NCBI GenBank assembly: GCA_016214345.1 | Contig: JACROR010000011.1 | Location: forward strand, 1-48,100 | Source of the DNA: Candidatus Niyogiibacteriota bacterium | GTDB taxonomy: Bacteria > Patescibacteriota > Minisyncoccia > JACROR01 | Reading direction: 5' to 3' | Length of the DNA stretch: 48,100 nucleotides | Shown here: positions 1-48,100 of the stretch, one piece after another | Layout of the letters: the number at the start of each line of letters is the position of its first letter | Position numbering within the stretch: position 1 is the first letter of the stretch | Made by a program: the position numbers and the translations under genes | Notes under the pieces: model-generated | What the model saw: the letters and a program-made list of their open reading frames with translations, nothing else | Told to the model about the DNA's origin: nothing | The model's database searches: none

Positions 1-76
1 GACTTTTTCCTGCGCGAACCATGCATACCGCGGTAGCTCGCAGCTTGGGAAGTTTCTCGTTTGTTGTATATGCCAT
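1..76 (-). CDS. Transposase-like helix-turn-helix protein, N-terminal fragment cut by window edge
   Basis: Reading leftward, an ATG at 76 (or 82) opens a frame that stays open to the window edge, about 25 residues beginning MAYTTNEKLPKLRATAVCMV. This resembles the start of Mu/IS481-type transposase helix-turn-helix domains, which often begin with a Tyr-Thr/Ser-Thr-Asn stretch followed by Leu-Pro-Lys and a basic helix. The ATG at 76 is preferred because an AGGG lies about 7 bases upstream of it. Too little is visible to tell whether the gene is intact; the assignment rests on general similarity of the first residues. Confidence 0.4.
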   Translation of the reverse strand, partial: MAYTTNEKLPKLRATAVCMVRAGKS

Positions 77-132
77 TTTCATACCCTAAACCCTCATGGG
101 GGTATTCCAAGGTATTGAACCATTACGAGGGG

Positions 133-161
133 TTGACTTATTTTAAGCCTCGTGGTATTAT
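133..161 (+). promoter_or_regulatory. Sigma-70-type promoter of the 408-aa gene
   Basis: TTGACT (133-138), a 17-base spacer and TATTAT (156-161), with TGG just before the -10 giving an extended -10 element. A 6-bp inverted repeat ACGAGG/CCTCGT (125-130 and 147-152) spans the -35 and spacer and could be an operator. It is one of the two clearest promoters in the window. Confidence 0.65.
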
Positions 162-220
162 TTAATAAATTTAGAACAGCAACTTAACAACCTAAAACTT
201 TTTTCTGAAAGGAGGCAGTA

Positions 221-1447
221 ATGCCTAATGATAGATGCACGATTGCCACACATTGGAGACCGCATTTTGACGAATTGCTTGCCGTCGCCATTAAGCAAAT
301 TTATGACGGCGAAGAAGAAGTGGATTTGGTTTTAGTAAAAGACGGCTTAAAACCGTTTTTGATGACTGAAAGCGGAATGCTCGCCTTAGAGCGAATTGAA
401 AAAGAAGGCGTAATATTTCTCGGCATAGGCAGAGGAGAAATGGACGACCACGGCCAAGACGAGTGCGCCGCGACGCTCATGGCCAAACGCCTCGGAACGG
501 AAAAAGCTCCGGAACTACGCCGACTGCTCAAATTCGCGCTCCGCCGCGATACCAAGGGCGGGCAACCGTTGGACTTGGACGACATCATTGCCGCGCTGCA
601 CGATCTCTATCCGGAAAATCCGAATAAGGTCCGGGAGTTCACTGATCTGGTGATCAACGCGGAAATACAAGAAGCGATATTCCGCGAATGCCTGACGCAA
701 ACGCATCCGATACCGAACCTTGAAAAGTTCCACGCCAACGCCGTACGCCTGCTTCGCGAAGAAACCGAAAAGCAATCCGCGGAATACGGCGAACACCAAG
801 AAAAAGTTTCCGGCCGCATCATGATCTATCTTCAAAAAAGGCAAAGCGGCCAAATCCAGGATTTTGATCTGGTAGATACTGTTTCGCTTCTTTTGCGAAG
901 AAAGCCCGATCAAGCCGCCGAATGGATCATGGAAGCGGTGAAAGCCGAGATCACGCGCCAGACGGAATTTCATGTTACCGTAAAAACGGAATATGAAAAA
1001 AACGCGCGCGAAGAGATCATGCGGGTCGGCGGCGCGGAACTCAAAGTGGCTGTCATAGAATCCGGCCACCGGCTAATCACCAAATACGGTCTCTACAAGG
1101 GAGCGGGAGTGGTGGTCAAGCGCAATCCCGAAACCGGCCATGTGCAAATCGCGCGCAGCAAACAACACACCCAAAAGCCGAAATGGCGCGGGAAAGGCGA
1201 TTTATTCACTCTCCGCGACGTGGTTATGCCGCTGCGGCGCGCCGAACAGATCGCGAACGGCATTGAGCCGTCATCCGAAATCGCGCTAAGCGGCCAAGAC
1301 GGCCCGAAAGGAGCGGAGTGCTGGTATTATGATCCGAGGATAGATATTATTCTCAACGGATCGCTCACCCATCCGGACATGCCGGCAACCAAACTCCTCT
1401 TTTCCGAAGTTGAGCGGATCGTGAAAGAAACGCTCAAAAAGGCTTAA
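221..1447 (+). CDS. Conserved-looking protein, possibly MYG1/DHH-like metal hydrolase
   Basis: This is a 408-residue soluble protein. The start is secure: AAAGGAGG lies 5 bases upstream of the ATG and a strong promoter precedes it. Near the N-terminus are ATHWRPHFDE (about residues 9-18) and, about 65 residues later, GRGEMDDHG. This spacing of a THxxxHxDE-like element and a DDH element recalls the metal-binding motifs of the MYG1/UPF0160 family of DHH-like nucleases. The middle is charged and helical, and the C-terminal part (YYDPRIDIILNG, then a serine/proline-poor helix) is not recognised. It faces the NYN-domain gene tail to tail. A conventional strong Shine-Dalgarno site sets it apart from many core genes here. 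The metal-hydrolase idea is inference from short motifs only. Confidence 0.8.
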   Translation: MPNDRCTIATHWRPHFDELLAVAIKQIYDGEEEVDLVLVKDGLKPFLMTESGMLALERIEKEGVIFLGIGRGEMDDHGQDECAATLMAKRLGTEKAPELRRLLKFALRRDTKGGQPLDLDDIIAALHDLYPENPNKVREFTDLVINAEIQEAIFRECLTQTHPIPNLEKFHANAVRLLREETEKQSAEYGEHQEKVSGRIMIYLQKRQSGQIQDFDLVDTVSLLLRRKPDQAAEWIMEAVKAEITRQTEFHVTVKTEYEKNAREEIMRVGGAELKVAVIESGHRLITKYGLYKGAGVVVKRNPETGHVQIARSKQHTQKPKWRGKGDLFTLRDVVMPLRRAEQIANGIEPSSEIALSGQDGPKGAECWYYDPRIDIILNGSLTHPDMPATKLLFSEVERIVKETLKKA

Positions 1448-1453
1448 ACAAAA

Positions 1454-1483
1454 TGTCCCGTCCGCCAGCTGGCGGACGGGACA
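1454..1483. repeat. Perfect 30-bp palindrome containing the GTCCGCCAGCTGGCGGAC repeat
   Basis: Two 15-base arms meet without a loop. The central 18 bases (1460-1477) recur exactly at 33426-33443, and a near copy lies inside argS at 31041-31058. On the minus strand it is followed by TTTTGTTT, so it may also help end transcripts from the NYN gene. Confidence 0.8.
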
Positions 1484-1489
1484 AAATTT

Positions 1490-1520
1490 AACCCCTCACC
1501 TACAAAGTAGGTGAGGGGTT
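1490..1520. terminator. Bidirectional terminator hairpin between convergent genes
   Basis: A 13-bp stem (1490-1502 with 1508-1520) closes a 5-base CAAAG loop and is followed on the plus strand by ATTTTATT. It lies between the stop codons of two convergent genes. The arm ACCCCTCACCT recurs as a spaced inverted pair upstream of glmS. Confidence 0.75.
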
Positions 1521-1536
1521 ATTTTATTGTTGTTGT

Positions 1537-2457
1537 TTATTTTGTTAATTCTTCCAATCTTTTCCCGAAATCGTTTCCGGGAGCAAACTCAAACCAGGTG
1601 TATCCGGCGTTACGATTGACCAATAATGCCGGATGTCGCCCGTCTTCTATATAAGAACCGGCGAGCATCTGCAAAACAAAACTGTATATCTCGTCCTTAT
1701 CATGATAACTCTCTTTCATTCCGCAAAATCCTTTATGGGTATTGCGAAGTTCTTCGGTAAAATCCTTGAAATTAAAACTCTTCATTTCCTCGGCGAGCTT
1801 ATAAGCCGTCAGAACTAACTGAAAGTAAGAATTCTTGCGGAGTTTTGCAAAGATCTTCCCTTCGCGCATGATCATGCGCGACAGCAAACGTATCTCGTCT
1901 TCCATAACCTGCTGGCTGTCATTCTTATACACCCAAGGCGACGCGTTTTCCAACGCCTCATCTTTCATCAGAAAAATAATGTCGCGAAAACTCTCTGTCT
2001 GGCTGCCCCTCAACAATCCTTTGAAAGTATTTTGCTTCATAGAAGAAACTATGATAACTTTTTTGCCATATTCTTCGTACAAATCAGCTAAGGGCGCGAA
2101 ATAATGATCTCCGCTTCCGATCACTAAAATATCCGGAGCGGTTTCGGGATCAGATAAAAACGAAACGGCAACGCTGTATATGTGCTCATCGGTTACATCA
2201 TCATCACGCATGCCCTCGGTCGTCAAAACCGGCATAGCATAAGGGATCGCCCGCAAAATTTCTTTGATCTCCGACATATTTCCCGGCACGCAATGATACG
2301 GCATGAAAATCAAAAATTGCGATAAATAACCGCGCTTGGAAAATTCGGAAATCAACGCGTCCCATCTGATAGACATGCCGCGCTCTTTTATGGGGATGGT
2401 CAAATTGTCAAAATCTCCCACAACCGCGATGCGAAGCTTTTTCTGGGAACTGTCCAT
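1537..2457 (-). CDS. NYN (PIN-like, DUF88) domain protein
   Basis: The N-terminus has VVGDFDNLTI (an acidic DxDN nuclease-type motif), and about 100 residues later ILVIGSGDHYFAPL, the SGDxDF-like second motif of NYN/LabA proteins that are related to PIN-domain ribonucleases. An Asp-rich segment lies between them. The C-terminal half, about residues 180-305, is charged and alpha-helical and is not recognised. The ATG at 2457 is chosen over the upstream GTG at 2463 because AAGGGAG sits 5 bases before it and overlaps the GTG. It is divergent from dprA. RNA cleavage is the expected activity by family; the target is unknown. Confidence 0.8.
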   Translation of the reverse strand: MDSSQKKLRIAVVGDFDNLTIPIKERGMSIRWDALISEFSKRGYLSQFLIFMPYHCVPGNMSEIKEILRAIPYAMPVLTTEGMRDDDVTDEHIYSVAVSFLSDPETAPDILVIGSGDHYFAPLADLYEEYGKKVIIVSSMKQNTFKGLLRGSQTESFRDIIFLMKDEALENASPWVYKNDSQQVMEDEIRLLSRMIMREGKIFAKLRKNSYFQLVLTAYKLAEEMKSFNFKDFTEELRNTHKGFCGMKESYHDKDEIYSFVLQMLAGSYIEDGRHPALLVNRNAGYTWFEFAPGNDFGKRLEELTK

Positions 2458-2548
2458 AAGCACTCCCTTCTGTCATTTTTAAAGTACTAAGTTATCCGAA
2501 CTGCCATATTCCATAATTCCGAATAAATATATCACATTTGGTAAAACA

Positions 2549-2575
2549 TTGCAATGGTCGCTTTTTACCTATAAT
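2549..2575 (+). promoter_or_regulatory. Probable promoter of dprA with almost no leader
   Basis: A perfect TATAAT at 2570-2575 has a weak TTGCAA 15 bases upstream. The dprA ATG follows only 11 bases after the -10 and has no Shine-Dalgarno sequence, so the transcript would be leaderless or nearly so. Confidence 0.4.
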
Positions 2576-2586
2576 CTAAATATTAA

Positions 2587-3459
2587 ATGGCAACCCAACC
2601 TAAAGAAAAATATAAAACCATAACGCTGGATGAAAAGAGTTATCCGGCGCTGCTTCGTGAAATTCCCGACCCGCCTGAAACCCTCTACATGCTCGGCAAT
2701 TTCCATGATTGGCATAAACCCGCGATAGCGATCGTAGGCACCCGAAAAGCCACCTCTTACGGCCTGCGCGCGGCGCGCGCCCTCGGATGCGAATTGGCAG
2801 CCGCCGGCATAACCGTGGTAAGCGGACTCGCCCTGGGTATTGACGCGGAAGCGCACCGAGGCGCCTTGGAAGCGAACGGCAACACCGTCGCCGTTTTAGG
2901 GTCGGGCATAAACATGATCTATCCGGCGACCAATCGTCCACTCGCGGAAAAAATAATAGAGCAAGGCGGCGCTGTAATATCGGAATTTTCCCCAGATCTT
3001 CCGCCGGAAAAATGGACCTTCCCGCAAAGAAACCGCATAATCGCCGGATTATCAAACGTAACGCTCGTAATTGAGGCCCCGGAAAAAAGCGGCGCGCTTA
3101 TTACCGCTTACCTCGCGCTGGAATACAACCGCGAAGTCGCCGCCCTGCCCGGAGAAATAACTTCCCTCAATTCACAAGGCACGAACAAGCTCATAAAACT
3201 GGGAGCGGCTATAATAAGAAGTGCGGACGATGTGCTGGAACTCTTGGGATTAAACGCTCCTAATCCGAAAACTTTATTTGACAAATTGGACAAAATAGAA
3301 AATGTTATACTGCAATGCCTAAACAAACCGCAGAACAAAGATGAAATGCTTGACCTAACGCAATTGCCTGCAGACATATTAAATCAAAAATTGTCTTCGC
3401 TTGAATTAAAAGGCGCGATTAAAAATAACGGAGGATTATATGAAATTAGTAATAGTTGA
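2587..3459 (+). CDS. dprA: DNA-processing protein DprA (Smf)
   Basis: This cytoplasmic protein binds single-stranded DNA and loads RecA on incoming DNA during natural transformation. The 290-residue product shows the Rossmann-like DprA core: IAIVGTRKATSYG (about residues 47-59), VVSGLALGIDAEAHRGAL, AVLGSGINMIYPATN, a serine-glutamate-phenylalanine segment and FPQRNRIIAGLS. The last 65 residues form a small winged-helix-like tail, as in many DprA proteins. It has no ribosome-binding site; an immediately upstream TATAAT suggests near-leaderless expression. Its last 20 bases overlap the start of topA, so the two are probably translationally coupled. The family assignment is certain. Confidence 0.95.
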   Translation: MATQPKEKYKTITLDEKSYPALLREIPDPPETLYMLGNFHDWHKPAIAIVGTRKATSYGLRAARALGCELAAAGITVVSGLALGIDAEAHRGALEANGNTVAVLGSGINMIYPATNRPLAEKIIEQGGAVISEFSPDLPPEKWTFPQRNRIIAGLSNVTLVIEAPEKSGALITAYLALEYNREVAALPGEITSLNSQGTNKLIKLGAAIIRSADDVLELLGLNAPNPKTLFDKLDKIENVILQCLNKPQNKDEMLDLTQLPADILNQKLSSLELKGAIKNNGGLYEISNS

Positions 3460-5578
3460 GTCGCCCACCAAAGCCAAAACCATATCCAGATTTTTGGGAA
3501 AAGGTTTCACCGTGAAATCAAGCTACGGCCATGTCCGCGATCTTCCGGCATATAAACTGGGAATTGATCTGGAAAATAATTTTGAACCGCAATACGTCAT
3601 TCCCAAAAAATCCGCCAAAATAGTCAAAGATCTGAAAAGCGAATTGAAAAACGCGGACACTCTGATACTCGCGACCGATGAAGACCGCGAGGGCGAGGCT
3701 ATTGCCTGGCATTTACTCCAAGCGTTGGATGTGAATGGCGCCGGCGCCAAAAAGAAAAAAAAGGATGCGGATACTCCAAAAATTCCGCCCAAAATAGAAC
3801 GCATAGTTTTTCACGAAATAACCAAACCGGCTATAGAAAAAGCGCTTAGCTCGCCGCGGAACTTAGACCTTAACATGATAGACGCGCAACAAGCCCGCCG
3901 CGTTTTAGATCGTTTGGTAGGCTACAAACTGTCCCCTTTTCTCTGGAAAAAACTGATGCGCGGATTATCGGCCGGACGCGTGCAAAGCGTAGCCCTCCGC
4001 ATCATCGTAGAACGGGAAAAAGAAATAAAAGCCTTCCTGTCGCAGAAATACTGGCAAATAAACGCGCTGCTCAAAAAAACCGCCGCGACTGAAACCAACG
4101 AGACATTCCCGGCGCAAATGACCGCCATAGACGACAAGCCCATAGAAAAGCCCGGTCTTTTGGACGAAAATGAAACGCAAAAAATTTTAACGGATCTGAA
4201 CGCCGCGGATTGGAAAGTCGCGTCCATTGAAAAAAGACGCGTGGAAAAAACTCCCAAACCGCCCTTCACCACAAGTTCCTTGCAACAAGAAGCGTGGTCG
4301 CGTCTGCATTTTTCCGCCAAAAAAACCATGATGATCGCCCAGCAATTATACGAAGGCGTGGAATTAAAAAATAAAGGGCAGCTCGGTCTTATAACTTACA
4401 TGCGGACGGATTCCGTGAATATCGCGGGCGAAGCGCTCGCCGCCGCCTCGGCATTCATAAAGCAGGAACTGGGAGAAAAATATTCTCTGCCGGAGCCTCG
4501 CGTTTTCAAGACCAAATCCAAAACCGCGCAGGAGGCGCACGAAGCCATCCGTCCCACCCATCCGGACATCACCCCCAAATCCATAAAAACCGAATTAAGC
4601 CGCGACCAATTCGTGCTCTACGAAATTATATGGCAAAGATTTATCGCGTCGCAGATGGCGCCCGCTGTTTTTGACGGCACTACGGCAATAATTGACGCCG
4701 CCAACGCTTCGGCGGGACGCAAATATAGCTTTCATTCTTCCGGACAAATTATGCTTTTTGACGGATACATAAAAATTTACCCAATAAAAACCGAGGACTC
4801 GCTGTTGCCCAATCTTCAAGAAAACGACGCACTAACGGCGGAAAAAATAGAAAGCTCGCCGCATGAAACCGAACCGCCTCCGCGCTACACCGAAGCATCG
4901 CTCGTAAAAACTTTAGAAAAATTCGGCATAGGCCGCCCCTCCACTTACGCGCCCATTATCTCCACCATCCAAGACCGCGGCTATGTTACGAAAAACGACG
5001 CCAAAAGCTTTCTGCCCACCGAAATGGGAGAAAAAGTGGACAATATTTTGCTGGAACATTTCCCGCAAATCGTGGACATAGATTTTACGGCCAAAATGGA
5101 AGAAAGTTTGGACCAAATCGCGTCCGGAGAAAAAGCATGGCGGCCGACTCTCAAAGAATTTTACGAACCGTTTGAAAAACACCTCAAAGAAAAATACGAA
5201 ACCGTGGCAAAACAAAATTTGACCGAACCCACGGACGAAAAATGCGACAAATGCGGCGCGCCGCTCATCATCCGCTACGGCCGTTTCGGCAGATTTATGG
5301 CCTGCTCCGCCTTTCCGGAATGCAAATTCACCAAAGCATTGCCTCCGGTATCGCTAAACATCAAATGTCCCAAATGCGGCGACGGCGATGTGATAGAACG
5401 AAGAACCAAAAAAAGGCGGCTTTTCTACGGCTGTTCCAATTATCCCAAATGCGATTTTGCCACCTGGCAAAAACCCACGGGCAAATTGTGCATAGAATGT
5501 TCGTCGCCCTTAGTTGAATTGAAAAGCGGCATAAAATGCTCAAATAAAAACTGCAAATTCAAAGAAGGCGAAAAATGA
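3440..5578 (+). CDS. topA: DNA topoisomerase I (type IA)
   Basis: It relaxes negatively supercoiled DNA through a 5'-phosphotyrosine intermediate. The 712-residue protein opens with the TOPRIM domain (LVIVESPTKAKTI and LATDEDREGEAIAWHL), followed by the type IA core. GLITYMRTDS carries the expected active-site tyrosine at about residue 320, and the KFGIGRPSTYA segment follows. The C-terminus has three four-cysteine zinc ribbons, the first two with a CxxC...C-x4-5-C pattern. GGAGG 8 bases upstream inside dprA supports the start. The gene ends in TGA, overlapping the next start as ATGA; this use of TGA as a stop argues for the standard code. Confidence 0.97.
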   Translation: MKLVIVESPTKAKTISRFLGKGFTVKSSYGHVRDLPAYKLGIDLENNFEPQYVIPKKSAKIVKDLKSELKNADTLILATDEDREGEAIAWHLLQALDVNGAGAKKKKKDADTPKIPPKIERIVFHEITKPAIEKALSSPRNLDLNMIDAQQARRVLDRLVGYKLSPFLWKKLMRGLSAGRVQSVALRIIVEREKEIKAFLSQKYWQINALLKKTAATETNETFPAQMTAIDDKPIEKPGLLDENETQKILTDLNAADWKVASIEKRRVEKTPKPPFTTSSLQQEAWSRLHFSAKKTMMIAQQLYEGVELKNKGQLGLITYMRTDSVNIAGEALAAASAFIKQELGEKYSLPEPRVFKTKSKTAQEAHEAIRPTHPDITPKSIKTELSRDQFVLYEIIWQRFIASQMAPAVFDGTTAIIDAANASAGRKYSFHSSGQIMLFDGYIKIYPIKTEDSLLPNLQENDALTAEKIESSPHETEPPPRYTEASLVKTLEKFGIGRPSTYAPIISTIQDRGYVTKNDAKSFLPTEMGEKVDNILLEHFPQIVDIDFTAKMEESLDQIASGEKAWRPTLKEFYEPFEKHLKEKYETVAKQNLTEPTDEKCDKCGAPLIIRYGRFGRFMACSAFPECKFTKALPPVSLNIKCPKCGDGDVIERRTKKRRLFYGCSNYPKCDFATWQKPTGKLCIECSSPLVELKSGIKCSNKNCKFKEGEK

Positions 5579-7296
5579 GCTGGGAAGAATACACCAAACA
5601 ATTGGACCGCTGTGGCGTCCCCCAAGACGGACGAGACTTGATCAAACAAGCTTTTTTGTTCGCGCATCAAGCGCACGAAAATCAAACCCGTTTCTCCGGA
5701 GAACCGTATGTGAACCACACCATAAATGTTTCTTTGAAAGTGGCGGCTTTGCGTTTGAACGCGGCGGGCATAGCGGCCGCACTGCTTCACGACACGGTGG
5801 AAGACGACAAGGCCTCGCTTAAAACCATACGCAAAAAATTCGGCCCCGAAGTCGCCCTCTTGGTGAACGGCTTAACCAAGGTTAAAAAAATAAAATATCA
5901 GGGCGTAGAGCGGCAAGTGGAATCCATGCGCAAAATGTTTTTGGCGCTGGCCGAAGACATCAGGGTGGTCATCATCAAACTGATGGATCGCATGCACAAC
6001 ATGGAAACTCTGGAATACCACCCCAAAGAAGAAAAAAGAAAACGGATCGCTCTGGAAACTCTGGAAATTTACGCCCCTCTCGCCGACCGCCTCGGCATGT
6101 GGAATGTAAAATCGCAACTGGAAGACTTGGCTTTTAAGTATGTCTATCCCGAAGAATACAAATGGATTACGGAAGAAGTAAAAGAAAAAATTCCGGAACG
6201 GGAAAAATATTTAGAAACCATTCTGCCCATATTAAAAAAAGGGTTAAACAAAGAAGGAGTGCGGCCGCTGGAAGTTTCTTGGCGCGCGAAACATTATTAC
6301 AGCATCTGGAAAAAACTCTCCAAAAAAGGCATGGACTGGGGGCGCATCAAAGACCTGGCCGCCATGAGAATCATAGTTAAAGACATAGAAGCCTGCTACG
6401 CGACCTTGGGTGTCATACACACGCTCTGGCGGCCTCTGCCCGGGAGAATAAAGGATTACATAGCTCTGCCCAAACCCAACGGCTACCAGAGTCTGCACAC
6501 CACGGTTTTTTGCGAAAACGGCAAAATAACGGAATTCCAAATCAGGACTCCGGAAATGCATCGGGACGCGGATTTCGGCATCGCGGCGCACTGGGCTTAC
6601 GAGATGGCCGGCAAAAAAAGCGACGGCTCGCCGGCGCAATCGCAAAAATTCGCGTGGGTGCGCCAGCTCCAAGAATGGCAAAAAGATTTCAAAAAAGGCA
6701 AGCAATCCAGCCAAGAATTTTTAGATTCGCTCAAGATCGATTTTTTCAAAGATCGCATATTCGCGCTGACGCCCAAAGGCGATGTCATTGATCTGCCGGA
6801 AGACGCGACACCGATTGACTTCGCTTATCATATCCATTCCGAGATAGGAGACCAAACGTCGGGATGCAAAGTAAACGGCCGCATGGTGCCTCTCTCTCAT
6901 AGCTTAAAATCGGGCGATGTGGTGGAGATGCTCATCCAAAAAAACAAAAAACCCTCCCAAGAATGGCTGGAACTGGCGAAAACCTCGCTCGCCAAGAACC
7001 GCATACGCTCCGCGATAAAAAAGAAGTCTCTTTTGTTGCGTCCCCAGGCCGCGCAACCAAGAACCGAGCTGGTCATTACCGCCGCGAACCGCGTAGGATT
7101 GATCAAAGACATAAGCGCGATATTCGCGGGATTCCGCATCAACATAGAATCCATAAAAAGCGAAACCGCGGGTACGGATTATCCCATAGTGAGCATAGTA
7201 TTCACGCCCAAAAACGAAGAGCAAACGGAAAAAATAAAAACCCGGATAAAAAAATTACCGGGAATTGAAAATATAAATTTAAAACCGCATCGCTGA
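5575..7296 (+). CDS. rel: RelA/SpoT family bifunctional (p)ppGpp synthetase/hydrolase
   Basis: It makes and degrades (p)ppGpp in the stringent response. The 573-residue protein has the HD hydrolase domain with LLHDTVEDD (H72, D73) and a KLMDRMHN motif (about 135-142), so hydrolase activity is expected. The synthetase domain has RIKDYIALPKPNGYQSLHTT near residues 290-310, then a TGS domain (about 390-450) and a C-terminal ACT domain (about 500-573). At 573 residues it is shorter than the typical 700-plus-residue Rel, mainly because the region between TGS and ACT is reduced. Its ATG overlaps the topA stop by 4 bases, so it is the third gene of a coupled dprA-topA-rel unit. It faces parB tail to tail. 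Confidence 0.95.
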   Translation: MSWEEYTKQLDRCGVPQDGRDLIKQAFLFAHQAHENQTRFSGEPYVNHTINVSLKVAALRLNAAGIAAALLHDTVEDDKASLKTIRKKFGPEVALLVNGLTKVKKIKYQGVERQVESMRKMFLALAEDIRVVIIKLMDRMHNMETLEYHPKEEKRKRIALETLEIYAPLADRLGMWNVKSQLEDLAFKYVYPEEYKWITEEVKEKIPEREKYLETILPILKKGLNKEGVRPLEVSWRAKHYYSIWKKLSKKGMDWGRIKDLAAMRIIVKDIEACYATLGVIHTLWRPLPGRIKDYIALPKPNGYQSLHTTVFCENGKITEFQIRTPEMHRDADFGIAAHWAYEMAGKKSDGSPAQSQKFAWVRQLQEWQKDFKKGKQSSQEFLDSLKIDFFKDRIFALTPKGDVIDLPEDATPIDFAYHIHSEIGDQTSGCKVNGRMVPLSHSLKSGDVVEMLIQKNKKPSQEWLELAKTSLAKNRIRSAIKKKSLLLRPQAAQPRTELVITAANRVGLIKDISAIFAGFRINIESIKSETAGTDYPIVSIVFTPKNEEQTEKIKTRIKKLPGIENINLKPHR

Positions 7297-7321
7297 ACGC
7301 GGGGCAATTTCTAAATATACA

Positions 7322-7359
7322 ATCCAGTCAATTTCTCCGTATGGAGAAATTGACTGGAT
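7322..7359. repeat. Perfect 17-bp inverted repeat between convergent rel and parB
   Basis: Arms 7322-7338 and 7343-7359 are exact complements around a 4-base GTAT loop. No T-run follows on either strand, so it is not a classical intrinsic terminator, but its place between convergent stop codons suggests a transcript-end or mRNA-protecting role. Confidence 0.7.
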
Positions 7360-7362
7360 GAT

Positions 7363-8335
7363 CTAAATAGTGAACCGGTCTAGCGCGTCTTTTTCCACGC
7401 CTGATAAAGTATTGCTATCAAATACTTTTTCTTGCTCCGCATTGCCCACAATATCGTCTAACGCGGAAGCCAGCTGAACGGGAACATCGGACATATGCGA
7501 TTCCACGGGCGGCATATCGTTGCCGTCTAGCAAGGCTTCTTTCGGCGCGTCTTCCGAAGATACCGCTTCCGTTTCCGGCATAATATCCGTGTTGTCCTCC
7601 ATCCGGTCTTTGTCCACTTTGGCCAAGAAATTTTTCTTCCAGCACCCGCGTATTCTGATCAGGCAAACCGTCTTGCTTTCGCGCCCGCTCGTAAGCAATG
7701 CGCCTTGCCGCATGCTCCGCGTCGCGCACCGACAATTTTTTATAAACTATATCTTTAAAAAGTATTTTTTGCGCTTCCGGCTTGTCAGAGAGCATCAAAA
7801 GCGGACGAGTGTGGCCTTCGTTTATGGAACCGTCAACCAAAGCCTGTTTGATTTCTTCCGGTAGCACAAGAAGCCGCATGGTGTTGGCCACAAATTCGCG
7901 GCTTTTGCCGATCTTCGCGGCAATCTCTCTTTGCTTCATTCCGAAAGTATCCGCCATTTGTTTGAAAGCAATGGCGCGCTCAATTGGTCCCAAATCTTCT
8001 CTCTGCACATTTTCCACCAACGCCAATTCCAATTTAACTTTCTCCGCCGGCTCTGCGCGGATAATTACGGGCACTTGCAAGAGGCCCGCCAATTTAGAGG
8101 CGCGAAGCCGTCGCTCGCCTGCGATAAGCTCATAATTAACCGCAGTGCCATTTGGGACTTCGTGCTCACAACGCACCACCACCAATGGCTGTAAAACTCC
8201 ATACTGGCGGATGGATTCGGAGAGCTCACGCAATCGGCTTTCGTCAAATTCATGCCTCGGCTGAAAAGGATTGGGCTTTATTTTTTCGGTTTCTACCCAA
8301 AAAATGCTATTTTGAATTTGATTATTTTGATTCAT
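7363..8335 (-). CDS. parB: Chromosome-partitioning protein ParB, with apparent single-base frameshift
   Basis: ParB is a CTPase that binds parS and spreads on DNA for chromosome segregation. From the ATG at 8335 the frame encodes the N-terminal domain (NPFQPRHEFDE; IAGERRLRASKLAG, the GERR box) and the helix-turn-helix region (MKQREIAAKIGKSREFVANTMRLL), about 235 residues in all. Near 7630-7640 the reading frame becomes Arg/Gly-rich nonsense, while the +1 frame continues with a plausible acidic tail that ends at 7363 (EKDALDRFTI). Removing one base from the A5T3 run joins them into about 322 residues. This is either an assembly indel or a real mutation. The tail does not look like the usual ParB dimerisation domain. 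No parA is seen in the window. Confidence 0.8.
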
Positions 8336-8473
8336 CTATGTGTATGTGTATGAGAAATTATACTGCGGGGTGTTGTCTAAAATCTAACAAAAAAGTATAA
8401 TGGTTGGCAAGGGGAAAATTTATGCCGGAGCGCCCGTCTTGGGCGGGCAAAGCATTTTGAAAAATTAAAATTT
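8336..8473. other. Divergent intergenic region of parB and tRNA-Leu
   Basis: TATAAT occurs on the minus strand at 8357-8362 (for parB) and on the plus strand at 8396-8401 (for tRNA-Leu). A short CGCCC/GGGCG hairpin (8431-8445) follows. TGCCGGAG at 8423-8430 duplicates the first bases of the tRNA-Leu gene (from 8474), possibly a remnant of a partial duplication. Confidence 0.4.
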
Positions 8474-8560
8474 GCCGGAGTGGCGGAATTGGCATACGCG
8501 CACGACTCAAAATCGTGTTCCCGTAAGGGATTAAGGGTTCAACTCCCTTCTCCGGCACCA
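8474..8560 (+). tRNA. tRNA-Leu, anticodon CAA
   Basis: An 87-base gene with a full class II cloverleaf. The acceptor GCCGGAG pairs with CTCCGGC, the anticodon stem CACGA/TCGTG closes the loop CTCAAAA, and a long variable arm (TTCCCGTAAGGGAT-like) is followed by a T-arm with GGTTCAACTCC. The discriminator is A, and CCA is encoded at 8558-8560. Confidence 0.95.
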
Positions 8561-8761
8561 CAAGAGTACTTCAGAAAATATAGTCGCAAAGCTCCTTATT
8601 TTCTTGGTCGCATTTGTTCCCTGTTTGTCTAAACTCCCGTTTTGTCAAAGAGCGTAGCGATTTGTAACAAAACGCAATGCAGGGAGGCCGAAGGCCGAGT
8701 CGTAAGCAAGGCGATTGGTTACAAACAGCAATCCTGTAAGGGTTCGGAACGAATCTAATAC
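8561..8761. other. Intergenic spacer with dispersed degenerate repeat
   Basis: No gene is seen here. Bases 8634-8680 resemble, at roughly three quarters identity, the reverse complement of about 47953-48003 near the other end of the window; shared blocks include CTCCCGTTTTGTC, AAGAGCG and AAACGCA. A GGCCGAAGGCC hairpin and a TTTGTAAC/GTTACAAA inverted pair lie nearby. It may be a decayed mobile or RNA element. Confidence 0.4.
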
Positions 8762-8818
8762 CCCCTCATCTTTCAATGGATAGGATGCAAGCTTCCGAAG
8801 CTTGCGATGTAGGCCCGT

Positions 8819-8913
8819 CCCCACACTAATCCTCTTGTCGTTCAATGGACAGGACACCTCCCTCCGAAGGAGGAGATGCAGGTTCGATTCCTGCCGAGAG
8901 GATTAGTGTGGGG
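8819..8913. repeat. 12-bp inverted repeat bounding the inner tRNA-Arg
   Basis: CCCCACACTAAT (8819-8830) and its exact complement ATTAGTGTGGGG (8902-8913) lie immediately before and after the inner tRNA; the right arm shares its first A with the tRNA discriminator base. The same bases form the outer part of the 22-bp inverted repeat around the GIY-YIG gene at 32780-33076. Confidence 0.8.
8831..8902 (+). tRNA. tRNA-Arg, anticodon CCG (inner, intact copy)
   Basis: A 72-base gene with a good cloverleaf. Acceptor CCTCTTG pairs with CGAGAGG (one G-T pair), D-stem GTTC/GGAC, anticodon stem CCTCC/GGAGG with loop CTCCGAA, and T-stem GCAGG/CCTGC with the standard loop TTCGATT. The discriminator is A and no CCA is encoded, unlike the neighbouring tRNA-Leu. 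It reads CGG. It lies wholly inside the T-loop of an older tRNA-Arg of the same anticodon. Confidence 0.92.
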
Positions 8914-8981
8914 GTGAGAATTCCTACTGAGGGGACAACAAAATAGGTTATAGTTTCTAGGTTATAACTTACGAGTGACAA

Positions 8982-9506
8982 TCATTTTGTAGCTCGGCGG
9001 TTTTTCATTACATAAAAAATAAGAATTCCTGAAAGAATGCCTACAACCGCCCCGCCTAAAATATCCGCCGGCCAATGAATACCGCCAACCACTCGGGATA
9101 TGGAAATTAAAACCGCGCCTGCAAAAAATACGCTGCCCCAAACGCGATCGTACAAAAACACGACCATAGCCAAAGCGAAGAAAAACGCCGCGTGCCCGGA
9201 AGGAAAAGCTGAACCAGTACTATGATCAATCAATCGGTAAACGTCCACTACCTCAAACGGCCGCGGTTTGGCATAAAAAAATCGGATGATCTCCGTGACA
9301 ATAAAGCGCGAAAATAAAACCGCGATCAAAGAATCTATCAACATCCGAAAACCGCGCTGATTGCGATAAAAAATGGCGAGCGCCACAAGTCCACCTACCA
9401 GCCAATACTCCAAATAGCTCGCCAAAAAAATAAAAAATGTATCCAGCCAATCAAATCTCCCAGCGAAACTATTTAAATAATTAAATAAAGTAAGATCCAT
9501 AATCAA
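8982..9506 (-). CDS. PAP2-family membrane phosphatase (undecaprenyl-diphosphatase-like)
   Basis: The likely role is removal of phosphate from a lipid pyrophosphate such as undecaprenyl pyrophosphate, recycling the cell-wall lipid carrier on the outer membrane face. The 174-residue protein has five to six hydrophobic segments and the three acid-phosphatase motifs: YAKPRPF (about 78-84), FPSGHAAF (101-108) and SRVVGGIHWPADILGG (137-152), with the catalytic histidines present. It is the last gene of the minus-strand block that includes sua5 and the nucleotidyltransferase. Members of the family act on different lipids, so the substrate is inferred. Confidence 0.88.
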   Translation of the reverse strand: MIMDLTLFNYLNSFAGRFDWLDTFFIFLASYLEYWLVGGLVALAIFYRNQRGFRMLIDSLIAVLFSRFIVTEIIRFFYAKPRPFEVVDVYRLIDHSTGSAFPSGHAAFFFALAMVVFLYDRVWGSVFFAGAVLISISRVVGGIHWPADILGGAVVGILSGILIFYVMKNRRATK

Positions 9507-9517
9507 ATGCCGCTAAA

Positions 9518-10156
9518 TTAAGTATAACTCATGCGACTATTAATGTCCTCCTCGCTTACCGCCCCCTCCCGTAACATCTTTGGCGGCCATATCGTGCAAT
9601 CAACCACGGTGGATGACCTACTCTCTGGCAAATCACCCACGTCCAACAAATAATCCGGCCCAAACGGAACGCGCCTAAATTCCGCTGCCACTTCTTCCGC
9701 GCTTGATAAAGAATTTCTACCAGATAAATTGGCCGATGTGCCGGTAACAGGCCCGCCGAATTTTTCCATGATTTTCAAAATTAGACGATAATCAGGCATG
9801 CGAACTCCGATAGTCAAACCTCCCTCCCGCACACCGAACGGCATCCAGCCGCGGGACGGCAGAACGCAAGTTACTTTGCCGGGCCAAACTCGAGACAAAA
9901 ATTCTTTTACGCGGAGATCGGAAACGAACGCGACCTCATCCAACATCACAAAGGAAGAAATAAAAACCGGCAAAGCTTTCTCAAGGCCGCGCCCCTTTAT
10001 CGTAAAAACCCGCTCTATCGCCTGTTCATTTTTCGCGTTAGCGATCAAACCATAAACCGTATCCGTGGGTGCCGCCAAAACTTTTCCTTGCTTCAAAAAA
10101 GCCGCTGCGCGGCTCACAATTTCCTCTTCGTTATTTTTTACTGGAATGCGCTCCAT
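9518..10156 (-). CDS. L-threonylcarbamoyladenylate synthase (Sua5/YrdC/YwlC)
   Basis: This enzyme makes threonylcarbamoyl-AMP from threonine, bicarbonate and ATP, the first step of t6A37 tRNA modification. The 212-residue product has the YrdC fold signature: LAAPTDTVYGLIANA near residue 28, the basic IKGRGLEKALPVF segment (KxR...K...P), TIGVRMPDY and GPVTGTSANLSG. It lacks the extra C-terminal Sua5 domain, so it is the short YrdC-like form. The next gene upstream, the nucleotidyltransferase, ends only 4 bases before this start, so the two are probably co-transcribed. The function fits the translation-heavy neighbourhood. Confidence 0.92.
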   Translation of the reverse strand: MERIPVKNNEEEIVSRAAAFLKQGKVLAAPTDTVYGLIANAKNEQAIERVFTIKGRGLEKALPVFISSFVMLDEVAFVSDLRVKEFLSRVWPGKVTCVLPSRGWMPFGVREGGLTIGVRMPDYRLILKIMEKFGGPVTGTSANLSGRNSLSSAEEVAAEFRRVPFGPDYLLDVGDLPESRSSTVVDCTIWPPKMLREGAVSEEDINSRMSYT

Positions 10157-10160
10157 TACT

Positions 10161-10844
10161 TCATTCTTTATTTGCTAAAATTCGCTCGGCCCGCGTCAGA
10201 TCTTCCGGGCGCCCCACGGGAATCCACTCCGAAGAAATTTCTCCGAAAAATACGTGATCTTTCATCATTTTACTGATGGCGCTCGTCAAATAATATTCCC
10301 CGCTCTCGCTTTTTTCCGCTTCATAGTTAAAAATTCTCCCGTCCAAAACCATGGGCCCCGTGGAAACCATATGGGATTGGGGTTGCTCGGGTTTTTCTTC
10401 AATATCAATTATTTTATTTTCCCCGTCCATCATCACCACGCCAAAAGGCCGCGGGTCTTCCACTTCTTTGACAGAAATAGCGAGATCGCGCGAAGCCAAA
10501 CGGCAAAGCCCTTCTTTTCCATGTATATCATCCGCGTAAAGCATCATGAATTTTTCATCGCCCAACAATCCGCGGCAAAGCCCAAGCGCGTGCGCCGTAC
10601 CCAGCTTCTCTTTCTGCCAGACATAATTTATTTTCTTGCCTTGAAAATTCTCACCTAAAAAATTCCGGATCTTATCTCCCAAATATCCGACAACCAAAAT
10701 AAGTTCGTCCGCCTCCGGCGGCAACGCGCCGATCGCGTATTCGATCAAAGTTTTTCCGCGCACTTTAAGCAACGGCTTGGGAGTATTTAAAGTAAGCGGC
10801 AACATGCGCACACCCTCTCCCGCCGCCAAAATAACAGCTCGCAT
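10161..10844 (-). CDS. Sugar-1-phosphate nucleotidylyltransferase
   Basis: A 227-residue Rossmann-type nucleotidyltransferase. MRAVILAAGEGVRMLPLTLNTPKPLL is the classic N-terminal motif (GxGxRxxPxT...PKPL), which binds the NTP and Mg2+. ADD (about 103-105), EEKP and a WIPVGRPEDL C-terminal segment complete the fold. There is no left-handed beta-helix, so it lacks the acetyltransferase half of GlmU. Possible substrates are glucose-1-P, mannose-1-P or GlcNAc-1-P. Immediate proximity to glmS (46 bases upstream) favours a UDP-GlcNAc-type role, but that is inference. Confidence 0.88.
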   Translation of the reverse strand: MRAVILAAGEGVRMLPLTLNTPKPLLKVRGKTLIEYAIGALPPEADELILVVGYLGDKIRNFLGENFQGKKINYVWQKEKLGTAHALGLCRGLLGDEKFMMLYADDIHGKEGLCRLASRDLAISVKEVEDPRPFGVVMMDGENKIIDIEEKPEQPQSHMVSTGPMVLDGRIFNYEAEKSESGEYYLTSAISKMMKDHVFFGEISSEWIPVGRPEDLTRAERILANKE

Positions 10845-10890
10845 AATTTTTATTTACTAACACGAATCTGAACTTTTTTCCATTGCGCCC

Positions 10891-12723
10891 CTATTCCACC
10901 GTTACGGATTTGGCCAAATTTCTCGGCTTATCCACATCCGCTCCGCGCGCTATCGCCATATGATACGCGAATAGTTGCAAAGGAATAACCGAAAGTATGG
11001 GCGAGATTGCCTCCGTCACTTTAGGCACAAAAATCACATCATCGGCGTGATTGCCGGTTTCTTTATCTCCATTCTCACATATGGCAATAATTTTACCGCG
11101 GCGCGCCTTAATTTCCTGCATATTGGACAAAGTTTTATCGTAAACGCTATCCCGCAAAGCAATAACCACCGATGGAAAATCTTTATCAATAACCGCAATA
11201 GGGCCGTGTTTCATCTCACCCGCCGGATAACCTTCAGCGTGCACATAAGATATTTCTTTTAATTTTAAAGCTCCCTCCAAGGCCACGGGCCAGCTGTATT
11301 TTCTGCCCAAATACAAAAAATTGGGAAATTTCTTGTAACGCCCGGCCATGGCCTTTATCTGGGCGTCCTGTTTCAAGATTTTCACTATCTTATCGGGAAG
11401 CGCGAGCATATCCGCCAATATAACCTTTGCCTGCTCCGAAGTCAGAAGCCTCATACGTCCTATGTAAACCGCCATAAGCGCGAGCACCACCAATTGCGAT
11501 ATGAAGGCTTTGGTGGAGGCCACGGCGATTTCCGGCCCCGCGTGATTATAAACTCCGGCGTGCACCTCGCGCGCTATGGTTGACCCCACGACATTCACGA
11601 TGCCTAAAGTCAAAAGTCCTTTTCGTTTGGCTTCTTTAATGGCCTCCAAGGTATCCGCGGTTTCTCCGGATTGGGAAATGGCGATTACGGCGGTATTTTT
11701 ATCCAACGGCAATGAATGGTAGCGAAACTCCGAAGCGTGCTCAACTTCAACGGGCACGCGCGCATATTCTTCAAAAAGATACTTGCCAACCAGCGCCGCG
11801 TAATAAGAAGTACCGCAAGCCACTATCACAAAACGGTTTACGTTATAGAGCCGCTCTTCCACCGGCTCCAAGCCGCCCAATTTCACTTCTCCATCTTTGT
11901 AAACTATTCTGCCACCTATGGTATTTTTAACCACCTGCGGAGCCTCAAAAATCTCTTTCTGCATAAAATGTTCAAATCCGCCTTTCTTGGATTCTTCTAT
12001 GTCCCAATCAATGGTATCAATGGTCTTATTAAGTTTCTTTTTGGAAAAATCAAAAATATCAAAACCGTCCGGAGTCAATACCACCATTTCATTATCATTT
12101 AAATAAATTACTTTTTTGGTGTGATTGACCACCGCGGCCGCGTCAGACGCCACGAAATATTCATCGTTTCCCACGCCAACTAAAAGTGGGGATCCGCGGC
12201 GCGCCGCGACCAACACATGAGGATTTTGAGAATCTATCACGGCAATGCCGAATGTTCCGGTCACATGGCGAAGCGCGTCTCGCACCGTGTCTTCCAGACT
12301 GCCCAATCCCAGTCCTCTCTCTATCAAATGCGCGAGCACTTCCGTATCGGTCGCGGAAATAAATTTATGTCCCTCGCGCGACAATACGCCCTTCAAAAAT
12401 TCATGATTTTCAATAATGCCGTTATGCACCACAAAAATCCGCTTATTGCAACAATGATGCGGATGCGCGTTGGCCACGGTAGGTTCGCCATGAGTCGCCC
12501 ATCTGGTATGGGCAATGGCGCAAGACGCGTTGGGAATAGAGCTTAATTTTTCCTCTAAAGACGCTATTTTACCGACAGATTTTTTTAAAAACGGATGAGA
12601 CAGATCGCTATGAAACCCAACTATGCCCGAAGAATCATAGCCACGGTATTCCAACCGCTTGATGCCTTCCAATGCCACCTTAATGGCGTTTTTTTTGCCT
12701 ATGTAACCGACTATTCCGCACAT
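10891..12723 (-). CDS. glmS: Glutamine--fructose-6-phosphate aminotransferase (isomerizing)
   Basis: GlmS makes glucosamine-6-phosphate from fructose-6-phosphate and glutamine, the entry to amino-sugar and peptidoglycan synthesis. At 610 residues it has the family's normal length. Cys2 of MCGIVGYIG is the N-terminal amidotransferase nucleophile; RYGDSSGI-like and AHTRWATHGEP segments follow. Two SIS domains are visible (VACGTSYYAAL and SQSGETADTLEA; then EGALKLKEISYVHAEGYPAGEMKHGP). The end DKPRNLAKSVTVE is canonical. No glmS ribozyme-like core is evident upstream. The upstream region instead carries a long spaced inverted repeat. Confidence 0.97.
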   Translation of the reverse strand: MCGIVGYIGKKNAIKVALEGIKRLEYRGYDSSGIVGFHSDLSHPFLKKSVGKIASLEEKLSSIPNASCAIAHTRWATHGEPTVANAHPHHCCNKRIFVVHNGIIENHEFLKGVLSREGHKFISATDTEVLAHLIERGLGLGSLEDTVRDALRHVTGTFGIAVIDSQNPHVLVAARRGSPLLVGVGNDEYFVASDAAAVVNHTKKVIYLNDNEMVVLTPDGFDIFDFSKKKLNKTIDTIDWDIEESKKGGFEHFMQKEIFEAPQVVKNTIGGRIVYKDGEVKLGGLEPVEERLYNVNRFVIVACGTSYYAALVGKYLFEEYARVPVEVEHASEFRYHSLPLDKNTAVIAISQSGETADTLEAIKEAKRKGLLTLGIVNVVGSTIAREVHAGVYNHAGPEIAVASTKAFISQLVVLALMAVYIGRMRLLTSEQAKVILADMLALPDKIVKILKQDAQIKAMAGRYKKFPNFLYLGRKYSWPVALEGALKLKEISYVHAEGYPAGEMKHGPIAVIDKDFPSVVIALRDSVYDKTLSNMQEIKARRGKIIAICENGDKETGNHADDVIFVPKVTEAISPILSVIPLQLFAYHMAIARGADVDKPRNLAKSVTVE

Positions 12724-12767
12724 GGTTGATTTTCTTAATTGAGCGAAGCGAGATTTTGAAAATCGCC

Positions 12768-12866
12768 ACCCCTCACCTTTTAATTATTTTTTTAATATCT
12801 GCAGATTTTAAATTATTCGCGCTAATTTTTATCCTAATGCAATTTAATTTGCCAAAGGTGAGGGGT
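12768..12866. repeat. Spaced inverted repeat upstream of glmS
   Basis: ACCCCTCACCTTT (12768-12780) and its exact complement (12854-12866) flank 73 very AT-rich bases. The same ACCCCTCACCT arm forms the tight hairpin at 1490-1520. The 203-base gap between glmS and the TrmB-type gene holds no gene. The element could be a MITE or REPIN-like pair of inverted short repeats; the AT-rich middle may also carry the glmS promoter. Confidence 0.6.
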
Positions 12867-12926
12867 TCTCAAAAATTATAACCGCTTTGCTTCTTAATTT
12901 TTGGAAAATTGGTGCGGGATAACAAT

Positions 12927-13676
12927 TTATTTCAATAATTTCCATAATTGCTTGAATAAAATACGCTGCGTTTCCGAAATTTTATTATCCCGTATGATAA
13001 CTCCGAACGGCTTATTATCCTCGGCCACGGAAATGAGCGCCACCTTCGGACCGTACACCAAAACATAAGAAGGCGCGTCCTGGGGCAGCCACTTTCTTTC
13101 CGCCAATTTAATATTAACCGGATCACCGCCCTCTCCCAAAGCAATCACGCGGGTTTCAATGCCTTTTTTAATTTTTTCCTTGGTAAATTCCGGAAACAGA
13201 CGATAAAGATAATCGCGCACAGAGCGGGAAGAATAAACGTAATATATTTTTTCGGACAATACTTCAGTGGTGGCCAATACATCGTCCAAAATTTTTTTAA
13301 TCCCGCTGTCATCGTCAAAATATTCCACCGAGGGCCTGCCTCCCTGCTTGGCATAAAAAGACATCAGGGTGGGCATGGCCCGTTCAATTTTCTTTTTTTG
13401 GGAAATCAAATTTTGCTCGGTGCCCCGCAAAACATCCAAAACTTTTTCCGGAGATTCAACTAAAAAACGTCTTTTTAATCCGTATCTCTCTGAGGATACC
13501 AAACCTTTGCCGCTCAAACTGTTTAAAATATCATGCACTGTGCCACGATTGATGCCCGTGCGCTCCGCGATAGTCCGTATGGCGGCTGAACCCAAAGGAA
13601 GCATGGCCGCGTAAACCGCGGATTCTTTTTCGTCCAACCCTATGGATTTAAAAATAGATTGTATTTCCGGAGGCAT
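12927..13676 (-). CDS. TrmB-family transcriptional regulator
   Basis: A 249-residue protein with an N-terminal winged helix: LDEKESAVYAAMLPLGSAAIRTIAERTGINRGTVHDIL (about residues 14-52) with a following wing. This matches TrmB/sugar-specific regulators. An amphipathic coiled-coil-like linker follows (about 85-110). The C-terminal half, with YYVYSSRSVRDYLYRLFPEFTKEKIKKGI, resembles the phospholipase-D-like effector domain of TrmB proteins. It lies upstream of glmS on the same strand, separated by the spaced repeat; its targets are unknown. Regulation of sugar genes is a family-based guess. Confidence 0.85.
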   Translation of the reverse strand: MPPEIQSIFKSIGLDEKESAVYAAMLPLGSAAIRTIAERTGINRGTVHDILNSLSGKGLVSSERYGLKRRFLVESPEKVLDVLRGTEQNLISQKKKIERAMPTLMSFYAKQGGRPSVEYFDDDSGIKKILDDVLATTEVLSEKIYYVYSSRSVRDYLYRLFPEFTKEKIKKGIETRVIALGEGGDPVNIKLAERKWLPQDAPSYVLVYGPKVALISVAEDNKPFGVIIRDNKISETQRILFKQLWKLLK

Positions 13677-13762
13677 AAAATAAATAAACTAATCCTTATT
13701 ACTTAAAGATATGGTGACTTCGGCATTTTGTCAAAGAAGTTTCTGCATGCCTGTGGAAAAAT

Positions 13763-13794
13763 CAAAACAACGGCTTATTTAAGCCGTTGTTTTG
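13763..13794 (-). terminator. Terminator after leuS
   Basis: A 14-bp stem, CAAAACAACGGCTT with its complement, closes an ATTT loop. Reading on the minus strand the stem itself ends in TTTTG, about 20 bases past the leuS stop. Confidence 0.7.
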
Positions 13795-13812
13795 GACTTA
13801 ATCTGTCAATGA

Positions 13813-16218
13813 TTATATAACAATATTCACCAACCTGCCACGAACCACAATCACCTTTTTAGGATCCTTGCCCTCTAGTAGTTCTTTGATACGCGGCTGT
13901 TTCAAGGCAAATTCCCGCAAACCGTCCTCCCCCAAATCAGCGTCAACCTCTGCCTTGTCGCGCACCTTACCATTTATTTGAATAACAAGCTCATAAACTT
14001 CTTCTTTAACTAGTTCGGGATTATATTCCGGCCATTTTTCCGAATGTATGGAAGTTTTATGGCCAAGTTGCTCCCAAATTTCTTCGGCCATGTGCGGCGC
14101 GAACGGCGCCAATATTTTTATGAATAATTCGTAAACTCCGCGAGACAATTCTTCTTGTTCGTCCATAGCGTTGGTGAATATCATCAACTGCGATATGGCC
14201 GTATTGAACCTAAAACCCTCAATATCCTCGGAAACTTTTTTGATAGTTTGATGCGATAATTTTTCCATATTTCCGCCGGACTGAGAATCAATCAAATTAT
14301 TTTGCGCTCTCCACGCCTTTTCCAAAAATCTCCTGGCGCCGATAATACTCTCCGAACTCCAAGCCACCGTCTGGTCAAAGGGACCCATGAACATCTCATA
14401 AACGCGAAGCGTGTCGGCGCCATAAGCCTCCACGATATCATCAGGATTAACCACATTGCCGTAACGCTTGCTCATTTTTTTGCCGTCTTTCGCGGTGATC
14501 AATCCCACGTTCTGCAGCCGCGAAAACGGCTCCGGATGATCAACCACGCCCAGATCATACAAAAACTTGTGCCAAAAACGCGCGTAGATCAGATGGCGCG
14601 TGGCGTGTTCCGCTCCTCCCACGTAAACATCCACGGGCGACCAATATTTTTCTTTTTTCTTATCAACCAATTCCTTGCCATTTTGCGGATCAATATATCG
14701 CAAATAATACCAACTGGAACCGGCCCACTGGGGCATGGTGTTGGTTTCCCTCTTGCCTTTCCCACTACATTTGGGACATTTCACGTTTACCCACTCGGCA
14801 ATATTGGCAAGCGGAGATTCGCCCGTACCCATCGGCTCGTAAAACTTCACTTCCGGCAATTTAACCGGCAGATCGCTCTCCGGCACCGCTACCACTCCGC
14901 ATTTTTCACAATGGATAAGCGGGATGGGCTCGCCCCAATAACGCTGGCGCGAAAATACCCAATCGCGCAATTTGTATTTAACGGTTGTTTTTCCTCCCAC
15001 AAATTCAGTTATGGATTTTTTAGCTTTTTCCGCATCCATACCGTTAAATTTGCCCGAACTGACCAATTTACCATCTCCGATGTATGCGTCTTCCAACACG
15101 GGACATTTCGGTTCCGGATAAAACTGGCAGATTACTTGTTTAATCGGCAATTTAAATTTTTTGGCAAAAACCCAGTCACGCTCATCATGCGCCGGCACCG
15201 CCATAACCGCTCCGGTCCCATAATGCGCCAAAACGTAATCGGCTATAAAAATGGGTAGCTCCTCTCCATTGGCGGGATTGATCGCTTTCACGCCTTGCAG
15301 CTTCACTCCGGTTTTTTCTTTGTCTGCAGCCGTCCGTTCTATTTCAGGCTTATTTCTTGAAACCTCTATGTATTCCGCGGCTTTTTTCCAATTGTTTATT
15401 TCAGGCCGCAGCGCTTTCACCAATTCATGTTCCGGCGCGAGCGCCACGTAAGTCGCGCCGAAAAGCGTATCCGCTCTCGTGGTGAAAACTTTTATCTTAA
15501 AGTCCGTTCCTTTGATCGTGAAATCGATCTCCGCGCCCTCGGAACGGCCTATCCAATTTCTTTGCGATTCCTTGATGGATGCCGGCCAATTCAAACCTTC
15601 CAAGTCTTGGAGCAATCTATCGGCATAATCCGTGATCCGCAAAACCCACTGCCGTAACGGCCGTTTCTCAACGATACTACCGCATCTCTCACACTTGCCA
15701 CCCTCCAGATCTTCATTGGCCAACCCGGTTTTGCAAGACGGACACCAATTGATCGGCTCATGCGATTCATAAGCCAAACCACGCTCGAACAATTTCAAAA
15801 ATATCCACTGCGTCCACCGATAATATTCCGGATTCGTGGTATTGATCTCCCTATCCCAATCGTAATTAAATCCCAGCAATGATAATTGTTCCTTAAAGCG
15901 CGCGATGTTTTTTTTCACCGCTACGCGCGGATGGAGTTTATTTTTGATCGCGAAATTTTCCGCAGGAAGCCCGAAAGCATCCCAACCCATAGGATGCAAA
16001 ACGGCAAAACCGTTCATCCGCTTGAAGCGCGAGTAAATATCGCTCGCGAAATATCCTTTGGGATGCCCCACATGCAGGCCATCTCCGGAGGGATACGGGA
16101 ACATGTCCAAAACATAACTTTTAGGGCCCTTCAAAGTATCCGATATTTTATACAAACCGCTCTTTTCCCACGCCTCGCGCCATTTTTTTTCTATTTTTTT
16201 ATGATTATATTCAGCCAT
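13813..16218 (-). CDS. leuS: Leucine--tRNA ligase
   Basis: LeuRS charges tRNA-Leu, one species of which (CAA) is encoded in this window. The 801-residue protein has the class I signature MFPYPSGDGLHVGHPKGY (HIGH-type, about residues 40-57), a zinc-ribbon insertion (CPSCKTGLANEDLEGGKCERCG), a second C4 pair (CEKCG...CPKCSGKG), the CP1 editing domain (TTRADTLFGATYVALAPEH) and the GKKMSKRYGNVV loop. The C-terminal VIQINGKVRDKAEV domain is present, so the protein is complete. The ATG at 16218 gives the expected N-terminus. The gene is followed by a terminator. Confidence 0.97.
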   Translation of the reverse strand: MAEYNHKKIEKKWREAWEKSGLYKISDTLKGPKSYVLDMFPYPSGDGLHVGHPKGYFASDIYSRFKRMNGFAVLHPMGWDAFGLPAENFAIKNKLHPRVAVKKNIARFKEQLSLLGFNYDWDREINTTNPEYYRWTQWIFLKLFERGLAYESHEPINWCPSCKTGLANEDLEGGKCERCGSIVEKRPLRQWVLRITDYADRLLQDLEGLNWPASIKESQRNWIGRSEGAEIDFTIKGTDFKIKVFTTRADTLFGATYVALAPEHELVKALRPEINNWKKAAEYIEVSRNKPEIERTAADKEKTGVKLQGVKAINPANGEELPIFIADYVLAHYGTGAVMAVPAHDERDWVFAKKFKLPIKQVICQFYPEPKCPVLEDAYIGDGKLVSSGKFNGMDAEKAKKSITEFVGGKTTVKYKLRDWVFSRQRYWGEPIPLIHCEKCGVVAVPESDLPVKLPEVKFYEPMGTGESPLANIAEWVNVKCPKCSGKGKRETNTMPQWAGSSWYYLRYIDPQNGKELVDKKKEKYWSPVDVYVGGAEHATRHLIYARFWHKFLYDLGVVDHPEPFSRLQNVGLITAKDGKKMSKRYGNVVNPDDIVEAYGADTLRVYEMFMGPFDQTVAWSSESIIGARRFLEKAWRAQNNLIDSQSGGNMEKLSHQTIKKVSEDIEGFRFNTAISQLMIFTNAMDEQEELSRGVYELFIKILAPFAPHMAEEIWEQLGHKTSIHSEKWPEYNPELVKEEVYELVIQINGKVRDKAEVDADLGEDGLREFALKQPRIKELLEGKDPKKVIVVRGRLVNIVI

Positions 16219-16286
16219 AAGATAACTTTATTCTACTATCCTAAAATTTTTTTACAAAATACTGTACATGTTCTTATGTAAACCTC

Positions 16287-17028
16287 CCATAATGTGCGTG
16301 ACTCGGTGACGCACATTATGGTAAAATATCTCTATGAGAAAATTTACTCCAGAAAAAGAAAATTTTTACCACATCGTAAATCGCGGAACCGAAAAACGAC
16401 GAATATTCCTGAATCACAAAGATTATGAAAGATTTATTGCCAATATGGTCGCCTTTAATACCGAAAACGATCCCCGACTTAATATTTCACGATATAATCT
16501 TAATAAAATTTTTCAGCACATCCCCACCAATCGGCTGGTTAAAATACATGCTTTCTGCCTACTACCGAACCACTTTCATTTATTATTAGAACAGTTGGCT
16601 GAAAACGGGATCTCTCGATTTATGCACAGATTAGAGATGGGCTATGCCAGATATTTTAATATTTTGCATAACAGAAACGGCAATCTTTTCCAGGGCGCAT
16701 ATAAATTGGTGCCAATGGAAGATGAGGCGCATCAATTATATTTACCTATTTATATCCACCTTAATCCGCTTGACTTGTTGCCGACTGAAAAACATTGGCG
16801 AGAAAATGGAATTAAAGATCACCACCAAGCCATGGCTTTTCTTAAAAAATATCCGTGGTCAAGTTTTACAGAATACTACGGAACTGGCAACCTCCCCTTC
16901 ATAAGCAAAGAATTACTAAATGATCTTTATAAAAATTCTGACGATTGGGATCGTGCAATAATGTCTTGGTCCTCCAAAAAGTAAATATCTTCTTAAAAAA
17001 TGTGCGTCACCGAGTCACGCACATTTTT
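16287..17028. mobile_element. RAYT element: IS200-like transposase gene between inverted REP hairpins
   Basis: The transposase gene is bounded on the left by a 13-bp-stem hairpin with 9-base loop (16287-16321) and on the right by a 12-bp-stem hairpin (16996-17028). The 25-base cores, 16292-16316 and 17000-17024, are exact reverse complements of each other, including the loops (GACTCGGTG versus CACCGAGTC). This is the layout of a RAYT with a REP doublet. No other copies of this hairpin were spotted in the window. Confidence 0.88.
16334..16984 (+). CDS. REP-associated tyrosine transposase (RAYT, Y1/IS200-like)
   Basis: HUH-type single-strand transposases of this family cut and join REP hairpins. 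The 216-residue protein shows YHIVNRGTEKRRIF at the N-terminus, PNHFHLLLE with the metal-binding HFH pair (H80 and H82), and the catalytic tyrosine in HRLEMGYARYFN (Y104). NGNLFQGAYKLVPM and YIHLNPLDL follow, the usual Y1 core. There is no disruption, so it may be active. It has no Shine-Dalgarno; TAAAAT just after the left hairpin (16322-16327) lies 6 bases before the ATG, suggesting leaderless expression. The right hairpin with a T-run probably ends the transcript. Confidence 0.93.
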   Translation: MRKFTPEKENFYHIVNRGTEKRRIFLNHKDYERFIANMVAFNTENDPRLNISRYNLNKIFQHIPTNRLVKIHAFCLLPNHFHLLLEQLAENGISRFMHRLEMGYARYFNILHNRNGNLFQGAYKLVPMEDEAHQLYLPIYIHLNPLDLLPTEKHWRENGIKDHHQAMAFLKKYPWSSFTEYYGTGNLPFISKELLNDLYKNSDDWDRAIMSWSSKK

Positions 17029-17560
17029 ACAAAAAGCGAAACAAGCCCTTTAATACTAAAACGATCGCGGCGACCGTCGTAGCCTGGAACAACGCGCCTG
17101 ACCATGGTCCTTTCTTCCAACGATATGATGTATGAACAACGTGCGCTTTATAAAACCAAGAAAAAGGCGCGCAAGGAAAAATTATGAAAAACATGCTCGC
17201 AATATCCGGCAAAATTGCGCTGAAAGAAATCCATGAAAGCACTGCCAAATCCCACCAAGTGAAAGATAAGTTAAGCATCAAAAAAGCAATAGCCATGCCA
17301 AGCAATCCATCTAACGCCGCCCTGCTCAAATCTTTCAAAAATAACCGCCTATCCCGAGAAAACCCGCGCCTGTCGCGTCCTGCCTCGCCGCCTTCAACAA
17401 CGGAAGACAATTGATAATCCCAATGCGGAACGGCATCCGCCAGATAATGGCTCAAAACGGCAATTCCAAAAATCGCCGCCGCCTTAGGCGCGGTAAACGG
17501 ATGAGTCAAAAACGGCGCTACCGCGGCCGCGGTAATCACGACATGGGAAGAAATAATCAT
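17027..17560 (-). CDS. Membrane protein with DAVPHWDY motif
   Basis: A 177-residue protein with about four hydrophobic segments. The motif LSHYLADAVPHWDY (about residues 37-50) and a later LDGLLGM resemble bacterial membrane-bound metal-dependent hydrolase-like proteins, whose His/Asp clusters sit near membrane segments. No function can be assigned with confidence. Its ATG overlaps the tatD stop by 4 bases, so it is probably co-expressed with tatD. Its 3' end abuts the right RAYT hairpin, which probably terminates transcripts from both sides. Confidence 0.75.
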   Translation of the reverse strand: MIISSHVVITAAAVAPFLTHPFTAPKAAAIFGIAVLSHYLADAVPHWDYQLSSVVEGGEAGRDRRGFSRDRRLFLKDLSRAALDGLLGMAIAFLMLNLSFTWWDLAVLSWISFSAILPDIASMFFIIFPCAPFSWFYKAHVVHTSYRWKKGPWSGALFQATTVAAIVLVLKGLFRFL

Positions 17561-18381
17561 AAGCTTAAATTAAAAAAATTTATGGCGTTTTGCGTGGTAA
17601 TTTCCGCCACTTTTTCCAAAGACAAATTGCGCAATTCAGCGATTTTTTTAACGACCTCAATCGCATAAAGCGGCTCGTTTCTTTTACCGCGATATGGTTC
17701 GGGCGCCGCGTAAGGCGCGTCAGTTTCTATTAAAATTCTGTTCAAAGGCAGGCTCCGCAAATCGTCATAATGCGAATATTTGGCAAAAGTAATCACGCCG
17801 GTAAACGAAAGATAAAATCCCAAGCCTAAATATTTTTCCACATTTTCCCAACTGCCGGCGCCTCCGAAAAAATGCATATCCGCCGCAACGCCGGAATACT
17901 CTTGCAAAATATGCAAAAGATCTTCATGGGCATCGCGGCAATGTATCACCAGCGGCTTTTTTACCCGCAAAGAAAGCTCGATTTGTTGCCTGAAAATATC
18001 CTGCTGTTTTATTTTATCTTCTTCTTTTTTAACGTGAAAATAATCCAATCCGCATTCGCCTACGGCAACCACCTTATCTTTTTTCGCCAAATTTTCATAA
18101 AAATCCGCGTCAAAAACTCCCGCCTCTTCTACCTCTTCGGACATTTCATCCGTGTCATGAAAATGCTCTCCCGCGTGAATAGGATGCATGCCCACGGCGG
18201 CAAACATGCCGTCATAACGCTCCGCGATCTCCACCGCTTTTTGGGAAGTTACTTTCTGCGTTCCAATATTGACGCACCCGACTCCCGCACCGAGCGTTCT
18301 CTCAATCACCTCCTCCCTATCCGCGTCAAAAGCGGCGAAATTAAGATGAGAGTGGGCATCTATGAATTTTAATTTTTCCAT
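17557..18381 (-). CDS. tatD: TatD-family metal-dependent deoxyribonuclease
   Basis: TatD proteins are TIM-barrel 3'-5' DNases and hydrolases. The 274-residue product has FIDAHSHLNFAAFD (HxH metal ligands, about residues 8-12), AVGMHPIHA, VGECGLDYF, a central KKPLVIHCRDAHEDLLH, DMHFFGGAG and ILIETDAPYAAPEPYRGKRNEP. These are all family metal-site motifs. The family length is normal. It is followed by the membrane gene with a 4-base overlap. Confidence 0.95.
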   Translation of the reverse strand: MEKLKFIDAHSHLNFAAFDADREEVIERTLGAGVGCVNIGTQKVTSQKAVEIAERYDGMFAAVGMHPIHAGEHFHDTDEMSEEVEEAGVFDADFYENLAKKDKVVAVGECGLDYFHVKKEEDKIKQQDIFRQQIELSLRVKKPLVIHCRDAHEDLLHILQEYSGVAADMHFFGGAGSWENVEKYLGLGFYLSFTGVITFAKYSHYDDLRSLPLNRILIETDAPYAAPEPYRGKRNEPLYAIEVVKKIAELRNLSLEKVAEITTQNAINFFNLSL

Positions 18382-18399
18382 ACCAGCACAAATAAAATT

Positions 18400-18663
18400 T
18401 TATTCCAAAGACATGATCTGCAAACCGTTTTCTTCTATTTCCTTTTTCTGGCCAAAATCATCCGATTTGAAACGCAAAACATAACCAACTTTCTTTTCTA
18501 TTTTTCTGCCCGTATATCTAGAGGTTTGTGGATCCCACTCTTCAAGCATCAGTGTATCGCCTTCCGCCGCCTCAAAATCAGCCGTCCTTACTTCAAATTT
18601 TTTCTTGCCAAACGCCACCAGTTCAAAAAATTCCGGCCAAATTTTCTTTTTGATCAATGCCAT
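18400..18663 (-). CDS. ASCH/DUF3850-like small RNA-binding domain protein
   Basis: An 87-residue protein. The pattern KIWPEFFELVAFGKKKFEVRTADF followed by EGDTLMLEEWDP and a GYVLRF strand fits the ASCH/PUA-like fold of DUF3850 proteins, which often begin with a lysine-rich loop, an E-R pair and a GD turn. A role in binding RNA or nucleotides is expected from the fold only. Its ATG overlaps the last base of the metG stop, placing it in the metG operon. Confidence 0.8.
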   Translation of the reverse strand: MALIKKKIWPEFFELVAFGKKKFEVRTADFEAAEGDTLMLEEWDPQTSRYTGRKIEKKVGYVLRFKSDDFGQKKEIEENGLQIMSLE

Positions 18664-20258
18664 TATTTAGACGCGGCCTCTTTATCCAATCGCGGGAAAA
18701 GTCCGACGTGATCTTTTACCGTAAAACTTTTCATTTTTTCCAAAGGCATATTGGGTGTTATGCCAAAAATATCAAATATTTTCGTAGCGGTTTCTGGCAT
18801 GAACGGCAGAAGCATCCGCGCCGCGGAGGACACTCCGTAAGCCAAGTTCCACAATACCGCCAGAGTTTTTTCCCGATCGGTTTTAACCAATTTAAACGGC
18901 TCGTAGTTCTGAACATAATGATCCAACTCTCCCACCAGCCGCCAAATTGCATCTCCCGCCTTTTGCAAATTCAGCTCGTTCATCGCGCGCTCATATTCCG
19001 GCAAAATGAATTTTTCTATCACATAATCAGCGCTGAAATATTCGGTTTCAAAACCTTCCTCTTTCGCGCTATCCGGCTGAAGTCCGATATTTTTTTTGAA
19101 AGGAACGGAGCTTATCAAATCCTCGTCCGGACGCGAAACCGCGCCATCGGCATACAACTTTATCATCTTGCTCGTCCTGCTCACTAAATTGCCAAGCCCG
19201 TTCGCCAAATTGGCATTATACGCGTCTCTTAATTTATCCTCGGTAAAATCGCCGTCTTCAAAAGTGGAAGTCTCCCGCAAAAGAAAATATCGCACCGCCT
19301 CCGCCCCGTATTTTCCAACCATCGCGAACGGGTCCACGACATTGCCAAGTGTTTTGGACATTTTCTGCCCGCCGGAAGTGATAAATCCATGAGCTACGAT
19401 CTTTTTGGGCAACGGCAAACCGGCGGATAAAAGCATCGCTGGCCAGATCGCGGCATGAAAGCGCAAAATATCCTTGCCGATCAAATGAATATCCGCTGGC
19501 CAAAAATTCTGAAACAATTCGTCATGGCCGCTGCCAAATCCCAGTGCCGAAATATAATTAGTGAGCGCGTCGCACCACACATACATGGTCTGCTCCGGAT
19601 CTTCCGGTACGGGAACACCCCAAGATATATCACGGGAAGGGCGGGAAAAACTCACATCCTCCAATCCTTCGGCAAGCAGAGCTAAAATTTCATTCTTACG
19701 GGACACGGGCACGATCTCCATCTCGCCCGACTCAACAGCGCTCTTTATCTTATCCGTGTATTTAGAAAGCCGGAAAAAGTAATTTTCTTCTTCAATGACT
19801 TCCGGCGCCTGCCCATGGTCCGCGCACTTTCCATCTATCAAATCTTTCTCCGTAATAAAAGCTTCGTGCCCCACGCAATAGAGTCCCTGATAAGATTTTT
19901 TGTAAATATCGCCTCTTTCCGCCAATTTTTTCCAGATCAGAACGGCCGCCGGCCAATGTCTCGCTTCATCCGAAGTACGTATGAAATCATTATTGGAAAT
20001 ATTTAAAGTACGCAACAAGTCGCGCACTTTCAAAGAATTTCCATCAACAAAATCACGGACCGGCACGCCCTCCTTTTCCGCCGAACGCGCGATCTTCGCG
20101 CCATGTTCATCCGTACCCGTTAAAAAATAAACCTCCTTGCCAAGAAGTTTATTATAACGGGCTATAACGTCGGCCATGGCCGCCTCTTTGGCAAAACCCA
20201 TGTGCGGAGGCGCATTTACGTAAGCGATGGCCGTAGTGATATAAAAATTTTTACTCAT
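18663..20258 (-). CDS. metG: Methionine--tRNA ligase (short form)
   Basis: MetRS charges initiator and elongator tRNA-Met. The 531-residue protein has the class I HIGH-type motif AYVNAPPHMGFA (about residues 12-23), TGTDEHGAKIARSA, and GQKMSKTLGNVV, followed by an alpha-helical anticodon-binding domain. It lacks the C-terminal EMAP/Trbp111-like tRNA-binding domain, as in other compact MetRS. The cysteine pair typical of the metal-binding knuckle is not evident, although a CVGHEAF...CADHG stretch is present. It starts 8 bases inside the upstream AI-2E-type gene. Confidence 0.96.
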   Translation of the reverse strand: MSKNFYITTAIAYVNAPPHMGFAKEAAMADVIARYNKLLGKEVYFLTGTDEHGAKIARSAEKEGVPVRDFVDGNSLKVRDLLRTLNISNNDFIRTSDEARHWPAAVLIWKKLAERGDIYKKSYQGLYCVGHEAFITEKDLIDGKCADHGQAPEVIEEENYFFRLSKYTDKIKSAVESGEMEIVPVSRKNEILALLAEGLEDVSFSRPSRDISWGVPVPEDPEQTMYVWCDALTNYISALGFGSGHDELFQNFWPADIHLIGKDILRFHAAIWPAMLLSAGLPLPKKIVAHGFITSGGQKMSKTLGNVVDPFAMVGKYGAEAVRYFLLRETSTFEDGDFTEDKLRDAYNANLANGLGNLVSRTSKMIKLYADGAVSRPDEDLISSVPFKKNIGLQPDSAKEEGFETEYFSADYVIEKFILPEYERAMNELNLQKAGDAIWRLVGELDHYVQNYEPFKLVKTDREKTLAVLWNLAYGVSSAARMLLPFMPETATKIFDIFGITPNMPLEKMKSFTVKDHVGLFPRLDKEAASK

Positions 20259-21312
20259 CTACTCCGGCAATTAATTGCTTATGCTTGGTAATATCCGTGG
20301 CAATCTCCACTAAAATAGCCGCTACCGGCACCGCCAAAATAAATCCGAAAAATCCCGCGATCTCGTTGCCTATCAACAAAGACAAAACAACCATTATCGG
20401 ATTAACACCAATGGTCTTTCTCACCACTAAAGGGTAAATCAAATGATTTTCAAATTGCTGTACTATTATATAAAATCCTAAAACTATCAATCCTAAAATC
20501 GGTTTCTGTATAAAAGCTATGGCAATGGCGGGAATGGCCGCCAAAACCGGACCGAACATGGGGATCAACTCAAACACGGCGGAAAGCATTGCCAAAGAAA
20601 GCGCGTACCGCACCTGTAAAATAGTCAACCCTAAAAACACCAAAACCCCCACTAAGATTCCCAATAAAATCTGTCCCTGCAACCATTTTCCGATCTTATG
20701 GCTGGAACGAGCCCACAGATCCAGCAAATAAACTTCATATTCCGGAGGCGCTATAATATGCAAAAAGTCTTCAATGCCGCGCTCCTGCACCGCCAAATAA
20801 AACGATATCACTATGATCAAAACTAACGACAGCGCCCCACCAAACACATAAGAGATTGCGCCAAAAAATCCTCCGGCCGCTCCCTCAAAAGACGATTTAA
20901 AATTAATAATAGTGTTGCTCACGTAATCTAAGGTAGACGGAGGCATGTCCGGCAAAAATTGCGCCACATAAGGATTGGAGATATTGGCTTGCAAATAAGC
21001 CGGCAATTGCACGGCAAAATCTGACATTTCAGCGAACAATGGCGGTACGATTATATAAAACAGCGAGCTTAAAACCAAAAAAGTTATTAAATAAACCGCG
21101 ATAATTCCAAGCACTCGCGGAACGCGATTACGGATAAACCATCGGGATAATTGTTCTAACGCGGACGCGATCACCACCGAAACCAAAATAATCGCTACCA
21201 CATTTCTTATCCGATACAAAAATATTACCAGCACTACCAAAAGTATGGCGCGTACAACCGTGCCAGTAGTAATCTCTATGGTATGTTTTTCGCCTTTTCC
21301 GCCGTTGAACAT
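20251..21312 (-). CDS. AI-2E family (PerM/YdiK-type) membrane transporter
   Basis: A 353-residue integral membrane protein with about eight hydrophobic segments in the AI-2E family arrangement. Two N-terminal segments are followed by an amphipathic region, then a cluster with PMFGPVLAAIPAIAIAFI and the C-terminal IGVNPIMVVLSLLIGNEIAGFFGFILAVPVAAI, the family's most conserved stretch. Proteins of this family export small molecules or ions; some exchange Na+ and H+. The substrate here is not predictable. It lies between an M16 peptidase and metG on the same strand. Confidence 0.9.
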   Translation of the reverse strand: MFNGGKGEKHTIEITTGTVVRAILLVVLVIFLYRIRNVVAIILVSVVIASALEQLSRWFIRNRVPRVLGIIAVYLITFLVLSSLFYIIVPPLFAEMSDFAVQLPAYLQANISNPYVAQFLPDMPPSTLDYVSNTIINFKSSFEGAAGGFFGAISYVFGGALSLVLIIVISFYLAVQERGIEDFLHIIAPPEYEVYLLDLWARSSHKIGKWLQGQILLGILVGVLVFLGLTILQVRYALSLAMLSAVFELIPMFGPVLAAIPAIAIAFIQKPILGLIVLGFYIIVQQFENHLIYPLVVRKTIGVNPIMVVLSLLIGNEIAGFFGFILAVPVAAILVEIATDITKHKQLIAGVDE

Positions 21313-21320
21313 AATTCGCT

Positions 21321-22571
21321 TTAAAAAATATTTAACTTTTTGTGCGGACCGATAACCGCTAAATTCAGACGCCGCGGATCCAAAATATCTTGCGCTACGA
21401 CCTTGATCTCATTTTTGGAAAGTCGCTCCATTTTGCCCAACATCTCTTCCGGAGATAATATTTCTTTCTGAAACATCGCTTGCTCTCCGTAGAACATGGC
21501 CACCTCATCGGACGACTCAAAAGACAAGGCCATTGTACCACGAAGGTATTCCTTGGCAAAACGCAATTCCCGCTCGGAAGCTCCGCTTTTATACAACTGG
21601 CTGAAAATGCGCGTCATTTTTTTAACCGCCCTTACCAGATCCTTATGCGGCACTCCGGCATTGGCCACGAGCTCTCCGCCATAAGTGCTGCTGCTTACTT
21701 GCGCTCTTATATAATAAGTAAGACCCAACTTCTCTCTGATCTCCATAAAAAGGCGGGAAGACATATTTCCGCCCAATATAACGCTCAAAAGGGAGAGGGC
21801 ATATTTCCTTTCGTCAAACATGTCGTAAGCTTGCGCTCCCAGCACCAAATGCGTCTGATCGGATTCTTTATATTTTATTTTCACCCGCGGTCCAGACTGG
21901 CTATATTTTACCGGTTTCATTTTGGGCGCGAATCCTCGCGGCATTTTTTCAAAAGCCCGGTTAATTTTGGAAAACGCGTCTCCCGCGTTTATATTTCCCG
22001 CCACCACGACTAACGCGTTTGGAGCGAGATAATGCGAATTTTTATACTTCAAAATATCAGGCCGCGTTATGCCTGAAACCGTATCCGGAGTCCCGCCCAC
22101 GTCCCATCCCGCGGGTTGGTCTCCGTACATTAATGCATCAAAAACATCCATTACGTGGCGCTGAGGCATGTCCTGGTACATGTGAAGCTCTTGCAAGATC
22201 ACGCCACGCTCCTTATCTATCTCTCCCGCCGGAAACAGCGGATTTATCAAAATGTCGGAAACAATATCTATGGATTTACCAATGTGCTTCGCCGCGCTTT
22301 TCACCCAAAATCCGGTGATCTCTTTGGAAGTGAAGGCGTTGTGTTCCGCTCCCAAACCATCCAGCGCCCTGTTCACGTCTCCCGCCGTGGGACGGCGTTT
22401 GGTTCCTTTAAAAAATAGGTGCTCCAAAAAATGCGATATGCCGCTTATTCGCTTTTCCTCGTAAACCGAACCAGTATTGACCAAGACCAAAACCGTCGCC
22501 GCTTCAGTGCTTTTCATGGGCACAACCAGCGCGCGCAAGCCGTTATTGAATTTTTTAATTTTGTAATTCAT
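21321..22571 (-). CDS. M16-family zinc metallopeptidase
   Basis: A processing-peptidase-like inverzincin. The 416-residue protein has the inverted zinc motif HFLEH (H47, E50, H51) and the third ligand E128 in ERGVILQELHMYQD, exactly the usual 76-residue spacing. The R/Y pair in the C-terminal domain is suggested by REKLGLTYYIRAQ. It is therefore expected to be active. Its substrate is unknown; bacterial single-chain members act on peptides and signal sequences. It starts 3 bases after the glyS stop. Confidence 0.94.
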   Translation of the reverse strand: MNYKIKKFNNGLRALVVPMKSTEAATVLVLVNTGSVYEEKRISGISHFLEHLFFKGTKRRPTAGDVNRALDGLGAEHNAFTSKEITGFWVKSAAKHIGKSIDIVSDILINPLFPAGEIDKERGVILQELHMYQDMPQRHVMDVFDALMYGDQPAGWDVGGTPDTVSGITRPDILKYKNSHYLAPNALVVVAGNINAGDAFSKINRAFEKMPRGFAPKMKPVKYSQSGPRVKIKYKESDQTHLVLGAQAYDMFDERKYALSLLSVILGGNMSSRLFMEIREKLGLTYYIRAQVSSSTYGGELVANAGVPHKDLVRAVKKMTRIFSQLYKSGASERELRFAKEYLRGTMALSFESSDEVAMFYGEQAMFQKEILSPEEMLGKMERLSKNEIKVVAQDILDPRRLNLAVIGPHKKLNIF

Positions 22572-22573
22572 TA

Positions 22574-23869
22574 TTATTTATTAATATAACGGATTAGCTT
22601 CTCTGTCGCCACGCGTTCCTGTTTGCCGCTGTCGCGGTCGCGCACCGTGACCGTTCCATCTTCCAGCGTGTCAAAATCAACGGTTACGCAATAAGGCGTT
22701 CCGATCTCATCCTGCCGCCTGTAACGTTTTCCTATGTTGCCATTATCGTCCCACATTATATTAGGAATCTCTTTTTTCAAGTCCCGATATATCTCCCGCG
22801 CCCTTCCCACCAATTCCGGTTTATTTTTAAGCAAAGGAAAAACTGCCGCTTTCACGGGCGCAATCTTGGGATCCAATTGCATGAGCTCCCTTTTTTCTCC
22901 GTTCATCTCATCTTCGGAGTAAGCGTCGCAAAGCGCGGCAAGCACCGTGCGATCAAGTCCGAAAGACGGCTCTATGCAATGCGGCACGAACCTCTCCTTC
23001 GCCGCTTCGTCCAAATAATCAAGCTTTATCTTGCTATGTTCGGCGTGGCGCGACAAATCGTAATCGGTGCGATATGCCAATCCGTAAAGCTCTTTTCTGC
23101 CAAAAGGAAAATCATACTCTATGTCTATGGTGCGTTTTGAATAAAACGCACGATCCGCTTCCGGCACTTCAAGCTCATGCACGTTATCGGCGCCGATCCC
23201 GACATCTTTGATAAAAGCGTGCATCTCGTTGCGAAAATGCTCAAAAGTTTCCGCCCAATCCTTAGGCGCGATAAAATATTCTATCTCCATCTGTTCAAAC
23301 TCACGCGCGCGAAAAGTAAAATCACGCGGCGCGATCTCGTTGCGAAACGCTTTCCCGATCTGCGCCATGCCGAAAGGCAACTTGGGATGAAAAGAATCAA
23401 TAATATTTTTATAATTCACGAACATTCCCTGGGCCGTCTCCGGACGCAAATAAGAAATCGTGCTTTCATCCTGCGTAGCGCCTACATGCGTAGTAAACAT
23501 CATGTTGAACTGGCGCTCCTCGCCCAACTTACCGCCGCACTCCGGACATTTAGCGCGGTCATCCAGCTGATCCGCGCGGAAACGCTTCTTGCAGCCGGAG
23601 CACTCCACCAGCGGATCAGAAAATCCCGAAGCATGGCCCGTGGCCTGCCAGACTTTCTGATTCATAAGAATCGCCGCGTCTACCCCGTACATATCTTCCC
23701 TGTCCTCCACAAAACGCTTCCACCACAAATCGCGAATATTGTTTTTAAGCGCCACCCCCAAAGGGCCGTAATCCCAGGTGCCGGCAAGACCGCCGTAAAT
23801 TTCCGAACCCGAATAAATAAATCCGCGCCGCTTCGCCAATGATATTATTTTTTCCATCTTATTATCCAT
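22574..23869 (-). CDS. glyS: Glycine--tRNA ligase (alpha2, class II)
   Basis: It charges tRNA-Gly. About 431 residues; the eukaryote/archaea/Mycoplasma-type dimeric GlyRS, not the alpha2beta2 GlyQS. IISLAKRRGFIYSGSEIYGGLAGTWDYGP at the N-terminus, the zinc ribbon CSGCKKRFRADQLDDRAKCPECG, RPETAQGMFVNY (motif 2 region) and PSFGLDRTVLAAL (motif 3) are present. The frame is open upstream to 23890, but the ATGs at 23869 and 23857 give family-like starts; 23869 is preferred. Confidence 0.95.
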   Translation of the reverse strand: MDNKMEKIISLAKRRGFIYSGSEIYGGLAGTWDYGPLGVALKNNIRDLWWKRFVEDREDMYGVDAAILMNQKVWQATGHASGFSDPLVECSGCKKRFRADQLDDRAKCPECGGKLGEERQFNMMFTTHVGATQDESTISYLRPETAQGMFVNYKNIIDSFHPKLPFGMAQIGKAFRNEIAPRDFTFRAREFEQMEIEYFIAPKDWAETFEHFRNEMHAFIKDVGIGADNVHELEVPEADRAFYSKRTIDIEYDFPFGRKELYGLAYRTDYDLSRHAEHSKIKLDYLDEAAKERFVPHCIEPSFGLDRTVLAALCDAYSEDEMNGEKRELMQLDPKIAPVKAAVFPLLKNKPELVGRAREIYRDLKKEIPNIMWDDNGNIGKRYRRQDEIGTPYCVTVDFDTLEDGTVTVRDRDSGKQERVATEKLIRYINK

Positions 23870-23895
23870 AAGCCATTTACGCGCCACCAACTAAA

Positions 23896-25803
23896 CTATT
23901 GACCATTCTGAACCTGATATTCTCCGGACTTTATTTGCGTATCCGAGAAAAGCTGCGTGGTAAGCGCGCCCTTGGCATCCCGCAAAACCACCCCCGTAAA
24001 AGTGTCGTCTCCTTCGGCTATGGCATCCGATATCAATACCGGCATTCCCCCGACTTGCGAAAGAGAAGGAATTAACCCCAGCTGAAAAGCAATCTCACGC
24101 GCCGGCCTTAAAATGCCGGTGCCCGCCTTAAGCTCTCCCACCTCCCACACGATCTTGCCGCTAAGCTCGTCAAAAGCGATCTTTTCATCAGACGGCAGAG
24201 AACGCCCCAGCCAACTCATATAAGAAGGCAGGGAAGCGTAAACTTTAACATTTTTCAGATCATTAGACCAATTGGCAAGCGACCATACTAAGGTATAGGT
24301 AGTTTTTTGTCCGACTTGCGGCGGTAATGGCCCGTCATTCGGCATCAGAGTGGAATAAAAATATCCCTGACTGGATAATTGCAAATTGGAAGAAATTTTT
24401 ACTTCTTTAAAAAGCCGTCCGTCTATATCCACGCCGTCAAATCCCTGCGGCCGCTCTCCGGCGTACATATGAGCCTGAAGGCGAGCTGAGAAATTAATAT
24501 CCTCCGCTTGTTTTATAGGCAGACTTTTCAAAATATCCAGACTAAACGATACGTCTCCCTCTTGACCGGCGGCAAGATAAGCAAAAATCGGATTGGAAGA
24601 CGAATTCCAAATCATAGTATTGTCGCTGCCCCTGTAAAATCCTTGACCCGTGTAAACGGTTTTCTTGTCCCATCCGCCGCCTTCAATGCCAATTTCCAAA
24701 ACGACATTTTTTACGGTAACCGGCAAATTATTTTTCCAATGAACCTTAACCTCCAAACGATCTCCCGCTTTGGCGATATACTCATCTCGGTTGTTAATAG
24801 TCGCCGATAGATCCAAGAACGGCTTCCTTAAAGTGGTCGTGATCACTCCCGCTCCGTAAACCACCAAGTGGCCGTCCTTGTCCATGGCGCCAACAGATAA
24901 TTTAAACAACTTGCTCTCCAAATCATTTCCATCTATCTTGCCCTTAACGCGTATAATCCTTTGCTGTTGAGGGGCGAGATCTTTTACTTCCCAGGTATTA
25001 TTGGAAAAGGATGGCAAAGGATCGGCGGATATGAATTCAAAACCTTGCGGATATATCGCCTCCAAAGTCAGTCCTTGTATGACTTCCGCTGAATTGGAAT
25101 TATACGTTATATCCAATAATATCTCCTGCCCTATGTTGCTCTGTTCAGGAACATTCAAAGAAATACCGATAGGTGAAGTAATCAATTTAAAAGAATAGGG
25201 CGCGTTTTTGGCAAGAATGGCATTAGAGCCCTGCGCGCGATACTCCAAAATCGCGGCCGCTTCTTCAACGCTTCCCTGTTCGCCAAAAACCGTGGCTTCA
25301 AAAACTTCTTCCACGTATTCACCTGCCGCGACATGCCCTAAATAACGCTTCTCGGTCAAAGGAGACGTCAGGTCGCCTTTTTTATTGACTGGCCGGGAAT
25401 TATCCGGATAATTGAAGGTGATTTCCACGCCCTCCAACGCTATATCATTTTTATTTTGCATAATCACGTGCCATGAGGCTTTTTCCCCTCCATTTATGCT
25501 TTGCGGCCCAGCCACGTTGAAACTCAAATTGTCGGACGACACGCCGCCAAACCATCCAAACAAAAAACCCAACGCGGCAAAAAGCACTACTGCCACGAAT
25601 AAAGACAGTCCCACGATCAATTTAGTCATATGCGGCATTTTGGGAGATGCGGGCGCGGCAATGCCTTTCCATTCCAAAGGAGCCTCTTCCGTCTCTCTCT
25701 TATAAGCCCTGACCTCTTCCAGCGTGTCCTTGGCAAATCTTCGCTTCAGATCTTTGCTTTGACCGTATAGCTTCCTTTTTAATTTTTCCAAACCATCCGC
25801 CAT
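23896..25803 (-). CDS. Membrane-anchored surface protein with repeated beta-sandwich domains
   Basis: A 635-residue protein if started at the ATG at 25803, which avoids overlap with recO. The first 60 residues are basic and charged, followed by one hydrophobic segment (about 61-86, KLIVGLSLFVAVVLFAAL) and then about 550 residues of extracellular character. These have repeated motifs of the type found in DUF11/CARDB domains: GGEKASWHVIMQNKN, NGLEAIYP, RLEVKVHWKNNLPVTVKNV and LVWSLANWSNDLKNVKVYASLPSYM. A type II topology with a cytoplasmic basic N-terminus is inferred. Adhesion or attachment is possible, but no specific function can be named. Confidence 0.85.
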   Translation of the reverse strand: MADGLEKLKRKLYGQSKDLKRRFAKDTLEEVRAYKRETEEAPLEWKGIAAPASPKMPHMTKLIVGLSLFVAVVLFAALGFLFGWFGGVSSDNLSFNVAGPQSINGGEKASWHVIMQNKNDIALEGVEITFNYPDNSRPVNKKGDLTSPLTEKRYLGHVAAGEYVEEVFEATVFGEQGSVEEAAAILEYRAQGSNAILAKNAPYSFKLITSPIGISLNVPEQSNIGQEILLDITYNSNSAEVIQGLTLEAIYPQGFEFISADPLPSFSNNTWEVKDLAPQQQRIIRVKGKIDGNDLESKLFKLSVGAMDKDGHLVVYGAGVITTTLRKPFLDLSATINNRDEYIAKAGDRLEVKVHWKNNLPVTVKNVVLEIGIEGGGWDKKTVYTGQGFYRGSDNTMIWNSSSNPIFAYLAAGQEGDVSFSLDILKSLPIKQAEDINFSARLQAHMYAGERPQGFDGVDIDGRLFKEVKISSNLQLSSQGYFYSTLMPNDGPLPPQVGQKTTYTLVWSLANWSNDLKNVKVYASLPSYMSWLGRSLPSDEKIAFDELSGKIVWEVGELKAGTGILRPAREIAFQLGLIPSLSQVGGMPVLISDAIAEGDDTFTGVVLRDAKGALTTQLFSDTQIKSGEYQVQNGQ

Positions 25804-25819
25804 AATCTCTATTATACAT

Positions 25820-26404
25820 CTATAAGCCGCTCGCATAAATGCCGTCATCAAAGAGTTTTGAAATTTGAAACACTCCGACCGCCGAAACAAAAACATCACT
25901 CCAACCGCCAGTATCAACGACCTCCTTTAATTCCGACCGTAGCGCGCCATCTATATATCCCAGATGAGCCAGCAAGCGAACACCGAAAACTTTTTCCGCC
26001 GTAGCGGCAGAAGAAAATACTCCGCCTTTTCGCGCGAAATCCATAAAACCGCGCAACAGATCCCATATGCCATCATCGCGCTCGCTCCCTTGCACCATTC
26101 TATCCACTAAACGCAGAGCGCTGGACATCGCATGCCGCGCCGCGAGATCCGGTGCGCCGGCAAAAAAATTCAAACGCTCTTCAATATCCGTAAGGCGCAT
26201 ATATTCGGAATTTCCCGTGAACATGAGGCGTGCCTCCGAGCCGGTGTTTATATGGCCCTTTAATTTGGACTGCGCAGTGCGCACGCTCTTTGCCACCAAA
26301 CTTATCTTGCCGAAATCTTTGGTGAACAAATTTATGAATTTATCCGCCTCACCCATGTCGTAATGCGATAAAATTATTCCTTCGGTTTTATGGATCGCCG
26401 CCAT
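25820..26404 (-). CDS. recO: DNA repair protein RecO (short)
   Basis: RecO anneals single strands and helps load RecA in recombinational repair. The 194-residue product has the N-terminal OB fold (HKTEGIILSHYDMGEADKFINLFTKDFGKISLVAKSVRTAQSKLKGHI), the family's strongest signature. It continues with an alpha-helical region. It ends without the usual four-cysteine zinc motif, so it is a compact form. It starts 3 bases before the ileS stop and lies directly upstream of the surface protein gene. Confidence 0.9.
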   Translation of the reverse strand: MAAIHKTEGIILSHYDMGEADKFINLFTKDFGKISLVAKSVRTAQSKLKGHINTGSEARLMFTGNSEYMRLTDIEERLNFFAGAPDLAARHAMSSALRLVDRMVQGSERDDGIWDLLRGFMDFARKGGVFSSAATAEKVFGVRLLAHLGYIDGALRSELKEVVDTGGWSDVFVSAVGVFQISKLFDDGIYASGL

Positions 26405-26407
26405 GAA

Positions 26408-29400
26408 TTATTTTTTTATGCCAATGGTAACCACGCCGTAATCCAACGCGAGCTCCTCCTTAAAAAAGTCTTCCGGGATCGCGTTCAAATTTATCTCCCG
26501 CGCCGAAACGGCAACCATCAGATCATTTTTATATTTTTCCAAAAGAGAGCGCGCCTCACCCTCCGCGACAAACGCCAAGTCTACTTTGTCCTGCGGCAAT
26601 AAATTCATATTTTTCCGCATATCCTGAATTTTTCGCGCCAATTCGCGCAGCATTCCCTCTTCTTTAAGTTCTTGAGAAATGACGAGATCCAATTCCACGT
26701 CGCCAACAATGCTTTCATCAAAAATAATTTCTTTAACATTCAATTCATCTTTCAAAAGACGCGCAAGTTTCTCATCAGGCTCTAGGTTTTGGTTTTTAGT
26801 TTTTAGTTTTAGCGCGGCAAGCGGCTGGCGCACCTTGATGCCGGCTTTGGCGCGCGCCTCCAACCCCAGAGAAACCAAACGGCGAACCTCTTGCATGAAT
26901 CTGACGAGCGCCATCTCTGCCTCATCGGGTCGTGGCAACTCCGGATAATCTTCCAAATGCACGCTTTCTTTATCGCCGCCCAACAACTGATAAATTTTCT
27001 CGGACACAAAAGGAGCGAACGGCGCGGTTAGTTTAGCGAACTGAAGGAAAACATAACGGGTCGTGGCGACTGCCGACGCCTTATCCTCACCTTCTTCTTT
27101 AAAACGTTCGCGCGATCTTCGCAAATACCAGGTTGACAGATCATCCACGAATTCGCCCACAGGCCTTACCGCCCTGTCTAACTCATAACTATCCATGCTT
27201 GCCGACACTTCGGACAAAACTTCTTTCAATCTTGCCACGATCCATTTATCCAGCATATTCTCACTTTTTGGAGGCTTAGCCTCCAAATCGGTATATACGC
27301 CCTCCGGCGCGTACATCTCATAAAAATTATAAACATTGGTCAGGCGCAAAATGATCTTTTTATTGATCTCGTCCACGCCTTTCTCGGAAAAATTCAAACT
27401 CTCGGCGCGCACCACAGGAGACGACAATAAATACAAACGCAGCGCGTCCGCTCCGTATTTTTCCACCACCTCCATCGGATCGGGATAATTTTTCAACCGC
27501 TTGGACATTTTTTGTCCGTCCTCCGCCAAAATAATTCCGCTGGTTATGACATTTTTAAACGCAGGCTTGCCGAAAAGCGCCGTGGAAAGCACCAAAAGAT
27601 TATAAAACCACCCGCGCGTCTGATCCACCGCTTCGGCGATGAATTCCGCGGGAAAATTTTTCTCAAACAATTCCTTATTCTCAAAAGGATAATGAATCTG
27701 CCCATAAGGCATGGAGCCGGACTCAAACCAGCAATCAAAAACTTCCGGCACGCGCGAGACTTCTCCGCCGCATGAACAGGGCAATTTAATTTCATCAATG
27801 TAGGGACGATGAAAATCCAACTCAAAATTAGCGTTGTGTGGCAACGGATAAAAATCTAGCGCCTGCACTTCGGCGTAATGTATAAAATTGTCTTTGTCTT
27901 CCTTCATGGCTAATGAGCGAGGCGTATCCGCGCCCTCCGCTCCGGCAGAAAGCATCCAAATCGGATATTCGTGGCTCACAATCAAAATATTTTTGCCGCG
28001 ATATTTTTTATCAATGTCATACAAAAATCCTGCCATGCGATTTTTAAGTTCCGTCAGATTTTCACCCTCCGGAGGATTTTTATAAAATTTCTCCTCGCGC
28101 GATGAAAAATATTTATGATAATTCGCCGCGTCCTGCCTGTCAAAAATTCCTACATTATATTCGCGCGCGCGCGGATCGGCTATAACAGCATTTTGCGCGA
28201 CACCCAGCTCCTTTGCCACAATCTCCGCGGTTTCTTGAGTACGCCTAAAATCCGAATGAATAATCAGGTTAACGCCTTTTCCTTTGAGCGCCGCGGCCGA
28301 TTTTTTGGCTTCGGCGCGCCCCTTTTCCGTAAGCGCGTAATGATTATTTTCAATATTTGAATTAACTATGTTTTTAACATTATTTTCCGATTCGCCATGC
28401 CGCATCACGAAATATTTATTACCAGACAAAGCGGACGATGCGCGCAGGTCTTCGCGCGATCCCAAAACTTTTACAGCCTCGCACTTACCGCACCGCCACA
28501 CGGGCAACGGCGCGCCCCAAAAACGCGAACGGGAGATGGCCCAATCGCGCGCGCCCGTGAGCCATTTGCCGAAACGCCCGTCTTTAATATGCCCCGGCAC
28601 CCAGTTTATTTTTTGATTATTATCCAGCAGTCCACCCTTGCCATCTTTAATGGAGGTTACTTTTACGAACCACGAAGAAGCCGCGTAATTCAGTAGCGGC
28701 GTGTCGCATCTCCAGCAATGCGGATACGAGTGCGTGATCTTTTTCTTATCAAAAAAATTGCCGTGCTCTTGCAAGTATTTTATTACGGCGATGTCCGCGG
28801 ACAGCCGTTCTTTTTCATCTTCGGACTTCGGTTTTACGTACATTCCCGCGAAATCCGTTACCTCCGGCTTGAATTTTCCGTCCATGCTCACATGCTGGAT
28901 AAAAGGCAAATTTTCTTTTTGTCCCAAATTCATGTCGTCCTCGCCGAACGCCGGCGCGATATGCACCACGCCGGCGCCTTCCTCCGTGGTTACAAAATCC
29001 GCGCCGTAAATTTTATAGGCATTTTCCCACTTATCCGTCTCTTCCCGGTCCGAGGCCGGTCCGCCTTGGGCGGAAAAAATTGGTTGATATTTTTTACCGA
29101 CTAAATTACTGCCTTTAAACTCAGAAATTATTTCATACGGCTCATCTTTTAATACTTCAGCAATTCTCTCTTTCGCAAAAATATAAAATTCCGGAATTTT
29201 TAATTTTTCGTTTTTAATTTTTAGCTTACAATAAACAATTTCGTTATTTATTGCGAGCGCCACATTCCCCGGCAGAGTCCACGGCGTTGTCGTCCACGCC
29301 AAAATATAAGTATTTTCATCAGTCGTAAAATCTCCAATCTTCTGTCCCGCTTCCAATTTAAACTTCACCGTCACCGACAGATCGGTAATATCCTTGTATC

Positions 29401-29986
29401 CTTGCGCCACTTCAAAATTGGCAAGCGTGGTCTCACAGCGCGGGCAGATGTGCATCGGCTTGTACCCTTCATATATAAGCCCCTTGTCGTAGAGCGTTTT
29501 GAAAACCCACCATACCGATTCGGTATAGGTGGCGTCCATGGTCTTGTAGTCGCTTTCCATGTCTACAAAGCGTCCCACGCGCGGAATTATTTTTTTCCAA
29601 TCATCCGAGTAACGAAGCACGCTTTTTTTCGCCGCTTCGTTAAATTTCGCGATGCCGAATTTTTCTATGTCTTTTTTGTGTTCCAACCCCAGATCTTTTT
29701 CGATCAAATTCTCCACTGGCAATCCATGACAGTCCCAACCCCAGCGGCGCGGAACCCTGTACCCTTTCATGGTGCGATAGCGCGGCACCGCGTCTTTCAA
29801 AATACTCTGCAAAATATGCCCGTAATGCGGCAAGCCCGTGGCAAAAGGCGGGCCGTCGTAAAATACAAAATCTCCGCGCGGCGCGGCTTTCTCAAGCGAT
29901 CGTTCAAAAATGCGATTTTCCTGCCAAAACCGCAAAACCTCCTCCTCGCCCCATTTATTTTTGCCGGATTTTTCTTCTTCGGACAT
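26408..29986 (-). CDS. ileS: Isoleucine--tRNA ligase with inserted histidine-phosphatase domain
   Basis: IleRS charges tRNA-Ile and edits valine. The 1192-residue protein has PPFATGLPHYGHIL (HIGH motif, residues 46-59), CPRC, the CP1 editing domain (WTTTPWTLPGN, 231-241; GAGVVHIAPAFGEDD, 337-351), CWRC, the WGAPLPVWRC segment, the EVFDCWFESGSMPYGQ region (748-763) and the KMSKR loop (826-830). Between residues about 522 and 712 a complete histidine-phosphatase domain is inserted: VMRHGESENN (R529, H530, G531), SDFRRTQETA (R581/R582), REY (E609) and VSHEYPIW (H672). Two short A-rich micro-repeat peptides, CKLKIKNEKLKIPE (253-266) and LKLKTKNQNLEP (about 1059-1070), also interrupt it. No C-terminal zinc domain is seen. 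Confidence 0.95.
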   Translation of the reverse strand: MSEEEKSGKNKWGEEEVLRFWQENRIFERSLEKAAPRGDFVFYDGPPFATGLPHYGHILQSILKDAVPRYRTMKGYRVPRRWGWDCHGLPVENLIEKDLGLEHKKDIEKFGIAKFNEAAKKSVLRYSDDWKKIIPRVGRFVDMESDYKTMDATYTESVWWVFKTLYDKGLIYEGYKPMHICPRCETTLANFEVAQGYKDITDLSVTVKFKLEAGQKIGDFTTDENTYILAWTTTPWTLPGNVALAINNEIVYCKLKIKNEKLKIPEFYIFAKERIAEVLKDEPYEIISEFKGSNLVGKKYQPIFSAQGGPASDREETDKWENAYKIYGADFVTTEEGAGVVHIAPAFGEDDMNLGQKENLPFIQHVSMDGKFKPEVTDFAGMYVKPKSEDEKERLSADIAVIKYLQEHGNFFDKKKITHSYPHCWRCDTPLLNYAASSWFVKVTSIKDGKGGLLDNNQKINWVPGHIKDGRFGKWLTGARDWAISRSRFWGAPLPVWRCGKCEAVKVLGSREDLRASSALSGNKYFVMRHGESENNVKNIVNSNIENNHYALTEKGRAEAKKSAAALKGKGVNLIIHSDFRRTQETAEIVAKELGVAQNAVIADPRAREYNVGIFDRQDAANYHKYFSSREEKFYKNPPEGENLTELKNRMAGFLYDIDKKYRGKNILIVSHEYPIWMLSAGAEGADTPRSLAMKEDKDNFIHYAEVQALDFYPLPHNANFELDFHRPYIDEIKLPCSCGGEVSRVPEVFDCWFESGSMPYGQIHYPFENKELFEKNFPAEFIAEAVDQTRGWFYNLLVLSTALFGKPAFKNVITSGIILAEDGQKMSKRLKNYPDPMEVVEKYGADALRLYLLSSPVVRAESLNFSEKGVDEINKKIILRLTNVYNFYEMYAPEGVYTDLEAKPPKSENMLDKWIVARLKEVLSEVSASMDSYELDRAVRPVGEFVDDLSTWYLRRSRERFKEEGEDKASAVATTRYVFLQFAKLTAPFAPFVSEKIYQLLGGDKESVHLEDYPELPRPDEAEMALVRFMQEVRRLVSLGLEARAKAGIKVRQPLAALKLKTKNQNLEPDEKLARLLKDELNVKEIIFDESIVGDVELDLVISQELKEEGMLRELARKIQDMRKNMNLLPQDKVDLAFVAEGEARSLLEKYKNDLMVAVSAREINLNAIPEDFFKEELALDYGVVTIGIKK

Positions 29987-30004
29987 GAATCTATTGTAAT
30001 AAAA

Positions 30005-30028
30005 AAAGCGCCTTTATTAAAGCGCTTT
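30005..30028 (-). terminator. Terminator after argS
   Basis: On the minus strand AAAGCGC pairs with GCGCTTT around a short AT-rich loop, followed by TTTTTTTATT. It separates argS from ileS, so ileS should have its own promoter. Confidence 0.7.
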
Positions 30029-30044
30029 CCATAATCAAATATTA

Positions 30045-31646
30045 TCACATTTTATCCGGCGCGTTGATGCCCAGAAGGCCCAAAACGGTTTTCAGGATCT
30101 TTTGCGTTTCGCTGATCAAATAAATCCTCGCCGCCTCGTTCTCTCCGGAATTCAGCACCCGCACATCGCGGTAAAATCCGCTGAAAGCGTAAGCCAATTC
30201 GTAGGCGTAAGAGGTCAGGCGATGCACCTGATAATCCGCGGCCGTATCTTCCACAATCTCCGAAAATCTCGCCAATTTTTTGATCAAGGCAAGTTCCGAT
30301 GGATGTTGCAACCCCACGATAGAAATTCGTTTCTTTAATTTCGCCCCGCCTTTAGCATTCTTCAAAATACTGCTTATCCTCGCGTGGGCATATTGCACGT
30401 AATAAACCGGATTTTCCGCCGACTGCTTTTTGGCAAGCTCCAGATCAAAATCCATGTGGGTATTTAACGCCTTGTCCAAGAAAAACCACCGCAGCGCGTC
30501 AATGCCAACTTCCCGCAGCAGGTCTTCCAAATAAATCACGTTACCCGCGCGTTTGGAAAACTTTTTGCGCAATGCGCCAACTTTTAGCGTTACTAATTGC
30601 GAAATTAAAATATTCAGGTCGCCCTTCCAACCGAGCATTTTTTTCGTCGCCTCCATTCTTTTGACATGACCATGATGATCCGCGCCCCAGATGTCAATCA
30701 CTTTTTTGTATCCTCGTTTGAATTTATCCGCGTGATAAGTGATGTCCGACAAAAAATAGGAATATGATTTATCCGAGCGCACCACCACGCGATCCTCGTC
30801 GTCTCCGAACTCGGCGGTTTTCAGCCACATTGCTCCGTCTTTTTCATAAACCAGTTTTTCTTTTTGGAGCGACGTCAAAGTCTTTTCAAAAATTCCTTTG
30901 GCGCGCAAAGCGCCCTCTTCCGAATACCATTTTCCGAATTTTATTCCCAAATCAGCCTCAATGAATTTTTTATTATCTTTCTGAATCTCTTCCGCAAGCA
31001 AAAATCCCGCCTCGCCATATAGATTAGTTTGTAGTTTGTAGTCCGCCGGCTGGCGGATAGGTTGTAGGTTTTTGAGTTTCGCGCTTTGCGCTTTACGCTT
31101 TACGCTCAAATAATCCGTCAGATATTTCGTGCCCTCGCCCAGCGCGGTTTTACCCAGCTCTTTTATCTGCGCGGACTCTTTGGAATCATTGATGAAATAT
31201 TCCCGATCCACGCGGCAACCCGCGTAAACAAACACGCGGGAGAGCGCGTCGCCGTAAAAAGCGCCTCGGCCGTGGCCGATATGAAGTTTGCCGGTCGGAT
31301 TGGCGGAAATGAATTCCAAATTAATCTTTCCGGCTTTTTTGGGAAATTTTTTGCCTAAACTTTCAAATGCGCGCCGGAGCGCCGCGTGAGAAAGCCAAAA
31401 ATTCAGAAATCCGGGGCCCGCCACCTCCGTCTTCTCTACATATTCATTGAATCGCGCAGATCCACGCAATTTATCCGCGAGCTTTTGAGCTACTTCTTTG
31501 GGATTGCCCGTCCGCAAAACCAAAGCGGCGTTCGTGGCATAATCTCCGAACCGCTCTTCCGCCGCGACTTCAAAATTTATCTCTTTGCCATAAAGATTAA
31601 AAATCGCTTTTTTGAGTTCGGTTTTCAGAAAATCGCGCGTGGTCAT
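30045..31646 (-). CDS. argS: Arginine--tRNA ligase
   Basis: ArgRS charges tRNA-Arg (CCG copies are encoded at 8.8 kb). The frame is open to 31814, but the extra 56 residues are atypical and cross a terminator, so the ATG at 31646 (MTTRDFLKTELKK) is preferred; that gives 533 residues. EFISANPTGKLHIGHGRGAFYGD holds the HIGH motif, and DALRWFFLDKALNTHMDFDLELA and the DALR anticodon-binding domain close the protein. The KMSK motif is replaced by FSKRAGN, as in many ArgRS. A peptide encoded by a palindrome and micro-repeats (residues about 191-208, LKNLQPIRQPADYKLQTN) is inserted in the catalytic domain. Confidence 0.95.
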   Translation of the reverse strand: MTTRDFLKTELKKAIFNLYGKEINFEVAAEERFGDYATNAALVLRTGNPKEVAQKLADKLRGSARFNEYVEKTEVAGPGFLNFWLSHAALRRAFESLGKKFPKKAGKINLEFISANPTGKLHIGHGRGAFYGDALSRVFVYAGCRVDREYFINDSKESAQIKELGKTALGEGTKYLTDYLSVKRKAQSAKLKNLQPIRQPADYKLQTNLYGEAGFLLAEEIQKDNKKFIEADLGIKFGKWYSEEGALRAKGIFEKTLTSLQKEKLVYEKDGAMWLKTAEFGDDEDRVVVRSDKSYSYFLSDITYHADKFKRGYKKVIDIWGADHHGHVKRMEATKKMLGWKGDLNILISQLVTLKVGALRKKFSKRAGNVIYLEDLLREVGIDALRWFFLDKALNTHMDFDLELAKKQSAENPVYYVQYAHARISSILKNAKGGAKLKKRISIVGLQHPSELALIKKLARFSEIVEDTAADYQVHRLTSYAYELAYAFSGFYRDVRVLNSGENEAARIYLISETQKILKTVLGLLGINAPDKM

Positions 31647-31696
31647 AAATTCATTATCGTTTTGTTTACCGTATTTTGCAAACCTTACCAAAATAA

Positions 31697-31723
31697 AAGG
31701 CGCTCCGTTTAACGGAACGCCTT
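31697..31723 (-). terminator. Terminator after the 118-aa/29-aa mini-operon
   Basis: On the minus strand AAGGCGTTCCGTT pairs with AACGGAGCGCCTT (one mismatch) and is followed by TTATTTT. It ends the small operon before argS begins. Confidence 0.7.
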
Positions 31724-31756
31724 GATAGCTGGTCTTATTGCGCGCCCTTACTTCTC

Positions 31757-31846
31757 CTAAATATAAGGAAAAAGGAGCGCGAATAGGATAAGCAGGAAAC
31801 ACGCGATCATGCACAGATGAGCCAATTTTTCAAAAGCGTTGCGCAT
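31757..31846 (-). CDS. Small single-span membrane peptide (29 aa)
   Basis: A 29-residue frame, starting MRNAFEKLAHLCMIACFLLI and ending at 31757, preceded by AAGGAG 6 bases before the ATG. About 15 residues of Leu/Phe/Ile/Ala form one transmembrane span, with two basic residues at the N-terminus. The Shine-Dalgarno overlaps the stop codon of the 118-aa gene upstream, so translation is probably coupled. A terminator follows. The strong ribosome site and hydrophobic pattern argue for a real gene. Its role is unknown; small membrane modulator or toxin peptides are possibilities. Confidence 0.6.
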   Translation of the reverse strand: MRNAFEKLAHLCMIACFLLILFALLFPYI

Positions 31847-31857
31847 ACTCTTCTCCT

Positions 31858-32214
31858 TTAAATGTGGCGGATGGTTTGGCGGCGGTCGCAGAGCAATTTT
31901 TTCTCGCGGCCGCGCGGTCCATGAGATTCGTGAATCTTGTCGCCCTTCCGCACGATCACGCCGTGCATCCGGAATATCTGATGCCGCGGCTCAAAGGTCG
32001 GAACATTTTCCAGAGCGCTCTCCGCGATAACATGCTCCGATGCCCCGCTTTCCGCCGGCTTTTCTGCCGCAAGCACCGGCTCTTTCCGCCGTTCGCGCGG
32101 ATGATGATCGCTTTGCGCGGCAACCCGCGCGCGCTTCGCCTGCCGTTCCTCTTTGACGATCAGAAAATCGTCCAACGACCGGAAAAGGCGCCTATTCGAT
32201 ATTGGCCTTGCCAT
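31858..32214 (-). CDS. Hypothetical charged protein (118 aa), first gene of a mini-operon
   Basis: A very charged, Arg-rich, soluble product without recognisable motifs; the first 70 residues are rich in Arg and Glu and look helical or disordered, and the last third has KGDKIHESHGPRGREKK. GGAGG lies 4 bases before the ATG and a strong promoter is 45-75 bases upstream. It is followed by the 29-aa membrane peptide. It is divergent from smpB. Despite the lack of similarity, the promoter, ribosome site, coupled small gene and terminator make a well-formed transcription unit. The function cannot be stated. Confidence 0.65.
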   Translation of the reverse strand: MARPISNRRLFRSLDDFLIVKEERQAKRARVAAQSDHHPRERRKEPVLAAEKPAESGASEHVIAESALENVPTFEPRHQIFRMHGVIVRKGDKIHESHGPRGREKKLLCDRRQTIRHI

Positions 32215-32261
32215 AAAACCTCCAAAAATGTTGTAAAATAACCGTTTTTTACTTTAAAAAC

Positions 32262-32290
32262 AATATATCACTTTTTACCAGAAAAGTCAA
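32262..32290 (-). promoter_or_regulatory. Sigma-70-type promoter of the 118-aa/29-aa operon
   Basis: On the minus strand: TTGACT (32290-32285), 17 bases, TATATT (32267-32262), with an extended -10 TGA just before it. It matches the style of the promoter at 133-161 (same TTGACT and spacing). Confidence 0.65.
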
Positions 32291-32328
32291 TAGTTTAATA
32301 ACCTCCTGAAAATGAGTATTATTTCAAT

Positions 32329-32772
32329 ATGCCTACGCTGATACAAAACAAACGGGCGCATTTTGATTACGAGATCCTGGAAAAATTGGAAGCCGGTTTG
32401 GAATTGCGCGGCTTTGAAACCAAAGCGTTGAAAAACGGCATGGGAAGTCTGGTGGGTAGCCGCGTGCTTATCCGCGGCGGAGAGGCCTTTGTGGTCAATA
32501 TGGAAATAGCGCCCTACCAGCCGGCCAACGCGCCCAAAGATTACGACTCACGCGCTCCGCGGCGGCTGCTTTTACACAAAAAAGAAATAAGCTATCTGGA
32601 AGGCAAATCTCATGAGAAAGGCTTGACTTTGGTGCCAATTTCGTTGTATACTAAGGGCAATTTGATCAAGCTGGAATTCGGCGTGGGTCGCGGCAAGAAA
32701 AAATCCGACAAACGGGAAGCAATCCAAGAGCGTGAAACCAAACGCAAAATAGAGCGCACATTGAAATTGTAG
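32329..32772 (+). CDS. smpB: SsrA-binding protein SmpB
   Basis: SmpB binds tmRNA and positions it in stalled ribosomes for trans-translation. The 147-residue protein has the OB-type core (NKRAHFDYEILEKLEAGLELRGFETKALKNGMGSL) and the basic C-terminal tail (KREAIQERETKRKIERTLKL) that enters the decoding centre. TATTAT at 32317-32322 sits 6 bases upstream of the ATG with no Shine-Dalgarno, suggesting a leaderless transcript. The tmRNA gene lies 300 bases downstream, separated only by the GIY-YIG cassette, which starts 7 bases after the smpB stop. Confidence 0.95.
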   Translation: MPTLIQNKRAHFDYEILEKLEAGLELRGFETKALKNGMGSLVGSRVLIRGGEAFVVNMEIAPYQPANAPKDYDSRAPRRLLLHKKEISYLEGKSHEKGLTLVPISLYTKGNLIKLEFGVGRGKKKSDKREAIQERETKRKIERTLKL

Positions 32773-32779
32773 GGTCTGA

Positions 32780-33076
32780 CCCCCACACTAATTAAGGATT
32801 TGAATCATGTTCTATGTTTATATATTACAAAGTTTGAAAGATAAACAATTATACATCGGCTACTCCGAAGATTTGAAACGCAGAATACAAGAACATGATT
32901 CAGGCAAAAATAAATCAACAAAATACCGAAGACCATTTAGACTGGTTTATTACGAGGCGTATCAATCGAAAATGGATGCGCAAAACAGAGAAACCAATTT
33001 AAAGCTTTTTGGTAGGGCGTTGGGAGGATTAAAGCGGAGAATTAAAATCAGCTTAAATCCTTAATTAGTGTGGGGG
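32780..33076. mobile_element. GIY-YIG mini-cassette with perfect 22-bp terminal inverted repeats
   Basis: The 22-base left end (32780-32801, beginning CCCCCACACTAAT) and the right end (33055-33076) are exact complements. They enclose only one short gene. The right end contains that gene's stop codon and overlaps the first four bases of tmRNA. An 11-bp palindrome GGGTC-T-GACCC (32772-32782) abuts the left end. The element sits between smpB and ssrA. The outer 12 bases match those bounding the inner tRNA-Arg at 8.8 kb. Confidence 0.7.
32807..33064 (+). CDS. Small GIY-YIG nuclease-domain protein
   Basis: An 85-residue single-domain protein. YVYILQSLKDKQLYIGYSEDLKRRIQEHDSG carries the degenerate GIY (YVY) and intact YIG elements with the catalytic arginine (DLKRR). 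A later RE pair (AQNRETNLK) may provide the metal-binding glutamate. Family members act on DNA as homing or repair nucleases; the small bacterial group (UPF0213-like) is of unclear role. It is entirely inside the inverted-repeat cassette. There is no Shine-Dalgarno. Confidence 0.88.
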   Translation: MFYVYILQSLKDKQLYIGYSEDLKRRIQEHDSGKNKSTKYRRPFRLVYYEAYQSKMDAQNRETNLKLFGRALGGLKRRIKISLNP

Positions 33077-33413
33077 ATGATCGGCTTCGAAGGAGGTTTG
33101 ATAATTTTGCTTCAGGCAGAGCATGGCAACACAACTCTTTAAACTGATTGCCAAAAATCATTGCAAACAAACAACTTGCATACGCTTAACGCCTAAGGGC
33201 GTTTCGCCGTCCGCTTCGCTGACATCCTATACGCGAAACCGGGCGTAAACTTATAGGGTCTGATTCTGCGATGTCTCTAAACAGAATGACCAACAGAGGC
33301 AAACCTTTCCGGTTTTTGTCTGATTAACACCGTAAAGTTCTACCAATCAGTCTAAGTCTGTAAACCGCGAATTAAACAACCTTCTCACGCGGGTTCGATT
33401 CCCGCCGTCTCCA
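33073..33413 (+). ncRNA. ssrA: tmRNA (SsrA)
   Basis: The 5' end GGGGATG (33073-33079) pairs with CGTCTCC (33406-33412); the T-arm GCGGG-TTCGATT-CCCGC is standard and the discriminator is A. GGATGATCGGCTTCGA is typical of tmRNA 5' ends. The resume frame begins at GCA (33163) and reads ANKQLAYA followed by TAA at 33187-33189, a short tag ending in LAYA rather than LAA or VAA. Pseudoknot-rich sequence follows. No CCA is encoded after the discriminator. The first four bases belong also to the right end of the GIY-YIG cassette. The resume codon is inferred. Confidence 0.93.
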
Positions 33414-33425
33414 CAAGAATAACGA

Positions 33426-33443
33426 GTCCGCCAGCTGGCGGAC
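33426..33443. repeat. GTCCGCCAGCTGGCGGAC palindrome
   Basis: An 18-bp perfect palindrome just after tmRNA, identical to 1460-1477 and near-identical to 31041-31058 inside argS. Confidence 0.8.
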
Positions 33444-33485
33444 GACTATATTTTTGTAGGATGTCGCGCTTTGCGCGGCGCCACA

Positions 33486-33525
33486 AACAAAAAACAGCTC
33501 CGCTTTGGCGGAGCTGTTTTTTGTT
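33486..33525 (+). terminator. Intrinsic terminator after tmRNA
   Basis: An 18-bp perfect stem (33486-33503 with 33508-33525) with a TTTG loop; the GC-rich part is CAGCTCCGC/GCGGAGCTG followed by TTTTTTG. The A-run on the other side makes it usable in both directions. Confidence 0.85.
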
Positions 33526-33568
33526 ATCTGTTTTGGAAAAGGCATGAAAGTATGATATTAAACAGCTT

Positions 33569-34276
33569 ATGCGCATTCAAAAATATTTTTCGCAAAATAA
33601 AATAATGTCGCGCCGGGAAACCGAAGACTATATCCGCCAAGGCCTGATTTCATGCAACGGCAAAGTCGTAAAAGATTTAGGTTTTCAAATGGACCCCGCA
33701 AAAGACAAAATTAAAATTTTAAAGGCGTTGAAATTTGAAAAATCGGGTCTTCGCGAGAAAATAACATTCGCCTTAAACAAACCAAAAGGATTTGTTTCTT
33801 CTAAAAATAAATCGGAGGGCAAAACTATCTTTGAAATTTCCGATGATTTTTTAGAATTGAATGCCGTGGGCCGGCTGGATAAAGAAAGCGAGGGTTTGAT
33901 TTTGCTTTCCAATGACGGAGTAATAACTTCCGCGGTCACCGGCAGCGACCATAAAATTGAAAAAGAATATGAAGTAAAAACGCGCGAAAAACTAAACGCG
34001 GGGATGATCAGAAAAATGGAAAACGGCCTAATGCTTGATGATGGCATGACTTTACCGGCAGAAGCGCGGCTGATAAATGATAAAACTTTCAGAATAATTT
34101 TACGCGAAGGCAGTAAACATCAAATCCGCAGAATGGCCGCCGCGCTTAATTTAACGATTTTGCAATTAAAAAGACTGCGGGTGGGAAATATTACTTTGGA
34201 CAAATTGCCTATTGGAAAATATAGAAAACTTTCAGAAAGTGAAATTCAAAATTTAAAAAAAATTAGCAAGAATTAA
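33569..34276 (+). CDS. RsuA/RluB-family rRNA pseudouridine synthase
   Basis: The enzyme converts specific rRNA uridines to pseudouridine. The 235-residue protein has an N-terminal S4-like RNA-binding helix pair (MRIQKYFSQNKIMSRRETEDYIRQGLI), LNKPKGFVSS, the catalytic GRLDKESEGLILLSNDG (Asp at about residue 109) and EGSKHQIRRMAAALN, the conserved C-terminal motif. The rRNA target (small or large subunit) is not clear from the sequence. It is downstream of the tmRNA terminator and reads toward the infC operon. Confidence 0.93.
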   Translation: MRIQKYFSQNKIMSRRETEDYIRQGLISCNGKVVKDLGFQMDPAKDKIKILKALKFEKSGLREKITFALNKPKGFVSSKNKSEGKTIFEISDDFLELNAVGRLDKESEGLILLSNDGVITSAVTGSDHKIEKEYEVKTREKLNAGMIRKMENGLMLDDGMTLPAEARLINDKTFRIILREGSKHQIRRMAAALNLTILQLKRLRVGNITLDKLPIGKYRKLSESEIQNLKKISKN

Positions 34277-34392
34277 ACAAGGCGATATGATCGCCCTACC
34301 AGGATCAATTGCGCCCCTCTCCTTAATATGCTTATATGTATAGGCATCGGCACTTTAAAAATTATATAAAAATATGAATTTACGGAGGGAAT

Positions 34393-35208
34393 ATGCGCAT
34401 AAAATGCTCTTTTTTGATCGCCTTTTGGGCAATAATTGTAAGCATGGCAATTTCATTAGCCGACACTCCTAACACGTACGCCGCGGATGCGGGCAAGTCG
34501 CTCCCTTTTCAGGTCGGCGAAAGACTCGTTTATGAAATTTCTTGGTCAGGATTTATCGGCGGCGAGGCTATTATCCAAATAAACGGACAAGTTCAGCGAG
34601 AAGACGCGCGCGTACTCCTAATTAACACTACCGCGAGATCCACGGGCCTATTACGCCTGTTATACCCCATTGAAGACGTGTCATTGTCTTATTTTGACAT
34701 TGATAACCTGCGAAGTTGCGGCGCGGATGTTCATATTACGGAAAACAATTACAAAAAACACGCGGAAATAACTTTTGATCATAAAAAAAATATCGCCACT
34801 TACAAGACCAACGAAGAAACACCGCAAGAATATCCCATAACTAAAAATACGAATGACGCATTTTCCGCTCTTTACGCCTTCCGCGCCATGCGTGACCGGA
34901 TAAAGATTGGCGAATCCATGTCTCTTCCGGTATTTGACGATCGCAAACAACACGAACTTATCATAAAGGTTCTTCGCCAAGAAAAAGTCTCGCTCGCGCG
35001 CGGAAGCGTTAACACAATAGTAGCGACATTTTTTCTGGAATCCGGCGGCCTATTCCAACAAAAAGGTGAAATGACTGTTTGGTTTAGCGACGACGCGGCT
35101 TTCGCGCCCATAAAGATCAAGGCGAACGCTTCTATCGGAACATTTTACATAACTCTCAAAGAATGGAGCGGCGTAACGCTACAAGTCGTTCCTTTCAAAA
35201 CGCGATAA
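34393..35208 (+). CDS. Secreted DUF3108-family protein
   Basis: A 271-residue protein with a Sec signal peptide (basic start, hydrophobic segment to about residue 22, likely cleavage near ADTPNTYA). The mature part fits DUF3108: LPFQVGERLVYEISWSGFIGGEAII, ARSTGLLRLLYPIEDVSLSYFD, EYPITKNTNDAFSALYAFR and MTVWFSDDAAFAPIKIKANASIGTFYITL. Such proteins are usually seen in Gram-negative bacteria and have unknown envelope functions. GGAGGG lies about 4 bases before the ATG. A terminator follows. Horizontal acquisition is possible. Confidence 0.85.
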   Translation: MRIKCSFLIAFWAIIVSMAISLADTPNTYAADAGKSLPFQVGERLVYEISWSGFIGGEAIIQINGQVQREDARVLLINTTARSTGLLRLLYPIEDVSLSYFDIDNLRSCGADVHITENNYKKHAEITFDHKKNIATYKTNEETPQEYPITKNTNDAFSALYAFRAMRDRIKIGESMSLPVFDDRKQHELIIKVLRQEKVSLARGSVNTIVATFFLESGGLFQQKGEMTVWFSDDAAFAPIKIKANASIGTFYITLKEWSGVTLQVVPFKTR

Positions 35209-35227
35209 TCGTAGAACAAAACGGTTT

Positions 35228-35262
35228 AAAAATCGCCGCCATTAATTGGAACGGCGATTTTT
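35228..35262 (+). terminator. Terminator after the DUF3108 gene
   Basis: An 11-bp stem AAAAATCGCCG/CGGCGATTTTT with a 13-base loop, ending in a T-run. Confidence 0.8.
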
Positions 35263-35267
35263 TAATA

Positions 35268-35294
35268 GTTTACATAGGTGCCACCTATGTAAAC
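35268..35294. repeat. Palindrome with arm GTTTACATAGGTG (copy 1)
   Basis: 13-base arms around one central C. The inner 21 bases recur exactly at 47778-47798. A related palindrome with arm TCCAAGGTG follows at 35299-35317 around a central G; all share AGGTG-N-CACCT. The rest of the gap up to infC holds short repeats of the CCTAAAAACTA/CCTACAACTAAAA type. Confidence 0.8.
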
Positions 35295-35298
35295 GGTT

Positions 35299-35317
35299 TC
35301 CAAGGTGGCACCTTGGA
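35299..35317. repeat. Palindrome with arm TCCAAGGTG
   Basis: 9-base perfect arms around a central G, 4 bases after the previous palindrome and sharing its AGGTG-N-CACCT core. Confidence 0.75.
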
Positions 35318-35367
35318 TTGAGATAAAACCTAAAAACTAGCACCTACAACTAAAACCTATTTCGCGC

Positions 35368-35396
35368 TTGAACGGCGCGAAACTATGTGCTAATCT
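35368..35396 (+). promoter_or_regulatory. Candidate promoter and leader of the infC operon
   Basis: TTGAAC (35368-35373), 17 bases, TAATCT (35391-35396). A TTTCGCGC/GCGCGAAA hairpin (35360-35382) overlaps it, and GGCC-GCGAGA-GGCC lies at 35411-35424 over the candidate GAGAGG ribosome site. L20 or IF3 feedback could act here, but that is speculative. Confidence 0.35.
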
Positions 35397-35432
35397 ATTT
35401 AAATATATAAGGCCGCGAGAGGCCTTTAATTC

Positions 35433-35954
35433 ATAAAGCATCTGGAAAAAAGACCAAGGATCAACAATAGAATAACTGCGTCTCCCCTACAGTTAGTGGG
35501 CAATCAAGGCGAAAACTTGGGCGTAGTCAGCATAGAGGAGGCTCTCCGCCTGGCGGAAGAAGCCGGACTGGACTTGATCGAGATAGCGCCTACCGCCAAG
35601 CCGCCCGTGTGCCGGATCATGGAATACGGCAAATACCTCTACCTGCAGGAAAAAAAGGCGCGCGAATCGGCGAAAAAATCGCACACCAGCGAATTGCGGA
35701 ATTTGCGGGTCAACATCGGCACTTCCCAGCACGACCTGGAATTGAAGGCTCAAAAGGCTTCGGAATTCTTGAAAGACGGAGATCGCGTGCGGATAGAGCT
35801 GGCGCTCAAAGGACGCGCCAAATATATGGATAAAAGCTTCATAAATGAGCGCCTCCAGCGGATATTGCATCTTATAACGGAAAAGCATAAAATCATGGAA
35901 AGTCCCAAAAAGGGGCCCCGCGGCATATCCATACTTATAGAAAAAGACAAATAA
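35433..35954 (+). CDS. infC: Translation initiation factor IF-3, non-canonical start
   Basis: IF-3 binds the 30S subunit and checks initiator pairing. Reading from the GTG at 35496 misses the family's N-terminus; the frame upstream encodes RPRINNRITASPLQLVGNQ, the conserved RINxxI...V segment, and is open from just after a TAA at 35427. No ATG, GTG or TTG exists in that stretch. The likely start is ATA at 35433 (GAGAGG ends 10 bases before), with CTG at 35442 or ATC at 35460 as alternatives. About 173 residues. The C-terminal domain (LRNLRVNIGTSQHDLELK; VRIELALKGR; GPRGISILIEK) is complete. First gene of infC-rpmI-rplT. Confidence 0.92.
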   Translation: MKHLEKRPRINNRITASPLQLVGNQGENLGVVSIEEALRLAEEAGLDLIEIAPTAKPPVCRIMEYGKYLYLQEKKARESAKKSHTSELRNLRVNIGTSQHDLELKAQKASEFLKDGDRVRIELALKGRAKYMDKSFINERLQRILHLITEKHKIMESPKKGPRGISILIEKDK

Positions 35955-35955
35955 T

Positions 35956-36156
35956 ATGGCCAAGACCAATTACAAAACCAATAAGTCCTACGCCAAACGG
36001 CTGAAAATCACCAAAAACGGCAAGGTGCTCGCGCGCGTGGCGGGACAAAACCATTTCAATGCCAAAGAATCGCGTTCCAAGCAAATGGGACAAAAAGGCT
36101 GGGTGGCCTTTCCTTTGGGCAAAAAAGAGCTTAAGAAATATCTGCCCAATCTGTAA
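35956..36156 (+). CDS. rpmI: 50S ribosomal protein bL35
   Basis: A 66-residue basic protein with the L35 pattern: TNKSYAKRLKITKNGKVLARVAGQNHFNAKESRSKQMGQKG and a short C-terminal KYLPNL. It is one base after the infC stop and 16 bases before rplT, in the conserved IF3-L35-L20 operon order. Confidence 0.95.
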   Translation: MAKTNYKTNKSYAKRLKITKNGKVLARVAGQNHFNAKESRSKQMGQKGWVAFPLGKKELKKYLPNL

Positions 36157-36172
36157 ATTAAATTAAACTTTT

Positions 36173-36529
36173 ATGACACGGGTAAAACGAGGAACTACGG
36201 CGATAAAGAAACGAAGGACGATCTTGCGCAAGACCAAGGGTTTTAAGTGGGGGCGCAAATCCAAAGAACGACTCGCCAGAGAGGCGCTGCTTCACGCGGG
36301 CACGCACGCCTTCAACGACCGCCGCAAGAAAAAAAGGGATTTCCGCGCGCTCTGGCAGATACAGATAGGCGCCGCGACGAGGATCCACGGACTCTCTTAC
36401 AGCAGATTTATTGATGGCATGAAAAAAGCGGGACTCAACTTGAACCGAAAAGTACTCTCCGAGATGGCGCAAAAACAACCGGACATCTTCAAAGAAATAG
36501 TGGAATCGGTTAAACAAGTAAAAGCGTAG
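36173..36529 (+). CDS. rplT: 50S ribosomal protein bL20
   Basis: A 118-residue basic protein of standard length: TRVKRGTTAIKKRRTILRKTKGFKWGRKS at the N-terminus and RDFRALWQIQIGAATRIHGLSYSRFIDGMKKAGLNLNRKVLSEMA. It binds 23S rRNA early in assembly and in many bacteria represses its own operon. Last gene of the infC operon, followed by a terminator. Confidence 0.97.
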   Translation: MTRVKRGTTAIKKRRTILRKTKGFKWGRKSKERLAREALLHAGTHAFNDRRKKKRDFRALWQIQIGAATRIHGLSYSRFIDGMKKAGLNLNRKVLSEMAQKQPDIFKEIVESVKQVKA

Positions 36530-36554
36530 AGCTAAAAACTTAAAAAATGGCGTC

Positions 36555-36588
36555 ACAAAAAATTTCCCCAAGGTGGGAAATTTTTTGT
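36555..36588. terminator. Bidirectional terminator between rplT and polX
   Basis: A 14-bp stem with 6-base loop, ACAAAAAATTTCCC-CAAGGT-GGGAAATTTTTTGT, giving a T-run on both strands. It lies between convergent rplT and polX and ends one base before the polX stop codon. Confidence 0.85.
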
Positions 36589-38340
36589 TTATCGCGAGAA
36601 TCTTTTATGTTTTGGCTTTTTCATGAATGCCAGAAATTTTTGAAGCGGCAAAGTGTTTATGATATCCGATCTCTCACACCAACCGGCGCGCGCCTGGCCT
36701 AGGCCGTATTCCAAAAAACGCATGTGCGACGTGGCATGGGCGTCCGAACTTATGGAAAATTTAACGCCTGACGCTTTCGCCCGCCTGATGTTTTCTACTT
36801 TAAGATCCAATCGCGAAGGATAGGCGTCTATCTCCAAAATGGTGCCGGTACGTTTGGCCGCCGCGAAAATTTTTTCCATATCCAAAGAGATCGCCGCTCT
36901 TTCATTGATGATCCTGCCCGTGGGATGGAAAATAATGTCCACATGAGGATTTTCCATAGCACGAATGACGCGTGCTGTTTGTTCTTTTTCGCTTAAATTA
37001 AAATGCGAATGCACCGCCGTCCCCACCACATCCAAGCGGGACAAAACCCGATCTTCAATGTCCAAAGATCCGTCTTTTAAAATATTCACCTCCGCGCCGG
37101 ACAATACGCGGATCTTTTTGCCGCGCCTTTGCAATTTCGCGTTCAAAAGGGCGATCGCTTTCACTTGACGGAGCAGTTTTTTCTCATCCGATCCTCCGGT
37201 CATAGCCAAACTCTTGGTGTGGTCGGTGATAGCTATGTATTCCAAGCCGAGCCGCTCCGCCTCCTCCGCCATCTCTTCCAAAGAATTGTCTCCGTCCGTC
37301 CAATTAGTCTGGGTTTGCAAATCGCCGCGCAAATCTCCGTAGCCGATTAATTTGGGCAGTTTATGCCTTGCCGCCGCCTCTATCTCTCCTGAATTCAATC
37401 TCATCTCGGGCGCTATCCAATCCATGCCGAGTTTTTTGTAAATTTCCTCCTCATCTTTGCCGGCAGCGCGTTTCTTCCCGCGCCATAAACCGTATTCGTT
37501 TAATTTGTATCCGCGCTTAATGGCAATTTTGCGCAAGGCCACATTGTGGTCCTTGTTGCCCGTAAAATACTGAAGCGCCGCTCCGAAAGAAGCCATGGGT
37601 ATGACCCGCAGATCGGCATCGATGCCCGCGCTCAAACGAACCAAGGATTTGGTCTTGCCTTGGGCATAGATCCGAACCACTTCGGGCATGCCGACAAAAG
37701 CTTTCATCGCCTCGGCCGGATGTTCGGCTACCGCCAATAGATCCAGATCCCCTATGGTTTCCCGCATTCTCCGCAACGACCCCGCGGACTCCACCTTTTT
37801 CACCCCGCGCGCGGCAAGCAGCCGTTTTTTTATCTCTTCCGCCAGAGGGCGAACATCACCCAACAAAGATCTGCCGCCGGACTTTTTGTGGAACTCTATG
37901 CTTTTTAAAATTTTGTCTTCAAATTTTTTGCCGAAATGAGGCAAGCCGCGAAGCCGGCCTCGGCGCGCCGCGTGCTCCAATTCTCGAACATTTTTTATTT
38001 TTAATTTTTGGTATAAGATCTTTATGGTTTTGGGACCCACGCCCTCTATCGCCGTCAAGCCACGCACATCAACCGGCATTTTCTTTTTTAACGCGTCATG
38101 ATCTTTGACATGACCGGTTTTTAAATACTCTTCTATCCGCTCCGCGATACCTTTGCCAACGCCCGGAATTTTTTCCAATCCAGCCAATCCCTCCCTTTTA
38201 TAAATATCCGCCACGTCTTCCTCCATCGCCTCCAACGCAGTCGCCACTTTTTCAAAAGCGCGCGGCTTAAAAAGAACTTCCCGTATGGAAAGAAGTTCGG
38301 ACATCTCAAAAAATATTTCGGATAGTTTTCGGTTGTTCAC
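36589..38340 (-). CDS. polX: DNA polymerase X with C-terminal PHP domain
   Basis: A family X repair polymerase of 583 residues. Helix-hairpin-helix segments (LEKIPGVGKGIAERI; TAIEGVGPKTIKILYQKL) precede the palm (GSLRRMRETIGDLDLLAVA with the catalytic GDLD acids; IDADLRVI). The PHP domain follows from about residue 340: YGDLRGDLQTQTNWTDG, ITDHTKSLAM, LSGAEVNIL, GTAVHSHFN, IIFHPTGR, ILEIDAYPSRLDL and ISSDAHA. The first PHP HxH pair is QxQ, whereas the later His/Asp/Glu positions remain, so 3'-5' exonuclease activity may be reduced. First visible gene of the minus block from 43 kb, at its 3' end. Confidence 0.94.
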   Translation of the reverse strand: MNNRKLSEIFFEMSELLSIREVLFKPRAFEKVATALEAMEEDVADIYKREGLAGLEKIPGVGKGIAERIEEYLKTGHVKDHDALKKKMPVDVRGLTAIEGVGPKTIKILYQKLKIKNVRELEHAARRGRLRGLPHFGKKFEDKILKSIEFHKKSGGRSLLGDVRPLAEEIKKRLLAARGVKKVESAGSLRRMRETIGDLDLLAVAEHPAEAMKAFVGMPEVVRIYAQGKTKSLVRLSAGIDADLRVIPMASFGAALQYFTGNKDHNVALRKIAIKRGYKLNEYGLWRGKKRAAGKDEEEIYKKLGMDWIAPEMRLNSGEIEAAARHKLPKLIGYGDLRGDLQTQTNWTDGDNSLEEMAEEAERLGLEYIAITDHTKSLAMTGGSDEKKLLRQVKAIALLNAKLQRRGKKIRVLSGAEVNILKDGSLDIEDRVLSRLDVVGTAVHSHFNLSEKEQTARVIRAMENPHVDIIFHPTGRIINERAAISLDMEKIFAAAKRTGTILEIDAYPSRLDLKVENIRRAKASGVKFSISSDAHATSHMRFLEYGLGQARAGWCERSDIINTLPLQKFLAFMKKPKHKRFSR

Positions 38341-38345
38341 TGTAA

Positions 38346-38990
38346 CTATATATGAGGTTTTTGGCGCATTTTAAGCTGCGCGAAATTTATGGAGGCGGGA
38401 ATTCTCTTGGAGCTCATGTGCGGATATAGAAATAAAATGCACAAAGACCCCAAAAACGATAACGCGCTGGCGCCGATGAATAATACTTCAAAGCCGAATT
38501 TGCCGACAATGATGCCACCCAAAGCGCCGGACAAAGAAGTTGCCATGCCCACGGAAAAAACGCTCTCCACGCTCCATTCAAAACTCGTATGACCCTTATC
38601 AATGTGGCGGGTAAAAATTCCATACCACGCCGGAACCACGAAAGACATGGCTACTCCCAAAAAACTCTGGATTAAATAAATATGGACAGGCGTGCTGGCA
38701 AAAATGAAAAGCAAAATGGCGGCACTGGCGGCCACATAACCAAAAAATAGCGCGAAAAAATCATCCCGCTCGCCATCCGTGCGGTCCAAAAACCGGGCAA
38801 TAGGCAACTGCAAAATGGATTTGGTAACCCAATACGCCGCGGTGGCAAATCCGGCGACCTCCGCCCCTCCGCCCGCAATCCGATCGGTCAAAAATATGGC
38901 AAATACCGGCCCAAACGAGCCAAACGCCGAATTAATGACAAAATCTATGGATACTATGATCTTTATTATTTTATTTATATTAGCCAACAT
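38346..38990 (-). CDS. Half-size MFS-like membrane protein
   Basis: A 214-residue protein with about six membrane spans. FAIFLTDRIAGGGAEVAGFATAAYWVTKSILQLPIARFLDRTDGERDDFF has the MFS loop-2-3 character (GxLxDRxGRR-like). This corresponds to one half of a 12-span transporter. It either dimerises or is a shortened relative; no second half is seen nearby. It lies between polX and the ROK kinase on the same strand and may serve the sugar block, but no substrate can be named. Confidence 0.8.
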   Translation of the reverse strand: MLANINKIIKIIVSIDFVINSAFGSFGPVFAIFLTDRIAGGGAEVAGFATAAYWVTKSILQLPIARFLDRTDGERDDFFALFFGYVAASAAILLFIFASTPVHIYLIQSFLGVAMSFVVPAWYGIFTRHIDKGHTSFEWSVESVFSVGMATSLSGALGGIIVGKFGFEVLFIGASALSFLGSLCILFLYPHMSSKRIPASINFAQLKMRQKPHI

Positions 38991-38999
38991 AATTTAATT

Positions 39000-39863
39000 T
39001 TAACATTGTTCCGCCATAAACGCAGCGCCTAGCGCCCCGCCTAAGCGTCCCAGCTTGCTGAAAATAATTTTGGTTCGCTTAGCCTGAGGAGAGATCACAA
39101 ATTTAAAAACACCTTTCTTTATCCCGGACAAAAGCAGGGTTTTGGCTTCGGCTATTCCTCCGCTCAAGATCACGGTTTCAGGATCAAAAATATTTATTAT
39201 ATTGGCTATACCCACACCCAAATTCGCTCCCAAATCGCCAAATATTTGTCTGGCATGTTTGTCGCCTTGCTTCGCGCGCCGGAACGCCTCCGAAAATCCG
39301 ATACCTAAAGAATTTTTTATGAATTTATTGGAAGCCACATCCTCAAGATCAAATGTTCCATTTTTATCAAATGCCGTGATCATGTGCCCCACCTCGCCCG
39401 CGGCTCCATGCGAACCAAAACCAATGCGCCCATCCGCCATCCATGCCCCGCCAATACCGGAACCAACGGTCAAATAAAAAACATTCTTTAAATTTTTCGC
39501 GCGCCCAACCGCTTTTTCCGCCAACAAAAAACAATGGACATCATGTTCCATCACGATTTTCGGATATTTAAGCTTCTTCGCCACAAGCCGCCTTAATGGC
39601 TGGCCGTTCAAATAAGGCATATTGGGACTAACCAGCACTTTGGAACGCGAACTGTCCATAACGCCCGCCACGGCAATTCCTATGCCGCCCAACTTATCCG
39701 TGCCAGCCTCTTGGCGGAGTTTACCGGACATCTTAAAAATTACCTCCGATAAACCGCGCAAATTCCGAGGCGTATCGGAAACATCATGACGCAATATTTT
39801 TTTATTCTTCACCAGAACCGCCTTAATGGTGGAAGCCCCTATATCAAATCCCAAATAATACAT
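39000..39863 (-). CDS. ROK-family sugar kinase
   Basis: A 287-residue protein. YLGFDIGASTIKAVLVKN (ATP phosphate-binding DxGxS), GIAVAGVMDSSRSKVL, EHDVHCFLLAEKAVG, YLTVGSGIGGAWMADGRIGFGSHGAAGEVGHM, and NIFDPETVILSGGIAEAK are ROK landmarks. After GHM there is no CxCGxxGCxE zinc cluster, so it belongs to the metal-cluster-lacking kind. It probably phosphorylates glucose or another hexose released by the neighbouring glycosidases, though the sugar is inferred. Confidence 0.92.
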   Translation of the reverse strand: MYYLGFDIGASTIKAVLVKNKKILRHDVSDTPRNLRGLSEVIFKMSGKLRQEAGTDKLGGIGIAVAGVMDSSRSKVLVSPNMPYLNGQPLRRLVAKKLKYPKIVMEHDVHCFLLAEKAVGRAKNLKNVFYLTVGSGIGGAWMADGRIGFGSHGAAGEVGHMITAFDKNGTFDLEDVASNKFIKNSLGIGFSEAFRRAKQGDKHARQIFGDLGANLGVGIANIINIFDPETVILSGGIAEAKTLLLSGIKKGVFKFVISPQAKRTKIIFSKLGRLGGALGAAFMAEQC

Positions 39864-39909
39864 AAATGTAAAAAATGTTTCGTAATTTTATTATTTCAAT
39901 AACGAATAA

Positions 39910-40917
39910 TCAGCCGCGGAAAAGTTGCCGCGCTTCCTCCCAAAATTCCGGATGATTATACTTAACTTTCAACCAATACCACCACTCCGCCCCCCAAAGA
40001 TAGACCTTGGGAAAACCCGCGGCGCGCGCATAATTTATATTATCACGAAACTGCCGCAAATTAAGAGATTTTGACTGCTCTTCCCAAGAAATATCATACA
40101 CCCTCTTATGCGCCCATGGTTCCGCCTGCAATTCGGAAACAATAATCGGTTTATGCGGATAAAACAGACGGACTAGATTGGCTTTCAACCAAAAAAACTT
40201 AGGCGGCAAAGGATATTTTACATATCCCAACCACGGGCTCCACACAATTCTGTACATCGTGGTTCCAAAAATATCCGCCCGTTTGGCGGCGCGAAACCAC
40301 GAGCCGAATTCACCGCTATCCGTTACCATCACGGGGCGGCTGACATCCAAAGAACGCACCAAATCTATTTCTTTTTGCAAAAATGAGACGTCCGGACCGG
40401 GACATTCGCCAAATGGAAGAAACGGCTCATTTTCCACTTGCCAGGCATAAATATTCGTTTTATCTTTATATCGTTTTACAATCTCCGAGAGTAGAACCAA
40501 AATTTTTTCTTGCTGAGCTTTTTCATCTAAAACTTTCGCCCATTCCGGCGCATGGCATTCCGGCCAACGCGGAACCTTCCTGCCCATAACCAAAACTAAT
40601 TCTGTGCCGCGGCGTTCCGCCTCATAAATCATCCAATCGTAATCGCTCCAAATATATTTACCGCTCTCCACCTCCACATCAGGCCAATAAACCGGTAAGC
40701 GAAGCGATTTTGGGCGCAAATCGTCCAAAATCGCCGTATAAGTTTTCCGCCAATCAAGCCCTAAAGATTCACTCCAGGGGCGGGAAAATGCCACGCCCCA
40801 GGCGATATCCGAAGAAAATCCTTCCGGCTGGCGCATCGCTAAACTCAATAAAAATAACGCGCCCAAAAACAAAATCAGCGCCACCATCCATAAAAATTTT
40901 TTTGCGCGCGCACTCAT
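39910..40917 (-). CDS. Membrane-anchored glycoside hydrolase (TIM barrel, GH5/clan-A-like)
   Basis: A 335-residue protein with an N-terminal membrane segment (about residues 8-28). The remainder is a TIM barrel with WGVAFSRPWSESLGLDWRKTY, IYAWQVENEPFLPFG (the NEP acid/base motif on strand 4) and IIVSELQAEPW (a candidate nucleophile glutamate on strand 7). Acidic residues at both positions fit retaining glycosidases of clan GH-A. The exact GH family is not certain. Its start overlaps the EamA stop by 4 bases. It likely works outside the membrane on beta-linked glycans. Confidence 0.88.
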   Translation of the reverse strand: MSARAKKFLWMVALILFLGALFLLSLAMRQPEGFSSDIAWGVAFSRPWSESLGLDWRKTYTAILDDLRPKSLRLPVYWPDVEVESGKYIWSDYDWMIYEAERRGTELVLVMGRKVPRWPECHAPEWAKVLDEKAQQEKILVLLSEIVKRYKDKTNIYAWQVENEPFLPFGECPGPDVSFLQKEIDLVRSLDVSRPVMVTDSGEFGSWFRAAKRADIFGTTMYRIVWSPWLGYVKYPLPPKFFWLKANLVRLFYPHKPIIVSELQAEPWAHKRVYDISWEEQSKSLNLRQFRDNINYARAAGFPKVYLWGAEWWYWLKVKYNHPEFWEEARQLFRG

Positions 40918-41810
40918 ACCACAAGCAAGGCCAATCCAATGCCAATTAATGAAACAGCGGTTATTTTTTGTATTACTATGCCCTGTGTGATTTTTTCTTC
41001 AAAAAGTTGCGGCATTTTAGCGGACAAAAGCAAAGAAAGCGCCAACACGAAAAAATATTGCACGCCCTGAAGCGCGTTAATCAAGGTGGCGCTTCCCAAA
41101 TAAATCGCGTAATTCAAAATTAAAAACGCGAGACCCGCCAAGATTTTATTAGCGACAAAAAGCCCTCCCGCGCGCGCATTAAGCGCCCTGACAGAATTAA
41201 AAATAAGCTCTCGGTTGGCTGACGGTATAAGCAAGATAAGCGCCCCCACAAAACTTCCCAGACGAGTCCAGATAAATCCTGAAAGAAACGGCTGATGCAT
41301 AAAAACATATTTAATCAAAATATAAAAAATTCCGAAAAGAAAAGCCGCTAAAACCGACATTAAAATATTGTGCCAGGCGCGCCTATCTGCCTGTTCGATG
41401 GGCTCTATAAAAATCCCGATGCCTCCCAAGACCAAAAAAAATAAAGCCGCCAACTGCATAAAAGTCAGCCGCTCGTCTAAAAATGCGTATGATCCCAAAT
41501 AAACGAAAACTGACGTAAATCCTCCGACCATGGGCAACACACGCGAAGCTTCTCCGGACTTTAGCGCGGAAAATAAAACCAAAAGAGCAAAGAGAAAAAC
41601 CATACCCACAACCAGGCTTGCCAAAAGTTGCGTCATCCCAGACCAAACCATGTCAAAAGGAAAAAGCAACGCCGCAAAAGCGCTTAAAACTCCCACATAA
41701 AATGTATAAACCAGCGGACTGGTAACAATACGATTCAAAATAAATTTATCGCCCACGGAACTTAATGCTCCGAAAAAATAAGCGATAATAGCCACCGGTA
41801 TCCAATTCAT
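40914..41810 (-). CDS. EamA/DMT-family transporter
   Basis: A 298-residue protein with about ten membrane spans in two EamA-like halves. FFGALSSVGDKFILNRIV, SGEASRVLPMVGGFTSVFVYLGSYAFLDERLTFMQLAALFFLVLGGIGIFIEP and a second half from LMSVLAAFLFGIFYILIKY show the DMT features. Its 4-base overlaps with both glycosidase genes mean the three are translated as a unit, so a sugar or glycoside substrate is plausible. That is inferred, since the family exports or imports many metabolites. Confidence 0.9.
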   Translation of the reverse strand: MNWIPVAIIAYFFGALSSVGDKFILNRIVTSPLVYTFYVGVLSAFAALLFPFDMVWSGMTQLLASLVVGMVFLFALLVLFSALKSGEASRVLPMVGGFTSVFVYLGSYAFLDERLTFMQLAALFFLVLGGIGIFIEPIEQADRRAWHNILMSVLAAFLFGIFYILIKYVFMHQPFLSGFIWTRLGSFVGALILLIPSANRELIFNSVRALNARAGGLFVANKILAGLAFLILNYAIYLGSATLINALQGVQYFFVLALSLLLSAKMPQLFEEKITQGIVIQKITAVSLIGIGLALLVV

Positions 41811-43063
41811 AAAAGCATAAAATTATTTTTACAAATTTTTGCGTAAGCCGCGGCGCTCGGGCGTATTCTCCGCTCTTGCGTGCGATAATCAATTTCCACG
41901 AGCCCAAACCTCGGCCAAAAGCCCTTATCCCATTCAAAATTATCCAGAAGCGACCAATAAAAATATCCGCGGACATCCGCGCCGTCATCTATCGCGGCCG
42001 CGACATTTTTCAATGACTCAACCACAAACCATTCGCGCCGAGAATCCATGGCATCCGCCAGGCCATTCTCGGTGATATAAATCGGACATTTATATTTTTT
42101 GAGATCTAAAATGACATAATACAGGGCTTCGGGGAATAGTTCCCAGCCCATATCCGAAATTTTTTTATTTTCATTCTTATTGAAACCGTAGTCTATCCGA
42201 TTATGAAAATAATGATTAAGCCCGATGAAATCTATATGCCCGCTTATCTTGTCCAAAAATCTGAAATTCCACCACCAATCAGCCAAAAATTTAATAAAAT
42301 TATTAATTAATTTAGCGCCTTGGGCGGAAAAGTAAATATTGTTTTTAGCAATGCCTACTATAGCACCGGGCTGTATTTTTTTTATGATTCCATAAGCCAA
42401 AATATGCGCGCTAATCAAATTATTTATAACCTGCCAATAAGCAAAGATATTTTTCTTCTGCGGCGGCCAAATATCGCGCAAATAGCCGTTAGTGGAGTAA
42501 ATCATAGGTTCATTTATGGTCATCCAAAATTTTAAACCCGTACCGGAAAATTCTCTGACCAGCCTTTCTGCCAGCCTCGCAAAATCCCGCGGCGCCTCGG
42601 CATTTAACCAGGCCCCCTTATCCCGGAACCAAAACGGTTGCGTCCAATGATAAATGGTCAAAAACGGCTCCAGCCCTCTTTCGCGCAGCGCGAGAATTAC
42701 TTCGCGATAATGCGCCAGCTCCTTTTCATCAAAAATCCCCTCCTGGGGCTCCACCCGCGACCACTCTATGGAAAAGCGATGACAGTTATGCCCCAGCGAG
42801 CGCGCCAAATCAAAGTCTTTTTCATAACGATTATAGTGATCGCAAGCCGCGCCTGAAATATAATTTTCTTTTTGAAGCGGACTGGGATAATTTTTTAAAA
42901 TATAATCCGGCCAAATCCCGTTTTGAGCGGCTAAAACCAGACGATCAGCGTTTTTCTTCTCCCACTCGGACCAATCATTGTTATTCCCACCCTCTACCTG
43001 GTGCGCCGATGTCGCCGCTCCCCAATAAAAATTTGGTGGAAAATTAAATTGTTTGTCCTTCAT
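41807..43063 (-). CDS. GH1 family beta-glucosidase
   Basis: A 418-residue enzyme. FPPNFYWGAATSAHQVEGG is the canonical N-terminus; FSIEWSRVEPQEG, MTINEPMIYS (acid/base Glu in TINEP) and CPIYITENGLAD (nucleophile Glu in ITENG) complete the site. It hydrolyses beta-glucosides or beta-galactosides. The ATG at 43063 is preferred over the upstream TTG at 43072 because it gives the family start; TATAAT at 43077-43072 precedes it by 8 bases and may yield a leaderless transcript. First gene of the sugar block. Confidence 0.95.
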   Translation of the reverse strand: MKDKQFNFPPNFYWGAATSAHQVEGGNNNDWSEWEKKNADRLVLAAQNGIWPDYILKNYPSPLQKENYISGAACDHYNRYEKDFDLARSLGHNCHRFSIEWSRVEPQEGIFDEKELAHYREVILALRERGLEPFLTIYHWTQPFWFRDKGAWLNAEAPRDFARLAERLVREFSGTGLKFWMTINEPMIYSTNGYLRDIWPPQKKNIFAYWQVINNLISAHILAYGIIKKIQPGAIVGIAKNNIYFSAQGAKLINNFIKFLADWWWNFRFLDKISGHIDFIGLNHYFHNRIDYGFNKNENKKISDMGWELFPEALYYVILDLKKYKCPIYITENGLADAMDSRREWFVVESLKNVAAAIDDGADVRGYFYWSLLDNFEWDKGFWPRFGLVEIDYRTQERRIRPSAAAYAKICKNNFMLL

Positions 43064-43108
43064 ATTTCTCAATTATATCATACCGTAAATTTAACAAGTA
43101 AACGCAAC

Positions 43109-43309
43109 ACTTTTCGCTAAACGCCCTTTCAACACGGCCTCTATTTTTAAGAAACAAGCAGAGTATTCCCGTATGACTGGGATGGAGAGGCACAATAATA
43201 TGGCCGGAACGGCCCTTATCAATATAGGCTGTTATGCGGGAATGCTCTGCTTGTTTCCACACTAATGACCCATACCAACCCAGTGTTTCAAAAACGTTTA
43301 GCGAAAAGT
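43109..43309. repeat. Nested cruciform-forming inverted repeats
   Basis: Outer 15-bp perfect pair: 43109-43123 with 43295-43309. Middle 20-base pair with one mismatch: 43151-43170 with 43238-43257 (GAAACAAGCAGAGTATTCCC). Central hairpin GGCCG-GAA-CGGCC at 43202-43214. The spacing is symmetrical about one centre. It may be a structured RNA, a REPIN/MITE remnant or a site for a DNA-binding protein. Confidence 0.75.
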
Positions 43310-43525
43310 ACAAAGTGCTTCAAAGTTGAATGCGCCCGCTTATCCACAGCCCCTATTTGCGGAAAATCTACGCTTAGTATATCTTTAGAAATGGAAGGGC
43401 TTAAAAGTAAGAGTTATCCGCGAAACCAAGAGGCTTTGTTAAAAAGCAAAAAATAATTTTCGTTGACCGTTTAACGCCCGCCTTTAAACCCTCCTGTTTT
43501 TTAAAAAAATATAACCAAAAATAAA

Positions 43526-43550
43526 AAGCCCCGGCTAACACGCTGGGGTC
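43526..43550 (-). terminator. Terminator after the zinc-ribbon gene
   Basis: On the minus strand ACCCCAGC and GCCGGGGCT form the stem around GTGTTA, followed by TTTTTATTTTT. It also has a T-run on the plus strand. Confidence 0.7.
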
Positions 43551-43574
43551 TTTTTTATGCGCGACGCGCGCGGT

Positions 43575-44129
43575 TTACTTCAAATATCGCATAGTAACCA
43601 CAAAAACATCTTCTCCCTTGCCTTTATGCACCACCGGATGAGAAAAATCTTTTTTATATATTTCTTGGAGCTTTTTAGCGAGTTTTTGCGCCATCTGATT
43701 TTCCGAAGTATGAACCGTGAGCTCTCCCGCGCTTAATTTTATTTCCAAAATCCTGTCCAAAGGATCTTTTTCTTGCATCTTACCGGCTACCACGCTCAAA
43801 ATATGAATAATTTCTTTCTGCCTTGCGGACGGCAAGCCGGAAATACGAATTTCTCCTTCGTACTGTTTACGCCGCGCCATCTGGCAGGCGGGACATAATT
43901 GAAAGGCTACGCGACGAGCTTTCTCCACGTTTTTATGGCTTCGCAAATTATAATGCCAAGATTTAGCGTAATATACCAACCCGCAATCCGAGCAAAAAAC
44001 AATATCGGCCTTCCCCGGACCGAATTCCTCGGTTTCCCGCCGAGACTCCTTGGGTCGTACGAAATATTCTCTCGGCGCGGGCTCTCTGCCCTGACGCGCG
44101 GATTTTTTAACAAACCTGTTGTTGTTCAT
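43575..44129 (-). CDS. BCAM0308/NMD3-like zinc-ribbon protein
   Basis: A 184-residue protein. CSDCG and CPAC (the two CxxC pairs, about 40 residues apart) make a zinc ribbon with the phrase LVYYAKSWHYNL between. The C-terminal LSAGELTVHTSENQMAQKLAKKLQEIYK and VTMRYLK resemble the NMD3/BCAM0308-like ferredoxin-type domain. A ribosome- or RNA-linked function is suggested by distant NMD3 similarity only. It follows the amino-acid permease by 4 bases. It is basic at the N-terminus. Confidence 0.75.
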   Translation of the reverse strand: MNNNRFVKKSARQGREPAPREYFVRPKESRRETEEFGPGKADIVFCSDCGLVYYAKSWHYNLRSHKNVEKARRVAFQLCPACQMARRKQYEGEIRISGLPSARQKEIIHILSVVAGKMQEKDPLDRILEIKLSAGELTVHTSENQMAQKLAKKLQEIYKKDFSHPVVHKGKGEDVFVVTMRYLK

Positions 44130-44133
44130 AAAC

Positions 44134-45291
44134 TTATTTTACAATAATACTCCAAGTTTCGTAAATGGAAGCAGCGACGATTCCCAGCGCGACCAGCCAT
44201 TTAAAATACGGATTGAGGCGCGTTCGGCCGGAAGACATCATCATCCTGTCCGCCATTTCTAAAATAAAAACTCCGGAAATGCCCAGTCCTGCCGCCCCGA
44301 TAAAACCCAAGATGTCTGTCAATCCGATAATATTTTTCCAAAAAAATAAAATAGGGGGCAACACGCAAGCAAACCAGGCTAAATAAATATTAATTCCGTA
44401 ATCGGTCCTAAACAGTTCTTTAAAATCGGCCACCGTGGCAAGATACGAAGTGAACACCGCCAAAAAACCGATAAGAGATCCGATGATCAAACCTCTGGTT
44501 CCCAAAAAGCCGGCCAAACCGGACAAGGCTTCTTCGCTCGTGTGTATGCCGGTTACGCCCAAAACTCCCAACGCGAAAATAAGCGAAAAGATCGCCGCGA
44601 TCATGGTGCTTACGAATATCACGATCCGCAAATCACGCAAAGTGGTGCCGCGCATAATGTCTCTCACTTCCGGAATAACGGAAAAACCGGTTAAAGCGAA
44701 CAGCCACACGCCATACGGCAAAAACCAATCACCGCTAAAAGACAAATTCCATGCGAAATTATCGGCGTCTATCCGCTGCCATGACGCCGCGACTAAATAA
44801 ATTATAAAAAACAATAAAGGGATGGTCAGATAAAAATTGATCACCCCGATCTTTTCAAACCGCAGAAGAGAAAAAATATCCGCCACTATAAAAAATACGA
44901 CGGAAAAACCGAAAACTCCCAGACCTCCCAAGATCCCCTGAAAAATATTATTAAGAAAAATTCCTCCCAAAATTCCGTACGCGAGCAAAGATCCATAATA
45001 ACCGATAAGCGTCAACAACAACGCCAAACGGCTGGCGGAAAGCCCCAAATATTTATAAACGTAACCGGTAAAACGATGCTTGCCTTCCGTTAAAAAAGCC
45101 ACGTCCCCATACAAGCCCTGGATTACCAGAACTAAAGCAAGCGCCACCACAAAATGCGTGAGTCCCCAAAAAAGGCCGGATCGCGCTATGGCAAAAGGCA
45201 AGGCGAAAATGCCGGCTCCGATGATCATTCCGGTCAAAAGACCGACACCTTCCAGATAATAAAATCCTTTGGATCGCTTAATCTCGTTCAT
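44134..45291 (-). CDS. Amino-acid permease (APC/HAAAP-like)
   Basis: A 385-residue integral membrane protein with about ten to eleven spans. EGVGLLTGMIIGAGIFALPFAIARSG is the family's conserved first segment (unwound GAGIFALP helix). Glycine-rich segments and FALTGFSVIPEVRDIM resemble the Trp/Tyr permease family. The substrate is probably an amino acid, which fits an organism with reduced biosynthesis, but it is not defined by the sequence. Its start lies 14 bases inside the mgtC-like gene. Confidence 0.88.
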   Translation of the reverse strand: MNEIKRSKGFYYLEGVGLLTGMIIGAGIFALPFAIARSGLFWGLTHFVVALALVLVIQGLYGDVAFLTEGKHRFTGYVYKYLGLSASRLALLLTLIGYYGSLLAYGILGGIFLNNIFQGILGGLGVFGFSVVFFIVADIFSLLRFEKIGVINFYLTIPLLFFIIYLVAASWQRIDADNFAWNLSFSGDWFLPYGVWLFALTGFSVIPEVRDIMRGTTLRDLRIVIFVSTMIAAIFSLIFALGVLGVTGIHTSEEALSGLAGFLGTRGLIIGSLIGFLAVFTSYLATVADFKELFRTDYGINIYLAWFACVLPPILFFWKNIIGLTDILGFIGAAGLGISGVFILEMADRMMMSSGRTRLNPYFKWLVALGIVAASIYETWSIIVK

Positions 45292-45736
45292 CCTCTTTAT
45301 GCTCCATGATCATAAGTTTTTCCTCAACCAACCAAAGAGCAAAAAGAATAAATATGATAAGCGCCGCGGCCGCCACCGCCACCGCGTACATTTGAAAACC
45401 TATGCTCATACCCATGGCCGCGGTTGCCCAAATGCCTGCCGCGGTCGTCAATCCCTTAACCTGGCCACCTTGCAAAAAAATAAGTCCCGCGCCTAAAAAT
45501 CCCACTCCAACCACCACTTGAGAAGCGATGCGCGAAGGATCAAGACTTGATATGCCAAGATCGCTCCCCAAACCCTCGGCAGACAATATGGTAAACAACG
45601 CGGAACCCAACGCGATCAGCGCGTAAGTGCGCATACCGGCGGCTTTCCGCGAATATCTTCTTTCAAATCCGATAAGCGCGCCTAAAAATGCCGCCAAAGA
45701 TATCTGAAAAATAATACGCAACGTGACATTATCCAT
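45278..45736 (-). CDS. MgtC/SapB family membrane protein
   Basis: A 152-residue protein with four spans. LAAFLGALIGFERRYSRKAAGMRTYALIALGSALFTILSAEG and DPSRIASQVVVGVGFLGAGLIFLQGGQVKGLTTAAGIWATAAMGM are the signature MgtC/SapB stretches. It lacks the C-terminal ACT-like domain of full-length MgtC. Possible roles are magnesium homeostasis or ATPase regulation. It is coupled to the downstream permease by overlap. Confidence 0.93.
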   Translation of the reverse strand: MDNVTLRIIFQISLAAFLGALIGFERRYSRKAAGMRTYALIALGSALFTILSAEGLGSDLGISSLDPSRIASQVVVGVGFLGAGLIFLQGGQVKGLTTAAGIWATAAMGMSIGFQMYAVAVAAAALIIFILFALWLVEEKLMIMEHKEDERD

Positions 45737-45740
45737 ATTT

Positions 45741-46316
45741 TTATATTTCTACTATTTTTTCTTTACGCACTAATTCCAAAACTTTTTCTATTAAAATTTT
45801 CGGATCAGAATCATAAACCACCTTGCCCTGACCGCGGTGCGATTTTTCTATTATTTCCCGTAAAATATCCGCGGTGCCGCCCGTGTTGGTCAACACGCCT
45901 ATGGGCTTATCGTCTTCAAAGGCAATGGTGAATTCATTTAATGTCCCCATCCTGCCGCATCCCACGATCACCGCGTCCGCCGCGCGTGTTAGCAGCAAAT
46001 TGCGTCCGGAATAACCAAATCCCGTATAAACTATCATATCAAAATAATCAACGGGCAATTTATATGTCTCTATGTGCTCTTTTTCAGAACCGGCCGGAGA
46101 CAAACCAATGGATATGCCTCCTGCCTCTTTTGCGCCTATGGCCGCCCAAAAAGGAATGCCGGTGGTCGCGCCCGTAACCAAAATGGCGTTATGCCGCACG
46201 ATCTCTTCTCCCAACACCTTGGCTTGCTCCAGGGCATTGGCGGAACAATGTCCCGTTTCCGCGGCTCCGGAAACGCAAATTTTAAATTTCATGTGAGAAT
46301 GGCGTGACGGTTTCAT
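45741..46316 (-). CDS. SLOG/TIGR00725-like nucleotide-binding protein
   Basis: A 191-residue Rossmann-like protein. KICVSGAAETG, ILVTGATTGIPFWAAIGAKEAGGISIGLSPAG, ADAVIVGCGRMGTLNEFTIAFEDDKPIGVL fit the LOG/SLOG fold, with a GxGTxxE-like turn. Members of the LOG branch cleave cytokinin-like nucleotides or act as signal-nucleotide sensors. The specific reaction is unknown. An internal ATG at 46292 (MKFKICVSG) is an alternative start and would fit the fold better. Confidence 0.88.
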   Translation of the reverse strand: MKPSRHSHMKFKICVSGAAETGHCSANALEQAKVLGEEIVRHNAILVTGATTGIPFWAAIGAKEAGGISIGLSPAGSEKEHIETYKLPVDYFDMIVYTGFGYSGRNLLLTRAADAVIVGCGRMGTLNEFTIAFEDDKPIGVLTNTGGTADILREIIEKSHRGQGKVVYDSDPKILIEKVLELVRKEKIVEI

Positions 46317-46340
46317 GTCAAAATTATACCATACAATGAT

Positions 46341-47714
46341 TTATTTTAATTCCACAGAATCTTTATATCGAGGCGCTATAGCTTCAATGCCCAAATAATC
46401 TTTTACTTTTTGCGCCATGAACAACAGCGATTTCGGTTCGCCCTGCACCAGTAAAATTTTCTTCAGAGTGTCCACGCTCCTTTCCGCGAAACGAAATAAA
46501 GCCGCGCTATCCGGATGCGCGGAATATCCGCTAATGGCCACTATTTTGGCGCGCGCAGGAATCTCTTCGCCGAAAATAGTAACGGTTTTCGCGCCGTCTT
46601 GAATGTGGCGACCGAGCGTTCCCGCCGCCTGATAACCTATCAAAAGCAGCGTGCTTTTGGGATCGGAAAGATAGCGGCGCTCATGATGCAAGATTCTGCC
46701 TCCGGTTGACATGCCGGATCCCGCTATCACTATTTTAGGCGGCAGAACTTCATTGATGGATTTGGATTCCTCGGTGGTCAAAGTAAAACGAAGTCCGGGA
46801 AACTTAAAAATATCATCACCGGACGAAATCAAATACGCAGCCTCTTTATTGAAGTAATCTTCGTGCTTCTTATACACTTCAGTCGCATGAATGGCCAAAG
46901 GACTGTCCACAAAAACCGGAACTTGCGGTATCCGGCCATGTTCCACTAAATTATTCAATTCAAATAACAGCTCCTGCGTGCGTTCCAAAGAAAACGCCGG
47001 AATCATGAGTGTCCCGCCGGCCTTCATCGCGTCTTCTATGGCGCGCTCTAATTTTAATTTCCGTTCTTCTTGGGTTTCATGCAAGCGATCTCCGTAAAGC
47101 GCCTCCATCACCAAATAATCCGCGTCCCGCACTTCATAAGTAGGACGTAAAAGCGGCGTAGGCGAATTGCCCAAATCTCCCGTCACATATATTTTCTTGC
47201 CGTTGACCTGTATTTCAAAGATGGCGGATCCCAATATATGCCCGGAATCCCGCAAAATTATTTTAAAATCGCTTACCGCCACCGCCTCCCCGTAACGCCG
47301 CGTTTCCCAAATTTTTAACGCGCGCGCCAGATCCTCTTGGCTGTATAAAAACTTTTTTCCTCCCGCTTCGCCATTATCATTGCCGCGTTTCGCCTCTTTT
47401 TCCATGATGTTCAAAGAATCTTTCAAATTAAGCTCCGCCAGATCCTTGGTAGGCGGCGTGGAATATATTTTTCCCCGAAAACCGTCTTTAACCAATTTAG
47501 GAATAAGCCCCACATGATCCAAATGGGCATGCGTTATGAAAAGCGCGCTTACTGACGCGGGGTCAAAAAGAAACGGTTCTTCATTCCGTTTGGCGCATTC
47601 TCCGGCGCATTGGAACAGTCCGCAATCCACGAGAATTTTAGCGGTATCGGATTCAAACAAAAAACAACTGCCCGTGACTTCTTGCGCCCCTCCGTAAAAT
47701 GTAAGTTTAACCAT
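46341..47714 (-). CDS. Metallo-beta-lactamase/beta-CASP ribonuclease
   Basis: A 457-residue nuclease of the CPSF73/RNase J-like beta-CASP group. LTFYGGAQEVTGSCFLFES, THAHLDHVGLIPKL (HxHxDH metal ligands), DSGHILGSAIFEI, VTGDLG, ALYGDRLHE, the beta-CASP segment (VFVDSPLAIHATEVYKKH), IAGSGMSTGGRILHHERRYL and a C-terminal VAISGYSAHPDSAALFRF-VQGEPKSLLFMAQKVK are in order. It probably cleaves or degrades RNA. The fold and metal residues are complete. Confidence 0.95.
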   Translation of the reverse strand: MVKLTFYGGAQEVTGSCFLFESDTAKILVDCGLFQCAGECAKRNEEPFLFDPASVSALFITHAHLDHVGLIPKLVKDGFRGKIYSTPPTKDLAELNLKDSLNIMEKEAKRGNDNGEAGGKKFLYSQEDLARALKIWETRRYGEAVAVSDFKIILRDSGHILGSAIFEIQVNGKKIYVTGDLGNSPTPLLRPTYEVRDADYLVMEALYGDRLHETQEERKLKLERAIEDAMKAGGTLMIPAFSLERTQELLFELNNLVEHGRIPQVPVFVDSPLAIHATEVYKKHEDYFNKEAAYLISSGDDIFKFPGLRFTLTTEESKSINEVLPPKIVIAGSGMSTGGRILHHERRYLSDPKSTLLLIGYQAAGTLGRHIQDGAKTVTIFGEEIPARAKIVAISGYSAHPDSAALFRFAERSVDTLKKILLVQGEPKSLLFMAQKVKDYLGIEAIAPRYKDSVELK

Positions 47715-48016
47715 ATAAATATTATAGCAAATAACTGCGCTACTCGTGAATTAAATCCAATTGCCATAATTATTTTATACATAGGTGCCACCTATGTATT
47801 TTACATTGCAAAACTCCGTTAAGTGCGGAGAAATTGATTTTTTCAGCAATCAAGGGGGTTTCTATTTGGGTCGCGCTCGCGACCTTTCTAAAATAGGGGG
47901 GTTGTAAATGCTCCCCCTTGCTTGATGAAAAGATTGATTTTGGAGCACTAAAGTACTGCGTTTAGCAACCAATCGCTTCGCTCTTGGACAAAACGGGAGC
48001 GTAGGAGTTTTGCAAT
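47715..48016. other. Non-coding region with palindromes and a decayed repeat
   Basis: No gene is seen. It holds the second copy of the TACATAGGTG palindrome (47777-47799), a GGTCGCG-CT-CGCGACC hairpin (47873-47888) enclosed in weaker ATCAAGGGGG/CCCCCTTG symmetry, and a region (about 47953-48003) resembling 8634-8680 in reverse orientation. Confidence 0.6.
47777..47799. repeat. Palindrome with arm ATACATAGGTG (copy 2)
   Basis: 11-base arms around a central C; the inner 21 bases are identical to those in the palindrome at 35268-35294. It lies upstream of the beta-CASP gene. Confidence 0.8.
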
Positions 48017-48100
48017 TCAAAGTATGTATTTTATTTCAGCCGAAATTAATGCCTTTTCCGCTAATGCTGCCAATTCTTCGCCAATCAAACCTTCCACTTT
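48017..48100 (-). CDS. C-terminal end of an unidentified protein, cut by window edge
   Basis: Reading leftward from the edge, an open frame of 27 residues (KVEGLIGEELAALAEKALIS and on) ends at a TGA at 48017-48019. The composition is typical of a real C-terminal helix, and it is coherent with the minus-strand gene direction. Too short to identify. Confidence 0.4.
   Translation of the reverse strand, partial: KVEGLIGEELAALAEKALISAEIKYIL

Follow-up and report, generated by a model that had tools for sequence, protein, structure and literature searches.

A tRNA gene nested in the T-loop of another tRNA gene, and the recurrence of this arrangement in the Patescibacteria

Can a complete tRNA gene lie inside a second tRNA gene of the same kind and, if so, which of the two does the work? 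This question is raised by a locus in the draft genome of a Candidatus Niyogiibacteriota bacterium (assembly GCA_016214345.1, contig JACROR010000011.1), of which a stretch of 48,100 nucleotides was analysed (hereafter, the window). A first-pass annotation made from the sequence alone had proposed that a tRNA-Arg(CCG) is nested in the T-loop of another tRNA-Arg(CCG), the acceptor, anticodon and T-stems of the outer gene pairing perfectly across a 109-base insertion bounded by a 12-bp inverted repeat. It had interpreted the insertion as an element that carried a replacement tRNA into its own target gene, or alternatively as a segment excised from the transcript.

In order to establish whether this observation was correct, the sequence was examined. 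The locus and the features of the window that are relevant to it are as follows.

8474 to 8560, plus strand: tRNA-Leu(CAA), upstream on the same strand and probably in the same transcript.
8762 to 8813, plus strand: 5' part of the outer tRNA-Arg(CCG), with the acceptor strand 8762-8768, a D-stem with a U10-U25 mismatch, the anticodon arm 8788-8804 (CCG at 8795-8797) and the 5' strand of the T-stem 8809-8813.
8814 to 8830, plus strand: left end and left arm of the palindromic insert, CCCG-T-CCCC-ACACTAAT, in which CCCG stands where the T-loop bases TTCG (54-57) are found in uninterrupted relatives.
8831 to 8902, plus strand: inner, intact tRNA-Arg(CCG), with discriminator A at 8902 and no encoded CCA.
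8902 to 8919, plus strand: right arm of the insert (8902-8913 pairs with 8819-8830) and its right end GTGAGA, for which the consensus elsewhere is GGGG-TGAA.
8920 to 8935, plus strand: 3' part of the outer tRNA, with ATT (positions 58-60), the 3' strand of the T-stem 8923-8927, the 3' acceptor strand 8928-8934 and discriminator A at 8935.
16334 to 16984, plus strand: Y1 (IS200-like) transposase related to REP-associated tyrosine transposases, a candidate mobiliser of palindromes.

In the outer gene, the acceptor stem CCCCTCA/TGAGGGG (7/7 pairs), the anticodon stem CAAGC 8788-8792/GCTTG 8800-8804 (5/5) and the T-stem GTAGG/CCTAC (5/5) are all perfect, and the two strands of the T-stem are separated by 109 nt, as reported in the first-pass annotation. 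The latter had overlooked the U-U mismatch in the D-stem (TTTC/GGAT). The inner gene was identified as tRNA-Arg(CCG) by ARAGORN and matched Rfam RF00005 with 61.8 bits. The inverted repeat, CCCCACACTAAT at 8819-8830 and ATTAGTGTGGGG at 8902-8913, is paired at 12 of 12 positions. It is extended by one G-C and two G-U pairs and stacks directly on the inner acceptor stem. The fold of the 177-nt segment reached -83.7 kcal/mol (z = -5.2), which is more than expected by chance. Furthermore, the 5' part of the outer gene was 90% identical over 51 nt to the genome's own tRNA-Arg(GCG) (E 7e-14), and ARAGORN called a tRNA-Arg(CCG) on the outer gene when the insert was removed, but nothing when the insert was masked by N. 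At this step, it was concluded that the nested arrangement is real.

Next, we asked whether this arrangement is unique. A DNA search showed that the only tRNA-Arg(TCT) locus of the same genome (contig C8, about 18,560-18,740) has the same plan: an outer tRNA-Arg(TCT) split in its T-loop, a palindrome (CGCCCCCCACTTTATG/ATATAAAGTGGGGGGTG), an inner TCT tRNA and the same right junction GGGGTGAGAATTCCTACTG. Its outer gene has C33 instead of U33 and a broken D-stem pair. Just after this nest (1614-1740 of our locus L015), a tRNA-Val(TAC) is preceded by the 5' half of another tRNA-Val(TAC) and by one arm (TTCACCCCGTTAGATATTT), which may be a one-sided nest or a remnant.

To look for further cases, a covariance model of any tRNA whose acceptor helix is extended by 12 bp was built and searched over 383 genomes of the class. 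Apart from the inner tRNAs of three nests, its training set contained ordinary tRNAs with invented flanks, and one nest was itself given invented flanks; as the model leans to Arg, amino-acid frequencies should not be read from it. Inspection of the best matches outside this genome again revealed nests, split in the T-loop, D-loop, variable region or anticodon loop; dozens more were found in all, some of them three deep. Two outer tRNA-Gln genes contained palindromes in more than one loop (D, anticodon and, in one of them, T). The arms were not always of the same type. In five loci the inner tRNA was surrounded by a different, REP-like repeat (CCTGCCCGCC..GGCGGGG), so more than one palindrome family carries tRNAs, and a different recurrent insert, a double hairpin TCAGCC..GGCTGA-TCCGCC..GGCGGA, was observed in the anticodon loop (36/37) of several outer tRNAs, at the classical intron position.

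A pattern describing the T-loop form was then searched over 84,980 GTDB species and gave 30 hits. The 18 hits without a tRNA are near the number expected by chance, which we estimate at about 14. The 12 hits with a tRNA are all in Patescibacteria (Portnoy-, Moranii-, Nealson-, Niyogi-, Parcu- and Peribacteria) or in unclassified bacterial MAGs, and in all 12 the inner gene lies on the strand of the outer gene. The T-loop patterns found nothing in 2.9 million viral contigs, which gave no support to a phage origin.

Comparison of 17 T-loop nests made it possible to formulate their rules. The bases TTCG (54-57) are replaced by CCCG-CCCC...GGGG-TGAA, whereas A58-N-T60 remain, and the motif CCCG-CCCC(C)RCACY is found in nearly all of them. 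Wherever a whole T-loop outer gene could be read, its anticodon was that of the inner gene, in 14 cases of 14 (TCT 4, GCG 3, CCG 3, Ile TAT 2, Met CAT 1, CCT 1); shuffling the labels would give this result with a probability of about 2e-8. A joining test with ARAGORN over 90 loci had also yielded 14-15 outer genes with the same anticodon, but as its shuffled-flank control gave 7% as well (chimeras of real outer halves), the anticodon rule rests on the exact T-loop set only. The inner stems had no mismatch in 17 of 17 cases. In contrast, the 14 whole outer genes had 0-5 mismatches per 21 pairs (mean 0.86), three further outer genes were truncated, and T54-T55 were replaced in nearly all. Inner and outer genes were 40-81% identical in 13 of 14 nests, and 97% in one Moraniibacteriota case.

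In order to read the site before insertion, uninterrupted loci were sought in relatives. The nearest one, from the same family, was uninformative: it has a different tRNA-Arg(CCG) elsewhere and different DNA downstream of the syntenic tRNA-Leu(CAA), where a gene that looks like a recombinase or integrase starts (3000-3900 of our locus L106). Uninterrupted sites were found in one family (our f66), in which six genera share one syntenic locus downstream of the same protein gene (69-79% identical to the copy of genome G291). Four genera carry tRNA-Ile(TAT) with a normal T-loop (GGTTCGAGTCC), and in genome G264 it stands alone. In two genera (G256 and G291), it is split by CCCG...TGAA with an inner Ile(TAT). 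TTCG is replaced without any duplication of target bases. Whether the two nested Ile loci have a single or a repeated origin could not be read from the tree, which was too weak. In addition, G134, G218 and G291 keep remains of an older outermost Ile copy around the tRNA, split in the anticodon loop and badly decayed in G134 and G291, while G152 keeps its left part. G291 is thus a three-level doll, and the oldest outermost copies are the most decayed.

The palindrome also occurs without a tRNA. The same ends with short hairpins (TTGCCCC-GTTAGAT...ATCTAAC-GGGGTGAA) were found at unrelated sites in 32 of the 383 genomes, the reversed-pattern control being much rarer, although some matches of this short pattern are chance or conserved gene sequence. 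Copies of the GTTAGA type lie in long open frames (762, 621, 513 and 215 codons), between genes and in tRNA D-loops, and reversed ends (TTCACCC...GGGCAAG) also occur. In the genome of the window itself, only the two nested copies were recognised, and an 8-residue end motif alone was no more frequent than its reversed control. All three T-loop copies without a tRNA sit in outer genes already broken by another nest or truncated. This is what one expects if a bare palindrome in a single-copy tRNA gene is lethal and only a copy with a replacement tRNA survives.

Many tRNA-Lys nests carry a larger structured insert. Nine loci with tRNA-Lys D-loop or variable-loop inserts share a plan, a GTYAAAR..YTTTRAC hairpin followed by a GGGATTGCTT..AAGCAATCCC domain, with what look like compensatory changes between two of them (L173 and L189), which suggests an undescribed structured RNA or element. 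In two families, a GIY-YIG nuclease gene (PF01541) lies inside an interrupted tRNA-Lys(TTT) gene (genomes G041 and G277), between the outer 5' part and the inner Lys tRNA, and the outer anticodon arm is duplicated on both sides. This hints at cleavage-driven homing in at least that branch.

To address which gene is likely to be functional, the tRNA complement of the genome was established. All 46 tRNAs found are single copy per anticodon (45 anticodons), except two Met CAT, and CCG and TCT exist intact only as inner genes (the assembly is 92.6% complete). We therefore infer that the inner gene must be the working one. The only plus-strand promoter-like site in 8350-9000 is at 8373-8401, ahead of tRNA-Leu, and no terminator-like site was detected. 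Both counts are near chance and constitute weak evidence, but the nest is probably transcribed with tRNA-Leu, which would explain why only same-strand nests are seen.

Taken together, these results support, with reasonable but not full confidence, the first interpretation of the first-pass annotation. A short palindromic mobile DNA element (ends YYYG-CCCC...GGGG-TGAA), whose hairpin tip carries a complete tRNA gene, would have inserted in the T-loop of a tRNA gene of the same isoacceptor, on the same strand. The insertion would disable the outer gene, and the inner tRNA, transcribed from the promoter of the outer gene, would take over its job. The outer copy would then be free to decay and to collect further, tRNA-less palindromes and, because the functional copy is again a target, the cycle could repeat and give Russian-doll nests. 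This reading rests on the recurrence with matching anticodons, on the uninterrupted native tRNAs at the syntenic locus in sister genera, on the tRNA-less copies of the palindrome and on the inner gene being the only intact CCG tRNA found in the genome. That the element chooses its own target is supported only as a matching isoacceptor. The match is inferred to come from selection, since only a cell whose lost single-copy tRNA is replaced survives, and/or from homology-guided homing. Movement as DNA is likewise inferred; no autonomous element with a transposase between the ends was found and no palindrome-plus-tRNA unit was caught moving between two loci. Candidates are a Y1/RAYT-type transposase or, for the Lys relatives, a GIY-YIG endonuclease. 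The genome contains 6 Y1_Tnp matches, 5 of them over the cut-off; the one in the window matched PF01797 (E 2.8e-9) and NCBIfam REP_Tyr_transpos with 36.6 bits, under its cut-off of 80, but nothing ties these transposases to the palindrome. Release of the inner RNA by RNase P and 3' nucleases is also inferred, and the continuous helix from arm to acceptor stem (19-22 bp) should hinder RNase P. Finally, half of the whole T-loop outer genes still have perfect stems, which needs frequent recent insertion or some constraint.

Two other explanations appear unlikely without being excluded. In the somewhat less improbable one, a tRNA-less palindrome first invades one copy of a temporarily duplicated tRNA gene and an intact local copy is placed in its hairpin tip by template switching or break repair, so that the inner tRNA is host-derived and no cargo moves. 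This would explain the matching anticodon and strand without selection. It fits better than imported cargo the two cases in which the inner tRNA is nearly identical (the 97% Arg-TCT nest) or identical (the Lys nest of G041) to the outer one. Tandem partial copies in two loci (L141 and L210) look like replication slippage, and the GIY-YIG gene with duplicated flanks in the two Lys nests suggests break repair. However, in 13 of 14 T-loop nests the two genes differ widely while their different stems are fully paired, which neutral decay of a copy would not give, and in the window the inner gene is closest to the tRNA-Arg(CCG) of genomes G040/G015, the outer one to the host's own tRNA-Arg(GCG).

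The alternative of the first-pass annotation, in which the insert behaves as an intron-like unit, is more doubtful. The inner tRNA would be cut out of the transcript and the outer halves, held by the 12-15-bp helix, would be joined by RtcB into a second tRNA with a non-canonical T-loop, perhaps for a non-translational job; this would be a bacterial tRNA splicing route in which the intron is itself a tRNA. An RtcB ligase is indeed present (E 6.5e-166), the joined loop CCCGATT has 7 nt and is accepted by ARAGORN, 7 of 14 outer genes have perfect stems, the inserts sit in loops and the wobble pairs next to the arms recur. Nevertheless, the joined T-loop would have CC (or CG) instead of T54-T55 in nearly all nests, outer genes show stem mismatches, C33 or lost 5' halves while the inner gene is intact, and the same palindrome lies in protein-coding frames and in both orientations. 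Moreover, a scan with the Rfam gathering thresholds of the window and 18 loci found tRNA and tmRNA only (in the window, a tmRNA at 33073-33416 with the tag ANKQLAYA), and no group I or II intron. As for an assembly artefact or a chance pseudogene next to a tRNA, the genome is a 32-contig draft and the parB gene ahead of tRNA-Leu (7363-8335, minus strand) is split into two overlapping frames (305 aa with a nonsense C-terminus, and 116 aa) by a frameshift or an assembly error, but this explanation is refuted by two independent loci in one genome, by many nests in independent assemblies with identical junction rules and by the uninterrupted sites in relatives.

tRNA genes are among the most conserved genes, and a short insert that breaks such a gene while supplying its replacement shows how a parasite can colonise essential genes without a splicing ribozyme or integrase. 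It may also explain unusual tRNA genes in Patescibacteria, which tRNA finders report as ordinary while missing the outer copies. No tRNA gene nested in a tRNA gene was found in a library of 5.39 million papers that does not cover subscription articles or preprints. Apparently, the arrangement had thus not been described, and the combination of a palindrome that breaks a tRNA gene and carries its replacement fits no known class that we could name, although its parts resemble known things.

The Rickettsia palindromic elements (PMC3767692 and references there) are likewise short palindromes, of about 100-150 bp, dispersed in a bacterial genome and found inside existing open frames without destroying them. 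Here, the palindrome can carry a whole tRNA gene in its tip, lies in loops of tRNA genes and replaces the gene it breaks, and its sequence is unrelated as far as can be seen. REP/REPIN palindromes mobilised by RAYT (Y1) transposases probably share the palindrome with short conserved flanking bases, and Y1 transposase genes are present in this genome. Integrative elements and phages probably use tRNA T-loops as attachment sites and restore the tRNA 3' end, so that gene function is preserved by what the element brings; here there is no integrase between the ends and no direct repeats, the insert of about 106 nt contains no gene other than the tRNA, and a complete second tRNA is supplied rather than a restored end. 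Intron-containing, split and permuted tRNA genes of archaea and algae (PMC3978253) are interrupted at several loop positions, including the D and T loops, but are joined at bulge-helix-bulge motifs, whereas here the joined product would lack T54-T55 in nearly all T-loop nests and the insert is itself a tRNA. Finally, group I introns in bacterial tRNA genes and IStrons (PMC4227781) are also mobile inserts in a tRNA, and a GIY-YIG gene accompanies two Lys nests, but in the nested genes function is, in our reading, kept by replacement and not by splicing.

What the first reader, a model, noticed from the sequence alone, without database searches (positions are those of the whole stretch)
27842..28426. 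IleRS contains a complete histidine-phosphatase domain
Seen: residues about 522-712 of ileS form a domain with RHG (R529-H530-G531), SDFRRTQE, REY (E609) and VSHEYPIW (H672), the four catalytic positions of the phosphoglycerate-mutase-like histidine phosphatases. It sits between WGAPLPVWRC...GSREDL and the segment FELDFHRPYIDEI, where ordinary IleRS has a short linker, so the synthetase is otherwise intact. An intact catalytic set argues for selection. Inference: it could act on a phosphorylated metabolite, on tRNA-borne or adenylate-derived phosphate, or report on isoleucine charging. I know of no described function for such a fusion.
Basis: partly seen in the sequence, partly recalled or inferred. 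Interest (0 to 1): 0.9.

Follow-up and report, generated by a model that had tools for sequence, protein, structure and literature searches.

The report
Phosphatase built into isoleucyl-tRNA synthetase
Many tiny Parcubacteria-type bacteria carry a complete, apparently working phosphatase enzyme inside the essential protein that attaches isoleucine to its tRNA (and sometimes inside the valine one). I found no description of this arrangement, and what the phosphatase does is unknown.

Summary
Window ileS (29986..26408, minus strand, 1192 aa) is an intact type-2-like IleRS with a branch-1 histidine phosphatase (HP) at residues 521-715, inserted in the CP3 subdomain (Pfam PF00300, E 2e-30; model pLDDT about 91-96 there). 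It is not an artefact: at least 138 of 286 genomes of the class carry the fusion at the same site, as do genomes of other classes of the phylum and 77 distinct named loci. All 142 assessable fused HPs keep the full catalytic set (R529, H530, R582, E/D609, H672).

New findings: (1) in nine relatives the HP is a free gene between argS and an insert-free ileS, and in one genome argS-HP-recO remains although ileS has moved; (2) two lineages show clean in-frame HP excision; (3) HP cassettes have been exchanged between ileS genes; (4) nine ValRS proteins carry an HP at the homologous site; (5) three IleRS carry two tandem HPs.

It is therefore a catalytically competent, modular, dispensable phosphatase repeatedly tied to the Ile/Val synthetases. 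The substrate is unknown. I favour a tethered accessory phosphatase serving the synthetase; mere co-expression ("parking") is the main rival. Literature searches found no description.

The parts
26408..29986 (-). ileS, isoleucyl-tRNA synthetase (type-2-like) with an inserted histidine phosphatase, 1192 aa
   Evidence: TIGR00392 881.9 bits; best fold match is P. megaterium IleRS2, 8c8v, E 1e-87
27842..28426 (-). Inserted histidine phosphatase (branch 1) domain, residues 521-715
   Evidence: PF00300 E 2e-30; AlphaFold2 pLDDT about 91-96 in the full model and 96.6 alone
28400..28402 (-). R529, phosphate-pocket arginine of RHG
   Evidence: 99% of 149 aligned fused HPs, the rest gaps
28397..28399 (-). 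H530, predicted phosphohistidine nucleophile
   Evidence: 99% of 149, the rest gaps
28241..28243 (-). R582, second phosphate-pocket arginine
   Evidence: 100% of 149
28160..28162 (-). E609, predicted proton donor
   Evidence: E 93%, D 3%, the rest gaps
27971..27973 (-). H672, second catalytic-pocket histidine
   Evidence: 100% of 149
28514..28552 (-). CP2-CP3 linker ARDWAISRSRFWG (residues 479-491), upstream of the insertion
   Evidence: Matches the yeast IleRS CP2-3 linker ARDWNVSRNRYWG, which lines the active-site cavity (PMC7955072; position)
28481..28492 (-). CGKC (residues 499-502), first half of the putative CP3 zinc ribbon
   Evidence: sequence; zinc binding is inferred
27764..27778 (-). 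CSCGG (residues 737-741), second half of the putative CP3 zinc ribbon, downstream of HP
   Evidence: sequence; zinc binding is inferred
29816..29827 (-). HYGH = HIGH motif of IleRS (residues 54-57)
27497..27511 (-). KMSKR = KMSKS motif (residues 826-830)
29264..29293 (-). TTTPWTLPGN editing-domain motif (residues 232-241)
30045..31814 (-). argS, conserved upstream neighbour; in relatives a free HP gene lies between argS and ileS
   Evidence: Pfam; synteny
25820..26404 (-). recO, conserved downstream neighbour
   Evidence: Pfam; synteny

Best explanation
The insert is a complete, catalytically competent phosphomonoesterase of the short PspA/PhoE/CobC type. It sits in the CP3 subdomain, just past the linker that lines the mouth of the synthetic site. 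Shown: fold, position, active-site conservation, recurrence, free-gene alternative, losses, exchanges, and the ValRS and tandem versions. Inferred: it works through a phosphohistidine on H530 as a tethered accessory phosphatase for the Ile/Val class Ia synthetases, hydrolysing a small phosphate ester that arises at, or interferes with, the synthetase (for example AMP or another nucleotide product, or a nucleotide-type inhibitor). It is not needed for charging itself. Tethering guarantees equal expression and closeness, but a free co-transcribed HP gene can do the same work. Estimated odds: active phosphatase about 0.9; real functional link to the synthetase about 0.6; any particular substrate below 0.25.
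For: Full catalytic set in 142/142 fused, 14/14 free ileS-family, 7/7 tested ValRS-borne and both HPs of one tandem IleRS, whereas 4 of 17 background HPs have lost the first arginine. HP dN/dS 0.04-0.15 in pairs with vertical HP. Same insertion point across the class and in other classes. Free HP of the same family lies between argS and an insert-free ileS in nine relatives, several with 1-4 bp gene overlaps. HP inserted in ValRS at the homologous site in nine genomes and tandem HP in three IleRS of one family, so the pairing with Ile/Val synthetases arose more than once or was transferred between them. CP3 follows the linker that lines the active-site cavity (PMC7955072).
Against: Some relatives have neither insert nor adjacent HP, and several of these have no histidine phosphatase at all, so it is dispensable. 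In G203 the HP stayed at argS-recO while ileS moved to another contig, and in G132/G067 it is free elsewhere, so closeness to ileS is not required. The CP3 loop may simply tolerate inserts. No substrate evidence exists, and I could not measure distances in the model.
Confidence: 0.5

Rival explanations
1. Parking: a small-molecule housekeeping phosphatase whose gene lay between argS and ileS jumped into the permissive CP3 loop. The fusion only secures expression in a small genome; the phosphatase has nothing to do with charging.
For: argS-HP-ileS-recO synteny; HP kept at the locus without ileS in G203; HP free elsewhere in G132/G067. The fused HP is the only histidine phosphatase in the window genome and the ileS-linked HP is the only one in 24 of 40 HP-bearing relatives.
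Against: HP also sits in ValRS at the homologous site and as tandem copies in IleRS. Losses leave several genomes without any histidine phosphatase, which is odd for a housekeeping enzyme.
Confidence: 0.3
2. Regulatory sensor: HP binds or turns over a phosphorylated signal metabolite and thereby tunes IleRS activity allosterically.
For: Position in CP3 next to the linker lining the active-site cavity; confident joint model of both parts.
Against: A free HP gene replaces the domain in nine lineages, where no intramolecular coupling is possible; complete catalytic conservation points to turnover rather than sensing.
Confidence: 0.1
3. RNA-end phosphatase: HP removes a terminal phosphate from damaged tRNA near the acceptor end so that the CCA end can be repaired.
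For: Position near the tRNA and adenylate cavity (PMC7955072); shared by IleRS and ValRS.
Against: Nearest solved relatives are small-metabolite phosphatases; no reason is seen for Ile/Val only; purely inferential.
Confidence: 0.06
4. Replacement of a missing housekeeping enzyme: inorganic pyrophosphatase pulling the adenylation step, or the glycolytic phosphoglycerate mutase.
For: PPi is a product of charging; family-I soluble PPase is absent from 42 of 55 relatives including the window genome.
Against: The window genome has a membrane PPase and iPGM. Genomes with soluble PPase still carry the fusion (G003, G006, G011, G015, G035, G039, G043, G046). Genomes lacking both tested PPase families are not enriched for HP: 5 of 40 with HP against 5 of 12 with an insert-free ileS and no linked HP. 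Fusion occurs with and without iPGM.
Confidence: 0.03
5. Assembly or gene-model artefact.
For: None found.
Against: Open frame conserved in hundreds of assemblies at one site, with purifying selection.
Confidence: 0.01

Closest known systems
Type 2 (eukaryote-like, mupirocin-resistant type) IleRS, e.g. Priestia megaterium IleRS2 8c8v
   Same: Whole IleRS body, HIGH/KMSK, editing domain and CP1-CP3 layout
   Different: Known members have a short CP3 linker where this has about 195 residues of phosphatase
PspA phosphoserine phosphatase (Hydrogenobacter, 4ij5) and PhoE (Bacillus stearothermophilus, 1h2e)
   Same: Nearest solved relatives of the HP domain by profile and by fold; same catalytic set
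   Different: Free-standing enzymes, only about 20-24% identity by structure alignment; substrate specificity cannot be transferred
NCBIfam NF040702 ileS_w_GNAT (IleRS with an N-acetyltransferase domain)
   Same: Another curated IleRS carrying an enzyme domain of unrelated chemistry
   Different: A different domain; window scores 321 bits against a 1999-bit cut-off, so it is not a member
Bifunctional RNase H/acid phosphatase (PRK07238 type)
   Same: A branch-1 HP joined to an enzyme acting on nucleic acid
   Different: End-to-end fusion with another partner; window 65.8 bits against a 326-bit cut-off

Membership tests
Histidine phosphatase superfamily, branch 1 | His_Phos_1 profile match over its cut-off | tested here: met
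   106.4 bits against 21.7
Histidine phosphatase superfamily, branch 1 | RHG plus second Arg, acid and second His | tested here: met
   R529 H530 G531, R582, E609, H672; complete in 142/142 assessable fused relatives
Histidine phosphatase superfamily, branch 1 | alpha/beta phosphoglycerate-mutase-like fold | tested here: met
   Foldseek to 4ij6 E 7.8e-14, TM 0.79
Histidine phosphatase superfamily, branch 1 | Phosphatase activity via phosphohistidine | not testable with these tools
   needs an assay
Isoleucyl-tRNA synthetase, type 2 | ileS equivalog score, HIGH, KMSKS, editing domain | tested here: met
   881.9 bits against 621.4; motifs at 54-57, 826-830, 232-241
Isoleucyl-tRNA synthetase, type 2 | Closer to IleRS2 than to IleRS1 in sequence and structure | tested here: met
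   MupA/MupB-type profiles about 774 bits; 8c8v IleRS2 ranks before 8c9e IleRS1
2,3-BPG-dependent phosphoglycerate mutase (glycolytic) | Score over the dPGM/GpmB equivalog cut-offs | tested here: not met
   dPGM_arch 78.2/225, GpmB 61.2/261
Phosphoserine phosphatase PspA | Equivalog cut-off NF045917 | tested here: not met
   51.5 against 350 bits
ileS_w_GNAT | N-acetyltransferase domain and NF040702 cut-off | tested here: not met
   321 against 1999 bits; no acetyltransferase domain in the Pfam scan

The most novel reading that the evidence does not exclude
A new class of synthetase-associated activity: an exchangeable phosphatase cassette placed beside the synthetic site of IleRS and ValRS in Patescibacteria. 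It would protect or regulate charging, for example by destroying phosphorylated inhibitors or an inhibitory nucleotide product. Its gain, loss, swapping and duplication resemble those of a resistance or quality-control module more than those of a metabolic enzyme.
Probability: 0.3. Interest if true: 0.9.

Novelty: new variant of a known kind. Interest (0 to 1): 0.78.

Why it matters
Aminoacyl-tRNA synthetases with added enzyme domains often reveal unsuspected links between translation and metabolism or chemical defence. Here one of the largest and least cultured bacterial groups carries a conserved second active site inside an essential enzyme, and repeatedly in the two branched-chain synthetases. 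The fused, operon-linked and absent states in relatives form a natural experiment: native enzymes with and without the domain can be compared directly. It also adds a clear case of a domain inserted, excised and exchanged within an essential gene.

Tried and rejected
Viral contigs: no encoded relative of the HP domain. First genome-contig query with the diverse alignment A1 had no usable stretch; the close alignment A2 worked. Pyrophosphatase and glycolytic-mutase replacement: tested by gene presence and judged unlikely. Single HP origin for IleRS and ValRS against separate origins: not resolved (AU p 0.12 for grouping them together, 0.39 for the IleRS family as one clade), so I do not claim convergence. 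Whether the free argS-HP-ileS state or the fused state is ancestral: not resolved; two losses from the fused state are clear from scars, the other changes have no direction. No literature: IleRS plus histidine phosphatase 0 papers; aminoacyl-tRNA synthetase plus histidine phosphatase 5 papers, none relevant by title and abstract; synthetase plus candidate phyla radiation 13 papers, none about this by title and abstract. A 2026 survey of domain insertions (PMC13114784) never mentions phosphatases. The library holds only open-licence papers. Occurrence outside the phylum was not tested systematically.

Full report
Observation. The window's ileS runs from 29986 to 26408 on the minus strand and encodes 1192 residues. 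It is a full IleRS (TIGR00392, 881.9 bits against a 621.4-bit cut-off) whose catalytic domain is interrupted by His_Phos_1 at 526-689, E 2e-30. Fold search puts the body next to type 2 IleRS (P. megaterium 8c8v E 1.1e-87; T. thermophilus 1ile TM 0.90 by target length). AlphaFold2 with 63 related sequences gives pLDDT 89.8 and pTM 0.85 for the whole protein and about 91-96 through most of the HP; the HP alone gives 96.6 and matches PspA-, GpgP-, PhoE- and CobC-type phosphatases.

Site. Insert-free relatives read GSxEEL-xxLSGxxxxDLHRPYID and then CxxCGG, about 20-45 residues. In fused proteins the HP enters after GSxEEL and leaves before DLHRPYID, between the two halves (CGKC and CSCGG) of what looks like a zinc ribbon. 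Yeast IleRS annotation places this in CP3, just after the CP2-CP3 linker ARDWNVSRNRYWG, which helps form the active-site cavity (PMC7955072); the window has ARDWAISRSRFWG at 479-491.

Distribution. Of 55 relatives, 37 carry the fusion, 3 have the HP gene upstream of ileS, and at least 12 have neither. In a class-wide sample 231 of 286 genomes have an HP match, and among the listed strong matches 138 genomes have it in a long open frame; this is a lower bound. In other classes of the phylum, IleRS with the HP domain at the same site were read in more than ten genomes. The scan of named genomes returned 80 loci, with 77 distinct HPs, all fused; most titles name Parcubacteria-type lineages (Wolfe-, Nomura-, Zambryski-, Campbell-, Adler-, Giovannoni-, Taga-, Colwell-, Berkelbacteria). 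It has exactly one histidine phosphatase, the fused one.

Selection on the active site. Across 149 aligned fused HPs, R529, H530, R582, E/D609 and H672 never deviate except for gaps; 142 of 142 assessable copies have the full set, as do 14 of 14 free ileS-family HPs. For pairs whose HP shares the history of the body, HP dN/dS is 0.04-0.15. Between the window and its nearest relative the HP is 72% identical and the whole protein 66%. The domain is therefore very probably an active enzyme; this is inference from conservation, not an assay.

Modularity. (a) All nine adjacent HP genes lie between argS and an insert-free ileS, in the conserved order smpB/argS-HP-ileS-recO-DUF11-proS, several with start-stop overlaps. 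(b) In G203 the order is argS-HP-recO-DUF11-proS-M16, and the HP-less ileS lies on another contig. (c) Two insert-free IleRS keep the post-HP linker: G004 DKFSPKKL-KKGEHNWPYNKKGKLDLHRP against G033 DKFSPKKL-[HP]-GHNWPYNNEGDLDLHRP (same family), and G026 against G115. These look like in-frame excisions. (d) On the body tree the fused, adjacent and absent states need at least 16 changes. (e) The body of L237 groups with L183 and L189, but its HP groups with L231 (AU p 1.6e-57 against the body clade on HP data, 4e-5 for the reverse), so the HP cassette has been exchanged. The groups in (e) were chosen after the discordance was seen, so these p-values are descriptive.

Other hosts. G147 carries, besides its fused IleRS, a ValRS (valS 743.7 bits) with the HP at the homologous site. 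Six more ValRS of the class and two from other classes share it, nine in all; the seven checked have full catalytic sets. Three IleRS of family f149 have two HPs in tandem. Whether the ValRS cassettes share an origin with the IleRS ones is unresolved.

Function. The HP scores far below the cut-offs of dPGM, GpmB, PspA and CobC equivalogs, so no substrate can be assigned. The window genome has membrane PPase and iPGM, and across relatives HP presence does not compensate for missing PPase, so replacement of those enzymes is unlikely. Loss without replacement shows that charging does not need the HP. The free gene shows that tethering is optional, while ValRS and tandem insertions show a repeated attraction to Ile/Val synthetases. 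I therefore prefer a tethered accessory phosphatase acting on a small phosphate ester linked to the synthetase, with parking for co-expression as the main rival; the exact substrate is open.

Novelty. No held paper connects IleRS with a histidine phosphatase, and related searches gave nothing. The nearest curated oddity is IleRS with a GNAT domain (NF040702), a different domain. I rate it a new variant of a known kind (a synthetase with an inserted enzyme domain), with strong evidence for the architecture and weak evidence for the mechanism. Limits: the library is open-licence only, occurrence outside the phylum was not tested, and no coordinates were available for distance measurements.

Noticed in passing
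L258:2696-5422 (P0002); L269-L274; L283, L284: Valyl-tRNA synthetases with a histidine phosphatase inserted at the site homologous to the IleRS insertion; nine genomes seen.
   Followed up: yes
L259:3253-7638 (also L285, L287): IleRS with two tandem histidine phosphatase domains (1462 aa in L259), three genomes of one family.
   Followed up: partly
L094 (G203): argS-HP-recO-DUF11-proS-M16 with ileS missing from its usual place and present, HP-less, on another contig: HP kept at the locus after ileS moved.
   Followed up: partly
L102 (G179): IleRS of 1352 aa with about 170 extra residues around residues 257-430, in addition to the HP insertion.
   Followed up: no
L167: Contig QYPD01000003 is titled 'Spirochaetia bacterium' but carries the same fused IleRS as the Parcubacteria; possibly a mislabelled genome.
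   Followed up: no
window 22574-32772: smpB / argS-ileS-recO-DUF11-proS gene order is conserved across much of the class, a useful synteny block.
   Followed up: partly
The genome search relatives G007, G009, G013, G018, G033, G004, G024, G030, G048, G054: These genomes show neither family-I soluble nor membrane pyrophosphatase (other PPase families not checked).
   Followed up: no

Follow-up and report, generated by a model that had tools for sequence, protein, structure and literature searches.

The window analysed here, a stretch of 48,100 nucleotides from a Candidatus Niyogiibacteriota bacterium (assembly GCA_016214345.1, contig JACROR010000011.1), contains an intact smpB gene followed by the tmRNA gene, and lodged between the two is a 297-bp cassette consisting of two perfectly complementary inverted ends, 253 nt apart, around a single small GIY-YIG open reading frame (Table 1). 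The cassette begins 7 bp downstream of smpB, the stop codon of the nuclease gene lies inside the right end, and the last four bases of that end are also the first four bases of tmRNA, the start of which was placed at the same position by ARAGORN and by Rfam. The preliminary description of this layout was thus confirmed in every detail. A motif to the left of the element, GGGTCTGACCCC, looked repeat-like but proved to be rare in the genome and at chance level in the window.

Table 1. Coordinates and supporting evidence for the features at the smpB–tmRNA locus (positions in the window) and for gene-less inverted-repeat elements elsewhere in the same genome (contig:positions).
Feature	Coordinates	Strand	Details
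smpB	32329-32772	+	147 aa, intact; PF01668 3e-46, NCBIfam SmpB equivalog
Probable decayed copy of the tmRNA 5' end	32772-32779	+	GGGTCTGA, compared with GGGGATGA at 33073-33080 (6/8 match); last 4 bases, CTGA, are the presumed left target duplication
Left terminal inverted repeat	32780-32801	+	22 nt, 100% complementary to the right repeat; CCCCCACACTAATTAAGGATTT; contains the ribosome-binding-site-like AAGGA; first 17 bases shared with the element of a Kaiserbacteria genome (locus L049)
GIY-YIG nuclease gene	32807-33064	+	85 aa, single domain; PF01541, E=7.9e-17; stop codon 33062-33064
13-bp perfect inverted repeat	32801-32813 and 32890-32902		Pairs the start codon region with the codons for Glu-His-Asp inside the ORF
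Right terminal inverted repeat	33055-33076	+	22 nt; tmRNA bases 1-4 are 33073-33076
Presumed right target duplication	33077-33080	+	ATGA (tmRNA bases 5-8)
tmRNA gene	33073-33414	+	Tag ANKQLAYA (ARAGORN); Rfam RF00023 E=5.5e-46, to 33416; target of the insertion, 5' end inferred to be rebuilt by the element
AGGGTCTGATTCTG	33255-33268		Inside the tmRNA gene; resembles the sequence left of the element (AGGGTCTGA); unexplained
Gene-less element L025	C6:3298-3430		Inside the 16S rRNA gene
Gene-less element L023	C4:28469-28663		Inside RNase P RNA
Gene-less element L030	C8:18275-18406		At a tRNA 5' end, with a 9-bp duplication

The assignment of the ORF to the GIY-YIG superfamily was supported by the conservation of its catalytic-site residues, as Y5, Y16-x-G18, H30, R61 and E62 are invariant, and R26 nearly so, in 42 homologues. 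The structural model is a confident single GIY-YIG domain (pLDDT 93) that is closest to UPF0213 (1zg2) and Slx1 and matches the I-TevI fold weakly. An Rfam scan of the window found only tmRNA and two tRNAs, and the element is only 39 bp longer than its ORF, which does not fit a group I or II intron carrying a GIY-YIG ORF. The 13-bp inverted repeat at the start codon is largely forced by the conserved protein sequence (ATGTTC and GAACAT) and is possibly only incidental; when a start-codon hairpin common to all elements was tested, the complementarity beyond the coding constraint was slight (0.55 versus 0.50).

The gene is not fixed at this site. The genome to which the window belongs (G000, 691 kb, by its relatives a member of the Patescibacteria) could be compared with only one or two genomes at the levels of genus, family and order, and comparisons were therefore extended to the class. 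In the only relative of its family that was compared, G001, which represents a sister genus, smpB is followed after 9 bp (TAAAAAAAC) by tmRNA GGGGATGATCGG, i.e. the site is empty, and in 30 smpB loci of the class tmRNA usually follows within 0-91 bp or overlaps the smpB stop. A genome of another family, G041, carries an independently diverged element at the same tmRNA edge, with its own 22-bp ends (ACCCCCACACTAACTTATTTCA) and a GIY-YIG ORF interrupted by a stop, while a further genome, G046, has a GIY-YIG gene there without repeats. Hence, the site is used repeatedly.

The window element is single copy in its genome, but three more GIY-YIG genes are present there, and one of them (contig C1, L004/L046) sits in the same layout, with 22-bp ends GCCCCTCACCCAGAAAGCCTTT and the right end overlapping the 5' end of tRNA-Ala. 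Of note, a gene-less element (L027, at the end of contig C6) and this GIY-YIG element (at the end of contig C1) are inserted in tandem at the same tRNA-Ala 5' end; the two contigs overlap there with one G/A difference, so they probably join. The gene of G001 has 14-bp ends, ATCCCTCACCCTTT. A profile built from these three proteins found 79 loci in named genomes, mostly Patescibacteria, of which 49 have inverted repeats closely flanking the ORF, against 52 of 605 control placements, and adding paralogues from 36 genomes gave 149 distinct genes, 82 of them with such repeats. As an out-of-sample check, 40 new genes from the class were taken, and 27 had repeats of at least 12 bp net within 60 bp, against 2 of 280 control placements in the same loci. 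Typical ends are CCCCCACACC, CCCCTCACC, CCCCGCACC, CCCAGCACC and CCCCGTTA. Family members are found in 90 of 104 genomes of the class, with up to 16 copies, whereas viral contigs gave five distant hits only, so phages are not the main carriers seen. It should be noted that some GIY-YIG relatives lack inverted repeats; among these, more distant genes (L091, L106, L108, L113, L119, L123, L101 and L246) lie directly at tRNA genes, several with duplicated tRNA parts (38 bp of the tRNA-Trp 5' half in L091, 19 bp of the tRNA-Glu 3' end in L106 and L108, and 23 bp of tRNA-Asn in L119), and they look like a second, tRNA-specific insertion mode that carries part of the target gene.

Anchored on the C-run of the ends, an exact 4-bp duplication flanks 13 of 41 elements, where mispaired flanks predict 0.58, and 7 of 19 in the fresh set, where 0.11 is predicted, while lengths of 5, 8 and 9 bp are at background. 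Exact 7-bp duplications were found only in CCCTCAC-ended elements (the CCCTCACC clade) at tRNA 5' ends (L046, L051, L069 and L284). Clear examples of 4-bp duplications are TATG at start codons (L103, L115, L125, L229 and L242), AGCG inside 16S (L089), CGCG and CGGG at tRNA-Ile and tRNA-Pro, and TGTG in DnaA boxes (TGTGGATAA), the last in three independent elements (L049, L253 and L256). Only about a third of elements keep an exact duplication, and that of the window element is itself degenerate, as the candidate CTGA/ATGA agrees in 3 of 4 bases; this, like the extended match of 6 of 8, is weak on its own but agrees with the empty site in G001.

Elements are 72-81% identical in DNA from end to end while their flanks are unrelated, as in L073/L094, L218/L239, the window element and L049, and L068/L239, the last pair residing in one genome. 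Nearly identical recent copies at different sites in one genome were not found, the best being 79-81%. The ORFs are under purifying selection even between copies at different sites (pN/pS 0.17-0.37), and end type is strongly clustered on the protein tree, with 34 changes versus 75 for shuffled labels and none of 200 shuffles as low, although the tree has few columns and many open forks.

The inverted ends also occur without a gene. In G000 the end CTGGGTGAGGG occurs about 30 times, and the copies pair at 28-290 bp to form gene-less units of 41, about 135 and about 195 bp as well as the GIY-YIG element; no larger gene-bearing unit was seen, though some copies stand unpaired at contig ends. The gene-less copies in this genome, of which those of 134-197 bp include the three in Table 1, have duplications that vary from 4 to 9 bp. 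In four other genomes, ends of the CCCCCACACC type pair around GIY-YIG genes or around 36-131 bp of gene-less DNA and nothing larger. That GIY-YIG is the only gene between such ends in the five genomes checked is the main argument that it is the mover and not a passenger, but this argument is indirect.

At least 29 of about 110 repeat-bounded elements lie in or at structural RNA genes, which by our estimate make up roughly 1% of genomes of this size. Of these, 14 are at tRNA or tmRNA ends (13 on the 5' side reading towards the RNA and one at a 3' end), 10 are in or next to 16S or 23S, and 5 are in or at RNase P RNA. Sites recur with different ends, namely the RNase P RNA 5' edge at AGGAAAGTCC four times, once inverted (L082, L191, L199 and L195), and one 23S position three times (L118, L271 and L274), and tRNA-Ala and tRNA-Val 5' ends are likewise used recurrently. 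One 23S rRNA gene (L054:928-4130) appears to carry two different GIY-YIG elements with different ends, at about 1338 and 3575, and in two genomes GIY-YIG elements lie near ribosomal protein L10 leader RNAs (L109 and L220). The suggestion in the preliminary description that target choice may be tied to tRNA-like sequences should therefore be refined, as the targets include tRNA, tmRNA and RNase P RNA edges, rRNA interiors, gene start codons and DnaA boxes, with one clade specialized on tRNA 5' ends. A target motif equal to the end sequence was also looked for, and GGG was found just left of the duplication in 4 and CCC just right of it in 3 of 27, against a background of 1.7%, which is suggestive only.

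Taken together, the comparative evidence makes it very likely that the cassette is a mobile element, as the preliminary description had proposed, and it likely, although in the absence of biochemistry only by inference, uses the GIY-YIG protein as its own mobilizing enzyme. We infer that the 85-aa protein, probably as a dimer, recognizes the G-rich end sequence of the element and a similar short G-rich motif in conserved target sites and makes staggered cuts, that the element copy is joined into the break by the protein or by host repair, and that filling of the 4-nt gaps gives the duplication; the gene-less short elements with the same ends would be mobilized in trans. Insertion is inferred to be tolerated because the duplication rebuilds the 5' end of the RNA, because RNase P trims whatever lies upstream of tRNA and tmRNA, and because inside rRNA the paired ends (predicted stem, z = -7.4) form a stem that RNase III can cut out. 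We further infer that the gene is read from the promoter of the RNA gene, which would explain why it nearly always points the same way as the RNA.

An alternative that we consider unlikely is that the inverted-repeat unit is moved by an unrelated transposase acting in trans, with the GIY-YIG gene as a passenger or as a helper that, for instance, biases repair towards the element or cuts sites without it. Terminal inverted repeats, short target duplications and gene-less derivatives are indeed the anatomy of elements moved by classical transposases, and GIY-YIG enzymes are known to hydrolyse DNA, not to carry out strand transfer. However, no larger gene-bearing element shares the ends in the five genomes examined, GIY-YIG is the only gene in dozens of elements with very different ends, and both end type and duplication length follow the GIY-YIG clade. 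Homing-type spread, in which the enzyme cuts one conserved site and the cassette is copied in by homologous recombination from an occupied allele, the inverted ends serving RNA processing by RNase III or RNase P and not DNA recombination, is also doubtful. It would be in keeping with the recurrent use of the same conserved sites in unrelated genomes, with an enzyme clan that includes homing endonucleases and with the predicted pairing of the ends in RNA, but homing does not create target duplications or move elements between unrelated sites, both of which are seen, and gene-less copies with the same ends are scattered. Least likely is a resident gene of the smpB-ssrA locus with a regulatory or terminator-like repeat; the ORF is under purifying selection and a GIY-YIG gene lies between smpB and ssrA in 3 of 30 genomes examined, yet two of these three are flanked by terminal inverted repeats with different ends and one lacks them, and this reading is already refuted by the empty site and the scattered copies.

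Free-standing GIY-YIG homing endonuclease genes, such as those of the T4 Seg proteins, of which SegB acts in the phage tRNA region, similarly comprise a small nuclease gene as the only gene, intergenic, near tRNA genes and inserted at conserved sites; however, they have no terminal inverted repeats, target duplications or gene-less derivatives and do not as a rule move to unrelated sites. Bacterial insertion sequences and MITEs share with the present elements the terminal inverted repeats, short target duplications, multiple copies and short gene-less derivatives with the same ends, but prokaryotic insertion sequences generally use DDE, HUH, serine or tyrosine enzymes, whereas here the only gene encodes an 85-aa GIY-YIG protein and the whole element is about 300 bp. 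The UPF0213/YhbQ and Slx1-type proteins, the closest solved folds, also have a single catalytic domain but are typically resident cellular proteins without flanking inverted repeats. We found no report of GIY-YIG elements with terminal repeats and target duplications in bacteria, in a literature search that did not cover subscription papers and preprints. GIY-YIG ORFs in non-intron insertions within 16S and 23S genes of CPR bacteria, very probably overlapping objects, were noted without explanation by Tsurumaki et al. (2024, PMC11270868), who saw them as sparse and outside homing and whose text has no mention of inverted repeats or tRNA.

As prokaryotic transposons do not appear to include a class that uses this enzyme, the kind of element appears to be new, subject to experiment. 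It is somewhat more probable than not that these elements form a new superfamily of autonomous transposons whose only enzyme is a single-domain GIY-YIG nuclease of about 85 aa; at about 300 bp they would be among the smallest self-mobilizing DNA elements known, with their own MITEs, target-duplication lengths set by protein clade, and specialization for conserved RNA genes, DnaA boxes and start codons. If the GIY-YIG protein moves these elements, a nuclease clan known for restriction, repair and homing also works as a transposition enzyme, and it would offer a compact nuclease whose target choice (tRNA 5' end, RNase P RNA, start codon or DnaA box) varies by clade. It would also explain the hitherto unexplained GIY-YIG ORFs in rRNA genes of the Candidate Phyla Radiation and the high number of GIY-YIG genes, up to 16 in one genome, in these reduced genomes.
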